Source: Alphaproteobacteria bacterium (GTDB lineage: Bacteria > Pseudomonadota > Alphaproteobacteria > UBA828). Taken from it: a stretch of DNA of 64,000 bases. Numbering within the stretch: position 1 is the first letter of the stretch; every line of letters begins with the position of its first letter. This document shows, in pieces, positions 1 to 64,000 of this stretch. The notes beneath the pieces were generated by a model. It was not told the DNA's origin and searched no databases. It worked only from the letters and a program-made list of their open reading frames with translations. The translations under genes were made by a program, and so were the position numbers. The stretch covers positions 124,001 to 188,000 of the forward strand of contig JAJDUK010000063.1 of NCBI GenBank assembly GCA_022826665.1, read 5' to 3'.

Positions 1-716
1 TTGCCGACACCCTCCGGCACTCGCCTCAGGTGGCAGGGAACGATCAGGCGATCGACCTCCGGGGGCTCGACGCCGGCCTTCGCGAGAGCCCGCGCGACCG
101 CCTGAGGCACCAGCTTCAACCAGCCTTCGTCGCGAATCCAGCGGTCTTCCCAGGCGTAGTCGTAGGCATCGCCGCTCGCGCGGAAATGGTCGATGAAGTC
201 TGCGGCGACGGTCGCGGAGCCGAGCAAGGTCGCGATCTCTCCCTCCGTGCCTACCTGGAGCGCCGCTGCCCCGTCGCCAGAGAGCATCTCCATCGGGCTG
301 CCCGCACGGGCCTTGCGTCTGTCGGCCGCCACCACGATCGCCTGCGTCCCCGCCGCCGCGGCGTCGAGCGCGCTCATAAGCGCGGTCGTCGAAGCCCGAA
401 GCGAGCCCGCCACGTCCATGGTGCGGAGGTCCCTCCCGAGATTCAGCGCCTCCGTGACGATGCCGGCGTTCTGGCGGACGGCGAATGGGTGCGTCGTCGA
501 TGCCAGAAACAGCGCCTGGACCGACGTAGCCGGGCCCATGTCGCGCGCCGCCTCGACGGCCATGGTCACCGTGTCCTCGTCCCAGCTACACATGGTGCGC
601 TCGCCGCGAGCCAGGCCGCGGAGCGAGGCGTCGAACCAGGTATTGGCGGCAGCAATCGCCGAGCGCTGGAGGCGTCGGCGCGGCAGATAGGCGCCGTAGG
701 CGGTGATGCCGGGCAC
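1..716 (-). CDS. HMG-CoA synthase / thiolase-fold protein, 3' end beyond the window
   Basis: About 238 residues are visible, and the gene runs off the left edge. It starts at GTG 716 (MPGITAYGAYLPRRRL), with CCGGAG a few bases upstream. The N-terminal glycine/tyrosine block and the later DRRKARAGSPME stretch resemble the HMG-CoA synthase/KAS III-like proteins that carry or accompany an OB-fold (DUF35) domain; no such domain is visible here. Where active enzymes keep the nucleophilic Cys, residues 101-110 read DVAGSLRAST, so no Cys is present and classical thiolase chemistry is doubtful. It is the last visible gene of the leftward liv operon. Together with the CoA ligase and acyl-CoA dehydrogenase nearby, it may handle an acyl-CoA intermediate (inference). 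Confidence 0.7.
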   Translation of the reverse strand, partial: MPGITAYGAYLPRRRLQRSAIAAANTWFDASLRGLARGERTMCSWDEDTVTMAVEAARDMGPATSVQALFLASTTHPFAVRQNAGIVTEALNLGRDLRTMDVAGSLRASTTALMSALDAAAAGTQAIVVAADRRKARAGSPMEMLSGDGAAALQVGTEGEIATLLGSATVAADFIDHFRASGDAYDYAWEDRWIRDEGWLKLVPQAVARALAKAGVEPPEVDRLIVPCHLRRVPEGVG

Positions 717-806
717 GCAGGAACTCCGGAGTTGGGCGGATACGCGACCTAGGGGCGGGGCATACTACACGGTCGCACCGGCAAGGCTAATCGGCCGGCG
801 GCCCAT

Positions 807-1517
807 TCAGAGGCCGAGGTAGGCCGCTCTGACGTTGTCGTCCTTGATCAGTTCGTTGGCCGGGCCCTGGAGCACGAGCGAGCCTTGCTCCAGCACGTAG
901 CCGTGGGAGGCGACGCTCAGCGCCAGCGCGGCATTCTGCTCCACCAGAACCACGCCGACGTTCTCGTCGACCGTGAGTACGCGGAGCGTCTCCATGATCC
1001 TCTGCTCGATCACCGGCGCAAGGCCGATGGAGGGCTCGTCCAGGAGCAGCAGCTTGGGGTCCGACATGAGGGCGCGGCCAAAGGCCAGCATCTGCTGCTC
1101 GCCGCCGCTCAGATCGCGCGCCAACTGGCGCCGGCGGTCCTTGAGAATGGGAAAGTGCTGGTAAATGCGGTCCAAGTCGCGGCGGATGGCCTTCCTGTCC
1201 TTACGCAGATAGGCGCCCACCATGAGGTTGTCGTAGACGCTGATACGCGGGAAGAGCTCGCGCCCCTCCGGTACGTGCGAGATTCCCATGCGCACGATGG
1301 CGGTGGGCGAGGCCGCGTCGATCCGCTCGCCGAGGAAGCGAATCTCGCCGGATTCCGGGCGGATCAGGCCCGAGATCGTCTTGAGCAGGGTCGTCTTGCC
1401 GGCGCCGTTGCTGCCGACGATGGTCGTGATCGTCCTCTCTTCCGCCGAGATCGACACCTCGGAGAGCGCCGAGATCAGGTCGTACTTGACCGTCAGTTCC
1501 TGGGTCTCAAGCATCAT
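807..1517 (-). CDS. livF: Branched-chain amino acid/amide ABC transporter ATPase LivF
   Basis: This 236-residue cytoplasmic ATPase powers a LivHM-type importer. Walker A is GSNGAGKTT at residues 35-43, the signature LSGGE is at 136-140, and LLLLDEP forms Walker B near 156-162; all are canonical. The length is normal for LivF. Two ATG codons (1517 and 1514) are possible starts. The 5' end overlaps the end of livG by 11 bp, so the two are translationally coupled. LivF-type importers carry branched-chain amino acids but also amides, urea and aromatic compounds, so the substrate cannot be read from this gene. Confidence 0.93.
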   Translation of the reverse strand: MMLETQELTVKYDLISALSEVSISAEERTITTIVGSNGAGKTTLLKTISGLIRPESGEIRFLGERIDAASPTAIVRMGISHVPEGRELFPRISVYDNLMVGAYLRKDRKAIRRDLDRIYQHFPILKDRRRQLARDLSGGEQQMLAFGRALMSDPKLLLLDEPSIGLAPVIEQRIMETLRVLTVDENVGVVLVEQNAALALSVASHGYVLEQGSLVLQGPANELIKDDNVRAAYLGL

Positions 1518-2277
1518 GGCGCGACTGCTTCCCGAGATAGGCCTCGATGACGGCCGGGTTGCTGGTCACTTCGTCCGCCGTGCCCTCGGCGATCTTCTCG
1601 CCGAAGTCGATCACGGTGATGAGCTCGCAGACGCTGAGCACGGAGCGCACGTCGTGCTCGACCAGGAGTATCGTGATGCCGTGGTCGCGCAGGCTCGCGA
1701 TCTTCTGGGCGACACTGATCTTCTCGGTCGGGTTGAGGCCGGCAAGCGGCTCGTCCAGCATCAAGAGCGTCGGCCGCACCGCGAGCGCGGTGGCGATCGA
1801 GAGCACCCGCTGCATACCGGCGGGCAGCAGGCGCGCGGTCGTCTCCGCATCGTCCGAGAGCGCCATGAAGTCCAGGATCCACTCGGTGCTCTCATCCACG
1901 CTTTCGAAATGAGGCAGATTCTCGAGGGAAGGCCGCGGCCTCGCCCCCCGGCGCCCGGAATGGACGTGATGGCCCATCGCCACGTTCTCGCGCACCGTCA
2001 TCTCGCGATAGATGCTGGTGAGCTGGAAGGTGCGGACGAGCCCGCGCTTGGCGATCTGGTGCGGACGCTTGCCCTTGATCGAGTGGCCCTGGAAGCGCAC
2101 GTCGCCGGAAGTGGGCTTTAGGAATCCGCTGATGAGGTGGAACATCGTGGTCTTGCCGGAGCCGTTCGGCCCGATGAGACCCCGAATTTGTCCCTCTGGA
2201 ATCTCGAAGGAGATCCCCTTCACGGCGGCGAGCTTGCCGAAGCGCTTGGCGACGTTATCGACTTCGAGGATCGCCAT
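1507..2277 (-). CDS. livG: Branched-chain amino acid/amide ABC transporter ATPase LivG
   Basis: This is a 256-residue ATPase that pairs with LivF. Walker A is GPNGSGKTT at residues 36-44, Walker B is LLMLDEP at about 171-177, and the H-loop lies in VEHDVRSV. The ABC signature is unusual. Residues 151-155 read LPAGM, where LivG proteins normally have LSYGQ, so the conserved Ser and Gln are both missing. One of the two ATP sites in the LivFG dimer may therefore be degenerate (inference). It starts 4 bp after the livM stop and overlaps livF. Confidence 0.92.
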   Translation of the reverse strand: MAILEVDNVAKRFGKLAAVKGISFEIPEGQIRGLIGPNGSGKTTMFHLISGFLKPTSGDVRFQGHSIKGKRPHQIAKRGLVRTFQLTSIYREMTVRENVAMGHHVHSGRRGARPRPSLENLPHFESVDESTEWILDFMALSDDAETTARLLPAGMQRVLSIATALAVRPTLLMLDEPLAGLNPTEKISVAQKIASLRDHGITILLVEHDVRSVLSVCELITVIDFGEKIAEGTADEVTSNPAVIEAYLGKQSRHDA

Positions 2278-2280
2278 CGC

Positions 2281-3306
2281 TCATCGCCTCTGCCGGGCGC
2301 CATTCGGCGGCCGGTCGCCGCGGCTCCGCCACCAGCGCCGTGCGCGGCGCAAGAGACGGATGATGACCATTTCCAGGCCGCCCTCCGCCAGCAGGATGAC
2401 GCCGAGGACGCTGACGCCCCAGAGCAGCGGAATCCACTGCGTGAAGTCGCGGAAAACCTCTTCCAGCGCGGTCAGGTAGAGCAGGCCGACCAGCGGCCCC
2501 CAGAAGGTGGTGATGCCGCCGACGATGGCCGCCGCCACCAGCTTGAACATGAGAACCGCGCTGAAATCCAACGGATTGATCAACCCGTTGAAGTTCGCGT
2601 AGAGCACGCCGCTGAAGCCCGCGACCACCGAACCCATGACGAAGGGGAGTGTCCTGAGCGCCCACGTGTTGATGCCGATGGATTCGGAAAGCTCCTCATT
2701 GGCGGCGACCGCCTTGATCGTGTGGCCGAGGCGCGAGAGGTCGAAGCGGTAGAGCAGGAGGCCGACGACCACGGCGAGCGCCAACGCCAGATAGTAGAAG
2801 CCGACGCTGTTACCGAAATCCATGCCCAGGATGGGCTCGGGCCGCGGGATGAACGAGATGCCGTAGGTGCCGCCAGTGATCCCGCTGAACTGCACGTAGC
2901 ACTGGCGTAGCGCTTCGCCCGCCGCAAAGGTGCTCAGGAAGAAGTAGTAGTGCCGGGTGCGCAGCACCGGATAGGCGATGATCATCGCGAAGGCGCCGGC
3001 GATCAGCGCGCCGAGGAAGAACGTCGCCCAGAACGACCAGGGCGTCTCCAGCGTCGTGAGGATCGCCGTCGTGTAGGCGCCGAGGCCCGCCGTTGATATA
3101 TGCGCGAACGACCAGCCGCCCATGGTCGTGATCAGCCGGTAACCCATCAACGAGACCGCGTTGATGGTGAAGAGCACCAGCACGCTCTGCCAGTAGACCG
3201 AGAGCGCGTGGGGCAATGCCACCAGCAGCGGCAGCGCGATGCCGGTGCCGATACAGGCCCGCAGGAAAATCCTGTTGGCCTGTCGGTTGGCGGCGCGGTT
3301 GATCAT
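2281..3306 (-). CDS. livM: Branched-chain amino acid/amide ABC transporter permease LivM
   Basis: This is a 341-residue inner-membrane permease with many hydrophobic segments, the first near residues 15-50. The EAA-type loop includes SIGINTWALRTLPFVMGSV near residues 220-240. The C-terminus is a short Arg-rich cytoplasmic tail. It overlaps the end of livH by 4 bp and is followed by livG, the classical livHMGF order. LivM and LivH form the membrane heterodimer. Confidence 0.92.
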   Translation of the reverse strand: MINRAANRQANRIFLRACIGTGIALPLLVALPHALSVYWQSVLVLFTINAVSLMGYRLITTMGGWSFAHISTAGLGAYTTAILTTLETPWSFWATFFLGALIAGAFAMIIAYPVLRTRHYYFFLSTFAAGEALRQCYVQFSGITGGTYGISFIPRPEPILGMDFGNSVGFYYLALALAVVVGLLLYRFDLSRLGHTIKAVAANEELSESIGINTWALRTLPFVMGSVVAGFSGVLYANFNGLINPLDFSAVLMFKLVAAAIVGGITTFWGPLVGLLYLTALEEVFRDFTQWIPLLWGVSVLGVILLAEGGLEMVIIRLLRRARRWWRSRGDRPPNGARQRR

Positions 3307-4166
3307 TCGCGCGCCCCGAGCAGCCCGCTCGGCAGGAAGGAAAGTACCAGCAGCATGATGATGGCGTCGACCATCGGCGCGAATTTGCCCGCGCCGAATG
3401 TCGTCATCAGCGTGTCGATGATGCCGAATAGGAAGGCGGCAACCACGGCGCCGGAAAGGCTGCCGATGCCGCCCACGATGATGATGATGAAGGCGCGCCA
3501 GAGCGCCTCGCCGCCCATGAACGGGCTGATGATGAGCACGCTGCCCATGAGCACGCCGGAAATCGCCGCCAGCGCCGAGCCCACGAACATGGTCGTGAGC
3601 GCGATATGGTTCATGCTGATGCCCTGCAGCATGGCGCCGGTTCGGTTCTGCGCGGTCGCGCGGACGGCGCGCCCGAGATCGGTGTGCATCAGGAAGAGAT
3701 AGAGGCCGCCCATCATCACGACGGTGAAGCCGAAGACCACCAGCCTCTGGATCGGCAGGACCATGCCCTCGAACAGGATGAAGCCCGGAAACGGCGCCGG
3801 GACAGACTGCCCCATTGGGCCGATGGCCTTCACCACCGCCACCTGGAGGACATAGGACAGCCCGAGCGTCGCCATGAATATCGAGAACGGCTGCTCCCGC
3901 AATCGATGGAAGATCGAGAGCTGAACCAGAATCCCCATGACGCCGACCACGCCTGCGGCGACAATCAGCGCGACAATGAAGGTCGCACCCGGAGGCAGGA
4001 TGCCGGTGAAGGCGTTGATCAACAGCCAGAGCGCGTAGCCGCCGAACATGTAGAACTCGCCATGCGCGAAGTTGATGGTGCGCATGACGCCAAAGACGAG
4101 CGCGAGCCCGACCGCGAAGGACACGTAGAAGGTGCTGAGAAAGATGATGTTGGCGACGATTTGCAT
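3303..4166 (-). CDS. livH: Branched-chain amino acid/amide ABC transporter permease LivH
   Basis: This 287-residue inner-membrane permease matches the LivH family. GLALVFGVMRTINFAHGEFY near residues 20-39 is the hallmark LivH N-terminal motif, and hydrophobic helices follow to the C-terminus. It is the first permease gene after the binding protein and is separated from it by a 172-bp gap holding a strong hairpin. It overlaps livM by 4 bp. Confidence 0.93.
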   Translation of the reverse strand: MQIVANIIFLSTFYVSFAVGLALVFGVMRTINFAHGEFYMFGGYALWLLINAFTGILPPGATFIVALIVAAGVVGVMGILVQLSIFHRLREQPFSIFMATLGLSYVLQVAVVKAIGPMGQSVPAPFPGFILFEGMVLPIQRLVVFGFTVVMMGGLYLFLMHTDLGRAVRATAQNRTGAMLQGISMNHIALTTMFVGSALAAISGVLMGSVLIISPFMGGEALWRAFIIIIVGGIGSLSGAVVAAFLFGIIDTLMTTFGAGKFAPMVDAIIMLLVLSFLPSGLLGARE

Positions 4167-4274
4167 GTCGTCTTGGCCGTTACGACCGCCTAAGGCCTAG
4201 CACCGTCGCCGCGCGCGGCAGGGCCGAGCGGGCCAGCCGCTCGCCGTATGCGCCTGCCGGGTATCGAAAATGGA

Positions 4275-4316
4275 CGGGCCGGGAACGACGCCGCACGCGA
4301 CGCGCTTCCCGGCCCG
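4275..4316 (-). promoter_or_regulatory. Intercistronic hairpin between the binding-protein and permease genes
   Basis: Arms CGGGCCGGGAA (4275-4285) and TTCCCGGCCCG (4306-4316) form an 11-bp perfect stem with a 20-nt loop. There is no clear U-run on the minus strand. The position suggests an mRNA-stabilising hairpin or partial terminator that keeps binding protein in excess over permease, as known in many ABC operons. That role is inferred. Confidence 0.6.
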
Positions 4317-4338
4317 CAAAACCAGCCGCTGGAGCGGC

Positions 4339-5628
4339 CTATCTGAATACTTGACCGCCTGCCTCGAGCACGGGCAGGGCAACGGCCATGTGCTGCTCCC
4401 ACCATGCGGCGTGGTCGAGGAGATGGTCGAGCACCAGATTGCCGTCCGCACCGAGGTTGTAGATCGGCAGCGGCGTCAGCAGGTGGTTGTTGGCGCCGTA
4501 AATCTCCTCACCACCCCAACGCGAGGGACCGAAGATCGGGTGATCGACGACCTCCGCGCCGAGCAAGGTCTTCATCACGACCTCGGAGTCGATGCTGGGC
4601 GACATCCTGATACCAGCCTCGATGGTGCCGATCGCGGCATAGCCGATCGGGGTGTAGGGCGACCACTGGTCTTCGCCGAACTGCTCCACGTAAGTGGTGT
4701 AGAGCTCGTGGCCCTTGGGGCTGAAGGACGCCTCGGAGGCTTCGAAGGCGTAGCCGAAGTACATCCGCCCGGCGAGCACCTCGGCGGGCACCCGCTTCAG
4801 GATGATCGGCATGGTGAAGCCTTCGGCGCAGTAGACGCCCTTGAAGCCGAGCTGCTCGACGGTCTCGACCATGATGGCGAGCTGCGCCGGCACGAAGCCG
4901 AGCTGACAGATCATGTCGGGCTCGGACGCCATCAGCGGCGTCAGCAGGCCGAGCATGTCCTTGGTGGCGTCCGGCGAATAGCTCTCGTTGTAGACGATCT
5001 CCGCCTGGTCCGGGTGCGCCGCGACGCCGGCCTCGAAATAGGCCTTGGCCGCGAGGCCGTAGGACGCGTCCGCCGTGATGATCGCGACCCGCTTCACATC
5101 CGGGTTGGCGGTGAGTGCGCGGCTCGCGACCAGCATGTAGGCCGCCGGCGATCCGGTGATGCCGCCGATAAGGTACGGGTGATCCTTGCTCAGATAGCCC
5201 GCGCCGTAGGACGTGGTGAGCACGTGGTGGTCGGTGGTCATCTGGGCGATCGCCTGCCTGCTGCCCGGTGTGAAGGTCTGCAGCATGAACTTGATGCCGT
5301 CGTCCAGGATGGCGCGACGGCCGGCCTTCAGCTCCTCGCCCGGGATGTAGCAGACGTTGTCGTACGCCTTGATCTCGATCATGTAGCGCTTGCCGTCGCC
5401 GGCGAGCAGACCGCCCTCGGCGTTGAGCTGATCCGCCCAGATCTGCATGCCACGGGTGATGGGAATCCCCCATTGCCCGCAATCGCCGGCCTGCGGCTGG
5501 ATCGCACCGACTTGGAGCGTCTCCTGTGCCGATGCCGTTTCGGTGGTGGCTGTTACGGCCATGCCCAAAGCGGCCGCACCGGCAACTGCCGACAATGCAA
5601 GCCTCGGAATGCCCCTAGTGTTCCTCAT
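4339..5628 (-). CDS. Periplasmic substrate-binding protein of the Liv-type ABC transporter
   Basis: This is a 429-residue type I periplasmic binding protein (Peripla_BP_6/LivK-like). The chosen start at 5628 (MRNTRGIPRL) has GGGAG nine bases upstream and gives a clean signal peptide with a cleavage region near TASAQ. The mature part opens with LQVGAIQPQAGDCGQWG and contains the typical NNHLLTPLPIYN near the C-terminus. It is the promoter-proximal gene of the liv operon. It is longer than LivK (about 370 residues), closer to the amide/urea and aromatic-compound binders, so its ligand need not be an amino acid. Confidence 0.88.
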   Translation of the reverse strand: MRNTRGIPRLALSAVAGAAALGMAVTATTETASAQETLQVGAIQPQAGDCGQWGIPITRGMQIWADQLNAEGGLLAGDGKRYMIEIKAYDNVCYIPGEELKAGRRAILDDGIKFMLQTFTPGSRQAIAQMTTDHHVLTTSYGAGYLSKDHPYLIGGITGSPAAYMLVASRALTANPDVKRVAIITADASYGLAAKAYFEAGVAAHPDQAEIVYNESYSPDATKDMLGLLTPLMASEPDMICQLGFVPAQLAIMVETVEQLGFKGVYCAEGFTMPIILKRVPAEVLAGRMYFGYAFEASEASFSPKGHELYTTYVEQFGEDQWSPYTPIGYAAIGTIEAGIRMSPSIDSEVVMKTLLGAEVVDHPIFGPSRWGGEEIYGANNHLLTPLPIYNLGADGNLVLDHLLDHAAWWEQHMAVALPVLEAGGQVFR

Positions 5629-5663
5629 AGTTCCCATCTCCCTACGTGTCAGAACCGCCATCG

Positions 5664-5692
5664 CTTTTAGAGACATTGCCGAGCCCCGTCAA
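5664..5692 (-). promoter_or_regulatory. Probable sigma-70 promoter of the liv operon
   Basis: On the minus strand TTGACG (5687-5692) and TAAAAG (5664-5669) are separated by 17 bp. Transcription would start near 5657, giving a leader of about 29 nt before the ATG at 5628. The -35 box lies inside the 14-bp palindrome at 5686-5699. Confidence 0.5.
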
Positions 5693-5699
5693 TTGACGG
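5686..5699. promoter_or_regulatory. 14-bp palindrome, candidate operator
   Basis: CCGTCAATTGACGG is a perfect palindrome in the 126-bp gap between the leftward liv operon and the rightward catabolic run. It overlaps the predicted -35 box of the liv promoter, as expected for a repressor or dual regulator site. No regulator gene lies in the adjacent island. Confidence 0.45.
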
Positions 5700-5754
5700 C
5701 GGTTGAACCGGCGGCGCGTTCATGGGATGGACAAATTCGACGATGGGGGAGGGG

Positions 5755-6390
5755 ATGAGCCGGGGCACAGAGAGCGAATTCAGCTTCCGCCTCATGACGG
5801 CAGACGATATTGGGCGGGTGCCGATCGGCTGCCAGGGCGGCGAAGCGGCTCTGAGGGCGCGGATCGCCGACGTGGGGTCTGCGGCCGTCCTCGCCTTCGA
5901 CGGCGCCCAGCATGTGGCGCAGCTCCAGTTCCGTCGCTACGACCGTGCGTGCCACTCGCCCAACGGCCTGTGGGACCCGCTCTACTGGGGCGAGTTCGGC
6001 GACGCCGCGCCTGCTCTGCCCGCCGATAGCCTCTCGATCTTCTGTTATCACGTGGGCCAGCTCGACGATTCCGAGCGCCGGGATGCGCGCTACCAGGGCC
6101 GGGGCCTCGGTGTAGCGCTCCTGGATTATCTGCTCACGTGGGCCGCCGGCGCCGGCTTCGCAGCGATCACGGCGAAGGCGACACCGCCGCACCGGGCAGT
6201 GATGGGTTTCATGGGTGGCCAGCCAGCGAGCGTCTATGAAGCGTGCGGCTTCGCGACCGAGGCGAGCTGGATTGACAGACAATTGCTCGATGTGGTCCAT
6301 GAGAAGGCGCTGGTGCCCGAGGGGACCGCGCCCGATGTCGCGGCGCGCGTCAGTCTGTGCGTGAAGCATCTCGCGGCGAAAGCCGAATAA
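5755..6390 (+). CDS. GNAT-family N-acetyltransferase
   Basis: From ATG 5755 (MSRGTESEFSFRL) the protein has 211 residues; ATG 5722 and 5743 are alternatives. GGGGGAGG sits immediately before 5755, rather close to it. The GNAT acetyl-CoA pyrophosphate-binding motif is YQGRGLGVALLDYL near residues 117-130, and VYEACGF near 161 is a GNAT motif B element. It is the first gene of the twelve-gene rightward run. Its acyl acceptor is unknown; detoxification or capping of an amine substrate is possible. Confidence 0.75.
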   Translation: MSRGTESEFSFRLMTADDIGRVPIGCQGGEAALRARIADVGSAAVLAFDGAQHVAQLQFRRYDRACHSPNGLWDPLYWGEFGDAAPALPADSLSIFCYHVGQLDDSERRDARYQGRGLGVALLDYLLTWAAGAGFAAITAKATPPHRAVMGFMGGQPASVYEACGFATEASWIDRQLLDVVHEKALVPEGTAPDVAARVSLCVKHLAAKAE

Positions 6391-6404
6391 TCTAGGGGAG
6401 GGGC

Positions 6405-7166
6405 ATGTCCAAGGTCATGATCGTTACGGGCGGCAGCCGCGGGATCGGCGCCGCCATTGCGCGGCTTGCCGGCGCCAAGGGCTACGATGTCGCCGTCAAC
6501 TACGCCCAGGCCAAGGATCGAGCGGAAGAGGTCGCGGCCGATATCGAGAAGGCCGGCCAACGCGCCATCGCCGTCCAGGCCGACATGGGCAAGGAAGGCG
6601 ACATCCTGCGGATGCTGGAAACGGTCGACAACGAGCTCGGGCCGGTCTCCGCCATCGTCAACAACGCCGCGATCGACTACGAGACGTTGATCCCCGACAT
6701 GACGTTGGAGGGGCTCGAGCGCGTCTTCGCCATCAACGTCTTCGGCCTCTTCGTCATCGCGCGCGAGGCCGTCACGCGCATGTCGACCAAGAACGGCGGC
6801 AGGGGCGGCTCCATCGTGAACGTGGGCTCCATCTCGGCCCGCTATGGCGGTCTGCCCAGCGATGTCCCCTACGCGTCCTCCAAGGGCGCCGTGGACTCGT
6901 TCACCAAGGGCCTGGCCCACGAATATGCCGAGCACGGCATCCGGGTGAACTGCGTGCGCCCCGGCCTCATCCTCACGGACATCTGGGAGCGTTCCATCGG
7001 GCCCGAGGCCGCCATTGCGCTCGGCAAGACCGGCTCGATGCTGAAGCGCATCGGCCAGCCCGAGGAAATCGCCACCATGGTACTGTGGCTCTGCTCGGAC
7101 GAGGCCTCCTACGTCACCGCGGCGATCTACGATGTCGACGGGGGGCGCGGCAACAGGCCGGCATGA
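6405..7166 (+). CDS. SDR-family NAD(P)-dependent oxidoreductase
   Basis: This is a 253-residue classical short-chain dehydrogenase. The cofactor motif TGGSRGIG is at residues 8-15, NNAA near 86-89, catalytic Ser142, and Tyr156/Lys160 in YASSK. The C-terminus has DVDGGRG instead of the usual DGG-hydrophobic ending. AGGGGAGGGGC directly precedes the ATG. It lies 14 bp after the acetyltransferase gene. The substrate is not identifiable; a hydroxyl/keto step on the island's substrate is likely (inference). Confidence 0.88.
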   Translation: MSKVMIVTGGSRGIGAAIARLAGAKGYDVAVNYAQAKDRAEEVAADIEKAGQRAIAVQADMGKEGDILRMLETVDNELGPVSAIVNNAAIDYETLIPDMTLEGLERVFAINVFGLFVIAREAVTRMSTKNGGRGGSIVNVGSISARYGGLPSDVPYASSKGAVDSFTKGLAHEYAEHGIRVNCVRPGLILTDIWERSIGPEAAIALGKTGSMLKRIGQPEEIATMVLWLCSDEASYVTAAIYDVDGGRGNRPA

Positions 7167-7215
7167 GCGGAGCGCGCGCGGGTAACGAACGACCGATTAC
7201 GTTGGGAGGGAGCCG

Positions 7216-7554
7216 ATGAGCGGCATCAAGGTCATGAGTTTGGGCGACGCGGAGGTTTACGAGGACGAGACCGTCATCAGCCGTCGCCTCGTCCGCAGCG
7301 CGCACGGGTCGGAGGAGATGTCGCTCAACGTCTCGACCCTGAAGGAAGGCATGGAAGACCCGGACTGCGTCTATGCCGACTACGACGAGATCGTCTACGT
7401 CCTGAGCGGCACCGCGGAGTTGACCATCGACGGCGAAACGCAGACGGTGGGCAAGGGAACCGCCTTCTACGTCCCGCGCGGGGCCTCTTACGGCTACAAG
7501 GTGATCGAGGGACCCAATGACGTGATCGCGGTGTTCACGCCGGCCAAGACCTAG
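7216..7554 (+). CDS. Small cupin-domain protein
   Basis: This 112-residue single-domain cupin has a GGAGGG ribosome-binding site upstream of its ATG. Cupin motif 1 is around EIVYVLSGTAELTIDGE (residues 57-73), and PRGASYGYKV (residues 89-98) occupies motif 2. The metal-binding His cluster of motif 1 is largely missing, so it may bind a ligand without catalysis. It sits between an SDR and a hydantoinase-B-like gene and is only 29 bp from the latter. Confidence 0.8.
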   Translation: MSGIKVMSLGDAEVYEDETVISRRLVRSAHGSEEMSLNVSTLKEGMEDPDCVYADYDEIVYVLSGTAELTIDGETQTVGKGTAFYVPRGASYGYKVIEGPNDVIAVFTPAKT

Positions 7555-7583
7555 CGATGCCGCACGAGGCGGGAGGAAAGCGA

Positions 7584-9536
7584 ATGGCACGATCGAAGAA
7601 GACCAATGGCAAGAGCCGCCCGGCGGCCCTCGGTCGCACGGCGCGCACCACGCGCCCCAAGGCCCGGAAGCGAAAGACGAACGGGCGCGCCGATATCGAT
7701 CCGATCACCTTCTCGGTCATCCTCAACCGCTTCAATACGATCGCCAACGAGATGACGCTCGTTATGGAGCGCACGGCGTGGACCTCGATCATCGCGCTCT
7801 CGCACGACTTCTCGTGTGCGATCTACGACCGCAAGGACCGGCAGGTCTGCATGATGGACGCGCTGCCGATCCACACCAACTCCATGCACGTCGTGCTGAA
7901 GGAGATCGCGCGCGTCTTCGACGGCGACATTCACGACGGCGATGTGATCGTCTGCAACGACCCCTACAGCGGCAACACGCACGTGGGCGACTTCGTGACC
8001 GCGTGCCCTGTCTTCTACAAGGGCGAACACCTGTTCTGGAGCGTGACCAAGGGTCATCAGCTCGATTGCGGCGCCTTCATGCCGACCAGCGTCCCCGCTG
8101 CGGCGAAGGACGTGTGGCAGGAGGGCCTGCAGCTCCCGCCGATCAAGTTCTACAAGAAGGGCAAGCCCTGCGAGGACATCATCCGCATGTACCTCGCCAA
8201 CGTGCGCTGGAAGGACTGGCTCTACGGCGACCTGATGGCGCAGCTCGGGTCCATCTGGACCGGCCGGCGGCGCATCCTCGAAATGCTGGAGCGCTACGGC
8301 AAGGACGAGCTGGAGGGCTATATCGACGCGATCTTCGAGTATTCGGACCAGCGCATGGCGTCCGAAATCCGCGACATGCCCGACGGCGAGTATCACGGCG
8401 ATGCCTGGCTCGACACCGACGGCCAGGGCGGCACGAACATCCCGATTCACGCCAAGGTCACGATCAAGGGCGACAGGGCCCACGTGGATTTCACAGGCTC
8501 CGCGCCGCAGACGCCCGGCTCCAACAACAGCACTCAGGGCGTGATGCAGGCGGCGGCCGGCATCCCGATCATGTGCATGATCGATCCGACCATTCCGCAC
8601 AATGACGGCTGCCTGCGGCACATCACGGCGGAGGCGCCGGCAGGCACGGTCTGCAACGCCAACCACCCGTCCTCGACTGCGCTGGCGACGATCTGCCCCG
8701 GCGATACCATGCAGATCGCGGTGTGGAAGGCGTTGGCCAGGGCCATGCCGGAGCGCGCCACCGGCGGCATGCCCGCCATTCATTGCGTGCCCATGTTCTC
8801 AGGCACCGACCAGCGCAACGGCGAGTCCAAGGAGTGGGGCAGCATGGTGTTCAACGCCTCGCCCGGCGGCGGCGCCGGGGTCGGCACCGACGGCTGGCCC
8901 ATCATGCTCTCGCCCGCCGCCCTCGGCGGACAGAAGATCATCAGCGTCGAGGTGAGCGAGATGCTCTACCCGATGCACTTCGACAAGCAGGAGATCGCCG
9001 TCGATTCGATGGGGCACGGGGAGGACATTGGCGGCCCCGGCGTGGATATCCGGATTCGCCCGGTGAGCGGGGTGATGGACTGCAACATATTCGGTGACGG
9101 CAACATGAACCCGCCTTACGGCACGGTCGGCGGGACGCCCGGCATCGGCGGTGGCAACTACAAGGAGAACCTCTCCACCGGCAAGCGCATCTTCTGCTCG
9201 GCCAAGGGAAACATGGTCATCGGGGAAGACGAAGTCTGGGTGGGCCTTTCCACCGGCGGCGGGGGGCGAGGCGATCCATTGGATCGCGATCCCCAAGCCG
9301 TGCTGGAGAGCGTCCTCGACGGCATGATCTCGCTCGAGAGTGCCGAGGACGTTTACGGCGTCGCAATCGACCGCGCGACCATGACGGTCGATCTGGCAGC
9401 AACCGATTCGCTGCGCGCAAGAATGCGTGCGACGCGGGGCCCGATCGCAGTCGTCAGGCCCGATCGCCCCGACGCGGGTGACTGGGTGCAGCGCAGCTTG
9501 CGTCAGGGCGACGACTATCTGATCGACCCGCAATAG
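7584..9536 (+). CDS. Hydantoinase B/oxoprolinase-family protein (copy 1)
   Basis: This is a 650-residue HyuB-type subunit. The start at 7584 is favoured over 7557 because GGGAGGAAAGCG precedes it. After a basic N-terminus, DPITFSVILNRFNTIANEMT opens the domain. CNDPYSGNTHVGDF (near residues 130-143) is the conserved metal-site region. In known enzymes (ATP-dependent N-methylhydantoinase, 5-oxoprolinase, caprolactamase, acetone carboxylase) HyuB works with an ATP-binding HyuA. No HyuA gene lies in this window. It is strikingly similar to copy 2 at 16460-18403 (for example WQEGLQLPPIKFY is shared), which indicates duplication. Confidence 0.9.
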   Translation: MARSKKTNGKSRPAALGRTARTTRPKARKRKTNGRADIDPITFSVILNRFNTIANEMTLVMERTAWTSIIALSHDFSCAIYDRKDRQVCMMDALPIHTNSMHVVLKEIARVFDGDIHDGDVIVCNDPYSGNTHVGDFVTACPVFYKGEHLFWSVTKGHQLDCGAFMPTSVPAAAKDVWQEGLQLPPIKFYKKGKPCEDIIRMYLANVRWKDWLYGDLMAQLGSIWTGRRRILEMLERYGKDELEGYIDAIFEYSDQRMASEIRDMPDGEYHGDAWLDTDGQGGTNIPIHAKVTIKGDRAHVDFTGSAPQTPGSNNSTQGVMQAAAGIPIMCMIDPTIPHNDGCLRHITAEAPAGTVCNANHPSSTALATICPGDTMQIAVWKALARAMPERATGGMPAIHCVPMFSGTDQRNGESKEWGSMVFNASPGGGAGVGTDGWPIMLSPAALGGQKIISVEVSEMLYPMHFDKQEIAVDSMGHGEDIGGPGVDIRIRPVSGVMDCNIFGDGNMNPPYGTVGGTPGIGGGNYKENLSTGKRIFCSAKGNMVIGEDEVWVGLSTGGGGRGDPLDRDPQAVLESVLDGMISLESAEDVYGVAIDRATMTVDLAATDSLRARMRATRGPIAVVRPDRPDAGDWVQRSLRQGDDYLIDPQ

Positions 9537-9561
9537 CGCGCGAAGGGGAGTTTCCAACAAA

Positions 9562-9960
9562 ATGACCGACGCGGAACGGGACGCGTTTCTGCGCGAGACC
9601 CGCATTGCCACCCTCTGCACGCTGAACGAAGACGGCTCTCCCAACGCGCTCCCGCTCTGGTACGAGTGGGACGGCGAGAAGGCCCGCATGTTCTCGATGC
9701 TGGACACCGGCAAGGTGAAGCGGCTGCGGCGCGATCCGCGCGCCTGCCTCAGTGTGGCCGACCCCGTCGGCGCGCCCGAAGCCTGGGTCACGGTGGAGGG
9801 GACGGTCGAGATCTTCGACGAGGGCGGCAAGGAGTTCGGACTCGAGCTCACCAAGCGCTACTACGAGAGCCCGCGGCGGGAGGAAGCCATCGCCGAGTGG
9901 TCCGCAAGGGACGACTGGGTCCTGCTGGAGCTCACGCCGACCCGCTTCCTCACGTATTAG
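9562..9960 (+). CDS. Pyridoxamine 5'-phosphate oxidase-fold protein
   Basis: This 132-residue split-barrel flavin/F420-binding protein carries RIATLCTLNEDGSPNALPLW (residues 12-31), the usual start of the PPOX fold. KVKRLRRDPRACLSV (residues 52-66) and a C-terminal ELTPTRFLTY follow. AAGGGGAG lies upstream of the ATG. Members reduce or oxidise small molecules or bind heme; the activity cannot be told from sequence. It is co-transcribed within the catabolic run. Confidence 0.8.
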   Translation: MTDAERDAFLRETRIATLCTLNEDGSPNALPLWYEWDGEKARMFSMLDTGKVKRLRRDPRACLSVADPVGAPEAWVTVEGTVEIFDEGGKEFGLELTKRYYESPRREEAIAEWSARDDWVLLELTPTRFLTY

Positions 9961-9979
9961 TGCCTGAGGCGAGCTTCCG

Positions 9980-10750
9980 TTGAAGATCGCGGACAAGTCC
10001 GTCGTCGTCACGGGCGGCGCGAGCGGAATCGGTCTCGCGCTCGCGCGCCGCTTCAGGGCGGAGGGCGCGCGGGGTATCGTTCTGGCCGATCTGCAGGAGG
10101 ACGCCCTGCTGGACGCCTCCGGCGAAATCGACGCCCTGGCAGTGCCCTGCGATGTCGCGGACGAGGCCGACATCAAGCGCCTCGTCGCGGCGGCGGAGGA
10201 TGCATTCGGGCCTATTGACGTGTTCGTCTCCAATGCCGGGATCGCGCGCATGGGCGGCGTCGATGCGCCGGATGAGGAGTGGCGGCAGAACTGGGACATC
10301 CACGTCATGGCTCACGTCTACGCAGCGCGGGCGGTGGCGCCCAGGATGGCCGCGCGCGGCAGCGGATATCTGGTCAACACGGCGTCGGCCGCGGGCCTCC
10401 TCAGCCACGTGGAATCGGCGACTTACTCGGTGACCAAGCACGCCGCCGTGGCTTTCGCCGAGTGGCTCTCGATCGCCTACGGCGACCGGGGGGTGCGGGT
10501 CTCGGTGCTGTGCCCGCAGGCGGTCCGCACCGCAATGCTCACGGGCCGGGACGAGGGCGTGGCCAGCCTGGACGGCGTGCTGGAGCCGGAACAGGTGGCC
10601 GACAGCGTGATCGCGGCGATGGAGCGGGAGGAGTTCCTGATCCTTCCGCACGGCGAGGTGCAGGGCTACGTGGAGCGCAAGGCCTCAGATCGCGAGCGCT
10701 GGCTCAGGGGGATGCGCAAGCTGCGCGTGGCGCACGGAGGGGCCGCCTAG
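9980..10750 (+). CDS. SDR-family oxidoreductase with TTG start
   Basis: This is a 256-residue short-chain dehydrogenase. Translation appears to begin at TTG 9980 after a GAGGCGAG box, since no ATG fits the conserved N-terminus. The motifs are TGGASGIG at 11-18, SNAG near 84-87, catalytic Ser136, and Tyr149/Lys153. A C-terminal helix replaces the usual DGG ending. It is 4 bp from the downstream CoA ligase, so the two are tightly coupled. It is not closely related to the SDR at 6405. Confidence 0.87.
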   Translation: MKIADKSVVVTGGASGIGLALARRFRAEGARGIVLADLQEDALLDASGEIDALAVPCDVADEADIKRLVAAAEDAFGPIDVFVSNAGIARMGGVDAPDEEWRQNWDIHVMAHVYAARAVAPRMAARGSGYLVNTASAAGLLSHVESATYSVTKHAAVAFAEWLSIAYGDRGVRVSVLCPQAVRTAMLTGRDEGVASLDGVLEPEQVADSVIAAMEREEFLILPHGEVQGYVERKASDRERWLRGMRKLRVAHGGAA

Positions 10751-10753
10751 CCC

Positions 10754-12505
10754 ATGGGCCGTCGTTTGAGCCGGGTGGAGGCCCACGAGCGCCTTGTGGG
10801 CGCCGGGCTCCCCTTCGAGCTTAAAGAGATCGAGATCCGGGGCGTCACGGTCCGCGCGTGGACGAACGCGCCGCGCACGCTTGGCGACGTTCTTGCCGCC
10901 TCGGCAGAGCACGGCGAACGGGCGTGCCTCGTGCTCGACGGAGAGCGCCTGAGCTACGCCGACCACCATCGCCAGGCGTGCCGGTTGGCGCAGGCGCTGC
11001 GCACGCGCTACGGCATCCGCAAGGGCGACCGGGTCGCGATCGCGATGCGCAACCTGCCGGAATGGTCCGTCGCGTTCTGGGCCATCACCGGCATCGGCGC
11101 CATCGTGGTGCCGCTCAACGCCTGGTTCACCGCACGCGAGCTCGCCTACTGCGTGGCCGATTCCGGTTCGCGGGTGGTGGTGGCGGACGGCAAGCGCGCG
11201 GCGTTGCTCGCCTCCTGCGAGGAAGACCTCGGCCTGCGGGGCCTGATCGTCGTGCGCGGCGAGGAGGGCAGGAGCAGTGAAGGCGTTGCACTCTGGAACG
11301 ATGTGCTCGCCACCGCAGACGACGATCCATCGTTGCCCAACGCTGCGATCGAGCCCGACGACGACGCCACGATCTTCTATACCTCCGGCACCACGGGGAC
11401 GCCCAAGGGCGCGGTCGGCACGCACCGTAACATCTGCACCAACATCATGACGGTGGCCTACCGCGGCGCCGTGCGGCAGCTCGGTCGCGGTGTGACGCCG
11501 GTGTGGCTCGGCGGGCCGGTGCCGCACCCCACAGTGTTGGTGCCGGCGCCGTTCTTCCACGTCACCGGCTGCCACTCAATCCTGGCGCCGGCTATCTTCG
11601 GCGGCACCACGCTGGTCCTGATGCATCGGTGGGACCCGGAGCGGGCGCTCGCGCTGATCGAGCACGAGAGCGTCACGCATTTTACCGGCGTGCCGGGCAT
11701 GGCCCTGCAGATGCTCGAATCGCCGGGCTTCGCCGACTACGACACCTCGTCGCTGATCGGCCTCAACTATGGCGGCACGCCGCCACCGGTCAGGCTGCTG
11801 GACCGTATTGCGGAGCTGTTGCCGCAGGCGGAGGCCGAGAACGGCTACGGCCTCACCGAAGCCTCGTCCCTCGTGAGCTACAACGCGGGCGAGAGCTATC
11901 GCCACCACCCCGACAGCGCCGGCATTCCCGTGCCCACGTGCGACATCAAGATCGTCGACGAGAGCGGCGCAGAGGTGCCCGCAGGCGTGCGCGGCGAGGT
12001 CTGCGTGCGGGGGTCCAACATCGTCAGGGGCTACTGGAAGCAGCCCGAGGCGAGCGCCGAGACCTTCCGCGACGGCTGGTTGCACACCGGCGACATAGGG
12101 CTGTTGGATGAGGACGGTTTGCTCTTCCTGCTCGACCGCGCCAAGGACATGCTGATCAGGGGCGGCGAGAACGTCTATTGCGTCGAGGTGGAGAACGCGC
12201 TTTGTAGTCACCCGGCGGTCAAGGATGCGGCCGTGATCGGCAAGCCGCACCCCGTGCTCGGGCAGGAGGTCGCGGCGGTCGTGCAGGTCTCGGCCGCGCA
12301 GGCGGTGGGCGAGGCGGCGTTGATCGAGCATTGCCGCTCACGCATTGCCGCGTTCAAGGTGCCGGCGACGATCGAGGTGCGGACCGAGCCGCTGCCGGTC
12401 AACGCGAACGGCAAGGTCATCAAGCGGCAGCTTCAGGACGAGCTGTTCGCGGTATGGGGTGAAGGAACAGGCTGCGGCGGCGGCCAACCGAGCGACGAGC
12501 AATAG
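10754..12505 (+). CDS. AMP-forming acyl-CoA synthetase
   Basis: This 583-residue class I adenylate-forming enzyme activates a carboxylic acid to its acyl-CoA through an acyl-AMP. The P-loop YTSGTTGTPKGAVGTH is at residues 209-224. GYGLTEAS and GWLHTGDIG are the A5/A7-type motifs, and the A10 lysine is about K554 in NANGKVIKRQ. The acid it accepts is unknown. Its position before an omega-type aminotransferase and an acyl-CoA dehydrogenase supports a degradative pathway that ends in beta-oxidation. Confidence 0.92.
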   Translation: MGRRLSRVEAHERLVGAGLPFELKEIEIRGVTVRAWTNAPRTLGDVLAASAEHGERACLVLDGERLSYADHHRQACRLAQALRTRYGIRKGDRVAIAMRNLPEWSVAFWAITGIGAIVVPLNAWFTARELAYCVADSGSRVVVADGKRAALLASCEEDLGLRGLIVVRGEEGRSSEGVALWNDVLATADDDPSLPNAAIEPDDDATIFYTSGTTGTPKGAVGTHRNICTNIMTVAYRGAVRQLGRGVTPVWLGGPVPHPTVLVPAPFFHVTGCHSILAPAIFGGTTLVLMHRWDPERALALIEHESVTHFTGVPGMALQMLESPGFADYDTSSLIGLNYGGTPPPVRLLDRIAELLPQAEAENGYGLTEASSLVSYNAGESYRHHPDSAGIPVPTCDIKIVDESGAEVPAGVRGEVCVRGSNIVRGYWKQPEASAETFRDGWLHTGDIGLLDEDGLLFLLDRAKDMLIRGGENVYCVEVENALCSHPAVKDAAVIGKPHPVLGQEVAAVVQVSAAQAVGEAALIEHCRSRIAAFKVPATIEVRTEPLPVNANGKVIKRQLQDELFAVWGEGTGCGGGQPSDEQ

Positions 12506-12522
12506 CGGCGGGAGAACCGGAC

Positions 12523-13932
12523 ATGGACATCGAACAGGCCCACAACCTCTCTCTTGAGGAGATGGACAAGCAGAGCTTTCTGCACCCCTATACGGCTCTG
12601 AAGCCGCATCTCGAGAACGGGCCCAACATCATCAAGTCGGGCAGCGGCGTGCGGCTCACCAACGCGGCGGGCAAGTCGTACATCGACGGCATGGCCGGCC
12701 TCTGGTGCGTCAACATCGGCTGGGGCCACCGGGAGGTGGTCGACGCGATCACCGAGCAGGCCGAGAACCTCGCCTACTACCACAGCTTCTTCTCGATGGG
12801 GACGGAAGCGCCCATCCGCCTGGCGGACCGCATCCTGCGCCTGGTGCCCGGCAACATGAGCAAGGTGTTCTTCGGCAATTCGGGCTCGGACGCGAACGAC
12901 ACCAATGTCAAATTGGTGCATTACTACAACAATTTGCGCGGCAAGCCCGAGAAGAAGAAAATCATCTCCCGCAAGCGGGCTTACCACGGCGTCACGGTTG
13001 CCTCCGCGAGCCTGACAGGATTGCCGAGCATTCACACGGCGTTCGATCTACCGCTGCCGACGGTCCTCCATACCGAGACCCCGCACCACTGGCGCAACGC
13101 CAAGCCGGGGATGAGCGAGCGCGACTTCTCCAAGTGGTGCGCGCAGAAGCTGGAGGAGATGATCCTCGCCGAGGGGCCCGAGACCGTGGCCGCGTTCATC
13201 GCCGAGCCGGTGATGGGCGCGGGCGGCGTGATCATCCCGCCTGAGGGTTACTTCCCCGAAATCCAGAAGGTCCTGCGCAAGTACGACATGCTGATGATCG
13301 CCGACGAAGTGATCACCGGCTTCGGCCGCACCGGCAACTGGTTCGGGTCGGAGACCTACGACATCGAGCCCGACATCATCACCATCGCCAAGGGGCTGAC
13401 GAGCGGCTACGTGCCCATGTCGGGCAGCATTATCTCCGACGAGATCTGGCAGGTGATCAAGGAGGGGGCGCCCGGCGTCGCCTACTTCGCGCACGGCTAC
13501 ACTTACTCCGCGCATCCCGTGGCGGCAGCTGCGGCCATGGCCAACATCGACATCATGGAGCGGCTGGATCTGCCGGCGAAATGCGCCGCGGTCGGCAGCT
13601 ACTTCCAGCGGCGGCTGCGCGAGGTCGCCGCCGACCATCCGCTGGTCGGCGAGGTGCGCGGCGAGGCCCTGCTGGCGGCGGTCGAGCTGGTCAAGGACAA
13701 GGAGACCAAGGAGTCCTTCGACCCCGCCCTGCTCGTGGGGCCCACGCTCAGCAAGTACACCATCGAGGAAGGGCTCATCATCCGTGCCCTGCCGCTGAGC
13801 GATGCGGTGTCGTTCTCGCCGCCGCTGGTCATCACCGAGGCGGAGGTGGACGAGGCGCTCGCGCTGTTCAAGCGTGCGCTGGATCGCGTCACCGACGAGC
13901 TGGTCAAGGACGGCACCTGGACGCCGAAGTAG
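12523..13932 (+). CDS. Class III omega-aminotransferase (PLP)
   Basis: This is a 469-residue class III aminotransferase of the omega-amino acid/putrescine-pyruvate type. ADEVITGFGRTG holds the PLP-contacting Asp261, and the Schiff-base lysine is K290 in ITIAKGLTSGYVPMS. GGGAGAACC precedes the ATG. Such enzymes move a terminal amino group to pyruvate or 2-oxoglutarate, giving a semialdehyde. In this operon it would act on the opened product of a lactam or amide (inference). No semialdehyde dehydrogenase of the ALDH family is nearby. Confidence 0.92.
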   Translation: MDIEQAHNLSLEEMDKQSFLHPYTALKPHLENGPNIIKSGSGVRLTNAAGKSYIDGMAGLWCVNIGWGHREVVDAITEQAENLAYYHSFFSMGTEAPIRLADRILRLVPGNMSKVFFGNSGSDANDTNVKLVHYYNNLRGKPEKKKIISRKRAYHGVTVASASLTGLPSIHTAFDLPLPTVLHTETPHHWRNAKPGMSERDFSKWCAQKLEEMILAEGPETVAAFIAEPVMGAGGVIIPPEGYFPEIQKVLRKYDMLMIADEVITGFGRTGNWFGSETYDIEPDIITIAKGLTSGYVPMSGSIISDEIWQVIKEGAPGVAYFAHGYTYSAHPVAAAAAMANIDIMERLDLPAKCAAVGSYFQRRLREVAADHPLVGEVRGEALLAAVELVKDKETKESFDPALLVGPTLSKYTIEEGLIIRALPLSDAVSFSPPLVITEAEVDEALALFKRALDRVTDELVKDGTWTPK

Positions 13933-13952
13933 TCCGCTCGTCGGCCGATAGG

Positions 13953-15758
13953 ATGGCAAGCGCGGTCGTCAATCCGCGCGACCTGCGGTTTCAGCTCTTC
14001 GATGTCCTGGGCTCGGACGCGCTTTGTGCGCGTGCGCGCTATCGCGACCACGATCGCGAGTCTCTGGAGGCCGCACTCGATCTGGCGATCCAGATCGCCG
14101 ACGAGGTGCTCTGGCCGAACGCGCCGATCGGGGACCGGGACGAACCCCGGCTGGAGAATGGCCGGGTGCGCGTGCCCTCCGCCATTCACGAGAGCGTGGC
14201 CGCAATCACCGATGCGGGTTTCATTGCTGCCGCGCTCGACTACGACCGGGGCGGCATGCAGCTTCCCGCCGTGCTCCTGCAGGCGTGCCTCGGCGTGCTG
14301 AAGGCGGCCGATACGGCGACGGCCGGCTACCTGATGCTGACCAAGGCGGCGGCCAATCTGCTCGACGTTCACGGCACCGACGAGCAGAAGCGGCTCTACA
14401 TGGAGCCGCTCTATGCCGGGCGCTTCCTCGGCACCATGTGCCTCTCGGAGCCCGACGTGGGCTCCTCACTGGGCGACATCAGGTGCCGGGCGGTCCCTGC
14501 CGGCGATGGCACTTACCGGCTTTCCGGCAGCAAGATGTGGATTTCGGGCGGCGACCAGGACATCTCGGAGAACATCGTCCACCTGGTTCTCGCGAAGCTC
14601 CCCGACGCGCCGCCCGGCGTGAAGGGAATCTCGCTCTTCATCGTGCCCAAGTTCCGCGTGAATGCCGACGGCACGCTCGGCGCCCCCAACGATGTCGCCG
14701 TCGCGGGCCTCAATCACAAGATGGGCTACCGCGCGATCTCGAATTGCCTGCTGAGCTTCGGCGAGAACGGCGGATGCGAGGCGCACCTGGTGGGCGCTCC
14801 CCATGCGGGCCTCGCCTGCATGTTCCACATGATGAACGAAGCGCGGATCGGGGTCGGCATCAGCGGCGCCATGATCGGCTATGCGGGCTACACGCAGGCG
14901 GTCCGTTACGCCAGGGAGCGGCGCCAGGGCCGGCCGGTCGATAACCGGGATCCAACGCAGCCGCCGGTGCCCATCGTGCGCCACGCCGACGTGAAACGCA
15001 TGCTGCTCAAGCAGAAGGCCATCGTCGAGGGCGCGCTCGCGCTCTGCCTGACCTGCGCGCGCTACCTGGACGACATGACGACGGCGACGGACGAAGACCA
15101 GCGTCAGCGGGCCGGCCTGCTGCTCGACATTCTCACGCCCATCGCGAAGGCCTGGCCCGCGGAGTTCTGCCAGGAGGCCAACAGCCTCGCGATCCAGGTG
15201 CACGGCGGCTACGGCTACACGCGGGACTTTCCGGTCGAGCGGCTCTACCGCGACAACCGCCTCAACGCGATCCACGAAGGGACGAACGGAATTCAGGCGA
15301 TCGACCTGCTCGGGCGCAAGGCGCGCTCGCAGGACGGCGCCGCGCTCAGGGCGTTGATGGAGGAGATTCGCGCCGACATCGACGCGGCGCGAGACCTGCC
15401 CGCCCTTGCCGAGCATTGCGACGCGCTGGCGGCGGCCACGGGCGAGATCGAGGGAGCGACCGCCGCCATTGGCGCCGCACGGGCAGAGGGTCGGATCGGG
15501 GACTCGCTCGCGAACGCGAGCCTCTACCTCAACGCCTTGGGCCACATCGTCGTCGCGTGGCTCTGGCTGCGCCAGGCGCGCGCCGCGGACGACGCCCTCC
15601 GGCAAGGCGCCGTGACCGACGACGACGCGTTCTACCGCGGCAAGCTCGCGGCCTGCCGCTACTTCTTCCGCTACGAGCTGGCCGGGATGAAACCCGCCAT
15701 CGCGTTGCTCGCGCGGGTCGATACCACCTGTGCCGAGATGGACACGAACATGTTCTAG
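13953..15758 (+). CDS. Acyl-CoA dehydrogenase family protein
   Basis: This is a 601-residue FadE-like protein, longer than the usual 380-residue enzymes. The start at ATG 13953 (MASAVVNPRD) lies just after the aminotransferase stop. The flavin/substrate motifs GTMCLSEPDVGSSLGDI (near residues 159-175) and YRLSGSKMWISGGDQDIS are clear. QVHGGYGYTRDFPVERLYRD and HEGTNGIQAIDLLG form the C-terminal catalytic region, where the adjacent acidic residue is the likely base. An extra C-terminal helical domain follows, as in the FadE5 type. It introduces a 2,3-double bond in acyl-CoA. Confidence 0.92.
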   Translation: MASAVVNPRDLRFQLFDVLGSDALCARARYRDHDRESLEAALDLAIQIADEVLWPNAPIGDRDEPRLENGRVRVPSAIHESVAAITDAGFIAAALDYDRGGMQLPAVLLQACLGVLKAADTATAGYLMLTKAAANLLDVHGTDEQKRLYMEPLYAGRFLGTMCLSEPDVGSSLGDIRCRAVPAGDGTYRLSGSKMWISGGDQDISENIVHLVLAKLPDAPPGVKGISLFIVPKFRVNADGTLGAPNDVAVAGLNHKMGYRAISNCLLSFGENGGCEAHLVGAPHAGLACMFHMMNEARIGVGISGAMIGYAGYTQAVRYARERRQGRPVDNRDPTQPPVPIVRHADVKRMLLKQKAIVEGALALCLTCARYLDDMTTATDEDQRQRAGLLLDILTPIAKAWPAEFCQEANSLAIQVHGGYGYTRDFPVERLYRDNRLNAIHEGTNGIQAIDLLGRKARSQDGAALRALMEEIRADIDAARDLPALAEHCDALAAATGEIEGATAAIGAARAEGRIGDSLANASLYLNALGHIVVAWLWLRQARAADDALRQGAVTDDDAFYRGKLAACRYFFRYELAGMKPAIALLARVDTTCAEMDTNMF

Positions 15759-15840
15759 GCGCAAAGCCGCTATGATCGGCCGCGGCACCGGGCGCCCGGG
15801 CCGTGCGCCGCAACCAACAGCCAGAACAAGGGAGGTGGAC

Positions 15841-16326
15841 ATGGCCGAGCTCACGCTGGAGCAACGGGTTCAACGGATCGAGGACGCCGAAGAGATCAGG
15901 CGCCTGCGTTATCTCTACTGCGAGTACGGCAACCTCTACGACGCCGAGCGCTTTGCCGCGCTCTTCGCGCCCGACGCGATATGGGATGGCGGCGATGCCT
16001 TCGGGCGCCAGGAGGGGCTGGAGCAGATCGAGCAGATGGTGCGCGACGCGGGCGAGCGAATCCGCTTCTCCGCCCACTACATCACGAACGAGTTGATCGA
16101 GGTCAATGGCGACAGCGCAACCGGGCGCTGGTGGCTGTTCATGCCGTGCGTCCTGGACGGCGAGTCGACTTGGCTCTTCGCCACGTATGACGATGACTAC
16201 GTCAGGCTCGACGGGCGCTGGCTGATCAAGAAGATCGTCCTCGACGTCAAGAACTTCGCACCCCAAGACAAGGGCTGGGCCGAGAGCGCCAAGCCCTGGG
16301 TCAACGATCACTGGAAAGGGCCCTGA
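15841..16326 (+). CDS. NTF2-fold (SnoaL-like) protein, copy a
   Basis: This 161-residue protein has a GGGAGG box before its ATG. MAELTLEQRVQRIEDAEEI opens the alpha+beta cone; EYGNLYDAERFAALFAPDAIWDGG (residues 31-54) is typical of the SnoaL_4 group. Related folds include dehydratases, isomerases and cyclases as well as non-catalytic subunits. It is clearly paralogous to the protein at 18435-18902. The two flank a hydantoinase-B-like gene, which suggests a functional link. Confidence 0.8.
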   Translation: MAELTLEQRVQRIEDAEEIRRLRYLYCEYGNLYDAERFAALFAPDAIWDGGDAFGRQEGLEQIEQMVRDAGERIRFSAHYITNELIEVNGDSATGRWWLFMPCVLDGESTWLFATYDDDYVRLDGRWLIKKIVLDVKNFAPQDKGWAESAKPWVNDHWKGP

Positions 16327-16459
16327 GCCCCCGGCGCAGAAGACCCCTTGCACCGCCGCACCCGCCGACGGCAAGCTGCGGGCGCGGCAGGCGGGCGGTT
16401 CCTTCCGCGCCGCAGTGAGTACAAACGCGCGCAGACATCACACGCAGACAGGGTGAGAC

Positions 16460-18403
16460 ATGGCTTCGACCTCCACAGCGCGCCGCGCCGTTCGGCAGAT
16501 CAAGGACCAGGACAAGCCCAAGCCGGCCGCCAGAAAGCGCGGCAACGGGGCTGCAGGCGCCGTCGATTCGATCACCTTCTCCGTCATCCTCAATCGCTTC
16601 TCCACCATCGCGAACGAGATGACGCTGACCATGGAGAAGACCGCCTGGACCTCGATTATCGCGCTGGCACGCGACTTCTCCTGCGCGATCTACGACGCCA
16701 AGGCGCGCCAGATCTGCATGCAGGATGCCCTGCCGATCCACACGAATTCGCTGCACGTCGTGCTGGGCGAGATCGCGCGAGTCTTCGAGGGCGACATCCA
16801 CGACGGCGACGTCATCGTCTGCAACGACGCCTACAGCGGCAACACCCACATCGGCGATTTCGTCACCGCCTGCCCGGTGTTCCATCAGGGCAAGCACATG
16901 TTCTGGAGCGTGGCGAAGGGTCATCAGCTCGACTGCGGCGCGTACATTCCCACCAGCGTGCCGGCGCCCGCGAGGGATGTCTGGCAGGAGGGGCTGCAGC
17001 TGCCGCCGATCAAGTTCTACGAGAAGGGCCAGCGGCGCGAGGACGTGGTGCGCATGTACCTCGCCAACGTGCGCTGGCAGGAATGGCTCTACGGCGATCT
17101 GATGGCGCAGCTCGGCTCGATCTGGACCGGCCGGCGCCGCCTCGTCGAGCTTGCGGCGCACTACGGCAACGACACGATCGAGCGCTACGCCGAGGCGATC
17201 CTCGATTACTCCGACAGGCGGATGGCTGACGAAATTCGCGCGATTCCCGACGGCGACTACGACGGGATGTCGTGGCTCGATTCTGACGGTCATGGCATGA
17301 CGAACATCCAGGTCGGCGCTCGGGTCTCGGTGCGGGGCGAGAACGTGCACATCGACTTCTCGAATTCGGATCCGCAGGTTCCGAGTGGGAACAACTCGTC
17401 TTACGGCGTGATGCAGGCTGCGGCGGGCATCCCGGTGCTCTGCTCCATCGACCCCACCATTCCTCACAACGACGGCTGCCTCAGGCACATCACGGCGGAC
17501 GCGCCCAAGGGCACCGTCTGCAACGCCGAGTACCCGGCGTCCACGGCGCTCGCCACCGTGGGGCCCGGCGATACCATGCAGGAGGCGGTGTGGAAGGCGC
17601 TCGCCCACGCCGTGCCGGAGCGCGTCATGGGCGGCAGCGGCAAGGACGGCAACCTGCCGATGTTCTCCGGTACCGATACCCGGAGCGGAAAGCCGGTCGA
17701 TTGGGGCTGCATGCTGTTCAACGGCGCGCCCGCCGGCGGCGCCACGTCGTCGGCCGACGGCTGGCCGCTGATCATGACCTCGGCCGGCATGGGCGGCCTC
17801 AAGATCATGAGCGTCGAGCTCTGTGAGCTGTTCTACCCCTACCGCATCGACCGTCAGGAAATCGCGGCCGATTCCATGGGGCACGGCAAGCACATCGGCG
17901 GCCCCGGCGTGGATATCCAGGTCAGTCCGACCGACGGCGGCTTCCAGGTCGAGCTCTTCGGCGAGGGCCAGGGCAACCCGCCCTTCGGCGTGATGAACGG
18001 CACGCCCGGCATCGGCGGCGGTAGTTACAAGGAGAATTTGGAGACCGGCAAGCGGACCTATTTCTCCTCCAAGGGCCGCTTCTATATCGGAGAGAACGAT
18101 ATCTGGGCGGGCACGTCGAGCGGCGGCGGCGGTTACGGCGACGCGCTGGAGCGCGATCCGGAAGCCGTGCTGGAGAGCGTTTTCGACGGCATGCTGTCGC
18201 TCGAATGCGCCGAGGACGTCTACGGCGTCGTGATCAACCGGGCGATGATGACCATCGACCGGGCCAAGACCGAGAAACTGCGCGCCAAGATGGCGGCCAA
18301 GCGCGGCCCGCTCCAGGTGACCTCGCCCAGCCGTCCCGGCGCCGCCGACTGGATTCAGAGAAAGCTGCGCCAGGGCGACGAATATCTCGTGGACGCGCAA
18401 TAG
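16460..18403 (+). CDS. Hydantoinase B/oxoprolinase-family protein (copy 2)
   Basis: This is a 647-residue close paralogue of the protein at 7584-9536. A basic N-terminal leader of about 35 residues precedes the domain start VDSITFSVILNRFSTIANEM. The metal-site region reads CNDAYSGNTHIGDF, with Ala in place of the Pro in copy 1. The C-terminus WIQRKLRQGDEYLVDAQ matches copy 1 (WVQRSLRQGDDYLIDPQ). There is no HyuA partner next to it. It lies between two paralogous NTF2-fold genes. Confidence 0.9.
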   Translation: MASTSTARRAVRQIKDQDKPKPAARKRGNGAAGAVDSITFSVILNRFSTIANEMTLTMEKTAWTSIIALARDFSCAIYDAKARQICMQDALPIHTNSLHVVLGEIARVFEGDIHDGDVIVCNDAYSGNTHIGDFVTACPVFHQGKHMFWSVAKGHQLDCGAYIPTSVPAPARDVWQEGLQLPPIKFYEKGQRREDVVRMYLANVRWQEWLYGDLMAQLGSIWTGRRRLVELAAHYGNDTIERYAEAILDYSDRRMADEIRAIPDGDYDGMSWLDSDGHGMTNIQVGARVSVRGENVHIDFSNSDPQVPSGNNSSYGVMQAAAGIPVLCSIDPTIPHNDGCLRHITADAPKGTVCNAEYPASTALATVGPGDTMQEAVWKALAHAVPERVMGGSGKDGNLPMFSGTDTRSGKPVDWGCMLFNGAPAGGATSSADGWPLIMTSAGMGGLKIMSVELCELFYPYRIDRQEIAADSMGHGKHIGGPGVDIQVSPTDGGFQVELFGEGQGNPPFGVMNGTPGIGGGSYKENLETGKRTYFSSKGRFYIGENDIWAGTSSGGGGYGDALERDPEAVLESVFDGMLSLECAEDVYGVVINRAMMTIDRAKTEKLRAKMAAKRGPLQVTSPSRPGAADWIQRKLRQGDEYLVDAQ

Positions 18404-18434
18404 CGCGACGACGCACCGCATAGGGAGAATGACG

Positions 18435-18902
18435 ATGGCCGAATTGACCCTCGAGGAACAGGTCGCGCGGCTCACCGCGATCGAGGACATCAAGCGGATG
18501 AAGGCGCAGTACTGCTACTACGCCGATCACGGCTACGATCCGGACGGCCTGGCGAGCCTCTTCGTCGAGGACGCCCTCTGGGACGGCGGCGACTTCGGTG
18601 TCTACGAGGGCAAGGAGGCGATCCGGGAGTTCTTCGCCGGGATCAAGGACGACATCGTTTTCGCCATCCACCCGGTGATGAATCCGATCATCACGGTGGA
18701 CGGCGACACCGCGAACGCCAAGTGGTGGCTCATCATGTGGTGCACCATGATGGTCGACGGCGAGAAGAAGGCCCGCTGGTTCGCCGCCGAGTACGACGAC
18801 GATCTGGTGAAGCGCGACGGCGAGTGGCTCTTCACCCACATCAAGGTCACGGGCAAGTTCATGGCCGAGCACGCCGAGGGATGGGCGGCCCAGACCGGGT
18901 AG
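18435..18902 (+). CDS. NTF2-fold (SnoaL-like) protein, copy b
   Basis: This protein has 155 residues from ATG 18435, which is preferred over 18429 because GGGAG lies eight bases upstream. MAELTLEEQVARLTAIEDIK mirrors copy a at 15841. ASLFVEDALWDGGDFG and KWWLIMWCTMMVDGEKKARW follow the same pattern. It is the last gene of the rightward run and faces the yhfX-like gene. The function is unknown; a subunit or accessory enzyme acting with the hydantoinase-B-like protein is a reasonable guess. Confidence 0.8.
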   Translation: MAELTLEEQVARLTAIEDIKRMKAQYCYYADHGYDPDGLASLFVEDALWDGGDFGVYEGKEAIREFFAGIKDDIVFAIHPVMNPIITVDGDTANAKWWLIMWCTMMVDGEKKARWFAAEYDDDLVKRDGEWLFTHIKVTGKFMAEHAEGWAAQTG

Positions 18903-18935
18903 GCCGCTGCTGCGGCCAGCCGCTCCTTCGGAGCG
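18902..18935. terminator. Two short hairpins between convergent genes
   Basis: GGCCG-CTGCTG-CGGCC (18902-18917) and CGCTCC-TTC-GGAGCG (18921-18935) fill the 34-bp gap between the NTF2-fold and yhfX-like stops. Neither is followed by a T-run. They may act as bidirectional transcription barriers. Confidence 0.4.
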
Positions 18936-18936
18936 C

Positions 18937-20145
18937 TCAGTCCGCGCCCGTTTCTGACCAAGAGGCGGGGCGGCCCTCGGTCGTCCAAACTCCCTTGGCC
19001 TCGGGCCGGCCGCTGGCGATTCCCGCAACCGGCACGATGACGGCACGGGTGAAGAAGGCCTGCGCGCGGAAGCCGAAGATCACAGTATCGCCCACCGTGA
19101 CGCGGTGGTTGGGTTCCGGCAGGAGCTGGCCGTAGTAGTCGATCATCGCCGGGTCCGGCGTGGCGGCGTCGACCTCCTGCGCGAGCGCCACCTCCGGGTC
19201 CTGGCCGACCAGCGCCTTGAGCGGGTAGGGCGCGAACACCGGGTCGATATAGAGGCCGCCGCCGAAGCAATAGGCGCGGCCCTGGTGGAAGTGGGAGACC
19301 TCGGTCAGGTAGAGCATCGCCGGGCGCTCCGGCAGGTCGGAGCGGGCGTGGAGCGGCGTCGTGCCGGTGAGCCCGTGGCCGGGCTCCACCTGGGTCGCGC
19401 CGCCATCCGCGAGCGCCGCCATCACCCTGGCCGACGTGGTGCCCGGCGCGTTGATGACGATTTCGCGCCGGCCCTGCTTGCCGAGCTGTGACGCGGCCTC
19501 GCGCAGGGTCGCGAGATTGGGCGTGGGCCGCGCCTCGCCCGCGCCTTCGTCGAAGAGCAGGGCGGGGAAGGTGGTGAGCCCGGCGAAGCGCCCGCCCGGC
19601 GTGCGGTCGAGCGCGTCGGCCACGGCCTCGACGGCATCCGCGTCGAAGCCGCCTTCGTGGCCGGAATAGAAGGTATCGCCGGGCGCCTGGATGCGGGCGA
19701 TCAGCGCCTGTTCGTGGCCGTGCGCCGCGGCGGCTTGCGCGGCCTCGGCCGCCTTTTCCTCGTTGAAGACGGTCCAGTAATCGGCGCGCATGGCCGCTGC
19801 TTCCGCCGCCTCGTGGCGCGGGATCTGGCCGAGGTGGCCGATGTGAGCGAGCCCGTGGCCGTTCGCGTGGATCGGCCGGGCGCAGGCCATGTCGACCGCG
19901 ACGAAGCGGCCGATCCCGCCCGCCTTGAGCGCATCGAGCGCCGGCGGGTTGCGGCCGATCTGCTTGGTCATCGCCAGCACATCGAGGCCGAGCCGGGCTG
20001 CCTCGGCGCACATCAGGCACGCGTTCTCGGTCATCGTGTCGAGGTCGAGCAGGTAGGCGCCGGCCGGCACCCGGCCCGCTTGGTGCAGCGCGACGGCCGC
20101 TTCGAGGAAAGCCCGGTTGCGGTCTTTCAGCGCATCTAAGAACAT
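18937..20145 (-). CDS. YhfX-family PLP-dependent enzyme (alanine racemase fold)
   Basis: This is a 402-residue protein starting at ATG 20145 (MFLDALKDRNRAFLEAAVAL), with GGGAGAG upstream. It follows E. coli YhfX closely in pattern. The N-terminal alanine-racemase-type barrel holds the likely PLP lysine in MTKQIGRNP (about residues 59-67). HIGHLGQIP, GLTTFPALLFDE and EPGHGLTGTTPLHA are family blocks, and a C-terminal beta domain follows. YhfX has no firmly assigned activity; it may act on an amino acid. It lies next to an MFS gene and a third hydantoinase-B-like gene, not in a yhf operon. Confidence 0.82.
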   Translation of the reverse strand: MFLDALKDRNRAFLEAAVALHQAGRVPAGAYLLDLDTMTENACLMCAEAARLGLDVLAMTKQIGRNPPALDALKAGGIGRFVAVDMACARPIHANGHGLAHIGHLGQIPRHEAAEAAAMRADYWTVFNEEKAAEAAQAAAAHGHEQALIARIQAPGDTFYSGHEGGFDADAVEAVADALDRTPGGRFAGLTTFPALLFDEGAGEARPTPNLATLREAASQLGKQGRREIVINAPGTTSARVMAALADGGATQVEPGHGLTGTTPLHARSDLPERPAMLYLTEVSHFHQGRAYCFGGGLYIDPVFAPYPLKALVGQDPEVALAQEVDAATPDPAMIDYYGQLLPEPNHRVTVGDTVIFGFRAQAFFTRAVIVPVAGIASGRPEAKGVWTTEGRPASWSETGAD

Positions 20146-20267
20146 CGCCTGTCGACTCTCCCCTTGACCGCCGCGCCCGCCGGGCCGCCTCGCCCGGCTG
20201 CTAGGCGCGTGGTAGCGTGCGCGGCCGACGCCACCCTGCGCGTGGGCGGCCGCCACGTGGACGATAC

Positions 20268-21494
20268 ATGAGCGAGACCGACCACACGACGCCGGGCGCG
20301 GCGCCCTCCATCTACCCGCTGGTTCGCCTGATCACTTCGCTGGTCCTTGTGACCATGGGCGGCGCCGCCATGTACGCGGTCATCGTGGTGCTCAAGCCGG
20401 TCTCCTTCGAGTTCGATGTGGGGCGCGGCGTCGCGTCGCTCCCCTACATGATGTTCATGGTGACGGGCGGGGTCGGCGGCGTGGTGATGGGCCGGCTTGC
20501 CGACCGCTTCGGTGTGATGATGCCGGCCCTGATCGGCTGCGTGGGCCTGCCAGCCGGCATGGCCGGCGCCGCCTTCGCCGAGGAGTTCTGGCAGTTCTGC
20601 GTCTCGCTCGGCGTGCTGTCCGGCCTGCTCGGCACGTCGGCCCTCTTTGCTCCGATGGCCGCCGACATCTCCCACTGGTTCACGCGGCGGCGGGGGCTCG
20701 CCGTCGCGATCGTGATTACCGGAACCTACTTGGCGGGCGCGCTCTGGCCGCCGATCGTCCAGGCCTCGCTCGATGCGCGGGGCTGGCGCGAGACCTTCGT
20801 CGCGATCGCCATCCTCATGGCGTGCGTCATGCTGCCGCTGATCGCATTGCTCTATCGCAAGCCGGCCGCGCTGATCGAGGCGCAGGCGGCGCGCATGGCG
20901 CCCGGCGCAGGCAGACCGCTGGGCGTCGCTCCCGGCACGCTTCAATGCCTGATTTGCGCGGCCGGGCTCGGCTGCTGCATCGCGATGGCGGCGCCCCAGG
21001 TGCACATCGTCGCCCACGTCACCGATCTCGGATACGCCGCCCAACACGGCGCCGCGATGCTCTCGCTCATGCTCGGCACCGGCATCGTGAGCCGGATCGG
21101 CTCCGGCTTCATCTCGGACCGGATCGGCGGGCTGCGCACGCTGCTGCTCGGCTCGGTCCTGCAGGCGGTCACGCTGATGGCCTTCCTCGGCGCCGACACG
21201 CTCACCCTGCTCTACGTGGTCTCGGCCGTCTTCGGCCTCTCCCAGGGCGGGATCGTGCCGTCCTACACCATCATCATCAGGACGTTCTTCCCCGCGCACG
21301 AAGCGGGCCGCCGGGTCGGCTGGGCGATGCTCTTCACCTTCGCAGGGATGGCGCTCGGCGGCTGGATGGCCGGTGCGCTGTACGACCTGACGGGCTCCTA
21401 CACCGCGTCATTCATCAACGCGGTCGCCTTCAACGTGATGAACGCCGCGATCGTGGTCTTTCTGGCGCAGCGCCACCGGGCACTCGCCGCCTAA
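20268..21494 (+). CDS. MFS transporter
   Basis: This 408-residue inner-membrane protein has about 12 hydrophobic segments in two halves. GRLADRFGVMMP after helix 2 (near residues 75-86) is the MFS loop 2-3 motif, and a weaker repeat, SGFISDRIGGLRT, occurs in the second half. The start at 20268 (MSETDHTTPG) excludes an unconserved upstream extension. It is divergent from the yhfX-like gene. It resembles monocarboxylate/oxalate-formate-type carriers; the substrate is unknown. Confidence 0.87.
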   Translation: MSETDHTTPGAAPSIYPLVRLITSLVLVTMGGAAMYAVIVVLKPVSFEFDVGRGVASLPYMMFMVTGGVGGVVMGRLADRFGVMMPALIGCVGLPAGMAGAAFAEEFWQFCVSLGVLSGLLGTSALFAPMAADISHWFTRRRGLAVAIVITGTYLAGALWPPIVQASLDARGWRETFVAIAILMACVMLPLIALLYRKPAALIEAQAARMAPGAGRPLGVAPGTLQCLICAAGLGCCIAMAAPQVHIVAHVTDLGYAAQHGAAMLSLMLGTGIVSRIGSGFISDRIGGLRTLLLGSVLQAVTLMAFLGADTLTLLYVVSAVFGLSQGGIVPSYTIIIRTFFPAHEAGRRVGWAMLFTFAGMALGGWMAGALYDLTGSYTASFINAVAFNVMNAAIVVFLAQRHRALAA

Positions 21495-23353
21495 GATACC
21501 TCCGCCCTTTGCTGGCCGTTGCCGAGCCTCGCGCGGCGGAGCGCCTCGGTCGCCGCGCTATCGACCGCGAGGTCGTCGTTCTCCTCCGAGCCCACGATCA
21601 CCACGCCGTAGAGCGCCTCCGCCTTGGCGCGGGAGACGTAGCGCTCGTTCACGTCACTCAGCACCCGCTCGGGCTCGCGCTCCAGCGGGTCGCCGTAGCC
21701 GCCGCCGCCGTTGTCGATGGCATGCAGCTTGGAGCCCGCCTCCAGGTGGCAATAGGCGTCGGTCTCATAGACCTCGCGCGTGCCGTCCGCCGCGATCTTG
21801 GCCTGATAGCCTGCCTGCGAAGGCAGGCCGCCGAGCACACCCTGCGGCAGGATGGTAAGGCCGTTGCAGATGTTGATGACCAGCATGGGGTCGTGGCGCG
21901 GGCCGAAGATCACCTCCGAGGCCGGCCCGCCGCGCCGGCGGCCGGCGCCGCATGAGTCCTTCAGCGCGCGCACGCTGTCGACCTGGAACGGAAAGCGCTG
22001 CTCGTTCACCTCGATGCTGTCGCGGTAGACGAGGCCGACGCTTACCGGGTTGACCAGGCCGTGCATGCCGTCGGTCTCGGCCGAGGCCGCCATGCCGCCG
22101 GCCGACATGAACATCTGGTTCACGTAGGGAGCGCCCTCCCGCCGCCAGTCCTTGCCCGAGCACACCCCGGTGCCCGCGCCGTTGCAGAAGTTGCCCTGGC
22201 TGAAGCCGTAGCCGTCGCCGAGTTTGGCGAAGGCAGACTGGATCAAATTGATGATCATGTCGGTCATATTGGTGGTGGCGACCGAGCAGCTATGCGGGAA
22301 GCGCGGAATGCCGACCACGCAGTTCTCCCGGAGCAGCACCTCCAGCCGGCGGAAGCTGCCCGCGTTGTGCGGGATGTCGGAGTCGAGGCAGGCGAAGACC
22401 GCCTGTGCCGCCGCCATTGTGGAGGTTACGCGGGTGAGGTTCATGCCCGCGTCCACGCAATCGGGGTTGTCGCGCAGATCGACCGTGATGAAGCCGGCCT
22501 CGCCGTCGATGTCGATGGTCACCTTGATCGGGATGCCGTCGGGCAGGAACGGCTGGATCGGGTCGTGGCAGCCCTCGTTCTCGAGCCGCCCGCTGGGCAG
22601 CGCCCGGATCGACTCCCTGGCGCGCCGCTCGGAATAGTCGAGCCATTCGCCGATGAAGGCCCTGACCGCCTGGGCGCCGTACTTCTCGATGAACTCCTTG
22701 AGCCGCCGCTCGCCGATCCGCGCCGCCCCGATGGCGGCGAGATAGTCGCCGAACCACTGGTCGGGTACCCGGATGCGGCGCCGGCACATGCGGATGATGT
22801 CGTCGATATCGCGATAGTCGCTCTGCACCTGGACGCAGGGGAAGATCAGCGCGCCCTCGTGATAGACGTCGGTGGCCGCGGCGAAGTAGGTGGTCGGCTG
22901 GCTGTTGCCCACGTCCGCCTGGTGGGCCTTGATGCCGACCGTGAAGAAATGCTCGCCCTCGTGGAACACCGGCACCAGGATCGTGTGATCCGCCGCGTGA
23001 CTGTTGCCGCCGTAAGGGTCGTTGTCGAGAAAGGCATCGCCCTCGCGGAAATCAGGATGCCTCTCGCTCATGATGGTGGTCTGGATGTTCATGCCGAAGA
23101 CATGGATCGGCATGGCCTCGGCGGTTGCGAGCACCTCGTGGTCCGAGGTGATGATGCCGCAGGAGAAATCCCGCGCGATGCCGATGACGGCCGAGCGCGC
23201 GCTGTGCAGCACGGTGTTGGTCATCTCGCGGCAGATCGCATCCATGCGATTGGCCATGACCGCGAGGTTGAGGGCACTCAGGCGCTCCTCGGTCTCGGCC
23301 GCAGCGGTGGCGGCGGGTACAGCGGCGGATGCGGCAAGCGATGAGTCGTCCAT
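21491..23353 (-). CDS. Hydantoinase B/oxoprolinase-family protein (copy 3)
   Basis: This is a 620-residue HyuB-type protein, divergent from copies 1 and 2. MANRMDAICREMTNTVLHSA opens the domain, and DNDPYGGNSHAADH is the metal-site region. SCGAGRRRGG and the C-terminal DNGGGGYGDPLEREPERVL are family blocks. Its 3' end overlaps the MFS stop by 4 bp on the opposite strand. It diverges from an aspartate-type aminotransferase gene. It too lacks an adjacent HyuA. Confidence 0.9.
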   Translation of the reverse strand: MDDSSLAASAAVPAATAAAETEERLSALNLAVMANRMDAICREMTNTVLHSARSAVIGIARDFSCGIITSDHEVLATAEAMPIHVFGMNIQTTIMSERHPDFREGDAFLDNDPYGGNSHAADHTILVPVFHEGEHFFTVGIKAHQADVGNSQPTTYFAAATDVYHEGALIFPCVQVQSDYRDIDDIIRMCRRRIRVPDQWFGDYLAAIGAARIGERRLKEFIEKYGAQAVRAFIGEWLDYSERRARESIRALPSGRLENEGCHDPIQPFLPDGIPIKVTIDIDGEAGFITVDLRDNPDCVDAGMNLTRVTSTMAAAQAVFACLDSDIPHNAGSFRRLEVLLRENCVVGIPRFPHSCSVATTNMTDMIINLIQSAFAKLGDGYGFSQGNFCNGAGTGVCSGKDWRREGAPYVNQMFMSAGGMAASAETDGMHGLVNPVSVGLVYRDSIEVNEQRFPFQVDSVRALKDSCGAGRRRGGPASEVIFGPRHDPMLVINICNGLTILPQGVLGGLPSQAGYQAKIAADGTREVYETDAYCHLEAGSKLHAIDNGGGGYGDPLEREPERVLSDVNERYVSRAKAEALYGVVIVGSEENDDLAVDSAATEALRRARLGNGQQRAEVS

Positions 23354-23489
23354 GGCGTGACACGCCTTCGTCGGTCTGGCCTAGGCGGCAAGCTTAGCAC
23401 GTTGTGTCGGCTCTCCGCCCGCAGCGCTCCAAACGGCTCCGGCTCGGCGACTCTTGGGTGGCGCGCCTTTTCGGCGCGACGGCTTGTAG

Positions 23490-24743
<1,254 letters not shown>

Positions 24744-24870
24744 CAGTGACCTGACAGCCGCTCACGCAGCGTTGAGTTGCCGTGAGCAGCCGCCGGTGCC
24801 ATTTCTCTCTGCAAGAGCCCCGCGCGTGGGCGCAGGGCAAAACGCAACTGGCATTCGCGGAGGGCCTTCG

Positions 24871-25863
24871 ATGCTGATCAAGATCAAGCGCGGCTGGGAG
24901 CTGCCGGACTCCGCCGCAACTCCAGAATCGGTGTTCATGAACCGGCGCACGCTGCTCAAGGGGCTCGCCACCGGCCCGCTGCTCGCGGCGGGCGCCGCGG
25001 TGCCGTTCGCGGGCGGCCTCGGCTCGGCGCTGGCGGACGAGGAGCAGGAAGACCCCTCGGCCCACCTCTATCCGGTCGAGCAGAACCCCGCCTATACCCT
25101 CGACCGGCCGCTCACGCCGGAGGACTTCGCCACCACATACAACAACTACTACGAGTTCGGCTCCTACAAGGAGATCTGGCAGAAGGCCCAGGCGCTCAAG
25201 ATCCGGCCCTGGACGGTCGAGTTCGACGGGCTGGTGGAAGAGCCGATGACCATCGGCATCGACGATCTGCTGGCGAAGATGCCGCTGGAGGAACGCCTCT
25301 ACCGCCACCGCTGCGTCGAGGCGTGGTCGATCGCCGTGCCCTACAGCGGCTTCCCGCTCAAGGCGCTCGTCGATTTCGCACGGCCGCTGGGCGATGCCAA
25401 GTATCTGGTCATGCAGACCTTCGAGGACGACGACGTGGCCGAAGGCCAGCGGCAGTTCTGGTATCCGTGGCCCTATATCGAGGGCCTGACTATGGCCGAG
25501 GCCACCAACGAGCTCGCCTTCATCGCCACCGGCTACTACGGCAAGCCGATCCCGAAGCAGAACGGCGCACCTCTGCGCCTCGCCGTGCCGTGGAAGTACG
25601 GCTTCAAGCACATCAAGGGCATCGTCCGCTTCAGCTTTACGGACGAGCGGCCGGTCTCCTTCTGGGAGGACCTCGCGGGCAACGAGTACGGCTTCTGGGC
25701 CAACGTCAATCCGCAAGTGCCGCACCCGCGCTGGAGCCAGGCCAACGAGCGCTTCTACGGGCCCGACGGGCAGGAGCGCCGCCCGACATTGCTCTACAAC
25801 GGTTACGGTGAGCAGGTCGCCTCGCTCTACGACGGCATAGAGAACGAGTTGATCTTCATGTAG
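24871..25863 (+). CDS. msrP: Periplasmic methionine sulfoxide reductase catalytic subunit MsrP
   Basis: This is a 330-residue molybdopterin protein. A Tat signal is visible (MNRRTLLKGLATGP, residues 23-36) before a hydrophobic stretch. The N-terminal residues before the RR pair are typical of YedY/MsrP. The Mo-ligating cysteine lies in YRHRCVEAWSIAVPY (near residue 150). MsrP repairs oxidised methionines in periplasmic proteins. It normally receives electrons from the heme protein MsrQ, whose gene is not adjacent. A terminator follows. Confidence 0.92.
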   Translation: MLIKIKRGWELPDSAATPESVFMNRRTLLKGLATGPLLAAGAAVPFAGGLGSALADEEQEDPSAHLYPVEQNPAYTLDRPLTPEDFATTYNNYYEFGSYKEIWQKAQALKIRPWTVEFDGLVEEPMTIGIDDLLAKMPLEERLYRHRCVEAWSIAVPYSGFPLKALVDFARPLGDAKYLVMQTFEDDDVAEGQRQFWYPWPYIEGLTMAEATNELAFIATGYYGKPIPKQNGAPLRLAVPWKYGFKHIKGIVRFSFTDERPVSFWEDLAGNEYGFWANVNPQVPHPRWSQANERFYGPDGQERRPTLLYNGYGEQVASLYDGIENELIFM

Positions 25864-25888
25864 CGCCGGCGCGAAAGAGCATCGCGCG

Positions 25889-25927
25889 GAGGCCGCTCTG
25901 GCCATTGGTCAGGGCGGCTTTCCTTTT
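25889..25927 (+). terminator. Rho-independent terminator after msrP
   Basis: GCCGCTCTGGCC (25892-25903) pairs with GGTCAGGGCGGC (25907-25918) around an ATT loop, with two G-T wobbles. The T-rich tract TTTCCTTTT follows. It is positioned 30 bp after the msrP stop. Confidence 0.8.
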
Positions 25928-25956
25928 GCTATGGGCGCGTAACCTCCTTTTTCGAT

Positions 25957-27135
25957 TCAGACCGAATCGAACTCGTTGTCGTGGCGCTCGATGTAGCGGA
26001 CGATCCGCTCGAGCCCCTCGCGCAGGGCCTCGTGCGAATGGGCGAAGCAGAGCCGGAAGTGCTCCTCGTTGCCGGGGCCGAAGGTGTAACCCGGAGCGAT
26101 GCCGACGTCCTCCTCCGCGAGCACGCCCTCCACGAACGCGAGGCTCGACGTGAGCCCCCGCACGCGCGGAAAGGCATAGAACGCGCCCTGCGGCTCCGTG
26201 AGTTCGACGCGCGGGCAGCGCCCCAGCACCTCGGTCACGATCTCCCTTCCTCTCGCGTACTGATCGCGTAGCCGGGCGACCGTCTCCTCGCCCCGCTCCA
26301 GCGCCGTGATCGCGGCCTGCTGCACGAATACGGTCGCCCCGGTGTTGAAACACTCGGAGAGGATCGCCCAGGTCTCGGCGTGCCGGCTCGGCGCGACCAC
26401 CCAGCCGACCCGCCAGCCGGTCATGGCCCAGGCCTTGGAGAACCCGCTCACGACGATGACCGGATCGTCGTCGCGTGCCAGCGTCATGAAGGAGGGCGCG
26501 ACGTCGCAGTCATAGACGTTGCGATGGTAGACCTCGTCGGCGATCAGAAGGATGTTCCGCTCGCGGCAAAGCTCCAGCAGCTCGGCCTGCTGCTCCGCGG
26601 GCATCACCCAGCCGGTCGGGTTGCAGGGGGAGTTGACGAAGAGCGAGCGGGTGCGGGGGCGCAGCGCGGCGCGGATGTCGTCGAGATCGAGCTGCCATCC
26701 GGCCTCCGACCGCCGCTGGCTCACATACGTCACCTCGGCGCCGGTCGCCTGGTAAGTGCTTTCGATGTTGGGCCAGACCGGGCCGACGATGATCGCGTGA
26801 TCGCCGGTGGTCAGCGCCATCTGTGCGGCAATGGTGATGCCGAGCATGGTCGCGCCCGGCACGGTGATTCGGTCAGGGTCGAGGTCGATCCCGTAGAGGG
26901 CGTCGAGGTAGCGCTTCAGCGCGTCGCGCAGCGCCTGCTTGCCGCGGGTGTGGGTGTAGAAGGTGTCGCCCGCGTCGAGTGCCTCCTTGGCCGCCACGCG
27001 AATGAACTCGTCGGTCACGGCATCGCCCTCGCCGAACCAGAGCGCGATCACCTTGGGGTCGCCGATGCGGGTCAGGGCGACGCGGGTAATCCCGTTCTGT
27101 TCCAGGGCGGCGATTTCGGGGCGGAGGAAATCCAT
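25957..27135 (-). CDS. Class I/II pyridoxal-phosphate aminotransferase
   Basis: This protein has 392 residues from ATG 27135 (MDFLRPEIAALEQNGITRVA); ATG 27141 and GTG 27144 are alternatives, and no start has a strong ribosome-binding site. The PLP lysine is K234 in SGFSKAWAMTGWRVGW, and NSPCNPTG is the ligand-binding loop. It is a fold-type I enzyme of uncertain substrate. The upstream 340 bp carry the hairpin array and minus-strand terminator described separately, so it may be controlled by an RNA leader. Confidence 0.87.
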   Translation of the reverse strand: MDFLRPEIAALEQNGITRVALTRIGDPKVIALWFGEGDAVTDEFIRVAAKEALDAGDTFYTHTRGKQALRDALKRYLDALYGIDLDPDRITVPGATMLGITIAAQMALTTGDHAIIVGPVWPNIESTYQATGAEVTYVSQRRSEAGWQLDLDDIRAALRPRTRSLFVNSPCNPTGWVMPAEQQAELLELCRERNILLIADEVYHRNVYDCDVAPSFMTLARDDDPVIVVSGFSKAWAMTGWRVGWVVAPSRHAETWAILSECFNTGATVFVQQAAITALERGEETVARLRDQYARGREIVTEVLGRCPRVELTEPQGAFYAFPRVRGLTSSLAFVEGVLAEEDVGIAPGYTFGPGNEEHFRLCFAHSHEALREGLERIVRYIERHDNEFDSV

Positions 27136-27228
27136 GACCATCACCCATGCTGTGGCGGCCGCACTCTATCGACCCCGGCCCGAACGGAGGACCGGGCTGG
27201 ACCGGGGTGGCCTCATCGCGCGTGCCGC

Positions 27229-27260
27229 ATAAAAGGAAGGCCGGGTCCGAAGACCCGGCC
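27229..27260 (-). terminator. Intrinsic terminator with UUCG loop
   Basis: On the minus strand GGCCGGGTC and GACCCGGCC form a 9-bp perfect stem capped by TTCG (positions 27239-27260). TTCCTTTTAT (27238-27229) follows. This is a strong intrinsic terminator, located about 95 nt upstream of the aminotransferase start. Confidence 0.8.
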
Positions 27261-27358
27261 AGTCTAACAGGGAGGCTTCACGTCTAGGAGACGTGGGATC
27301 CGAGGATCCCCTTCAGGCCTTGCACCTGAAGACGACAAACCGGGGTGGGCACCCCGGC
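27229..27358 (-). ncRNA. Candidate structured small RNA or regulatory leader
   Basis: The minus strand carries, in 5'-3' order, perfect stems at 27340-27357 (CCGGGGT/ACCCCGG), 27311-27331 (CTTCAGG/CCTGAAG), 27295-27310 (GGGATC/GATCCC) and 27279-27295 (CACGTCT/AGACGTG). The UUCG terminator at 27239-27260 comes last. The stems are nearly contiguous. One loop (TCTCCTAGA) and the linker GCCTCCC are C/U-rich, like ribosome-binding-site-pairing loops in some alphaproteobacterial sRNAs. No known RNA family was recognised. It may be a free sRNA or an attenuator for the downstream aminotransferase. The 5' end is not fixed. Confidence 0.45.
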
Positions 27359-27369
27359 TAATCCTCGTC

Positions 27370-27389
27370 GCATGACGCACGCGTCATGC
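27370..27389. promoter_or_regulatory. 20-bp inverted repeat, candidate operator
   Basis: GCATGACGC-AC-GCGTCATGC has two perfect 9-bp arms with a 2-bp spacer. The short spacer suits a dimeric DNA-binding protein better than an RNA hairpin. It lies just upstream of the RNA candidate on the minus strand. The neighbouring LysR-type regulator could bind it, although LysR sites usually have the T-N11-A form. Confidence 0.4.
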
Positions 27390-27445
27390 TGCGGCGCAAT
27401 ATGTAATCGTGCCGAAACAAATGTGCTAGGGCATGGGAAGCAAAC

Positions 27446-27470
27446 CAGCCATGCGTTTAGTTCATGGCTG
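27446..27470 (-). terminator. Hairpin after lysR
   Basis: CAGCCATG (27446-27453) pairs perfectly with CATGGCTG (27463-27470) around a 9-nt loop, 9 bp past the lysR stop. On the minus strand it is followed by GTTTGCTTCCC, a weak T-rich tract. It is a possible terminator for the trxB-lysR transcript. Confidence 0.45.
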
Positions 27471-27478
27471 CGGACGTA

Positions 27479-28369
27479 TCAGGAGCGCCACTTGGCCACC
27501 TCGGAGAGCAGAAAGTCTCGGAAAACCCCGATTCTCTTGGAGTATCGCAACTCCTCGGCGTAGGTGAAGAAGGCTTCGAAGGGCGGGCCCTGACGGTCTG
27601 GCAGCACGCGCTGCAGCCGCTTGCTGCCCCAGGCCACGTAGTCAGGCAACGCGGCGATCCCCAAGCCGCTCTCCACGGCTTCGCGCATGCAATAAATGTT
27701 GTTCGCTTCCAAAACGATGCGGCCGTCGGCCGTCGGATTGCCCGAAATGCCGATCAGCCAGTCCGGGTTGGCGATGGGGGTGAGCGGCCCCTGGCCATAG
27801 ATGATCAGGCGCTGGCGGGCGAGGTCGTCCACCGTCTCGATCGGCCCGAAACGGGCCAGATAGTCCGGCGAGGCGTAGATGTACGAATAGACGGTCATCA
27901 GGTGACGGCGGACGAGATCGGGCTCGGTCGGTTCGATCATGCGGATCGCCACGTCCGCCTCGCGCATGGCGAGGTCCAGCAGGTTGTCCGAGGTCAGCAG
28001 GGTGATCTTGATCTCCGGATAAAGGCTGTTGAAGGCGGGGATCCTAGGCGTCAGCCAGACCGAGGCGAAGGAGACCGTCGTCGTGATCTTCAGTGGGCCC
28101 GAAGGCCGGTCGCGGGCATCGGTGATCTGCGCCTCGGTCATCGCGAGCTTGGCCGAGACCTCGCGGACCGTGCGGTAGAGCGCCTCGCCCTGTTCGGTCA
28201 GCAGCAGGCCGCGCGAGTGGCGGTGGAACAGGACTGCGCCGAGGCTCTTCTCCAAAGCCGCGATCTGGCGGCTCACCGCCGACTGGCTGAGCTCAAGGAT
28301 GTCGCCTGCGCGGGTGAAGCTGCCGTGCTCCGCGACCGTCTGGAATATTCGTAGCCGGTTCCAATCCAT
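27479..28369 (-). CDS. LysR-family transcriptional regulator
   Basis: This is a 296-residue regulator. The N-terminal winged helix-turn-helix is MDWNRLRIFQTVAEHGSFTR with SQSAVSRQIAALE as recognition helix (residues 28-40). The C-terminal effector domain follows from about residue 90. It lies 28 bp downstream of trxB, an arrangement seen in other alphaproteobacteria, so it may be cotranscribed with it. Its target and effector are not evident. Confidence 0.92.
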   Translation of the reverse strand: MDWNRLRIFQTVAEHGSFTRAGDILELSQSAVSRQIAALEKSLGAVLFHRHSRGLLLTEQGEALYRTVREVSAKLAMTEAQITDARDRPSGPLKITTTVSFASVWLTPRIPAFNSLYPEIKITLLTSDNLLDLAMREADVAIRMIEPTEPDLVRRHLMTVYSYIYASPDYLARFGPIETVDDLARQRLIIYGQGPLTPIANPDWLIGISGNPTADGRIVLEANNIYCMREAVESGLGIAALPDYVAWGSKRLQRVLPDRQGPPFEAFFTYAEELRYSKRIGVFRDFLLSEVAKWRS

Positions 28370-28397
28370 GGCAGCGCCCCCGGCGCCGCGTCGGCGC

Positions 28398-29366
28398 TCA
28401 CGCCGCGGCAGCGGCCTCCGGCGTGTCGGCCTCCGCGAGAAACTTCTCGGCCTCCAGCGCGCCCATGCAGCCGGTGCCGGCGGCGGTTACCGCCTGCCGA
28501 AACACCTTGTCCTGCACGTCGCCGGCGGCGAACACGCCCGGCACGTTGGTCTTCGTGCTGTCCGCCATCGTCTGGATGTAGCCCTCGTCGTCCATCGTAA
28601 GCTGGCCGGCGAAGAGTTCGGTGTTGGGTCGGTGCCCGATGGCGATGAACACGCCCGAGAGCGGGATGCGTTGCACTGCATCGGTCTTGACGTGGCGCAC
28701 CGCTATCCCCGTCACCGTCGGCGGCTCGCTCTCGCCCTCGATCTCGTCCAGCACGTGGTCCCACAGGACCTCGATCTTGTCGTTTCGGAACAGGCGGTCC
28801 TGCAGGATCTTTTCGGCCCTGAGCGCGTCGCGACGGTGGACGAGGGTGACCTTGCTCGCGTGATTGGTGAGGTAGAGCGCCTCTTCGACCGCGGTGTTGC
28901 CGCCGCCAATCACCGCGACCTCCTTGCCGCGGAAGAAGAATCCGTCGCATGTCGCACAGGCCGAGACGCCGAAGCCCATGAAGCGCTGCTCGCTTTCCAG
29001 GCCCAGCCACTTCGCCTGCGCGCCCGTGCAGATAATGACGGTGTCGCCGATGTAGACATCGCCGGAATCGCCGGTGCAGACGAAGGGCCGTTGGCTGAGG
29101 TCCACGGTAGTCACCATGTCGTGGACCAGCCGCGTCCCCACTGCCCCAGCCTGGCCCGCCATCTGCTCCATGAGCCACGGTCCCTGGATGATGTCGGCGA
29201 AGCCCGGATAATTCTCGACATCGGTGGTGATGGTGAGTTGACCGCCGGGCTCGAGGCCCTGGACCATGATCGGCTCAAGGTTGGCGCGCGCGGCGTAGAT
29301 CGCCGCAGAGTAGCCGGCAGGGCCGGAGCCGATGATCACGACCTTGCTGCGGTGGGTCGTCGCCAT
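28398..29366 (-). CDS. trxB: Thioredoxin-disulfide reductase
   Basis: This 322-residue FAD enzyme reduces thioredoxin with NADPH. The FAD motif GSGPAGYSAAIYAARA is at residues 13-28, the redox-active pair is Cys137/Cys140 in ACATCDGF, and the NADPH motif GGGNTAVEEA follows near 154-163. CAAGDVQDKVFRQA-type residues (FAAGDVQD) bind the flavin at the C-terminus. The length is standard. It is followed by lysR. Confidence 0.96.
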   Translation of the reverse strand: MATTHRSKVVIIGSGPAGYSAAIYAARANLEPIMVQGLEPGGQLTITTDVENYPGFADIIQGPWLMEQMAGQAGAVGTRLVHDMVTTVDLSQRPFVCTGDSGDVYIGDTVIICTGAQAKWLGLESEQRFMGFGVSACATCDGFFFRGKEVAVIGGGNTAVEEALYLTNHASKVTLVHRRDALRAEKILQDRLFRNDKIEVLWDHVLDEIEGESEPPTVTGIAVRHVKTDAVQRIPLSGVFIAIGHRPNTELFAGQLTMDDEGYIQTMADSTKTNVPGVFAAGDVQDKVFRQAVTAAGTGCMGALEAEKFLAEADTPEAAAAA

Positions 29367-29512
29367 GCGCGTCTCCCGTCAAGGCCGGCGCGGGCGCCGG
29401 CAGCAAGAGTGACAAACATAGGGGCGGCCACGGCGCCCGTTCAAGGGTTGGCCCTGCATGCGGACCGATTCTCGACCCGTCGGCGCCCGAGAGCCGCGCG
29501 CCGGCGCGCCCG

Positions 29513-30439
29513 TCACCCGCTGCGCGCGAAGCTCTCGCGCCGCGTCATCACCGGTACCGCGAGTGCTGCGATGACCAGGCCGAGTGCGCTGAACTCGCTC
29601 CAGCCGAGCGGCTCGCCCAGGATCAGGGCTCCGCTGAAAAGCCCCACCATCGGGATTCCCAGTGTTCCCACGGTAGCAACCCCAGTCGGGAACATCCGCA
29701 CAATCTCATAGTAGATGTAGTAGCAGATGACGAACGGCGCGAAGACGTTGTAAATCACCGAAACCAGCGGCCAGAGCGACGGGAATTGCACCGTGTCGGC
29801 GTCCACCACGGCCGCGGCGACGAAGATCGGCAAGCCGCAGATCAGGCATTGCCAGCCGACCAGCACCCACATGGAGACTTGCCAATCGGTGCGCTTGAGC
29901 GCGACAGTGCCGCAGGCCCAGCCGACGGCGCCCACGAGCACCAGGAGCGGCCCCAGTGGTGCGGCGCTGAGGGTCTGGGCGTCGGTCGCGATCAACACCC
30001 CCAACCCGGCAGAGCCCAGCGCGAGCGCGCTCAGTCGCCGCCAGCCCGGTCGCTCGCCGAGCACGAAATAGCCCACCGGGACGGTCCAGATCGGCATCGT
30101 GTAGGCGATGATCGAGGCACGGCCGGAGGTCGTGTAGACGAGGCCGAATCCGGTCGCGAGGTGCCAGACGGTGATGTTGAAGAACCCGGTGATCAGGAGC
30201 GGCCGCCACTGCCGGCGCGGCACTTTGATCGAGCGGCCGATCGCGCAGTGGAGGGCGATGATGACCAGGCCTGCGAAGAAGAGGCAGGTTCCGCGGAAGG
30301 TGAGAACCGGCAGCTCGTTGAGCGCGAGCTTGAGCATCGGCCAGTTGACGCCCCACAGCAGCGTCAGCGCTGCCAGAAGAACGAAGCCCCGGCGCGGTAG
30401 CGGCTCGGTGCCACCGGGGGAGGTCGCCGCGTCCGTCAT
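29513..30439 (-). CDS. EamA/DMT-family transporter
   Basis: This is a 308-residue inner-membrane protein with about ten hydrophobic helices in two EamA repeats. The first begins at GFVLLAALTLLWGVNWPMLK (residues 19-38), the second around PLLVLVGAVGWACGTVALKR. Members are metabolite or amino acid exporters; the substrate is unknown. It is a single gene, 146 bp upstream of trxB on the same strand. Confidence 0.87.
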   Translation of the reverse strand: MTDAATSPGGTEPLPRRGFVLLAALTLLWGVNWPMLKLALNELPVLTFRGTCLFFAGLVIIALHCAIGRSIKVPRRQWRPLLITGFFNITVWHLATGFGLVYTTSGRASIIAYTMPIWTVPVGYFVLGERPGWRRLSALALGSAGLGVLIATDAQTLSAAPLGPLLVLVGAVGWACGTVALKRTDWQVSMWVLVGWQCLICGLPIFVAAAVVDADTVQFPSLWPLVSVIYNVFAPFVICYYIYYEIVRMFPTGVATVGTLGIPMVGLFSGALILGEPLGWSEFSALGLVIAALAVPVMTRRESFARSG

Positions 30440-30912
30440 CGGCGAGAGCGGTCGCGGGCGCTGCCGAGCGCGCTCAGGAAGCGGCCACTTGAGCCATATC
30501 CCAGGCCAGCCAAAGGCGAACGGGCACGGCCGGCCCGTGATGCTGTTGCATCGGTCACGTCAGCCCCTGTCCTCTTCTCCCGGCTCGAAAGGTCCGGGGA
30601 TGCGCCCGCTGTCCCGTTGCGGCCATCATCCCGTTCCGGTCGGCCGGCCTCAAGGGCGGCGCTTCGACAGGCACGGTCGTGCGTCGCAGAGTAGATACCG
30701 ACAAGCACCCTTCACGTTATCGCTATAACGTATAGCGCAACCGAATAAGCATAGCCGCCCCAACTCTTTTTCTTGTTCATGGCCATTTTGGTGCCTAGAC
30801 TGCCGTCCTGACGCGCGCTTGGCGGGCGGGCGATAATCGCGGACTCCCGTAGCATCTGCGAGTTGTTCGTGGCGGGCGCGTGCAGCAACCATAAGTCAGA
30901 CTGGAGGACGGG
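30440..30912. other. 473-bp intergenic region upstream of aapJ
   Basis: No gene is supported. The inverted repeat CGCTATA-ACG-TATAGCG (30721-30737) is a possible operator. A probable rightward promoter lies at 30773-30801. The stretch 30440-30700 is GC-rich and shows no clear feature. Confidence 0.5.
30773..30801 (+). promoter_or_regulatory. Probable sigma-70 promoter of the aap operon
   Basis: TTGTTC (30773-30778) and TAGACT (30796-30801) are spaced by 17 bp. The start site would be near 30808, about 105 nt before the aapJ ATG. The CGCTATA palindrome lies 36 bp upstream of the -35 box, a typical activator position. Confidence 0.4.
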
Positions 30913-31944
30913 ATGAGCTTCAAGAAGATTGCCGGCGCCGTCGCGGTGGCCGGCGCGCTGGTGGCCGCGGGCGCGGTTCCGGGCCAGGCAGCGACACTCG
31001 ACGACGTGAAGGCCGCAGGCACGCTCAAGTGCGGCATCAACACTGGCCTGCCGGGGTTCGCCTACACCGATGACGCGGGCAATTGGACCGGCTTCGACGT
31101 GGCTTATTGCCGGGCGATGGCTGCCGCCGTTCTGGGCGACGCCAACGCAATTTCCTTCGTCAACCTGACCGGCAAGACCCGCTTCCCGGCGCTGGCATCG
31201 GGCGAGATCGACGTGTTGTCGCGCAACACGACCTGGACCTACTCGCGCGACGTCGACCTCGGCTTCACCTTCGTCGGCGTCAACTATTATGACGGCCAGG
31301 GCTTCATCGGCCGCACGGCTTTGGGTATCAGCAGCGCCACCGAGCTCGACGGCGCCTCGGTCTGCATCCAGACCGGCACGACCACCGAGCTCAACCTCGC
31401 GGACTTCTTCCGCGTCAACGGCATCACTTACGAGCCGGTGCCGATCGAGACCAACGCAGAGGCCCGCGCGGCTTACGAGGCGGAGCGTTGCGACGTCTAC
31501 ACGACGGACGCGTCCGGTCTGGCAGCAACGAAGACCACCTTCGACGACCCCAGTGCACACATGGTGTTCCCGGAGATCGTCTCAAAAGAGCCGCTGGGGC
31601 CGCTGGTGCGCCAGGGCGACGACCAGTGGGCGGACATCGCGCGCTGGACGCTGAACGCGCTGATCACGGCCGAGGAGCTCGGCGTGACCCAGGCGAATGT
31701 CGAGGAGATGGCCGCAGCCGCTGGCGATCATCCTGAGATCAACCGGATGCTCGGCACGGAAGGCTCGCTTGGCGAGATGCTGGGCCTCGATGCGCAGTGG
31801 GCGGTCCGGGCGATCGCGGCGGAAGGCAACTACGCCGAGATCTTCGACCGCTATATCGGCCCCGACAGCCCGCTCGGACTGGGTCGTGGCCTGAATGCGC
31901 TGTACACGGATGGCGGCATCCTCTATTCGCCTCCGTTCCGTTAG
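30913..31944 (+). CDS. aapJ: General L-amino acid ABC transporter binding protein AapJ/BztA
   Basis: This 343-residue periplasmic protein has a signal peptide ending near GQAATLDD (residues 24-31). The mature part, GTLKCGINTGLPGFAYTDDA and DVAYCRAMAAAVLGD, is diagnostic of the AapJ/BztA group. GGAGGACGGG precedes the ATG. It captures a broad range of L-amino acids, with acidic and amide types typical in Rhizobium and Rhodobacter. It is the first gene of the operon and is followed by a strong hairpin. Confidence 0.93.
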   Translation: MSFKKIAGAVAVAGALVAAGAVPGQAATLDDVKAAGTLKCGINTGLPGFAYTDDAGNWTGFDVAYCRAMAAAVLGDANAISFVNLTGKTRFPALASGEIDVLSRNTTWTYSRDVDLGFTFVGVNYYDGQGFIGRTALGISSATELDGASVCIQTGTTTELNLADFFRVNGITYEPVPIETNAEARAAYEAERCDVYTTDASGLAATKTTFDDPSAHMVFPEIVSKEPLGPLVRQGDDQWADIARWTLNALITAEELGVTQANVEEMAAAAGDHPEINRMLGTEGSLGEMLGLDAQWAVRAIAAEGNYAEIFDRYIGPDSPLGLGRGLNALYTDGGILYSPPFR

Positions 31945-31955
31945 AATCAACGATG

Positions 31956-31999
31956 TCACCGTCCCGCCCGCGCGACCGGGCGGGACGGTGATTCTTTCT
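31956..31999 (+). terminator. Strong hairpin between aapJ and aapQ
   Basis: TCACCGTCCCGCCCG (31956-31970) and CGGGCGGGACGGTGA (31977-31991) form a 15-bp perfect stem with a 6-nt loop, followed by TTCTTTCT. It can work as a partial terminator that lets only some transcripts reach the permease genes, or protect the aapJ 3' end. Confidence 0.75.
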
Positions 32000-32060
32000 G
32001 ATCAGTGCTTATTTGAGACAAGAGAGATTGTTCCGTTGACGTGAGGAGGGCGCCGCCACC

Positions 32061-33251
32061 GTGAGCGAGAGACCGGCGCCTCCACGCGGCGGCGGCTTCG
32101 ACATAAGCCGCGCCTGGACCGACGAGCGCGCCCGCGGCGTTATCTTCCAAATTCTGATCGTGCTCGGGGTGGCAGGCCTTGCCGCCTTCATCGTTATCAA
32201 CACGATCACGAACCTTAGAGAAGCCGGTCTCTCCTCCGGCTACGGCTTCCTCTTCGACACCGCCAACTTCGATATCAACCAGCGCCTCCTCGATTACGCG
32301 TCGACCTCGACCTACGGGCAGGCGTTCGTGGTCGGTGCGCTCAACACGATCCTCGTCGCCGTGATGGGCATCATCGCTGCGACGGTCATCGGCTTCGTCA
32401 CGGGCGTCCTCAGATTGTCCAACAACTTCCTGGTGAGCCGCATCGTTGGGGTCTGGGTCGAGTTCACCCGCAACGTCCCGGTCCTGCTGCAGATTATCTT
32501 CTGGTGGCTGATCATGCTGGCGCTGCCCAGGGTGAAGGACAGCATTTCGATCGGCGATGCAGCCTTTCTGAACAATCGCGGCATCTTCCTGCCCTCGCCC
32601 GTCTTCGAGGACGGCTCGGCGATCGTGCTGGCGATGATCCTGATCGGTGTGATCGGGGCGGTCCTGGTCGGGCGCTGGGCCAGGAAACGCCAGGAGGCGA
32701 CGGGCCGCACCTTCCCGGTCGGCTGGGTCGGGCTCGGGCTGATCGTGGGCATCCCCGTGATCGTCTATGTCGCCCTCGGCCAGCCGCTCGATTTCGACAT
32801 CCCGGAGAAGAAGCGCTTCAATTTGAAGGGCGGCTTCAACATTACGCCGGAGCTGATAGCGCTCTGGCTGGCGCTCTCCACCTATACCGGCGCCTTCATC
32901 TCCGAGATCGTGCGCGGCGGCATTCTCTCGGTCTCCAAGGGTCAGACCGAGGCGGCCGGCGCGCTCGGGCTGAGGCGCGGGCTGACCATGCGCAAGATCA
33001 TCCTGCCGCAGGCGCTGCGGGTGATCATCCCGCCGATGACCAGCCAGTACCTCAACCTGACCAAGAACTCCTCGCTCGCCGTCGCCATCGGCTACCAGGA
33101 CATCGTCTCCATCGGCGATACCATCCTCAACCAGAGCGGACAGGCGCTCGAGGTGATCTCGCTCTACATGGCCTTTTATCTGGTGCTGAGCCTGCTCACG
33201 TCCGCATTCATGAATTGGTACAACAAGCGCATCGCCCTGGTGGAACGATGA
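32061..33251 (+). CDS. aapQ: General L-amino acid ABC transporter permease AapQ/BztB
   Basis: This 396-residue inner-membrane permease has a GTG start 10 bp after GAGGAGGG. ARGVIFQILIVLGVAGLAAF is the first helix. EFTRNVPVLLQIIFWW and the EAA loop EAAGALGLRRGLTMRKIILP (near residues 302-321) are typical of polar-amino-acid permeases. It overlaps aapM by 4 bp. Confidence 0.93.
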   Translation: MSERPAPPRGGGFDISRAWTDERARGVIFQILIVLGVAGLAAFIVINTITNLREAGLSSGYGFLFDTANFDINQRLLDYASTSTYGQAFVVGALNTILVAVMGIIAATVIGFVTGVLRLSNNFLVSRIVGVWVEFTRNVPVLLQIIFWWLIMLALPRVKDSISIGDAAFLNNRGIFLPSPVFEDGSAIVLAMILIGVIGAVLVGRWARKRQEATGRTFPVGWVGLGLIVGIPVIVYVALGQPLDFDIPEKKRFNLKGGFNITPELIALWLALSTYTGAFISEIVRGGILSVSKGQTEAAGALGLRRGLTMRKIILPQALRVIIPPMTSQYLNLTKNSSLAVAIGYQDIVSIGDTILNQSGQALEVISLYMAFYLVLSLLTSAFMNWYNKRIALVER

Positions 33252-34360
33252 AGACGCACGCCTTCCACCGCAGCCGGGCGGAGATGCTGCCGGAGCGGCC
33301 GGCGCCCATCACCACCACGGGTGTGATCGGCTGGCTGCGGACCAACCTCTTCTCCAGCTATCTGAGCGCGGCGCTGACGCTCGGCTCGATCGCCGTGCTC
33401 GCGCTGATCGTACCGGGTCTGATCGAGTGGGCCTTCATCGATGCAACGCTTACGGGCGAGATCGGCAAGGACTGTCCCAGCGAGGGTGCGTGCTGGGCTT
33501 GGCTCGACCAGCGCATCACTCAGTTCTTCTACGGCTTCTACCCAGCCGATGCCTACTGGCGGGTGAACATCTGCATCGCCCTGCTGGTACCGGCGCTCGC
33601 CTATATGCTGTTCGACAAGCTGCCGTATTCCCGCTACGGGCGCTGGTTCTCGCTCGCCTATCCGGTAATCGCCGCGATCCTTCTGGTCGGCGGCCTCGGC
33701 CTCGAAGTCGTGCGGACCGATCAGTTCGGCGGCTTCATGCTCAATCTTATCGCCGGACTCGTCGGCATCGTGCTTTCGCTACCCATCGGGATCCTGCTGG
33801 CACTCGGCCGGCGCTCGCGCATGCCGATCGTCCGGATGTTCTCGGTCGGGTTCATCGAGTTCATCCGCGGCGTGCCGCTGATCACGCTGCTCTTCGTCGC
33901 GATCATCCTGCTGCCGCTTTTCTTGCCGCCCCAGGTCACGCTCGACCAGTTGATCCGCGTGATGATCATCATCACGGTGTTCGCCTCCGCCTACATGGCC
34001 GAGGTGATCCGCGGCGGACTGCAGGCGATCCCGCAAGGGCAGTACGAGGCCGGTCAGGCGATGGGGCTCGGCTACTGGCAGTCGATGCGCCTGATCATTC
34101 TGCCACAGGCGCTCAAGATCTCGATCCCGGGAATCGTCAACACCTTCATCGGGCTCTTCAAGGACACCACGCTGGTCATCATCATCGGCCTGTTCGATAT
34201 CCTGGGCCAAGCGCGCCTCCTCCAGACCAATCCGGACTGGCTGGGCAAGGTCGATTACGAGACCTTCCTGCTGGCGGCGCTGTTCTTCTTCGTGATCTGC
34301 TTCAGCATGTCGCGCTACTCGCTCAATCTCGAGAAGCGTCTGGACACCACGAGACGCTAG
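33248..34360 (+). CDS. aapM: General L-amino acid ABC transporter permease AapM/BztC
   Basis: This 370-residue permease has its ATG overlapping the aapQ stop. The first transmembrane helix is near residues 35-60, and a periplasmic loop with CPSEGACWAWLDQRI lies around residues 76-90. The permease core starts near residue 160 (NLIAGLVGIVLSLPIGILLA). The EAA loop reads YEAGQAMGLGYWQSMRLIIL. It pairs with AapQ in the membrane. Confidence 0.93.
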   Translation: MKTHAFHRSRAEMLPERPAPITTTGVIGWLRTNLFSSYLSAALTLGSIAVLALIVPGLIEWAFIDATLTGEIGKDCPSEGACWAWLDQRITQFFYGFYPADAYWRVNICIALLVPALAYMLFDKLPYSRYGRWFSLAYPVIAAILLVGGLGLEVVRTDQFGGFMLNLIAGLVGIVLSLPIGILLALGRRSRMPIVRMFSVGFIEFIRGVPLITLLFVAIILLPLFLPPQVTLDQLIRVMIIITVFASAYMAEVIRGGLQAIPQGQYEAGQAMGLGYWQSMRLIILPQALKISIPGIVNTFIGLFKDTTLVIIIGLFDILGQARLLQTNPDWLGKVDYETFLLAALFFFVICFSMSRYSLNLEKRLDTTRR

Positions 34361-34369
34361 GGAGGCACC

Positions 34370-35134
34370 ATGGCGGAGGCAGATGCCGCGCCCGGCGGCG
34401 CCGAAGACCCGATCATCGAAATCACCGGCCTCAACAAGTGGTTCGGCCAGTTCCACGTGCTGCGCGACATCGATCTCATGGTTGAGCGACGGGAGCGCAT
34501 CGTCATCTGCGGGCCGTCGGGATCGGGCAAGTCGACGCTGATCCGCTGCATCAACAGGCTGGAGGAGCATCAGGAAGGCAAGGTCGTCGTCGACGGCGTC
34601 GAGCTCACCCACAACCTAAAGAACATCGATGCCATCCGCCGCGAGGTCGGCATGGTGTTCCAGCAGTTCAATCTGTTTCCGCACCTGACCGTGCTGGAGA
34701 ACTGCACCCTCGCGCCGATCTGGGTGCGCAAGATGCCCAAGGACGAGGCGCAGCAGATCGCCATGAAATACCTCGAGCGAGTCAAAATTCCGGAACAGGC
34801 CCTGAAATATCCCGGCCAGCTCTCGGGTGGTCAGCAGCAGCGCGTGGCCATCGCCCGCTCCCTCTGCATGCAGCCGAACATCATGTTGTTCGACGAGCCC
34901 ACCTCGGCCCTCGATCCGGAGATGATCAAGGAGGTGCTCGAGGTCATGGTCGACCTTGCCGAGAGCGGCATGACCATGCTCGTCGTCACCCATGAGATGG
35001 GCTTCGCCTCGCAGGTCGCCAACCGCGTCATCTTCATGGACGAGGGCCAGATCGTCGAACAGAACACGCCGGAAGAGTTCTTCAACAATCCCCAGTCCGA
35101 TCGGACCAAGCTGTTCCTGAGCCAGATTCTGTAG
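34370..35134 (+). CDS. aapP: General L-amino acid ABC transporter ATPase AapP/BztD
   Basis: This is a 254-residue ATPase. Walker A is GPSGSGKST at residues 48-56, the signature LSGGQQQR is near 148, and Walker B is [15 protein letters not shown]. The length and sequence are those of GlnQ/AapP proteins. It is the last gene of the aapJQMP operon, 9 bp after aapM. Confidence 0.95.
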
Positions 35135-35160
35135 GGCCTGCGGTGGGCATGCGGCCTGTC

Positions 35161-36612
35161 TCAGCCTCCGTCCGCCTTGCCTTCGCCAACGTCGAAACGC
35201 GCAGGCGCGGGGCTCACCACGCGGGTCTTGCCGCCGTCAGCGACCTCGAAGACGGCGAGGCCCCGTTCCGCGATCCCCTCGTCGTCGAAGCGAAAGAGAC
35301 CGTCCGCGCCGACGAATCCGCCGCGGTTGCCGATGGCCTGCGCGCCGAACGAGGCGCCCGCACGGGCGAGAGCCGCGGCCAGCGCGGTCGCATCATAGGC
35401 GACGGTAGCGATTGCTCCCGGCGATTCGCCGAAGACCCGGCGGTAGCGTTCCTCGAAATTCCGCCGTGCGTCCGGGTCAGGACCCGCGAACCAGCCGCCC
35501 GCGAGCGCCGGCTCGCCGAGCGTAGCCGCATCCTCCCAGAGGCCCGTTCCCAAAACGCGGACTTCGGTGGGGTCGATGTCGTAGTAGGGGAGTAGCGGCG
35601 CGACCTGCCGCAGCCGAGCGCCGCCATCCGCCAGCAGTAGCGCATCGAAGGGCAGCTCGCCCAGCGTGTCGAGGGTCTCGAGCCGTTTTAGGCGGCGGCG
35701 GGCGGCGGCATCGTCCTGCCGGGCAAGCGTCCGTCGCTCGTGCTCCAGGGCCTGGGCGCGCCGGTCGTACTCGGCGAGGTCACTCACGACGTTTGCTGCG
35801 TCCGACGCATCCGCAGCGTAGTTACGGACTTTTTCGAGCGACAGTCCGTTGAGCGCTGCCGCCGTCCAGGCTTCGTCCGCCACCGTCGCGCCATAACGTG
35901 TCTCAGGCGCCAACAGGGCGATCCGTCGGTGGCCATTCGCCGCCGCGTGGGCGAAGACCCGCCTGATCTGCGCGCGCGGTGTATGGCCGAGCAGGTACAC
36001 GCCTTCGCTTGCGGCCGCCCGATCGGTGGAGAAGGCGACCACGGTGACCCCATGCGCTCGTGCGTGGGAGGCGACTGCGTTCACGCCCTCGGCAAACAGG
36101 GGTCCGAGGATCAGGTCAACGCCCTCTTCGAGCAGCGCGAGCGCGGCCCGCTCGGCACCCGGCGCCGTGCCTCCCGTATCGCGCGGCAGCAGCAAGAAGC
36201 GCTCATCGGCCGTGTCGAAGAGGGCGAGCTGCGCCGCGTGCAGCAGCGTCTCACCTTCCGACGCATAGCGGCCGGAGAGTGGCAGCAGCAGGCCCACCCT
36301 GGCGGCGGGTCGCGCTTCTTCGGGCGCCGAGGCTGCGCCGTCGTCTTCCTCGGCAAGCTCCCCCGCAGTCGATTCATCGGCGGGGAGGGCGGCGAGCGTT
36401 TCGGCCCGCTCATCGGCCGGAGGGATCAAAGACTCAGACGCGGCGGTCTCCCCTTCGGCTGCCGAGCGAGGCGGCGGCTGGTCCTCGGGCGGTGGCGGCG
36501 GTACGCTCGGTGCGGCGCAGGCGCCCCCGAGAAGGACCAGCAGCAGGGCGGCGCCTGCCGCTCCGATCCGCCGGCGCCGATTAGCTGCGGAGAGGCTACG
36601 AGGTCGATCCAT
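35161..36612 (-). CDS. LpoA-like penicillin-binding protein activator (lipoprotein)
   Basis: This protein has 483 residues from ATG 36612 (MDRPRSLSAANRRRRIG). A hydrophobic signal runs into LLGGACAAPS, a somewhat atypical lipobox with Cys near residue 31. A Pro/Glu/Ala-rich linker (residues 32-100) leads to a type I periplasmic-binding fold starting at ARVGLLLPLSGRYASEGETL. This matches the YraM/LpoA C-terminal domain, which in E. coli stimulates PBP1A from the outer membrane. It diverges from rsmI with overlapping start codons. Outer-membrane location is inferred. Confidence 0.83.
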   Translation of the reverse strand: MDRPRSLSAANRRRRIGAAGAALLLVLLGGACAAPSVPPPPPEDQPPPRSAAEGETAASESLIPPADERAETLAALPADESTAGELAEEDDGAASAPEEARPAARVGLLLPLSGRYASEGETLLHAAQLALFDTADERFLLLPRDTGGTAPGAERAALALLEEGVDLILGPLFAEGVNAVASHARAHGVTVVAFSTDRAAASEGVYLLGHTPRAQIRRVFAHAAANGHRRIALLAPETRYGATVADEAWTAAALNGLSLEKVRNYAADASDAANVVSDLAEYDRRAQALEHERRTLARQDDAAARRRLKRLETLDTLGELPFDALLLADGGARLRQVAPLLPYYDIDPTEVRVLGTGLWEDAATLGEPALAGGWFAGPDPDARRNFEERYRRVFGESPGAIATVAYDATALAAALARAGASFGAQAIGNRGGFVGADGLFRFDDEGIAERGLAVFEVADGGKTRVVSPAPARFDVGEGKADGG

Positions 36613-37555
36613 GTCCGAGGAAGCTCCCGCGACGCCGGCAGGCGCGGGACAGACTAGGGAGGACACCCCGGCGAGTAAACCGAAGCCCGGGGCGGAACCA
36701 GGTCTTTGGCTGGTGGCGACCCCGATCGGCAATCTGGAGGACGTTTCTCAACGGGCGCTTACGGTGCTTGCGTCCGTCGATCGTGTCGCCTGCGAGGACA
36801 CCCGCCGCACCGGGCGGCTCCTGGCACGCCACGGTATCTCGGCACGCCTTGTCTCCTACCACGAGCATAACGCGGCGCGCGTTCGCCCGGCGTTGATCCG
36901 TACGCTTACAGGGGGCGGCTCGGTGGCTCTAGTTTCGGACGCCGGCACGCCGCTGATCTCCGACCCCGGCTACAAGCTGGTCAGCGAAGCGGTCTCCGCC
37001 GGTATTCACGTCACCGGCTGTCCCGGCCCGAGCGCGCCCCTGCTCGCGCTCATCCTCTCTGGCCTGCCGACCGATCGCTTCTACTTCGGCGGCTTCCTGC
37101 CCTCAAAGGCGGGGCCCCGGCGGGAGGCGCTCGCCACGCTCTGCTCCCTCGACGCCACGCTCGTCTTCCTCGAATCGCCCCGGCGACTGGCGGCGTCACT
37201 AGAAGACATAGCGGCGATACTCGGCCCGCGCCCGGCGGCTGTGGCGCGCGAGCTGACCAAGCTGCACGAGGAGGTACGGCGCGGATCGCTCGGCGAACTG
37301 GCCGGCCATTACGCCGCCGCCGGTGCTCCCAAAGGCGAAGTCGTGATCGTCGTTGGCGGCGAGCGGGGAGACACGGCGCAACGAGCGCTCTCGGACGCGG
37401 ATATCGACGCGCGCCTCGACCGTCTGCTCGCCGAGGGCACCGTGCGCGACGCCGCGGCGGCGCTCAGCGCCGAAACCGGGCTGCCGCGTCGCGAGCTCTA
37501 TACCCGTGCATTGGCACGGACACGGGCACGGGAGGAATGCGCGGTCGATCCCTAG
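36611..37555 (+). CDS. rsmI: 16S rRNA (cytidine1402-2'-O)-methyltransferase RsmI
   Basis: This 314-residue tetrapyrrole-methylase-fold enzyme methylates the ribose of C1402 with SAM. LWLVATPIGNLEDVSQRAL begins at about residue 33, and ACEDTRRTGRLL and LVSDAGTPLISDPGYKLV are signature blocks. The first 30 residues are an unconserved Pro/Ala-rich extension, but no later start fits. Its ATG overlaps that of the divergent LpoA-like gene. It overlaps yraN by 19 bp. Confidence 0.94.
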   Translation: MSEEAPATPAGAGQTREDTPASKPKPGAEPGLWLVATPIGNLEDVSQRALTVLASVDRVACEDTRRTGRLLARHGISARLVSYHEHNAARVRPALIRTLTGGGSVALVSDAGTPLISDPGYKLVSEAVSAGIHVTGCPGPSAPLLALILSGLPTDRFYFGGFLPSKAGPRREALATLCSLDATLVFLESPRRLAASLEDIAAILGPRPAAVARELTKLHEEVRRGSLGELAGHYAAAGAPKGEVVIVVGGERGDTAQRALSDADIDARLDRLLAEGTVRDAAAALSAETGLPRRELYTRALARTRAREECAVDP

Positions 37556-37929
37556 AGGAACGACGCGCGGCTTATGCGCGTGGTCTTGCGGCGGAGCGAC
37601 TTTGCGCGTTGCGTCTCCGACTCACGGGCTGGCGCATCCTGGCGCGGCGCTACGTGACCCCCGCAGGCGAACTCGACATCGTCGCGCAACGCGGCGCGTT
37701 GATCGCCTTCATCGAGGTGAAGCATCGCAAGGAGCGCCAGGGCATTCTTGAGGCCGTTACCGCGCATCAGCGGCGGCGTATCGAGAACGCCGCCACCATT
37801 TACTTGTCGCGTCACCCGAATCGGCGCAAGCTTTCACTCCGATTCGATTTGATGGTGGTGAGCCCTTGGCGATGGCCGAGCCACCTGCCAGATGCGTGGC
37901 GTCCCGACCGCAGCGGGACAGTTATCTGA
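37537..37929 (+). CDS. yraN: YraN family (UPF0102) putative endonuclease
   Basis: This 130-residue protein begins inside the end of rsmI. The nuclease-like core reads RRYVTPAGELDIVAQRG and FIEVKHRKE, where the Asp and Glu-X-Lys resemble the PD-(D/E)XK active site. YraN function is unproven; it is related to Holliday-junction-resolvase folds. The rsmI-yraN pair is widely conserved. Confidence 0.9.
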   Translation: MRGRSLEERRAAYARGLAAERLCALRLRLTGWRILARRYVTPAGELDIVAQRGALIAFIEVKHRKERQGILEAVTAHQRRRIENAATIYLSRHPNRRKLSLRFDLMVVSPWRWPSHLPDAWRPDRSGTVI

Positions 37930-38558
37930 CACGATTGACGCGGTGCCCGAGCCGGAAGGCGGGACCCGCAGTCGCGCTCGTACTCCTCTTGGCCGGCTCG
38001 CTCTCCCTCTCTGGATGTGCGGAACTTCTGATCGGCGCGGCCGCTACGACGGGCGTTGCGATCGCCGAGGAGCGCTCGGTCGGCGACGCGGTCGACGACC
38101 TGACCATTAGGGCGGAGCTCAACCACCTATTCTTCCGGGACGATGTCGAGCTCTTTGGGGACGTGTCGTTCAGCGTGATCGAAGGACGTGTTCTGCTCAA
38201 AGGCAGCGTGCCCACGCCCGACGATCGCATCCGTGCGCTTCGGCTCGCCTGGCAGGCCGCCGGCGTTCGCGAGGTGATCAATGAGCTTCAGGTGGCCGAC
38301 GACAGCGGGATCTTGGATTACGCGCGTGACACGTGGATTTCGGCGCAGCTCAAGGGAAAGCTTCTGGTGGACGGCGATGTCCTCTCCATCAACTACAGCG
38401 TGGAGACGGTCAACGGCACGGTCTACCTCCTGGGTATCGCGCAGGACGAAGCCGAACTCGCGCGGGTCACCGAACATGCCCGCAGCATCGAGGATGTGAA
38501 GCGTGTCGTGAGCCACGTGGTCTTGAAGGACGACCGTCACCGCCCGGTGACGCCTTGA
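37866..38558 (+). CDS. BON-domain lipoprotein, DolP-like (first copy)
   Basis: This protein has up to 230 residues; the start is uncertain (ATG 37866 or 37872, overlapping yraN by about 60 bp, or TTG 37935). The lipobox LSLSGC is clear. Two BON domains follow: DLTIRAELNHLFFRDDVELF and DTWISAQLKGKLLVDGDVLS mark their starts. E. coli DolP (YraP), an outer-membrane-integrity lipoprotein, has the same layout and genomic neighbourhood. Its stop overlaps the start of the second copy by one base. Confidence 0.85.
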   Translation: MAMAEPPARCVASRPQRDSYLTRLTRCPSRKAGPAVALVLLLAGSLSLSGCAELLIGAAATTGVAIAEERSVGDAVDDLTIRAELNHLFFRDDVELFGDVSFSVIEGRVLLKGSVPTPDDRIRALRLAWQAAGVREVINELQVADDSGILDYARDTWISAQLKGKLLVDGDVLSINYSVETVNGTVYLLGIAQDEAELARVTEHARSIEDVKRVVSHVVLKDDRHRPVTP

Positions 38559-39262
38559 TGGCCGGTGGGGCGAATGCACGCACAGGCCGCACGGGCGGCC
38601 GGAGTCTTCGCCACTGGCGCCAAGCTGGTCCGGCCGCAGCTCTCGCCCTCGCGCTGGCCGCCCCGCTGAGTCTCGCCGGTTGTGCGGATGTCATCATCGG
38701 CGCGGCCACCACGACGGGCCTCGCCATCGCCGAGGAACGCACGGTCGGCGACGCCGTCAAGGACCTGACGATTCAAGCGGAACTCAACCATCTCTTCTTC
38801 CGGGACGATCTCGACCTTTACAACGACGTCTCGATCAGCGTGATGGAGGGCCGCGTGCTGCTCAAGGGTAGCGTGCCGACGCATGAGGATCGGATCCGCG
38901 CGGGTTGGGTCGCCCGGCAGGCTGCGCGCGCGGAGGAGGTGATCAACGAGCTGCAGGTGACCGGCGAGGGCGGAATTCTGGACTACGCGGAGGACAGGTG
39001 GATTTCGTTTAAGCTCCGGGCCAGGCTGCTCATGGACCTCGATATCCTGTCGGTCAACTATGATATCGAGACCGTCAACGGCACGGTTTATCTCTTGGGG
39101 ATCGCGCAGGACGAGGATGAGCTGGAGCAGGTCAAGGCGCACGCCCGCAGTGTGGGCGGCGTCGAGCGCGTGGTGAGCCACGTGATCATGAAGGACGACC
39201 CGCGTCGCCCGCTGCCATCTGATGCGCGGTCAAGCTCCTCGCTGCCACCTGATGCCGGGTGA
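38558..39262 (+). CDS. BON-domain lipoprotein, DolP-like (second copy)
   Basis: This is a 234-residue paralogue of the preceding gene. The signal ends at LSLAGC, and two BON domains follow with nearly the same spacing (DLTIQAELNHLFFRDDLDLY and ENTVNGTVYLLGIAQDE-type residues). A Ser/Pro-rich tail of about 20 residues is unique to this copy. The tandem arrangement shows a local duplication. It overlaps the start of the SirB1-like gene. Confidence 0.85.
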   Translation: MAGGANARTGRTGGRSLRHWRQAGPAAALALALAAPLSLAGCADVIIGAATTTGLAIAEERTVGDAVKDLTIQAELNHLFFRDDLDLYNDVSISVMEGRVLLKGSVPTHEDRIRAGWVARQAARAEEVINELQVTGEGGILDYAEDRWISFKLRARLLMDLDILSVNYDIETVNGTVYLLGIAQDEDELEQVKAHARSVGGVERVVSHVIMKDDPRRPLPSDARSSSSLPPDAG

Positions 39263-40079
39263 CGCGATCGAAGGTGCGCTCCGCGCTGTCGGCATCCTCG
39301 CGGACGAAGAGATCGACTTGGCCGATGCTGCGCTGTTGCTCGGTGCCCTCGACATGCCGGGCGCATCGCTCGAAGGCTACCGCACCCACGTCGGCCGGCT
39401 CGGCGAGGACGTGGCGGCGCTGGCCCGCGCCGGCGAGCCGCTGGAGCGTCGCCGCCGTCACCTCAACGCCGTTCTCTTCGAGGCGCACGGGTATGCCGGC
39501 GATACCGAGAGCTACGATGCGCCCGAGAACGCAAATCTGCTTCAGGTCATCGACCGCAGGATCGGTCTCCCGGTCAGCCTCGGCATTCTCTACATCCACG
39601 CCGCCCGGGCGCAGGGCTGGGCAGTGGACGGGCTGGCCTTCCCCGGTCACTTTCTGGTGCGGATGGACGAGGGCGACCGCCGTGTGATCGTCGATCCCTT
39701 CCACCAGGGCCAGGCGCTGGAGGCCGGTCACCTGCGCGGCCTGCTCAAGCAGTTCCAGGGTGCCGATGTGGAGCTGGAGCCCGCCCACTACGCGCCGGTC
39801 GGCAACCGGGCGATCCTTCTCAGGCTCCAGAACAATATCAAGTCCCGGGCGCTGCAGGCGGGCGACGGCACCCGCGCCGCCGCGATCCTGGAACGGATGC
39901 TGCTGATCGCGCCGGAGGCCGGCGGCCTCTGGCATGAGCTCGGCATGGTGCGGGCGCGGCTCGGCACCATCAAGGGCGCGGTCGAGGCGCTGGAGCGGAG
40001 CCTTGCCTGTCCGTTGCCCGAAGCCGCGCGGTCGCGTGTCGAGGCGGCGCTCGCGTCTCTCACGACCAGCCTGCATTGA
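39252..40079 (+). CDS. SirB1/transglutaminase-like TPR protein
   Basis: This protein has 275 residues from ATG 39252 (MPGDAIEGAL); ATG 39222 is possible. The N-terminal SirB1 domain contains IDRRIGLPVSLGILYIHAAR and FPGHFLVRMD. The catalytic Cys of true transglutaminases is absent. The C-terminal third (AAAILERMLLIAPEAGGLWH) has a TPR-like repeat. The cellular role is unknown. The gene overlaps the BON gene and lies 28 bp upstream of gshB, so it is probably cotranscribed. Confidence 0.82.
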   Translation: MPGDAIEGALRAVGILADEEIDLADAALLLGALDMPGASLEGYRTHVGRLGEDVAALARAGEPLERRRRHLNAVLFEAHGYAGDTESYDAPENANLLQVIDRRIGLPVSLGILYIHAARAQGWAVDGLAFPGHFLVRMDEGDRRVIVDPFHQGQALEAGHLRGLLKQFQGADVELEPAHYAPVGNRAILLRLQNNIKSRALQAGDGTRAAAILERMLLIAPEAGGLWHELGMVRARLGTIKGAVEALERSLACPLPEAARSRVEAALASLTTSLH

Positions 40080-40107
40080 GAGCCGAGGGACTTAGGGGGT
40101 CCATGAC

Positions 40108-41055
40108 GTGAGCCTCGCCGTGGCCATTCAAATGGACCCGATCGAGTCCATCGACATCGAGGCCGACAGCACCTTCGTGCTCGCGCTGGAAGCGCAGGCC
40201 AGGGGCCATAGGCTGTACCACTACCTGCCGCAGCATCTCTCGCTGACCGCGGCCGGTGCGGTGGCGACGGTGCGTCCCCTTGAGGTGCGCCGGAAGATCG
40301 GCGATCACTTCTCCCTCGGTGCGCCTAAGAGCGTCGACCTCGCCACCATGGACGTCGTCCTGATGCGCCAGGACCCGCCCTTCGACATGGCCTACATCAC
40401 GGCCACCCACATCCTGGAACAGATTCAAGCAGAGACGCTGGTGGTCAACGACCCGGTTCATGTGCGGAACGCGCCGGAAAAACTCTTCGTCACGCGGTTC
40501 CCCGAGCTGATGCCGCCGACGCTGATCACCGCCGAGCGCGACATGATCGTCGATTTCCGCGCCCGGCACGGCGACATCATCCTCAAGCCCCTTTTCGGCA
40601 ACGGCGGCGCGGGCGTATTCCACGTCGGGCCCGAGGACGAGAACCTCAATGCCTTGATCGAGATGTTCGGCACGTTCTTCCGCGAGCCGATCATTGCCCA
40701 AGCCTATCTGCCGGCGGTGCGCGACGGCGACAAGCGCATCATCCTGGTGGAGGGCGAGCCGGTGGGCGCCGTGAACCGGGTGCCGGCCGCCGGCGAGGCC
40801 CGTGCCAACATGCATGTCGGCGCCCGGCCGGACAAAACCCGACTGAGCGACCGCGACCGTGAAATCTGCGCGGCGATCGGCCCGGCACTCCGGGAACGCG
40901 GCCTGATCTTCACGGGGATCGACGTGATCGGAGGCTATCTCACCGAGATCAACGTCACCTCGCCCACGGGCATTCAGGAGATCAACCGCCTCGACGGCAC
41001 TCGCCTCGAAGCCCTGATCTGGGATGCGATCGAGGTCCGGCTCGCGCGCTCGTAG
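40108..41055 (+). CDS. gshB: Glutathione synthase
   Basis: This is a 315-residue ATP-grasp enzyme joining gamma-glutamylcysteine and glycine. A GTG start ([20 protein letters not shown]) fits the conserved N-terminus; the ATG 6 bp upstream runs into a stop. [34 protein letters not shown] and [15 protein letters not shown] are GshB signature blocks. It is convergent with the GFA-family gene. Confidence 0.95.
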
Positions 41056-41087
41056 ACCTATATTCAGGCCGATACGTGGGCCTTGTT

Positions 41088-41483
41088 CTATAGGGGCTCG
41101 CGCTTGGGCGGCCCTGGATCGTCGACGTTCCAGTCTGCGCCGTACACCGCGATCACCGTCTCGCCCGTGACGGTGCCGGGATCGAGGCAGGGCACGTTGA
41201 CGCTGTAGCAATCGGGCGCCGAGCGCGGCGAGTAAAATGACTTCACGCCGCAGACCGCGCAGAAGAGGTGCTCGGCCACGCCAGTGCCGAAGCGGTAGCT
41301 GGTCAGCTTGTCCGCGCCCGAGAGCAGGGCAAAACGCGATTTCGGCACCACCAGATGGCGGTAGCCGGACTTCCGGCAGATCGAGCAGTCGCAGTCGTGC
41401 ACCTCGATCTGGGCCGGAGCCTCGCAGGAGAAGCGCACCGCGCCGCAGTGGCAGCCGCCCGTGTGGGTGACGAGCGCGGTCAC
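41088..41483 (-). CDS. GFA-family zinc protein
   Basis: This protein has 131 residues from GTG 41483 (VTALVTHTGGCHCGAVRF); longer versions would run into the tRNA gene and are unlikely. The Cys pattern CHC, CDCSICRKSG and CAVCG forms the two zinc sites of the glutathione-dependent formaldehyde-activating (Gfa) family. Glutathione-dependent activity is not shown for most members. No good ribosome-binding site precedes the start. It lies next to gshB, convergent. Confidence 0.82.
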   Translation of the reverse strand: MTALVTHTGGCHCGAVRFSCEAPAQIEVHDCDCSICRKSGYRHLVVPKSRFALLSGADKLTSYRFGTGVAEHLFCAVCGVKSFYSPRSAPDCYSVNVPCLDPGTVTGETVIAVYGADWNVDDPGPPKREPL

Positions 41484-41600
41484 TGGCGGCTGTTCGTCGC
41501 GTGAATGGCGGGTGCGGCGGGCAGCACGCGCATCTCGGCCTCTTCCCCTGCGCGTCGCGCAAACGCCCGCCGTAAACTTTGGCGGGCGCGGGCCGGAGAC

Positions 41601-41675
41601 TGGAGCGGGCGATGGGATTCGAACCCACGACCCCAACCTTGGCAAGGTTGTGCTCTACCCCTGAGCTACGCCCGC
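41601..41675 (-). tRNA. tRNA-Gly(GCC)
   Basis: The minus strand reads GCGGGCGTAGCTCAGGGGTA from 41675, folds into a full cloverleaf, and ends with an encoded CCA at 41601. The acceptor stem GCGGGCG/CGCCCGC is perfect. The anticodon stem ACAACC/GGTTGT encloses the loop TTGCCAA with anticodon GCC. The T-loop GTTCGAATC is standard. Confidence 0.98.
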
Positions 41676-41699
41676 CTGCGCCCAGCCCCGTGCGTTGCG

Positions 41700-41727
41700 A
41701 TAGTACGCGTTCGGCGCGCCCGCACAA
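41700..41727 (-). promoter_or_regulatory. Probable promoter of tRNA-Gly
   Basis: On the minus strand TTGTGC (41722-41727) and TACTAT (41700-41705) are 16 bp apart. The start site would be near 41693, about 18 nt before the mature tRNA 5' end. Confidence 0.5.
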
Positions 41728-41738
41728 GCGCAATCCCG

Positions 41739-41768
41739 CTGACACATTTCCCACCGAAAAGGTATACG
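41739..41768 (+). promoter_or_regulatory. Possible promoter of the RNA helicase gene
   Basis: CTGACA (41739-41744) and TATACG (41763-41768) are 18 bp apart on the plus strand. This would give a leader of about 280 nt before the GTG at 42058. A weaker alternative is TTGACG-N17-TAGGAG at 41805-41833. Both lie in the 380-bp stretch 41676-42057, which has no gene. Confidence 0.35.
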
Positions 41769-42057
41769 CAGCACGTGCATCGTTGCCCCCCGTGCAGATG
41801 GCGATTGACGCTGGCTTGCGGCAAGGGTAGGAGGGGCGCGGACCGAGGACGCCGCGTCGCACGCGCGTCCGAATTCGAGTCCGACGGCGGGTCATTCATC
41901 GGTTGCCTTGCGGCCAACCCGCCGCTGAAGGAGCAATAAATCCTGCATCACGTCATTGGTCCGCGACATGCGGCTGGGAGCCACGCCGGCGCCCGTGCCG
42001 TGCTGTCGCTCGAAGGCTCGCAGGGTGCGGCGAAATCGCCGCTATGGAGGAAATTTC

Positions 42058-43512
42058 GTGGAATTGAATGAAGGATTCGCGGATCTCGGTCTGAGCGAGC
42101 CGCTGCTCGCCGCCGTGGCCGGGGCCGGCTACGAGGCGCCGACGCCGATCCAGCAGAAAGCCATCCCGCTGGTCCTGCGCGGCGTCGACCTGCTGGGCTG
42201 CGCCCAGACCGGCACAGGCAAGACCGCATCCTACGCGCTGCCGATCATCGACATCTTGAGCGCGGGCACGGGCAAGCCGCGGATGCCGCGATGCCTGATC
42301 CTGGCGCCGACGCGGGAACTCGCGCAGCAGATTGCCGACAACTTCGTCACCTACGGCGCCAAACACAGCCTGCGCCAGGCGCTGCTCATCGGCGGCGAGG
42401 GGTTCACGCTGCAGGAAGCCGCGCTCGGCAAGGACCCCGACATTCTGATCGCCACCCCTGGTCGCCTGATCGACATGTTCGAGCGGGGCCGGATCATGCT
42501 GGGCGGCGTCAAGGTCTTGGTGATCGACGAGGCCGATCGCATGCTCGACATGGGCTTCATCCCGGATGTCGAGCGCATCGTCCAGACGCTGCCGCGCATC
42601 CGCCAGACTCTCATGTTCTCCGCCACACTCGGGCCCGAGATCAAGCGGCTCGGCAAGGAGTTCCTGATCAACCCCAAGGAGGTGAGCGTCGCGCCGCCGG
42701 CAACGGTGGCAGGCACCGTGAGCCACGCGATGATCCTGGTGGACCCGGAAGAAAAACGCGCCGCGTTGCGTGTCCTGCTCCGCGACGAGGCGGTGCAGAG
42801 CGCGCTGATCTTTTGCAACCGCAAGAAGGACGTCGATATCGTCAGCGCCTCGCTCCAGCGCCACGGCTTCGACGCTCGCGCGCTGCACGGCGACATGGTG
42901 CAGCACCGCCGCACCGAGACGCTGGCGGCGTTCAAGGAGGGCGAGGTCAACCTCCTCGTCTGCAGCGACGTGGCGGGTCGCGGCCTCGACATCGAGGCCG
43001 TATCTCACGTCATCAACTTCGACGTGCCCTACAATCCCGAGGACTACGTCCATCGCATCGGCCGCACCGGCCGTGCCGGCCGCGAGGGCCAGGCGATCAC
43101 GCTCGCCACTCATGAGGAAGCCGAGGCCGTGGGCGCCATCGCGGCGCTCGTCAACGCCGCGATCCCGCTCACGACCCCCGAGGGCGAGCCGGCCGAACTC
43201 GACGCCGCCCCCCGCGAGCGCAGCCGTTCGCGCCGGGGCCGCAGGCGCCGCGAGGAGCCTGGCACGGCCGAGAAGCGCCCGACGCGTCAGCGCAAGCGGA
43301 CGCGCGACGCAGAAGCTGCCGAAAGCAAGCCCAAGCGGGAGAAGAGGCGAGCCGGGAGCTCCGCAGAGGCAAATGAGGGCCAGCGTGACCGCAGGGCGAC
43401 CAAGCAGAGCGCCACTGACCGCGACGACGAGCGGGTAACGGGGCTCGGCGACCACGTGCCGGCGTTCCTCAGCGATCCCCTGCCGGCGCTCCGGCCCGGC
43501 GCGGAGCGCTAA
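42058..43512 (+). CDS. DEAD-box RNA helicase, RhlE-like
   Basis: This protein has 484 residues from GTG 42058, seven bases after GGAGG. The Q motif is GYEAPTPIQQKAIP, motif I AQTGTGKT, motif II DEAD in VIDEADRMLDMG, motif III SAT, and motif VI HRIGRTGRAGR. From about residue 385 the protein becomes a basic, disordered tail (RSRRGRRRREE) likely to bind RNA or RNase E. It faces rne across 115 bp, so a link to the RNA degradosome is plausible. Confidence 0.92.
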   Translation: MELNEGFADLGLSEPLLAAVAGAGYEAPTPIQQKAIPLVLRGVDLLGCAQTGTGKTASYALPIIDILSAGTGKPRMPRCLILAPTRELAQQIADNFVTYGAKHSLRQALLIGGEGFTLQEAALGKDPDILIATPGRLIDMFERGRIMLGGVKVLVIDEADRMLDMGFIPDVERIVQTLPRIRQTLMFSATLGPEIKRLGKEFLINPKEVSVAPPATVAGTVSHAMILVDPEEKRAALRVLLRDEAVQSALIFCNRKKDVDIVSASLQRHGFDARALHGDMVQHRRTETLAAFKEGEVNLLVCSDVAGRGLDIEAVSHVINFDVPYNPEDYVHRIGRTGRAGREGQAITLATHEEAEAVGAIAALVNAAIPLTTPEGEPAELDAAPRERSRSRRGRRRREEPGTAEKRPTRQRKRTRDAEAAESKPKREKRRAGSSAEANEGQRDRRATKQSATDRDDERVTGLGDHVPAFLSDPLPALRPGAER

Positions 43513-43549
43513 CCCAGAGTTCTCACCTTAAGTCACGGCCTGCGCATAT

Positions 43550-43590
43550 CGCGCGAAAACGCGCGGGTTCATACCGCGCGGAATCGCGCG
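43550..43590. terminator. Paired CGCGCG hairpins between rhlE-like gene and rne
   Basis: CGCGCG-AAAA-CGCGCG (43550-43565) and CGCGCG-GAAT-CGCGCG (43575-43590) are separated by 9 bp. They lie in the 115-bp gap between convergent stops. There is no T-run, so Rho-dependent or bidirectional pausing is more likely than a classic terminator. Confidence 0.45.
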
Positions 43591-43627
43591 CGTGCCCACA
43601 CCGTGCCCTGAACAGGACGCGAACCCG

Positions 43628-46276
43628 TTATCGCGACGAAGAGGCGAGGCGCTGCCACCAGCCGCGCCGCCGGGGGCGCTCACCCTCGATATCGTCCGGC
43701 GGAAGCACCGCGGTGGGCGCGTCATCGCCGCCGTCGACCGGAGGAGCCTCGCTCCCGTCGGAGACCTCAACAGCCTCCGGGCGCGATGCGTCGTCCGATC
43801 CGTTGCCACTCGCTGCGGTCGCCTGCGGGCCATCGATGACCGCTGGCTCAGGCAAGGGCGCTGGCGCCGGCGGCGCAAACACCGGTGCCGGCGGTGCCTC
43901 AAGCTCAGGCTCGGATGTGGCTAGGGCCGGCGCGCTCGCGTCGTTGGCGGGGGTGGCCGCTTCTTCGGCGGTGGGAGTTGCAGGGGCCGCCGGGGGCTCG
44001 ACCTCAGCCGCAGACGCGGGTGAGGCGTCTCCCTCCGCCGCGAGCGGAGGGGTCGTCTCCTCGGCTGCTGCGCCGGGAGTCTCGCGCGCCTCCTCCTGCC
44101 GCTCCTGCTGCTTGGGCGCGCGGCCGCGCCCACCACGTCGGCCTCGACGCCGGCGCTTGGCGCGAGGAGCATCTTCGGTCTTCTCGGCCTTGTCGTCCGC
44201 CGCGGCTGCCGACTCCTCCTTCTCGTCCTCAGAGCCGCCTTCGGCCGGGGCCACCTCAGCCGGTGCGGAGGTAGCAGCCTCGGCAGGGGCTTCCTCCGCC
44301 CCCTCGCCACGCGGCTTGCGCCGGCGCCGACGGCGGCGCTTGGTCGGCTCCGCGGACTCGCCCTTGGTCTCCGGCTTGGCCTTGCTCTCGCGCTGGGGCG
44401 CCTCGTCTGCCTCTTCCTCCGCAGGCTCCTCGACCGGTGCGGGTCGGGCCGCGAGCCGCTCGATCGCGTAGCTCGGCGGCACGAGGCTGTCGTCCTGCTC
44501 GAAGCTGACGGCGAACGCGTAGCGCTGCTCGATCTCCTCCAGCATCCGGCGCTTGCGGTTGAGGATGTAAAGCCCGACCGCGGCCGGCACGCGCAGCAGG
44601 ATCTCGGCGCTTCGCCCCTGCAGCCCTTCCTCCTCGATGGCTCTGAGCGCGTGGACTGCGGACGATTCCACCGAGCGTCTGACGCCGGTGCCGGCGCAGC
44701 TCGTGCAGCGCTCCATGCTGGCTTCCACCAGGCTTGGGCGCAGCCGCTGGCGCGAGAGCTCCATCAGGCCGAAGGGGCTGATCCGGCCCATGCGAATGCG
44801 CGCGCGGTCGATCTTCATCGACTCCTTGAACTTGCGTTCCACCGCCCGCTGGTTGCGGTTCTCGTCCATGTCGATGAAGTCGATGACGATCAGCCCGGCG
44901 AGGTCGCGCAGCCTGAGCTGGCGGGCGATCTCCTCCGCCGCCTCCAGGTTGGTCCTGAGCGCGGTCTCCTCGATCGTGCGCTCCTTGGTGGCCCGCCCCG
45001 AGTTGACGTCGATCGCCACCAGCGCCTCGGTCGGGTTGATGACCAGGTAGCCGCCCGACTTGAGCTGGAGCTCAGGGCCATACATGGAATCGAGCTGGCT
45101 CTCGATCTGATAGCGGACGAAGAGCGGAATTCGGTCCCGATAGGGTTTGACGCGAGAGGCGTGGCTCGGGATCATGGTCTTCATGAACGTCTTTGCGGTC
45201 CTGTAGCCCTCGTCCCCCTCGATCAGGATCTGCTCGATGTCGCGCGTGTAGAGGTCGCGGATCGAGCGGCGGATGAGGTTGGCCTCCTCGTTGATGACGC
45301 AGGGCGCCATCGATTCCATCGTGAGGTCGCGGATGTTCTGCCAGCGGCGCAGCAGGTATTCCAGGTCGCGCCTGATCTCCGTCTTCGAGCGCGAGAGCCC
45401 GGCGGTCCGCACGATGACCGCCATGCGCGCCGGGATATCGAGATCGGCCATGATCTTCTTGAGGCGACGCCGGTCGTCGGCGTTGACGATCTTGCGCGAG
45501 ATGCCTCCGCCCCGGATCGCATTGGGCATAAGCACGATGTAGCGTCCGGCGAGCGAGAGATAGGTGGTGAGCGCCGCGCCCTTGTTGCCGCGTTCCTCCT
45601 TGACCACCTGCACCAGCAGGATCTGGCGCTTCTTGATGACCTCCTGGATGCGGTAGCGGCGGCTGAGCAGCGAGCGGCTGGCCTGCAGGCGCCGCCGCTC
45701 CAGGTCGTCCAGCTCGTCCCCGCCCATGACCTCGACATCGCCGTTTGCACTGGCATCGCCGTTGGCCCCGCCATTGCCGTCGTCGGCGCCGTTGGCCTGG
45801 GCGGCCCCGTCATCGCTGCTGCCGTCACCATCGTCGGCGGCCACTTCCGTATTCTCAGGGGCGTCCGTCGGCTCGGGCTGAGCATCGCCCTCGGGCGACG
45901 CCTCGCCTTCGGCCGCGGCCTCGCCGTCGGCACCGTCCTCGGCCGCTGCGGCCGGCGGGGCGGCGGCGGGCTCTTCGGCGTCATCGACGGCATCCGCCGT
46001 CTCAGCATAGAGCGCCTCCCGGTCCGCGACCGGGATCTGGTAGTAGTCGGGGTGGATTTCGTTGAAGGGCAGGAAGCCGTGGCGATTGCCACCGTAGTCG
46101 ACAAATGCCGCCTGGAGCGAGGGCTCCACGCGCATGACCTTAGCGAGATAGACGTTTCCCTTGAGCTGCTTCCTGGCAGCCGATTCGAAGTCGAATTCCT
46201 CTAGGCGTGTTCCGTCCGCCACCACCACGCGGGTCTCTTCCGCGTGGCTGGCGTCGATGAGCATTCGTTTGGCCAT
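43628..46276 (-). CDS. rne: Ribonuclease E
   Basis: This 882-residue endoribonuclease initiates mRNA decay and rRNA/tRNA processing. MAKRMLIDASHAEETRVVVA is the typical start. The S1 domain (about residues 35-240) is split by an acidic low-complexity insert at residues 92-195. The catalytic aspartates are Asp423 (AIDVNSGR) and Asp466 or Asp469 (VIDFIDMD), and the zinc-link is C524-T-S-C527. From about 610 the tail is disordered, with Arg-rich clusters at 647-654 and near RAKRRRRGRRGG, where helicases and other degradosome partners bind in related proteins. Confidence 0.95.
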   Translation of the reverse strand: MAKRMLIDASHAEETRVVVADGTRLEEFDFESAARKQLKGNVYLAKVMRVEPSLQAAFVDYGGNRHGFLPFNEIHPDYYQIPVADREALYAETADAVDDAEEPAAAPPAAAAEDGADGEAAAEGEASPEGDAQPEPTDAPENTEVAADDGDGSSDDGAAQANGADDGNGGANGDASANGDVEVMGGDELDDLERRRLQASRSLLSRRYRIQEVIKKRQILLVQVVKEERGNKGAALTTYLSLAGRYIVLMPNAIRGGGISRKIVNADDRRRLKKIMADLDIPARMAVIVRTAGLSRSKTEIRRDLEYLLRRWQNIRDLTMESMAPCVINEEANLIRRSIRDLYTRDIEQILIEGDEGYRTAKTFMKTMIPSHASRVKPYRDRIPLFVRYQIESQLDSMYGPELQLKSGGYLVINPTEALVAIDVNSGRATKERTIEETALRTNLEAAEEIARQLRLRDLAGLIVIDFIDMDENRNQRAVERKFKESMKIDRARIRMGRISPFGLMELSRQRLRPSLVEASMERCTSCAGTGVRRSVESSAVHALRAIEEEGLQGRSAEILLRVPAAVGLYILNRKRRMLEEIEQRYAFAVSFEQDDSLVPPSYAIERLAARPAPVEEPAEEEADEAPQRESKAKPETKGESAEPTKRRRRRRRKPRGEGAEEAPAEAATSAPAEVAPAEGGSEDEKEESAAAADDKAEKTEDAPRAKRRRRGRRGGRGRAPKQQERQEEARETPGAAAEETTPPLAAEGDASPASAAEVEPPAAPATPTAEEAATPANDASAPALATSEPELEAPPAPVFAPPAPAPLPEPAVIDGPQATAASGNGSDDASRPEAVEVSDGSEAPPVDGGDDAPTAVLPPDDIEGERPRRRGWWQRLASSSR

Positions 46277-46679
46277 TGTTGTGTTTTCTCCGTCCGGGAG
46301 CGCGCGGGGGCCTCAGCCTCCCGTAAGCGCGTCCGCGGGAACGCGATCCGGCGCCGCGCCGAAAGGGGGCCGCCGGCCGGCGCGCGGCGGTCTCGTCTCG
46401 CGACGGACCGCATCACGGCGGGGTCGGTCGGCTCGATGGTAGGCGGCTGCCGCATCGGACTCGTTCCGTGGTTTCGAGGTGTAGACTCACCGGACGCGCC
46501 CGCTGCCCCCGGCTTCTTGCCGGGAAGCCACCGCCCCCGCCATCGTCTTGCGTGCGGTGCGGCGTGGCTCGTCCATCAGTCGTTTCGCACCCTTATGATA
46601 GTGCCGCGGGCCGCCAAAAACAATGCGCTTGCCAATTTAGGGCAGCATCCGTGCCGCAAAGGCGGCTGCCCGATCACCG
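46277..46679. other. 403-bp region between rne and higA: probable rne leader
   Basis: No gene is supported. On the minus strand a promoter at 46595-46623 would give an rne leader of about 310 nt. The leader holds the hairpin CCCGGC-AAGAA-GCCGGG (46508-46524) and several GC-rich inverted repeats at 46340-46390. A long leader is known in E. coli rne, where it mediates autoregulation; the same role here is inferred. Confidence 0.55.
46595..46623 (-). promoter_or_regulatory. Probable sigma-70 promoter of rne
   Basis: On the minus strand TTGTTT (46618-46623) and TATCAT (46595-46600) are separated by exactly 17 bp. The -10 box matches consensus at five of six positions. Confidence 0.55.
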
Positions 46680-46973
46680 TCAGGCAGCGACGAACCGGCG
46701 CACGGCGACCTCTTCCCGGTTCTGCTGTGCGTGCCAAAGATCGTATTGCATCTGCTGCTGCAGCCAGCTCTCCGGACTGCCGCCGAATGCCTGCGACAGG
46801 CGGATGGCCATTTCGGGCGAAATCCCGATCCGACCGTTGAGCAGCATGGACAGCGTGTTGCGCGATACCGCGAGCCCCTTCGCGGCTTCCGTCACGGTCA
46901 ACCCGAGCGGTTCGAGGCACTGACGCCTGATGAACGCCCCGGGGTGGGGAGGGTTGTGCATGAGTGCCTGCAT
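46680..46973 (-). CDS. HigA-family antitoxin/XRE regulator, solitary
   Basis: This protein has 97 residues from ATG 46973; ATG 46961 ([20 protein letters not shown]) better fits family starts. The helix-turn-helix is [20 protein letters not shown] (residues 25-44), followed by the HigA/VapI block [20 protein letters not shown]. HigA normally follows a HigB toxin gene. Here the promoter lies directly upstream and no toxin frame is present on either side. It may therefore act as a stand-alone regulator. Confidence 0.88.
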
Positions 46974-46995
46974 TTGAAGTATCGAGGCTCGTTAG

Positions 46996-47024
46996 ATTGT
47001 AATACATAATACGACGTTTGTCAG
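46996..47024 (-). promoter_or_regulatory. Promoter and likely autoregulatory operator of higA
   Basis: On the minus strand CTGACA (47019-47024) and TACAAT (46996-47001) are 17 bp apart, each matching consensus at five of six positions. The 9-bp palindrome TGTATTACA overlaps the -10 box, within a larger imperfect repeat GTATTATGTATTAC. This is where an autorepressing HigA would bind. The start site would be near 46989, only 16 nt before ATG 46973. Confidence 0.6.
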
Positions 47025-47104
47025 CGCGCTCCTGAAGCGTGGCCCTACCCGCGACAAGCTGACTCAGGCCGTCGAAGGCATGGAAATTGTCGCCTGTCGC
47101 GGCG

Positions 47105-47133
47105 TTGACGCTCCCAAGGGCGCTCACTACATT
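47105..47133 (+). promoter_or_regulatory. Probable sigma-70 promoter of hrcA
   Basis: TTGACG (47105-47110) and TACATT (47128-47133) are 17 bp apart on the plus strand, about 25 bp before the hrcA start codon. No CIRCE repeat was seen around it. Confidence 0.5.
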
Positions 47134-47165
47134 CAGGCCGCCCCATCACAGGACGAGATTGCAAG

Positions 47166-48203
47166 GTGTTGCGCGAACTGACCGACCGCTCGCGGGAGGT
47201 GCTCCGCCGGCTGGTCGAGGAATTCATGGAAACCGGGCAGCCGGTGGGCTCGCGCACGCTCTCGCGCCGGCTCACGACCCCGGTCTCGCCCGCGACGGTG
47301 CGGAACGTCATGGCCGACCTGGAGGATGCCGGCCTGCTTTATGCGCCGCATGTCTCGGCGGGGCGGCTGCCGACCCAGCTGGGCTTGCGCATCTACGTGG
47401 ACGGCCTGCTGGAGCTGGGCCGGCTCACCGAAGACGAGCGCGCCAGCATCGAGGGCAAGTGCCGGGCGGCGGGGCGCACGGTGGAGGAGATGCTGACCGA
47501 GACCACCGAAGCGCTCTCGGGCCTCTCGGGCTGCGCCGGGCTGGTGCTCGCGCCCAAGGCCGACGTGCCGTGCCGCCAGGTGGAGTTCGTGAGCCTCAGC
47601 CAGGGCCGGGCGCTCGCGGTCATGGTGACGGAGACGGGGCTGGTCGAGAACCGGGTGATCGACGTGCCGCCCGGCATGACCCAGTCGCACCTGAGCCGCG
47701 CCACCAACTACCTGAACGCGCGGCTTGCCGACCGCACCCTCGCCGAGCTCGGCGACGAAATCCGCACCGAAATCGAGGAGCACCGGGCTCAGCTCGATGA
47801 TCTCACCGCGCGCGTCGTCGAAGCCGGGATCGCCGAATGGTCGAATGGGGCGCGCGAGCACGGCAGTCTGATCGTGCGCGGCCGGGCCAACCTGATCGAG
47901 GATGTCACCGCTCTCGCGGACCTCGAACGAATTCGGCAGCTGTTCGACGCGCTGGAGGAACGAAACGACTTCATCAAGCTGCTGGAGAGCACCGAAGGGG
48001 CGGATGGGGTCCAGATCTTCATCGGGGCGGAAAGCACGCTCTTCGCCTCCACCGGCTGCTCCATGGTGGTGGCGCCCTATCGCGATTCCGAGGCGCGCTT
48101 CATCGGAGCCATCGGCGTGATCGGCCCCACCCGCATCAACTACGGCCGCATCATCCCGATGGTGGATCACACGGCCGCCATCATCGGCCGGGTGCTCGGG
48201 TGA
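47166..48203 (+). CDS. hrcA: Heat-inducible transcription repressor HrcA
   Basis: This 345-residue repressor starts at GTG 47166 (VLRELTDRSREVLRRLVEEF). The N-terminal winged helix includes TGQPVGSRTLSRRLTTPVSPATVRNVMADLEDAGLL-type residues (about 19-55). The C-terminal GAF-like and dimer domain ends with RINYGRIIPMVDHTAAIIGR, a strong HrcA signature. HrcA represses groESL through CIRCE elements; no CIRCE occurs in this window, so its targets lie elsewhere. It is followed by grpE. Confidence 0.95.
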   Translation: MLRELTDRSREVLRRLVEEFMETGQPVGSRTLSRRLTTPVSPATVRNVMADLEDAGLLYAPHVSAGRLPTQLGLRIYVDGLLELGRLTEDERASIEGKCRAAGRTVEEMLTETTEALSGLSGCAGLVLAPKADVPCRQVEFVSLSQGRALAVMVTETGLVENRVIDVPPGMTQSHLSRATNYLNARLADRTLAELGDEIRTEIEEHRAQLDDLTARVVEAGIAEWSNGAREHGSLIVRGRANLIEDVTALADLERIRQLFDALEERNDFIKLLESTEGADGVQIFIGAESTLFASTGCSMVVAPYRDSEARFIGAIGVIGPTRINYGRIIPMVDHTAAIIGRVLG

Positions 48204-48265
48204 GCGAAGGCAAATCGCGCCCGGCGCGACGGCGCCCGTGGGCGCGGAAGGAAACGAAGGAGACC

Positions 48266-48991
48266 ATGCAAGACGAGACCGAACGGGCCGAGCCCGAAAC
48301 CGACAGCGCCCGGCCCGAAGAGCAGAGCGACGCAAAAGGCGCCGCGGACGAGGACCGCGGCCAAGAGGACGCAGCGACGGAGGACGCCCCTGAGCTGGAA
48401 GCCGCCGAGGACGAGGAGATCGCCGACGCCGAAGAGGATGAGGCGGAGGACGGGGAAGACGCGCTCAAGGATCAGCTCCTGCGCGCCCTAGCCGATGCCG
48501 AGAACGCGCGGCGCAGGGCCAAGAAGGACGTGGACGACGCGCGAAACTACGCGATTTCGCGCTTCGCCCAGGACCTGCTGGGCGTCGCCGACAACCTGGG
48601 CCGCGCACTGGAGAGCATTCCCGCCGAGCGGCGCGAGAGCGACGACGCGGTGAAGGCGATTGCCGAGGGCATCGAGATGACGGCGCGGGAGTTCGAGACG
48701 GCGCTGGGGCGCCACGGCATCACCAGGATCGACCCGCTGGGCGAGAAGTTCGACTACAACCTGCACCAGGCGCTGTTCGAGACTGCGGAGACGGACCAGC
48801 CGGATGGCACCGTCGTCCAGGTCTTTCAGACAGGCTACAGGATCGGCGACCGCCTGCTGCGCGAGGCGATGGTGGGTGTGGCCAAGGGCGGCACTCCACC
48901 GGCAGCAGACGACGAAGCCGATCCTGAGGCCGAAGCCGAGGCGGAGACCGGGTCGGACGGCGCGGATGCGCCGGCGGATGAGCCCTCATGA
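48266..48991 (+). CDS. grpE: Nucleotide exchange factor GrpE
   Basis: This protein has 241 residues from ATG 48266, preceded by AAGGAG; GTG 48200 overlapping the hrcA stop is an alternative. The first 70 residues are a long acidic disordered region. The coiled-coil dimerisation segment (LRALADAENARRRAKKD) and the DnaK-contacting beta domain (GYRIGDRLLREAMVGVAKGG) follow. An acidic C-terminal tail is also present. It accelerates ADP release from DnaK. Confidence 0.93.
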   Translation: MQDETERAEPETDSARPEEQSDAKGAADEDRGQEDAATEDAPELEAAEDEEIADAEEDEAEDGEDALKDQLLRALADAENARRRAKKDVDDARNYAISRFAQDLLGVADNLGRALESIPAERRESDDAVKAIAEGIEMTAREFETALGRHGITRIDPLGEKFDYNLHQALFETAETDQPDGTVVQVFQTGYRIGDRLLREAMVGVAKGGTPPAADDEADPEAEAEAETGSDGADAPADEPS

Positions 48992-49016
48992 GCCTGCAGA
49001 CGCGCCGTTCTGGACG

Positions 49017-49045
49017 CTTGCAGGGCGCAAATCTGCACCCATATT
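49017..49045 (+). promoter_or_regulatory. RpoH (sigma-32)-type heat-shock promoter of dnaK
   Basis: CTTGCA (49017-49022) and CCCATATT (49038-49045) are spaced by 15 bp. They match the sigma-32 consensus CTTGAA-N13-17-CCCCATNT closely. The start site would be near 49052, about 124 nt upstream of dnaK. Confidence 0.7.
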
Positions 49046-49055
49046 GACCATTGGA

Positions 49056-49108
49056 CGCGGCGGTCGCCCGCCGCGAGGGGGGAGCCCCATGGGCATGAGA
49101 CATGGGGC
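49056..49108 (+). promoter_or_regulatory. Two perfect hairpins in the dnaK leader
   Basis: CGCGGCGG-TCGC-CCGCCGCG (49056-49075) and GCCCCATG-N9-CATGGGGC (49084-49108) each have 8-bp perfect stems. They lie between the RpoH-type promoter and the dnaK start. They may stabilise the mRNA. An RNA thermometer role is less likely because neither masks the ribosome-binding site. Confidence 0.5.
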
Positions 49109-49175
49109 AAAGGACACGGGGCGCGAAGCGATGCATGACGTGGTCGTTCGGGCCTGCTGACAATAGGGACGAGAC

Positions 49176-51122
<1,947 letters not shown>

Positions 51123-51205
51123 ACCGGCGGAGGGCGGCTCCCGTGAACGCGGAGGCTGTCGGCGGCCGTCGGGCTGTGGGCCACGCCCGAGCGGGGCGCT
51201 GAACC

Positions 51206-52345
51206 ATGGCCAAGGCCGACTATTACGACCTTCTCGGCGCCTCCCGCGACGCCAGCGAGGACGATCTCAAGAAGGCCTATCGCAAGCTCGCGATGCAGTA
51301 CCATCCGGACCGCAATCCGGATGACCAGGCCGCCGAGCAGAAGTTCAAGGAGATATCCGAGGCCTACCACGTGCTCTCCGACAAGGAGAAGCGTGCGGCC
51401 TACGACCGCTTCGGCCATGCCGCCTTCGACGGTGCGAGCGGCGGCCCCGGCGCGGGCGGCTTCGACTTCGGCACGAGCTTTGCCGACGTCTTCGACGACC
51501 TGTTCGGCGACTTCATGGGTGGCGGCCAACGCCGCGGCGGCCGGCGACAGCCGGCCCGCGGGGCGGATCTCCGCTACAACATGGAGATCACGCTGGAGGA
51601 CGCCTACAACGGCAAGCAGGCGACGATCCGCGTTCCCGGCACCGTGAACTGCGAGTCCTGCGGCGGCTCCGGCGCCCGCGCCGGCACCCGGCCTTCGGCC
51701 TGCGGGACCTGCGGCGGTGCAGGCAAGGTGCGGGCGCAGCAGGGTTTCTTTACCATCGAGCGGACCTGCCCCACCTGCCAGGGCGCGGGCCAGGTGATCG
51801 CCGACCCTTGCCCCAACTGCCGAGGCGCAGGCCGGGTGCAGAAGGAGAAGTCGCTCTCGGTGAACATTCCCACCGGCGTCGAGGACGGCACCCGCATCCG
51901 CCTCGCCGGCGAGGGCGAGGCCGGCGCGCGCGGCGCCCCGCCGGGCGATCTCTACATCTTCCTGTCGGTCGAGCCGCACCCCATCTTCCAGCGCGACGCC
52001 AAGCATGTTCACTGCCGCGTGCCCATCCCGATGACCACCGCGGCGCTCGGCGGAGCGGTCGAGGTGCCGACGGTTGGCGGCAGCCGCGCGCGGGTCACGG
52101 TGCCGGCGGGCACCCAGTCGGGGCACCAGTTCCGCTTGCGCGGCAAAGGCATGCCGGCGTTGCGGGGCGCCGGCCACGGCGACATGTACATCGAGGTCGC
52201 GGTCGAGACGCCGGTCAACCTCAGCAAGCGCCAGAAGGAGCTGCTCAAGCAGTTCAATGAGCAGGGCGGCTCCCGCCCGACCAGCCCGGAGTCCGAAGGC
52301 TTCTTCGCCAAGGTGAAGGAGCTCTGGGAGGACCTGAAGGACTGA
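51206..52345 (+). CDS. dnaJ: Co-chaperone DnaJ (Hsp40)
   Basis: This is a 379-residue type I Hsp40. The J domain has His33-Pro-Asp35 (YHPDRNPDD). A Gly/Phe region follows (residues 72-115). Four CxxCxGxG zinc repeats ([32 protein letters not shown]) lie at about 148-210, and the C-terminal substrate-binding domains follow. It is 83 bp after dnaK. Confidence 0.98.
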
Positions 52346-52402
52346 GCGGGACCTCGCGGACCACGCGTTCGGCCGCTCGAGAGGTGCGGGATGCGATTTG
52401 CG

Positions 52403-52475
52403 CCGGGCCGCCAGGCCCGGACGGCGCGACTGCGCCGCGCGCCGCAAGGCGCGTAGCGTCGCGCGTTCACGCGCG
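52403..52475 (+). repeat. GC-rich hairpin cluster between dnaJ and dapB
   Basis: Three perfect hairpins occur in 73 bp: CCGGGCC-GCCA-GGCCCGG (52403-52420), CGCGCC-GCAA-GGCGCG (52438-52453) and CGCGCG-TTCA-CGCGCG (52460-52475). They are preceded by TGCGATTT (52392-52399). The same octamer precedes a similar cluster at 58378-58437. It may be a dispersed repeat family or a 3'-end mRNA-stabilising structure. Confidence 0.5.
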
Positions 52476-52536
52476 CGGAGCGCACGATCGAGCGGAGCGA
52501 GCGCCCGGCGCCTGAGGGATAGTGAAAGGAGAAGCG

Positions 52537-53337
52537 ATGAAAATCGGAATCCCGGGCGCGGCCGGGCGCATGGGCCAGGCGCTGACCCGTCAGGTGACGG
52601 CGACCGACGGCTGCACCGTGGTGGCCGCGACCGAGGTGCCAGGCCATGCCGCGCTCGGGCGGGACTGCGGCGCGCTTGCCGGGATTGAGCCGCTCGGCGT
52701 CGCGGTGGGCGACGATGCGCAGGCGATGTTTCGGGCTGCTGACGCGGTGCTCGACTTCACTCTGCCGGGCGCCGCCGCCCGCCACGCCGAACTCGCGGCG
52801 GCGGAGGGCACGATGCTAGTGGTCGGCACCACGGGCCTCGGCGCGGACGAGCAGGCCGCGTTGGAGGCCGCAGCGGCGCAGACCGCGGTGGTTCAGGCGC
52901 CCAACATGAGCCTGGCGGTCAACCTGCTATTCAGGCTCACTGAGCAGGTCGCGGGCCTGCTGGACGACGACTACGACATCGAGATCGTCGAGATGCACCA
53001 CCGGCACAAGATTGATGCGCCGTCGGGCACGGCCTTGGGCCTCGGCCGGGCGGCGGCGCGTGCGCGGGGGGTCGCGTTCGATGAGGTCGCAGCCCGTGGG
53101 CGCGATGGCGTGACCGGAGCGCGTGCGCGGGGCGAGATCGGCCTCGCCGCGCTGCGCGGCGGCGATGTGACTGGCGAGCACAGCGTGATCTTCGCCGCCG
53201 ACGGCGAGAGGTTGGAACTGGCGGTTCGCTCGTCCAACCGTCAGACCTACGCGCGGGGCGCGGTCCAGGCCGCGCGCTGGGCAGAAGGGCGCGGTCCGGG
53301 CCTCTACACGATGGCGGACGTCCTCGGCCTCGATTGA
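52537..53337 (+). CDS. dapB: 4-hydroxy-tetrahydrodipicolinate reductase
   Basis: This protein has 266 residues from ATG 52537, with AAAGGAG six bases upstream. The NAD(P)-binding motif GAAGRMG is at residues 7-13. The catalytic region reads EMHHRHKIDAPSGTA, with His154/His155 and Lys158 in the expected places. It makes tetrahydrodipicolinate on the way to diaminopimelate and lysine. Confidence 0.96.
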   Translation: MKIGIPGAAGRMGQALTRQVTATDGCTVVAATEVPGHAALGRDCGALAGIEPLGVAVGDDAQAMFRAADAVLDFTLPGAAARHAELAAAEGTMLVVGTTGLGADEQAALEAAAAQTAVVQAPNMSLAVNLLFRLTEQVAGLLDDDYDIEIVEMHHRHKIDAPSGTALGLGRAAARARGVAFDEVAARGRDGVTGARARGEIGLAALRGGDVTGEHSVIFAADGERLELAVRSSNRQTYARGAVQAARWAEGRGPGLYTMADVLGLD

Positions 53338-53362
53338 GGGTCCGCGACCCGGCGCAACTCGG

Positions 53363-54244
53363 TCAGACTTGCTTGGCCTCAATCACGCCGCGCCGGATCG
53401 CGCGGGTGCGGGTGAAAAGCGTCTCCAGATAGGCGCCGTCGCCGCGCCGGATGGCGCGCTGCAGCGCCGAGAGGTCCTCGCTGAAGCGACCCAGCATCTC
53501 CAGCACGGCCTCCCGATTCGTGAGGAAGATGTCGCGCCACATGATCGGGTCCGAGGCGGCGATGCGCGTGAAGTCCCGGAATCCGGCTGCCGCGTACTTG
53601 AACACCTCTTCCTTGGTCTCCTCCTCGAGGTCGGTGACCGTGCCGACGATGTTGTAGGCGATCAGGTGCGGCAGGTGCGAGGTGATGGCGAGCACCGCGT
53701 CGTGATGGTCGGCGCTCATCAGCTCCACCGACATCCCGGCCATGCACCAGAGCGCGGCGACCCGTTCCACCGCTGCGGGGTCGGCGTCCGGCGGCGGGGT
53801 CAGGATGCACCAGCGGCCCTCGAACATCTCGGCGAAGCCGGCCTCGGGGCCGGAATGCTCGGTGCCCGCGACCGGGTGACCGGGGATCAGGTGGACGCCC
53901 GGCGGCACGTGCGGCGACACCGCAGCGAACACCGCCTTCTTGACCGAGCCGACGTCGGTCAGGGTCGCCCCCTCGGCCAGATGCGGCCCGATTTTCGCGG
54001 CGAGCGGCGCGAACGTGCCGACCGGCGAGCCCAGCACCACCAGGTCGCAGCCTTCCACCGCCTGCGCCGGGTCCAGCGTCACCCGGTCGACGAAGCCGAG
54101 CTCCGTCGCCTTGTCGATGGTCGCCTGGCTGCGGGCGCAACCCACGATCTCGGTCGCGGGTGCCTTCTGCCGCAAGACCCGCGCGAGCGAGGAGTTGACC
54201 AGGCCGAGGCCGATCAGCGCGACGCGGGAGAAGGGTTCGCTCAT
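53363..54244 (-). CDS. tyrA: Prephenate/arogenate dehydrogenase family protein
   Basis: This is a 293-residue TyrA. The NAD-binding motif is ALIGLGLVNSSLARVLR (from residue 9): the third glycine of GxGxxG is replaced by Asn. SPVGTFAPLAAKIGPHL, HPVAGTEHSGPEAG and SHLPHLIAYNIVGT contain the His residues expected for prephenate/arogenate binding. It oxidatively decarboxylates prephenate or arogenate for tyrosine synthesis. Its ATG overlaps the hisC stop. Confidence 0.92.
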   Translation of the reverse strand: MSEPFSRVALIGLGLVNSSLARVLRQKAPATEIVGCARSQATIDKATELGFVDRVTLDPAQAVEGCDLVVLGSPVGTFAPLAAKIGPHLAEGATLTDVGSVKKAVFAAVSPHVPPGVHLIPGHPVAGTEHSGPEAGFAEMFEGRWCILTPPPDADPAAVERVAALWCMAGMSVELMSADHHDAVLAITSHLPHLIAYNIVGTVTDLEEETKEEVFKYAAAGFRDFTRIAASDPIMWRDIFLTNREAVLEMLGRFSEDLSALQRAIRRGDGAYLETLFTRTRAIRRGVIEAKQV

Positions 54245-55368
54245 CGGTCGTCGCCCGCGTCTGCGCCCGCCGCAGGGGCCGTCATGAAGGCCTCCAGCGC
54301 CTGGGCCAGGGCCTCGTTCTCCGCCTCCAGGCCGATGGTGATCCTGAGGCAGTCGGCAAGGTGATAGGGCTCCATCCGCCGGGCGACGATGCCGCGTTCG
54401 GTGAGGAAGCGATCGGCCGCCGCAGCATCCCGTCCCGACTCGTCGGGGAAGCGCACCAGCAGGAAGTTGCAGACGCTGGGTACGACGTGGAGCCCGGCTG
54501 CGCCGAGCCGCGCGGCAAGCGCACCGAGGCATCGCTCGTTGTGCTGCCTGGCGCGCGCGATGTGGTCCTGATCCTCCAACGCCGCCAGCGCCGCAGCGAG
54601 CGCCGCGGCATTGGCGTTGAAGGGGCCGCGGATGCGGTGGAGCACGTCGATGATGGCAGGCGGCCCGTAGGCCCAGCCGAGCCGCAGCGCCGCAAGCCCG
54701 TAGGCTTTCGAGAACGTGCGGGTCATCACCACGTTGGGCGCCATGCCGGCAAGCTCGATACCGGAATCGTAATCTTCGGTGGGGGCGAACTCCGCATAGG
54801 CCGAGTCAATCACCAGCACGACATGCTCCGGCAAGCCGCCCCACAGCCGCCGGATTTCGCCCTTCGGAATGTAGGTCCCGGTCGGGTTGTTGGGGTTGGC
54901 GAGAAAGACGATCCGGGTCCGCTCGGTCACCAGGCCCAGGATCGCGTCGACGTCGGCGGTGTAGTCGGTCTCGGGTGCCACGACGGGCGTCGCGCCGACG
55001 GCGAGCGTCGCGATCGGATAGACCAGGAAGCCGTGGCGGCAATAGACGATCTCGTCGCCGGGGCCGGCATAGGCGTGGGCGACAAGCTGCAGCAGCTCGT
55101 CCGATCCGTTGCCGCAGACGATGCGATCGGGATCGATGCCGTGGAGCGCGCCGAGCGCCATGCGCAGCTCCGTGGCGCCGCCGTCGGGATAGCGGTGGAG
55201 CGACCCGGCAAGCTCCCGATAGGCGGCCTGCGCCTTGGGGCTGGGCCCCAGCGCGGACTCGTTGGAGGAGAGCTTGATGGTGTTGGCGTGGCCCGATGCG
55301 GTGGATCGCCCGCCCACGTAGGGCGAGATCTCCATGATCCCGGGGCGGGGCGTCGGCTGGACCGGCAT
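54241..55368 (-). CDS. hisC: Histidinol-phosphate aminotransferase
   Basis: This is a 375-residue fold-type I aminotransferase. LSSNESALGPSPKA, NPNNPTGTY and the PLP lysine K221 in RTFSKAYGLAALRLGWAYG are typical of HisC. In this aromatic operon it may also transaminate prephenate or aromatic keto acids, as HisC2-type enzymes do. It lies 18 bp after the chorismate mutase gene and overlaps tyrA by 4 bp. Confidence 0.93.
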   Translation of the reverse strand: MPVQPTPRPGIMEISPYVGGRSTASGHANTIKLSSNESALGPSPKAQAAYRELAGSLHRYPDGGATELRMALGALHGIDPDRIVCGNGSDELLQLVAHAYAGPGDEIVYCRHGFLVYPIATLAVGATPVVAPETDYTADVDAILGLVTERTRIVFLANPNNPTGTYIPKGEIRRLWGGLPEHVVLVIDSAYAEFAPTEDYDSGIELAGMAPNVVMTRTFSKAYGLAALRLGWAYGPPAIIDVLHRIRGPFNANAAALAAALAALEDQDHIARARQHNERCLGALAARLGAAGLHVVPSVCNFLLVRFPDESGRDAAAADRFLTERGIVARRMEPYHLADCLRITIGLEAENEALAQALEAFMTAPAAGADAGDDR

Positions 55369-55386
55369 GGCTGTCCCCGCTTCCCG

Positions 55387-56301
55387 TCAGCCGGCCCGCG
55401 CGGGTGCAGGCGGCCTCGGGTAGCTGCCCAGCACCGCGATCCGCCCGACATCGTCGCCAAGCTGCTCGGCAAAGCGCTGCAGCCGCTCGTCCTCCTCGGC
55501 AACAAAGCCATCGACCTCGATCAGCTGCCAGCGGCCGGGCGCGCCGCCGTCGCCGTGCCAGGCCACTGAGCCGGTCACCGCGATGCCGGTCACGGCGAGC
55601 GCCGAGCGGATGCGGTCGCGGCTGATCGTGTCGGAGGATTCCACCGCGAGGTACGAAACGTCATCGCCTGACGGTGCCGGCGGGGTCATGGCCACCACCA
55701 GCGCATTGGTCTTGCCGGCGGCGTGTCGTCCGCCCGCGAGCCAGGGCAGGCGGGAGACGATCATCGGCCTCTCTTCGTCGCTGACTGCGAGCGTCAGCCA
55801 CCAGGGCTCGGCGCTCACCCCGACGTCGCCGCTCATGGCATCAGCAGGCACGGGCAGCACGCCGATGGATGCCTTGCCGTCGCGGACACCGCGCAGCACG
55901 CCGCTCTCCGTCCGGGCGGTGATCAGCGGTGTCTCGGCGCCGAAATAGACCCGCGCGAGGTCGGGGAAGCGGCTCTCCTCGCTTGGCTCCTCCACCGTGA
56001 ACACCGAGACCGCGAAGCCGCCCTCGGCAAAGAGGGTCGCCGACATGATCTCGGACCAGATGCGCACGATGACGGGGAACGGAAACGGTCCCTCATGACG
56101 CTCCTGCAGCCGTCTCAGGATCGCCGCCTCGCGCGCAGGCCGCAGCAGGGCGCCGGTGGCGCCGCGGGCGCGCTTGGCCTCGCTGATGCGGTTGGCGAGC
56201 GCCATCCGGCGCATCAGGAGATCGTGGATCGTGTCGTCGATCTCGTCGATCTCGTCGCGCAGGGCGGCGATCGGAGATTCCTCCGGCGAAGGCCTGTTCA
56301 T
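55387..56301 (-). CDS. AroQ chorismate mutase with a C-terminal PDT/ACT-like domain
   Basis: This protein has 304 residues from ATG 56301 (MNRPSPEESPIAALRDEIDE). Residues 11-100 form an AroQ-type helical mutase: LRDEIDEIDDTIHDLLMRR, the Arg-Lys pattern in ISEAKRARGA, and PAREAAILRRL. The remaining 200 residues resemble a degenerate prephenate dehydratase lobe (YFGAETPLITARTESGVLRG) followed by an ACT-like segment (DDVSYLAVESSDTISRDRIR). The dehydratase Thr-Arg-Phe motif is not visible, so only mutase activity is expected. It is the first gene of the operon with hisC and tyrA. Confidence 0.85.
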   Translation of the reverse strand: MNRPSPEESPIAALRDEIDEIDDTIHDLLMRRMALANRISEAKRARGATGALLRPAREAAILRRLQERHEGPFPFPVIVRIWSEIMSATLFAEGGFAVSVFTVEEPSEESRFPDLARVYFGAETPLITARTESGVLRGVRDGKASIGVLPVPADAMSGDVGVSAEPWWLTLAVSDEERPMIVSRLPWLAGGRHAAGKTNALVVAMTPPAPSGDDVSYLAVESSDTISRDRIRSALAVTGIAVTGSVAWHGDGGAPGRWQLIEVDGFVAEEDERLQRFAEQLGDDVGRIAVLGSYPRPPAPARAG

Positions 56302-56471
56302 GGCGTGGCTGACACGGCTCAAGGGGGAGGCAAGTCGTAGTGCAAGAGCGTGGTAAAATCAAAGAGAACATTGACTTTCGGGTTCAAATCGCAACTGTCT
56401 GACCCCCTTTCGGCGACACTTGCGACCTGCGATCCGATGAGGGGACGCAGCCGCCCGGAGCCCGGTGAACG
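56302..56471. promoter_or_regulatory. Divergent regulatory region, chorismate mutase / metX
   Basis: These 170 bp hold the promoters for both directions and are AT-richer than their surroundings (56350-56400). TTGATT-N17-TACGAC on the minus strand and TTGACT near 56372 on the plus strand are weak candidates. CACGGCTC (56313-56320) can pair with GAGCGTG (56346-56352) with one bulge, followed by GTAAAATCAAAG; this faintly resembles a SAM-II fold. No firm RNA element can be assigned. Confidence 0.35.
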
Positions 56472-57641
56472 ATGACCGCAATGCCCAAGAGCCAAGTCGC
56501 GGCGGAGCATGCACAGACCGGCCTGAGCGTCGAGCTCGGCCGGGAGACGCCGCTCCAGCTCGATTGCGGCGTCTCCTTGGGGCCCTTCACGCTCGCCTAT
56601 CAGACCTACGGCACGCTCAACGAGGAGCGCTCCAACGCGGTTCTCCTGTGTCACGCGCTCACCGGCGATCAGTTCGTCGTGGGTCCCCACCCGGTCACCG
56701 GCAAACCCGGCTGGTGGGAGCTGATGGTGGGACCCGGCAAGACGTTCGATACCGACCGTTACTTCGTGATCTGCAGCAACACGCTCGGCGGCTGCATGGG
56801 AACCAGCGGGCCGAAGGAGATCAACCCGACGACAGGGCGCCCCTGGGGCCTGGACTTCCCCGTCATCACGATCCGCGACATGGTCAAGGCCCAGGCCATG
56901 TTGCTGGATCATCTGGGGATCGAGCAACTTTTCTGCGTCTCCGGCGGCTCCATGGGCGGTATGCAGGCTTTGCAGTGGGTGGCGAGCTACCCCGAGCGTT
57001 GCTTTACCGCCGTTCCCATCGCCTGTGCGGCCAAGCACTCGGCGCAGAACATCGCGCTCAACGAGGTCGGCCGCCAGGCGATCATGGCCGATCCCGAATG
57101 GCGCGAGGGGCGCTATCAGGAACTCGGCAGAAATCCGGTGGGCGGCCTCGCGGTGGCGCGCATGGCTGCGCACATCACCTACCTCTCGGAATCGGCGCTG
57201 CACCGGAAGTTCGGCCGGGCGCTGCAGGACAGGTCCAACGTCACCTACGGCTTCGATGCGGACTTCCAGGTGGAGAGCTACCTTCGCTATCAGGGGCAGA
57301 GCTTCGTCGAGCGCTTCGACGCCAACTCCTACCTCTACATCACCCGTGCGATCGACTACTTCGATCTCGCGGCCGACTACGACGGCGTGCTTGCGAATGC
57401 GTTTCGCGGGGTCGACACCCGTTTCTGCGTGATTTCGTTCACCAGCGACTGGCTCTATCCCACGTCGGAAAACCGGGCCATCGTGCGAGCGCTGGCCGCG
57501 GCCGCTGCCAACGTGAGCTTCGTCGAGGTGGTGAGCGACAAGGGGCACGATGCCTTCCTCCTCGACGAGCCGGACATGTTCGAGACTCTGCGCGGGTTCC
57601 TGAGCGGCGCCGCCACCAAGCGTGGGCTCAGCAGCCCCTGA
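56472..57641 (+). CDS. metX: Homoserine O-acyltransferase MetX
   Basis: This is a 389-residue alpha/beta-hydrolase enzyme. The nucleophile is Ser160 in [14 protein letters not shown]. The acid is Asp in [11 protein letters not shown], and the base His is in [11 protein letters not shown]. It acylates homoserine for methionine synthesis. MetX is usually an acetyltransferase, but some alphaproteobacterial members use succinyl-CoA, and the donor cannot be decided here. metW follows after 10 bp. Confidence 0.94.
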
Positions 57642-57651
57642 GCGCTCGTCC

Positions 57652-58296
57652 ATGAACGCAGGCCCGCAGCGGCAGAACATGCGCCAGAGCGCTCGCCCCG
57701 ACCATCGCCTGATCGCCGAGCTGGTGGAGCCGGGCTCCAGGCTGCTCGATATCGGCTGCGGCGACGGCGCGCTGCTGGAGCTGCTCGCGCGGGAGAAGAA
57801 CGTCGACGGCCGCGGCATCGAGATCAGCCAGGAGGGCGTGAATGCCTCGGTGAGGCGCGGGCTGTCGGTGATCCAGGGGGATGCGGAAACCGACCTCGCC
57901 GACTACCCGGATGCCGCCTTCGACTACGTGGTGCTGAGCCAGACCCTGCCTGCGATCCGCGATCCCAAGGGCGTGCTGCTGGAGCTGCGCAGGATCGGCC
58001 GGAGCGCGATCGTCTCTATCCCCAACTTTGGACACTGGCGCAATCGGCTGCACCTGCTGACGCGCGGCCGCATGCCGGCAGCGCTGGGCTCCGGCGAGCT
58101 CTGGTACGAAACGCCGATGATCAGGCCGTGCACGATCAAGGACTTCGTGATGCTCTGCCGCGAGCTCGATATCGGCATCGAGCGCCGCACCCAGGTCGAT
58201 TCGCGGGGGCGCGTGCGCCGCTTCACCGGCACCGGCCGCTTCGCCAACCTGTTCGGCGAGCAGGCGGTGTTCCTACTCTCCGCCGAGCGTAGGTAA
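57652..58296 (+). CDS. metW: Methionine biosynthesis protein MetW
   Basis: This protein has 214 residues from ATG 57652 (MNAGPQRQNM); ATG 57679 is an alternative. The SAM-methyltransferase-like motif LLDIGCGDGALLELLA is near residues 33-48. QTLPAIRDPKGVLLELRRIG and SIPNFGHWRNRL are MetW signatures. MetW activates or partners MetX in several proteobacteria. It is the second gene of the metXW operon. Confidence 0.93.
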   Translation: MNAGPQRQNMRQSARPDHRLIAELVEPGSRLLDIGCGDGALLELLAREKNVDGRGIEISQEGVNASVRRGLSVIQGDAETDLADYPDAAFDYVVLSQTLPAIRDPKGVLLELRRIGRSAIVSIPNFGHWRNRLHLLTRGRMPAALGSGELWYETPMIRPCTIKDFVMLCRELDIGIERRTQVDSRGRVRRFTGTGRFANLFGEQAVFLLSAERR

Positions 58297-58377
58297 GGCG
58301 TCTTGTCGCTCACGGCAGCCGGCCGTCCTGCGATTTCGCGCGCCTGCCGGCGCGACCGGCCGGCGCCTGCGCGGGCG

Positions 58378-58437
58378 CGCCGCTAAGCGGCGGGCCGCGG
58401 TCGCGGCCTGTCGCGCGTCCATCAAGGACGGACGCGC
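58378..58437. repeat. GC-rich hairpin cluster between metW and methyltransferase gene
   Basis: CGCCGC-TAA-GCGGCG (58378-58392), GGCCGC-GGTC-GCGGCC (58393-58408) and GCGCGTCC-N9-GGACGCGC (58413-58437) are contiguous perfect hairpins. TGCGATTT (58329-58336) lies upstream, as in the 52403-52475 cluster. The last hairpin overlaps the stop codon of the minus-strand methyltransferase gene. It could serve as a bidirectional terminator. Confidence 0.5.
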
Positions 58438-59189
58438 TCTGAGCCACCCTCTACGGCAGTTCGCGCACCGGCCGGCACCGGCTGCGGCAACGGCATGATG
58501 ACCCGTCGCCGGCGTCGCGCCGTGATCGGGATGGCCTCGAACACGGTCTTGCCCGCCTCCACGTAGACGATGCCGCCGAAGGGGCGGCCGAGATGGCGGC
58601 CGAGGCGCTGCCAGATGGCGGCGGTACGCAGCACCCCGCGCCAGCCCGTGGGGGGCAAGAAGAGCATCGCGCCGGAGGCGACCGGGGCGAAGCGGTGCTC
58701 CCGCAAGAGCCGGGCCAGCTGGGAGGCGCTGAACGGCGAGCCGTGGCCGAAGGGCGTGGCCTCGGCCCGCGCCCAGAGACCGTGGCGGTTGGGCACTAGC
58801 ACCAGGATGCGCCCGTCCGGCCGCATCACCCGCCACACCTCCTCCAGCATCGGGCGGCGTTGTTCGCTGAACTCCAGCCCGTGGACGATGAGGATGCGGT
58901 CGATGCAGCCGTCGGGCAGCGGCAGAACACCGTCGTCGGCAAGCGCGACCTGCCGCCCGCCGCTCTCGGGCCAGGCCATCACTCCCTGACCCGCCGGCAT
59001 CACCGCGAACACGCGGTCGGCCTCCTCACGAAAGAGGCCGAGGAAGGGTACGGGATAGCCGAGCCCCAGCACCACCTCTTCGCGCACGCTGGGCCAGACC
59101 CGGCGGATCTGCTGGCCCAGGATGCGGCGCGTGACCCGGCCGAGCCGGGTCAGGTAGAAGGCGTTGAGGTCGACAACGTCCTGATGCAT
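58422..59189 (-). CDS. Class I SAM-dependent methyltransferase-like protein
   Basis: This is a 255-residue protein. MHQDVVDLNAFYLTRLGRVT starts it, and VVLGLGYPVPFLGLF is a weakened SAM-binding loop (the usual GxGxG reads GLGYP). DDGVLPLPDGCIDRILIVHGLEF and MRPDGRILVLVPN complete the Methyltransf_11 pattern. The last 35 residues are Arg/Pro-rich. The family is common in Rhodospirillales, of unknown substrate. It is convergent with metW. Confidence 0.82.
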   Translation of the reverse strand: MHQDVVDLNAFYLTRLGRVTRRILGQQIRRVWPSVREEVVLGLGYPVPFLGLFREEADRVFAVMPAGQGVMAWPESGGRQVALADDGVLPLPDGCIDRILIVHGLEFSEQRRPMLEEVWRVMRPDGRILVLVPNRHGLWARAEATPFGHGSPFSASQLARLLREHRFAPVASGAMLFLPPTGWRGVLRTAAIWQRLGRHLGRPFGGIVYVEAGKTVFEAIPITARRRRRVIMPLPQPVPAGARTAVEGGSERVRP

Positions 59190-59234
59190 GGCGGGCTATG
59201 GTAGCAGCCCACGCCGGCCCGTCTCAGCACCCCC

Positions 59235-59957
59235 TTAATACATATGGGTGCCGCCGTTCATGGTGATGGTGGAACCGGTGGTCCAGGCCGCCTTGTCGTC
59301 CACGAGGAAGAGCACGGCATGGGCCACCTCCTCCTCGTAGCCCATGCGGCGGATCGGGGACTTGTCGATGATCTTCTGCGCGATCCGCTCGGGCATGTTG
59401 CGCATCAGGTAGGTGTCGACGTAGCCGGGTGCCACGGTGTTGACCGTGATGCCGTGCTTCGCCCCTTCCTGCGCCAGCGCCTTGGTGAATCCGTGCATGC
59501 CCGCCTTGGCGGCGACGTAGTTGACCTGGTTGAGCTGGCCGGCCTGTCCGTTCATCGAGCCGATCTGGATGATACGGCCCCAGCCCCGCTCCATCATGCC
59601 GGGGTAGACCGCCTTCGACATGTAGAAGACGGAATCGAGATTGACCCGGACCACCCGCTGCCACTGGTCGTCGGCCATGTTCTCGAACTTGTTGTCGGAG
59701 ACCGTGCCCGCGTTGTTGACGAGAATCTCGACCGGGCCGTGCTCGGCCTCGATCGCGGCGACCCCGGCCCGGCAGGCGTCGCCGTCGCTCACGTCCCACT
59801 TGAGCGCCGGGATGTCGGTCTCCGCCGTGAAGGCGGCGGCGCACGCCTCATCCGCATGGTAGTTGACCACCACCGGGTGGCCGGCCTCGTGCAGGGCACG
59901 CGCAATGCCGGCGCCGATGCCGCGCGTGCCGCCGGTGATGAGTGCTAGCCGTCCCAC
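59235..59957 (-). CDS. Acetoacetyl-CoA reductase-like SDR (second copy)
   Basis: This is a 240-residue PhaB-type SDR ending in GGTHMY. It has TGGTRGIG at residues 8-15, Ser134, Tyr147 and Lys151, so it looks catalytically complete. It differs from the neighbour at the substrate loop (NNAGTVSDNKFENM instead of NNAGITRDGTLQKM). PhaB reduces acetoacetyl-CoA to R-3-hydroxybutyryl-CoA with NADPH. The changed loop may mean a different acyl chain. It lies 21 bp after the first copy. Confidence 0.88.
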   Translation of the reverse strand: MGRLALITGGTRGIGAGIARALHEAGHPVVVNYHADEACAAAFTAETDIPALKWDVSDGDACRAGVAAIEAEHGPVEILVNNAGTVSDNKFENMADDQWQRVVRVNLDSVFYMSKAVYPGMMERGWGRIIQIGSMNGQAGQLNQVNYVAAKAGMHGFTKALAQEGAKHGITVNTVAPGYVDTYLMRNMPERIAQKIIDKSPIRRMGYEEEVAHAVLFLVDDKAAWTTGSTITMNGGTHMY

Positions 59958-59978
59958 GCCCGTCTCCCCTCAGTCCGA

Positions 59979-60701
59979 TCAATACATATGGTGGCCGCCG
60001 TTGACCGAAATTGTCGACCCGGTGATGAAGTCCGCATCGTCTGCGGTCAGGAACAATACCGCGCGCGCGATGTCCTCCGCACGGCCGAGCCGGCCCACGG
60101 GGATGCTGGCCACGATCTTCTCCAGTACGGCCTCGGGCACGGCGCGCACCATCTCGGTATCGACATAGCCGGGGGCGACCGCGTTCACGGTGATGCCGTG
60201 GCGCGCGCCCTCCTGTGCCAGCGCCTTGGTGAAGCCGTGGATCCCGGACTTCGCGGCGGCGTAGTTGACCTGGCCGTACTGGCCGGCCTGGCCGTTGATC
60301 GAGCCGATGTTGACCACGCGGCCGAACTTGCGCGCCCGCATGCCGGGAAAGGTGGCGTGGCAGAGGTTGAAGCAGGAGCCGAGATTGGTGTCGAGCACCG
60401 CCTGCCACCTGTCCGGCGTCATCTTCTGCAGCGTGCCGTCGCGCGTGATCCCGGCGTTGTTCACCAGGATGTCGATGGGGCCCAGGTCCTGCTCGATCTG
60501 GGCGATGCCCGCCTCGCAGGCGGCGAAGTCGCTCACGTCCCACTTGTAGACGTCGATGCCGGTGACCTCGCGGAAGCGCTCGGCGGCCTCGTCGTTCGCA
60601 TTGTAGTTGGCGGCCACCTGGCAGCCGTTGTTCTTCAGCGCAAGCGAGATGGCGCCGCCGATCCCGCGCGTTCCACCCGTCACCAGTGCGACGCGACTCA
60701 T
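59979..60701 (-). CDS. phaB: Acetoacetyl-CoA reductase PhaB
   Basis: This is a 240-residue SDR with all PhaB hallmarks: TGGTRGIG (8-15), NNAGITRDGTLQKM (81-94), Ser134, Tyr147/Lys151 and the C-terminal GGHHMY. It supplies R-3-hydroxybutyryl-CoA for polyhydroxyalkanoate synthesis. A second, diverged copy follows at once, and a PHA-synthase-like gene lies upstream on the same strand. No phaA thiolase is present in this window. Confidence 0.92.
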   Translation of the reverse strand: MSRVALVTGGTRGIGGAISLALKNNGCQVAANYNANDEAAERFREVTGIDVYKWDVSDFAACEAGIAQIEQDLGPIDILVNNAGITRDGTLQKMTPDRWQAVLDTNLGSCFNLCHATFPGMRARKFGRVVNIGSINGQAGQYGQVNYAAAKSGIHGFTKALAQEGARHGITVNAVAPGYVDTEMVRAVPEAVLEKIVASIPVGRLGRAEDIARAVLFLTADDADFITGSTISVNGGHHMY

Positions 60702-60788
60702 GTTCTCTCTCCCGGCATTGATCCGCGCCGCCGGGGACCCATTCCGCGGCGGCGCGCGGGCCTCATATGCGCCTGCGCCCGTGCACTT

Positions 60789-62009
60789 TCAAGCGGTGGC
60801 GTGGGCAGAAATCCAATCCGCCAGCTTGCGCCAGAGCAGGCGCTTGGCGCGGGGGCTGGCCATCATCCCGATGTGGCCGAGCGGCGGGCGCCAGGTCTCG
60901 ACATCGGGGAGCGCCTCGCTCAGCGCCTCCGCCGACGCCGGCGGGACGATACGATCGCGCGCTGGCACGACATTGAGCGCGGGGCAGGTGACGCGCTCAG
61001 GCCGTACCGGCTCGCCGCCCACGCGCCAGTTGCCGCGCGCGGGAGCGTTCGCGCCGTACCAGTCCTCCAGGCAAGCGCGGGCCACGGGGCCGGTGAGCGG
61101 CACGGCATCATTGAGCCAGTCCTCCAGCGCGACGAAGTTCCGCGCGGCGGCCGAGGCGGGCGCAAGCTCCGCGAAGGCGCTGAACTTGCGTGCCGCCAGC
61201 AACGGGTCGAGCGCGGCGAACATGGCTTGCAGCGCATCAGGCGGCAGCTGCCCCAGACCGTCGATCAGGGCAGTGAGCCCCGGCAGGTGGGCCGCGATCA
61301 GCCGCGCCTGATGGCGGCCGTCCGCCCAGAAATCCCAGGGCGTCGCCAGCAGGACCAGCGCGGCCACGTCCCTGCGGGTAGCGAGCGGCAGCACCATCGT
61401 GCCGCCCATGCAGTAGCCGGCGAGCACCGCGGGCCGGCCTGCGTCCCGCCGCACAGCCTCCAGCGCAGGCGCGAGGCGGCCGAGGATGTAATCGTCGAGC
61501 TCGAATTCGCGTTCGTCCGCGCCCGGCGCCCCCCAGTCCAGCAGATAGGGCCGCAATCCCCGCTCCCGCAGATAGCGGGCGAAGCTGCGCTGCGCCGTGA
61601 GATTGAGGATGTAGGCGCGGTTGATGAGCGAAGGCACGAGCAGGACGGGCGCCCCTGCCGGGTCCCCGCCGAAGGCCAGGACTCGCGTCGTGCCGGCCTG
61701 CCAGAGCACCGGCGGGTCCGCCAGGCGGCGGCGATAGGGATGCGAACGGTAGCCCTCGATGCCTTCGAGAAAACGCCCGATGCGGGTTGCCGCCTCGGCG
61801 CCGAGCGCGCGCGCCAGCGCCTCAGGATCGGCCCGTGCCAGCCCCTCCTGCAGGGTCGTCGTCTCCGCCCGGTCCGTGTGCCGCCAGTTCAGCGATCCGC
61901 TCCTCGAGAGCCGCAAGGCGGCGAGAGAGCTCAGCCAGACGCTGAGCGCCATCCCCAGATGGAGCGGCAGCGGCCTCGGCCCGAGCCTCGTCGGTTCCCG
62001 TGTGGGCAT
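60789..62009 (-). CDS. PHA-synthase-like alpha/beta-hydrolase
   Basis: This protein has 406 residues from ATG 62009 (MPTREPTRLGPRPLPLHLGM); ATG 61952 is an alternative. The lipase-like box is GYCMGGTM with Cys200, as in PhaC polymerases, and Asp352 (PARDRIV) and His379 (PLGHIGMM) complete a Cys-Asp-His triad. It is shorter than class I PhaC (about 590) and close to class III PhaC length. It probably polymerises or transfers 3-hydroxyacyl groups, upstream of the two phaB genes. Its N-terminal 63 codons overlap the preceding gene in another frame. Confidence 0.83.
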   Translation of the reverse strand: MPTREPTRLGPRPLPLHLGMALSVWLSSLAALRLSRSGSLNWRHTDRAETTTLQEGLARADPEALARALGAEAATRIGRFLEGIEGYRSHPYRRRLADPPVLWQAGTTRVLAFGGDPAGAPVLLVPSLINRAYILNLTAQRSFARYLRERGLRPYLLDWGAPGADEREFELDDYILGRLAPALEAVRRDAGRPAVLAGYCMGGTMVLPLATRRDVAALVLLATPWDFWADGRHQARLIAAHLPGLTALIDGLGQLPPDALQAMFAALDPLLAARKFSAFAELAPASAAARNFVALEDWLNDAVPLTGPVARACLEDWYGANAPARGNWRVGGEPVRPERVTCPALNVVPARDRIVPPASAEALSEALPDVETWRPPLGHIGMMASPRAKRLLWRKLADWISAHATA

Positions 62010-62193
62010 TCAGGCCGCTGTTCTTCCCACCGCCCGCGAGTGCGGCGAGGGGCAGGGCGGCAAGGCGGAGCGTGAGCGCGCCGGGACCATCGTCCCGTCC
62101 GGTGCCGGCGATCTCCTCCTGCCAGAGATCGAGGAAGCGGCGGGCGAGCGTGGCCGGGTCGTCGTCATCGCGGGTGCCTTCAAGCCTGCCCAT
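61822..62193 (-). CDS. Small coiled-coil protein overlapping the PHA-synthase-like gene
   Basis: This is a 123-residue protein (MGRLEGTRDDDDPATLARRF). The N-terminal RRFLDLWQEEIAG resembles the helix found in PHA-synthase and PhaE-type proteins. An Ala/Gly-rich middle leads to a heptad segment QRLAELSRRLAALEERIAEL (about residues 84-103). It could be a subunit or activator of the PhaC-like protein. It overlaps that gene by 188 bp in a different frame, which leaves some doubt as to which start is real. Confidence 0.6.
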   Translation of the reverse strand: MGRLEGTRDDDDPATLARRFLDLWQEEIAGTGRDDGPGALTLRLAALPLAALAGGGKNSGLNAHTGTDEARAEAAAAPSGDGAQRLAELSRRLAALEERIAELAAHGPGGDDDPAGGAGTGRS

Positions 62194-62261
62194 GGCGCGA
62201 GTATAGCCCAAGCGCCGGCCCCGTCGTTGACTTGGCCCTCGCCGCGCACCATGCTCGGCCC

Positions 62262-62786
62262 ATGACCATCGAGCAGAAGATCGAGGCCGCGGGCCTGACA
62301 CTCCCCCGGCTGGAAGACAGCTACGGCACCAACCCGGCGGCCGCCAAATACGTCTCGCACCATGCCCTCGGGCGCGTGCTCTACCTCTCGGGCTGCACGC
62401 CGATGAAGGACGGCAAGCCCTATCTTCCGGGCATCCTCGGCGAGGATCTCACGATCGAGGAGGGCTACGAGGCGGCTCGCCAGTGCATGCTCTGCTATCT
62501 CGGCCTGATCAAGTATGCGCTGGGCGATCTCGACCGGATGCACCGGATGCTGCATCTGCACGGCTACGTGAACTCGGGGCCCGATTTCGTCGATCAGCCG
62601 CGGGTTATCAACGGCGCCGTCGACCTGCTCGTTGAGCTGTACGGCCGTCGCCTGATGCCGACGCGGGCTGCCATCGGCTGCCGCGGGCTCGCCGTCAACC
62701 ACTCGGTCGAGCTGATCGCCACGGTGGAGTTCGACGGCGGCTCCGTGGCACCGCCGCTCGCCCGCGACGGCAAGGTGCTCGACTGA
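62262..62786 (+). CDS. RidA/YjgF-family protein
   Basis: This protein has 174 residues from ATG 62262 (MTIEQKIEAAGLTLPRLEDS). LYLSGCTPMKDGKPYLPGIL and YEAARQCMLCYLGLIKYALG fit the trimeric RidA fold. The C-terminal TRAAIGCRGLAVNHSVELIA aligns with the active-site region, but the catalytic Arg of archetypal RidA is not clearly conserved. Canonical members deaminate reactive enamine/imine intermediates from PLP enzymes. It is 49 bp upstream of the quinone reductase gene. Confidence 0.85.
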   Translation: MTIEQKIEAAGLTLPRLEDSYGTNPAAAKYVSHHALGRVLYLSGCTPMKDGKPYLPGILGEDLTIEEGYEAARQCMLCYLGLIKYALGDLDRMHRMLHLHGYVNSGPDFVDQPRVINGAVDLLVELYGRRLMPTRAAIGCRGLAVNHSVELIATVEFDGGSVAPPLARDGKVLD

Positions 62787-62835
62787 GAGACCCGCGTACC
62801 GCCTGATCGTCCCTCCGTTCAAGAGACCTAATGCC

Positions 62836-63825
62836 ATGAAAGCAGTTCTCTGCAAGGCCTTCGGCCCGCCCGAGACCCTTGCATTCGAAGACGTGGAGGC
62901 GCCGGCGATGGCGCCCGGCAGCGTGCGCATTGCCGTGCACGCGGTGGGCGTAAACTTCCCCGATCTCCTGCTGATCGAAGGCAAGTATCAGGTGAGGCCG
63001 CCCTTCCCTTTCAGCCCCGGCCTCGAATGCGCGGGCACCGTCGCGGAGCTCGGCCCCGGCGTGGAAGGGCCCGCGCCCGGCACGCGGGTGCTCGCCTACA
63101 TGTCCTACGGCTGTATGGCCGAGGAGGTGGTGGCGCCAGCGGAGTGCGTCATCCCCATTCCCGATGTCATGCCGTTCGATGTCGCAGCGGCCTTCCCCGT
63201 GGTCTACGGCACCAGCTACCACGCGCTGGTCGGGCGCGCGGCGCTGGCCGAAGGCGAGACGCTGCTGGTGCAAGGCGCCTCGGGCGGTGTGGGGCTCTCT
63301 GCGGTGGAGATCGGCAGGCGGCTCGGCGCAACGGTGATCGCGGCCGCCAGCAGCGACGAGAAACTGGAACTGGCGCGCGACCACGGCGCCAATCACCTCG
63401 TCAACTACCGAACCGAGGACCTGCGCGAGCGGATCAAGGCCCTGACCGACGGGCGCGGCGCCGACGTGATCTACGACCCGGTGGGCGGCGATATCTTCGA
63501 TACGTCAATGCGTTGCATCGCGTGGAACGGGCGGTTGCTGGTCATCGGCTTCGCCTCCGGCCGCATCGCCGAGGCCAAGACCAACATCATTCTGCTCAAG
63601 GAGATCAGCGTGGTCGGCGTCGCCTGGGGCGCCTTCGCCCAGCGCGACCGCGCCGCGAACCGCGCCTATTTCGACGATCTCTTCCGCTGGTACGAGGAGG
63701 GCGCGCTGAAGCCCCGCATCTCCCGCCGCCTGCCGCTCGCGGAGGCACCTGCGGCGCTGCAGGGGTTCCAGAGCCGCAGCGTGGTCGGCAAGCAGGTACT
63801 GACGGTGGCGCGGCCCGGCGGCTGA
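62836..63825 (+). CDS. NADPH:quinone oxidoreductase-like zinc-independent MDR
   Basis: This is a 329-residue medium-chain reductase. MKAVLCKAFGPPETLAFEDV opens the catalytic domain, and there are no zinc-ligand cysteines. The NADPH motif is VQGASGGVGLSAVEIGRRLG (from about residue 145), followed by YDPVGGDIFDTSMRCIAWNG. Members reduce quinones or enoyl groups, including some acyl-CoA double bonds. It is probably cotranscribed with the RidA gene. Confidence 0.9.
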   Translation: MKAVLCKAFGPPETLAFEDVEAPAMAPGSVRIAVHAVGVNFPDLLLIEGKYQVRPPFPFSPGLECAGTVAELGPGVEGPAPGTRVLAYMSYGCMAEEVVAPAECVIPIPDVMPFDVAAAFPVVYGTSYHALVGRAALAEGETLLVQGASGGVGLSAVEIGRRLGATVIAAASSDEKLELARDHGANHLVNYRTEDLRERIKALTDGRGADVIYDPVGGDIFDTSMRCIAWNGRLLVIGFASGRIAEAKTNIILLKEISVVGVAWGAFAQRDRAANRAYFDDLFRWYEEGALKPRISRRLPLAEAPAALQGFQSRSVVGKQVLTVARPGG

Positions 63826-64000
63826 GCCAGCCAGGGGGCCGCGGCGGGTGCCTCCTTTACCGATGGCGCATGATTTCCTACCCTGGAGCAACCCCGCGGC
63901 GCCGCGGAGCAGTGGACTGCAGTACGGCTAGGACAAAGCGTGGCTGGGGAGGCGATCCGAGGCGCTGCGGGGCCACTCGTGGACGATCCCATCATCGGGC
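63826..64000. other. Right-edge stretch without a recognised gene
   Basis: No convincing reading frame was identified in these 175 bases. A perfect 14-bp palindrome CCGCGGCGCCGCGG lies at 63894-63907. The end of a gene beyond the edge cannot be excluded. Confidence 0.3.

Follow-up and report, generated by a model that had tools for sequence, protein, structure and literature searches.

The locus studied here raises the question whether an array of hairpins that lies between two genes and ends in an intrinsic terminator is a free small RNA (sRNA) or a switch in the leader of the gene that follows. It was analysed within a stretch of 64,000 nucleotides from the draft genome of an alphaproteobacterium, referred to below as the window. 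The gene order on the minus strand is trxB, a gene for a LysR-type regulator, the hairpin array and a PLP aminotransferase gene with a start near 27135. On the opposite strand, at 30913-34360, the window carries an amino-acid ABC transporter (AapJ-like binding protein and permease-like ORFs), which starts approximately 3.5 kb from the RNA.

On re-checking, the minus strand was seen to hold six stems and a UUCG terminator between 27389 and 27231 (Table 1). The five hairpins listed in an earlier, sequence-only reading were all recovered at their positions, among them the minus-strand intrinsic terminator with its 9-bp stem and TTCG loop, and so was a further 20-bp inverted repeat on the 5' side (27389-27370). 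The latter was read as the 5' hairpin of the RNA because it is situated just downstream of the inferred start; on account of this position and of its folding into hairpin 1, its role as a protein operator was rejected. As a minor point, base 27295 is common to the stems 27295-27279 and 27310-27295, which are therefore mutually exclusive at full length. The terminator stem is followed by TTCCTTTT. Folding of the minus strand between 27393 and 27230 gave -85.7 kcal/mol; dinucleotide shuffles averaged -60.2 +/- 4.4 kcal/mol, and not one of 200 was as low (z -5.8). Furthermore, 99% of cells in the genus alignment pair, with three two-sided changes, located in hairpins 1, 2 and 6; hairpins 3 and 5 lack covariation support within the genus, since neither varies there. 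The suggestion that chance could hardly account for so many stems was thus borne out, because they are conserved in the genus and compensatory changes occur in three of them. The stems also covary across the class (score 0.275 vs 0.107 in shuffled alignments and at most 0.11 when slid), a result to be read with the caveat that termination by itself makes terminator stems covary and that the short hairpin adds little. A small ORF within the RNA (ATGACGCGTGCG...TAG, 9 codons) was dismissed, as inspection of the alignment by eye showed that the genus does not keep it.

Table 1. Features of the sRNA locus and its upstream genes (window coordinates)
Feature	Coordinates	Strand	Basis or remark
trxB, thioredoxin-disulfide reductase	28398..29366	-	NCBIfam TIGR01292 over cut-off, E 1.7e-122
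LysR-type regulator, 296 aa	27479..28369	-	43-98% identity to LysR proteins adjoining trxB/sRNA across Alphaproteobacteria
LysR-type dyad ATG-N9-CAT (ATGAACTAAACGCAT, a T-N11-A box)	27451..27465	-	dyad counts in 80 loci
VtlR/LsrB box GCAT-N3-TG-N3-T (GCATGGCTGGTTT)	27442..27454	-	exact consensus match (PMC8844928, PMC7486931)
-35-like element CTAGCA	27424..27429	-	-36 to -31; CTAGC identical in six aligned loci of the genus
-10-like element TACATA	27400..27405	-	-12 to -7; 18 nt after the -35-like element; alignment
putative sRNA gene	27231..27393	-	approx. 163 nt; 5' end estimated by promoter geometry, 3' end by the terminator
hairpin 1 (20-nt palindrome)	27370..27389	-	9-bp stem; compensatory U-A to C-G change in genus
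hairpin 2	27340..27357	-	compensatory change in genus
hairpin 3 (CUUCAGG/CCUGAAG)	27311..27331	-	invariant in genus
hairpin 4 (GGGAUCC/GGAUCCC)	27295..27310	-	stem present at coordinates; genus alignment
hairpin 5 (CACGUCU/AGACGUG)	27279..27295	-	loop region CUCCUA at 27290-27285; class alignment
single-stranded linker AAGCCUCCCUGUUAGACU, predicted anti-Shine-Dalgarno seed	27261..27278	-	CUCCC invariant in 39 class sequences; unpaired in centroid fold
intrinsic terminator	27231..27260	-	9-bp stem 27260-27239, UUCG loop, U-rich tail; stem covaries in class

Upstream of the array, the dyad ATG-N9-CAT overlaps the VtlR/LsrB box. To place these elements in context, 80 loci were chosen solely by their LysR protein, independently of the RNA. 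The dyad was found in 60 of them vs 2.5 expected, and its stricter form, ATGC-N7-GCAT, in 54 vs 0.19 expected from base shuffles, although the latter count does not stand for 80 independent events, because the loci are related. In PabcR1 the LsrB consensus GCAT-N3-TG-N3-T is positioned at -61 to -49, together with generic T-N11-A boxes (PMC8844928). Setting the first base of the window box as -61 puts +1 at 27393 and consequently TACATA at -12 to -7 and CTAGCA at -36 to -31; the box at -61 to -49 with a -10-like element at -12 to -7 is the geometry reported for PabcR1 (PMC8844928). A scan of the region with a generic sigma-70 model found no consensus promoter. From these elements we infer that the LysR protein would bind the box and activate the sRNA. 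A second gene with a VtlR box was sought in the genome and rejected, as the one-mismatch site, in L188, is without such context and two-mismatch sites occur at background level.

The LysR protein of the window is likely an orthologue of VtlR/LsrB, as judged by synteny and by identity among the fetched loci; trxB precedes the LysR gene in most of the loci. The activity of LsrB depends on the oxidation of two cysteines (PMC8844928), and the window protein (28369-27479) possesses a single one, at position 227, so that two-cysteine redox sensing as in LsrB is unlikely and the signal may differ.

The RNA itself belongs to a wider family defined by its 3' module, in which a hairpin whose loop is of the CUCCC(A) type is followed by a CCUCCCUGUU linker and the terminator. 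The pattern ACGUCUCCCAGACGU-GAAG-CCUCCCUGUU-NNACU plus terminator recurred whether loci had been retrieved by DNA, by SorX or, independently, by nothing but the LysR protein. The loop of hairpin 5 reads CUCCUA in the window and CUCCCA in most other lineages of the class alignment. A covariance model made from the 3' module, R1, gave strong matches (at least 33 bits) in 52 of the 80 LysR-anchored loci, every one of them downstream of the LysR gene and on the same strand. Nine further loci of this set (e.g. Stappia, Kaistia, Xanthobacter, Microvirga) harbour in the same place an AbcR-type GUUCCC RNA, which carries GUUCCC(C)UCUGGAA, a sequence that includes motif M2 of AbcR (PMC5461406), and some of which R1 touches weakly (20-25 bits). 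Reciprocally, the LysR gene was present in 21 of 29 RNA-anchored loci. R1 matches were obtained in 157 of 289 alphaproteobacterial genomes. In the window's own draft genome, R1 detected one copy at 84.5 bits and no second significant one, the next match scoring 17 bits. It should also be added that two to six copies, some in tandem, were seen in L070, L073 (Thalassospira), L100, G188 and G254, which resembles the sibling arrangement of AbcR1/AbcR2, and that a selenocysteine tRNA (6667-6758 of L131) was observed near the trxB-lysR locus of Xanthobacter tagetidis.

Three other explanations were weighed against a free sRNA. The array could be the leader of the aminotransferase mRNA, a riboswitch or attenuator whose terminator decides on read-through; the terminator does end approximately 94 nt from the likely aminotransferase ATG (27135) on the same strand, very near the distance of about 95 nt given in the sequence-only reading. 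However, the aminotransferase adjoins the RNA only in L001-L003 and L005 and is absent in L004, L006, L007 and all other loci examined, yet the RNA is conserved and, according to DNA and protein searches, persists together with the upstream trxB-lysR pair where the aminotransferase is missing. That trxB-lysR stays with the RNA and the aminotransferase does not is evidence against such a leader, for which no single downstream gene is constant, and this part of the earlier reading was rejected on synteny. Moreover, the fold shows no anti-terminator and no riboswitch occurs among the Rfam matches, which leaves the leader hardly credible.

Processing of the RNA from the 3' UTR of the lysR transcript would agree with its start only about 85 nt past the lysR stop, and with the closest Rfam match, SorX, which is itself made by 3' UTR processing (PMC9438474). 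Against this speak a conserved operator and promoter-like elements, at PabcR1 distances, in the gap from the lysR stop to the RNA, and we regard such an origin as unlikely. Very improbable, in turn, is that the array merely provides the terminator of a trxB-lysR operon behind a structured, non-regulatory spacer: the operon would indeed end there, but the CUCCC of the linker, unneeded for termination, is invariant in 39 divergent sequences, the operator precedes the RNA, and some loci hold tandem copies.

Judged from sequence, the locus holds a conserved RNA that carries an anti-Shine-Dalgarno (anti-SD) linker and ends in a terminator; trxB and a VtlR/LsrB-type LysR gene accompany it, and a conserved LysR-type operator lies ahead of it together with promoter-like elements. 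The free-sRNA alternative is supported, and we consider it likely that this is a stand-alone gene for a trans-acting sRNA of the AbcR/SorX kind, which the adjacent VtlR-like regulator probably activates. Under the mechanism proposed, the LysR protein would bind the box at about -61 and activate transcription from about 27393, RNA polymerase would stop at the terminator near 27231, and the U-rich tail would be bound by Hfq, which is encoded in the window's genome. Through the exposed CCUCCCUGUU linker, and perhaps also through the CUCCUA loop, the RNA would then pair with Shine-Dalgarno (SD) regions of target mRNAs, putatively those of ABC solute-binding proteins (LivK-like, urea-type, sugar/polyamine types) and of other metabolic genes, and block their translation. 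As with AbcR1 in rhizobia, the outcome would be the coupling of a VtlR/LsrB-type signal to nutrient uptake.

The idea that C/U-rich parts could pair with ribosome-binding sites is favoured by the unpaired state of the linker and by its complement at predicted start sites. This complement, ACAGGGAGG, precedes an ATG by 3-11 nt at 13 places in the genome, vs one for the reversed control. Among 11 genes whose site is a perfect 9-nt match, six code for ABC solute-binding proteins, including four of Peripla_BP_5/6 (LivK/urea type), and in five other genomes the same applies to 7 of 19 site-bearing genes, one being TRAP-type. Among controls with equally strong SD sequences and no match, 4 of 18 were solute-binding (Fisher p 0.09 for the own genome, 0.12 pooled), and the excess over strong-SD controls is only suggestive. 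Across 698 predicted genes in stretches totalling 0.86 Mb, partly picked for holding pattern matches, predicted binding to the linker is better for solute-binding genes than for the rest (p 4e-5; p 0.018 after correction for SD strength); in the same 0.86 Mb, 13-16 of 100 flank-shuffled linkers equalled the real one in this preference. The predicted pairing is partly due to the strong SD sequences of these genes. Pairing of the linker with solute-binding mRNAs is thus likely, and any specificity for these mRNAs is putative. Repression of livK by AbcR1 through an anti-SD loop is pairing of the same kind (PMC3712013).

Work on the control of nutrient uptake by AbcR has centred on plant- and animal-associated rhizobia and on Brucella, and that on SorX on Rhodobacter. 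More than half of the sampled alphaproteobacterial genomes share a conserved RNA whose neighbour gene and operator are the same, which points to regulator-linked anti-SD control of transporters as a class-wide feature of Alphaproteobacteria. R1 is a covariance model missing from Rfam, and with it the question of where AbcR and SorX came from can be put to the test.

As to known systems, Rfam at gathering thresholds returned no match on the RNA, and in E-value mode SorX, SorY and suhB/mmgR matched this span and strand, none of them reaching its gathering score. The best was the full-length match to SorX of Rhodobacter sphaeroides (RF02784; 37.2 bits, E 1.3e-7, gathering 46.6), followed by weak ones to SorY (RF02651; 29.8 bits vs 111) and suhB/mmgR (RF00519; 27.3 bits vs 41). 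The RNA had been called new, which stands insofar as no Rfam family claims it at gathering score and falls insofar as it belongs with the AbcR/SorX kind. The window RNA shares with SorX a CCUCCCUGUU(A/G)GA linker followed by a GC-rich terminator with GGCCGGG; SorX, however, is processed from the RSP_0847 3' UTR, whereas the window RNA adjoins a LysR-type gene and is apparently transcribed from a promoter of its own. The likeness to suhB/mmgR and SorY, CUCCCU...AGACU and then a terminator, probably reflects a shared anti-SD and terminator design. The AbcR model ar15 (RF02345) did not match the window at E up to 10; its 0 matches in 181 class genomes are uninformative, as the controls were equally silent and the model may reach only close rhizobia.

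In Agrobacterium tumefaciens, abcR1/2 are located directly downstream of trxB-vtlR (PMC7486931), and the window RNA shares with AbcR1/AbcR2 of Rhizobiales this place after trxB and a VtlR/LsrB LysR gene, the box and the promoter geometry, as well as a CUCCC(A)-type loop, a C-rich single-stranded anti-SD linker, the terminator and candidate LivK-type targets. It differs in motif M1 (CUCCCA in a hairpin loop of AbcR, CUCCUA here), in M2 (GUUCCC between hairpins, replaced here by CCUCCCUGUU), in length (approximately 163 nt vs 114-121 nt), in its extra hairpins and in its single copy. In relatives from the same family (L008-L010, L013-L016), the loop of the 5' hairpin is rich in C and U (e.g. CACCUCCCGG), like hairpin 1 of AbcR; in the window's genus this loop is reduced to two bases and anti-SD letters are kept only near the 3' end, and the RNA is therefore not a formal member of ar15 or SorX. 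We file it as an RNA that would work like AbcR/SorX and as the positional counterpart of AbcR1. Tentatively, the VtlR/LsrB-linked anti-SD sRNA may be an ancestral alphaproteobacterial module, of which the form in the window, with a CUCCCA-type loop, a CCUCCCUGUU linker and a terminator, would be the widespread type, with AbcR of rhizobia and SorX of Rhodobacter as its derived or relocated forms.
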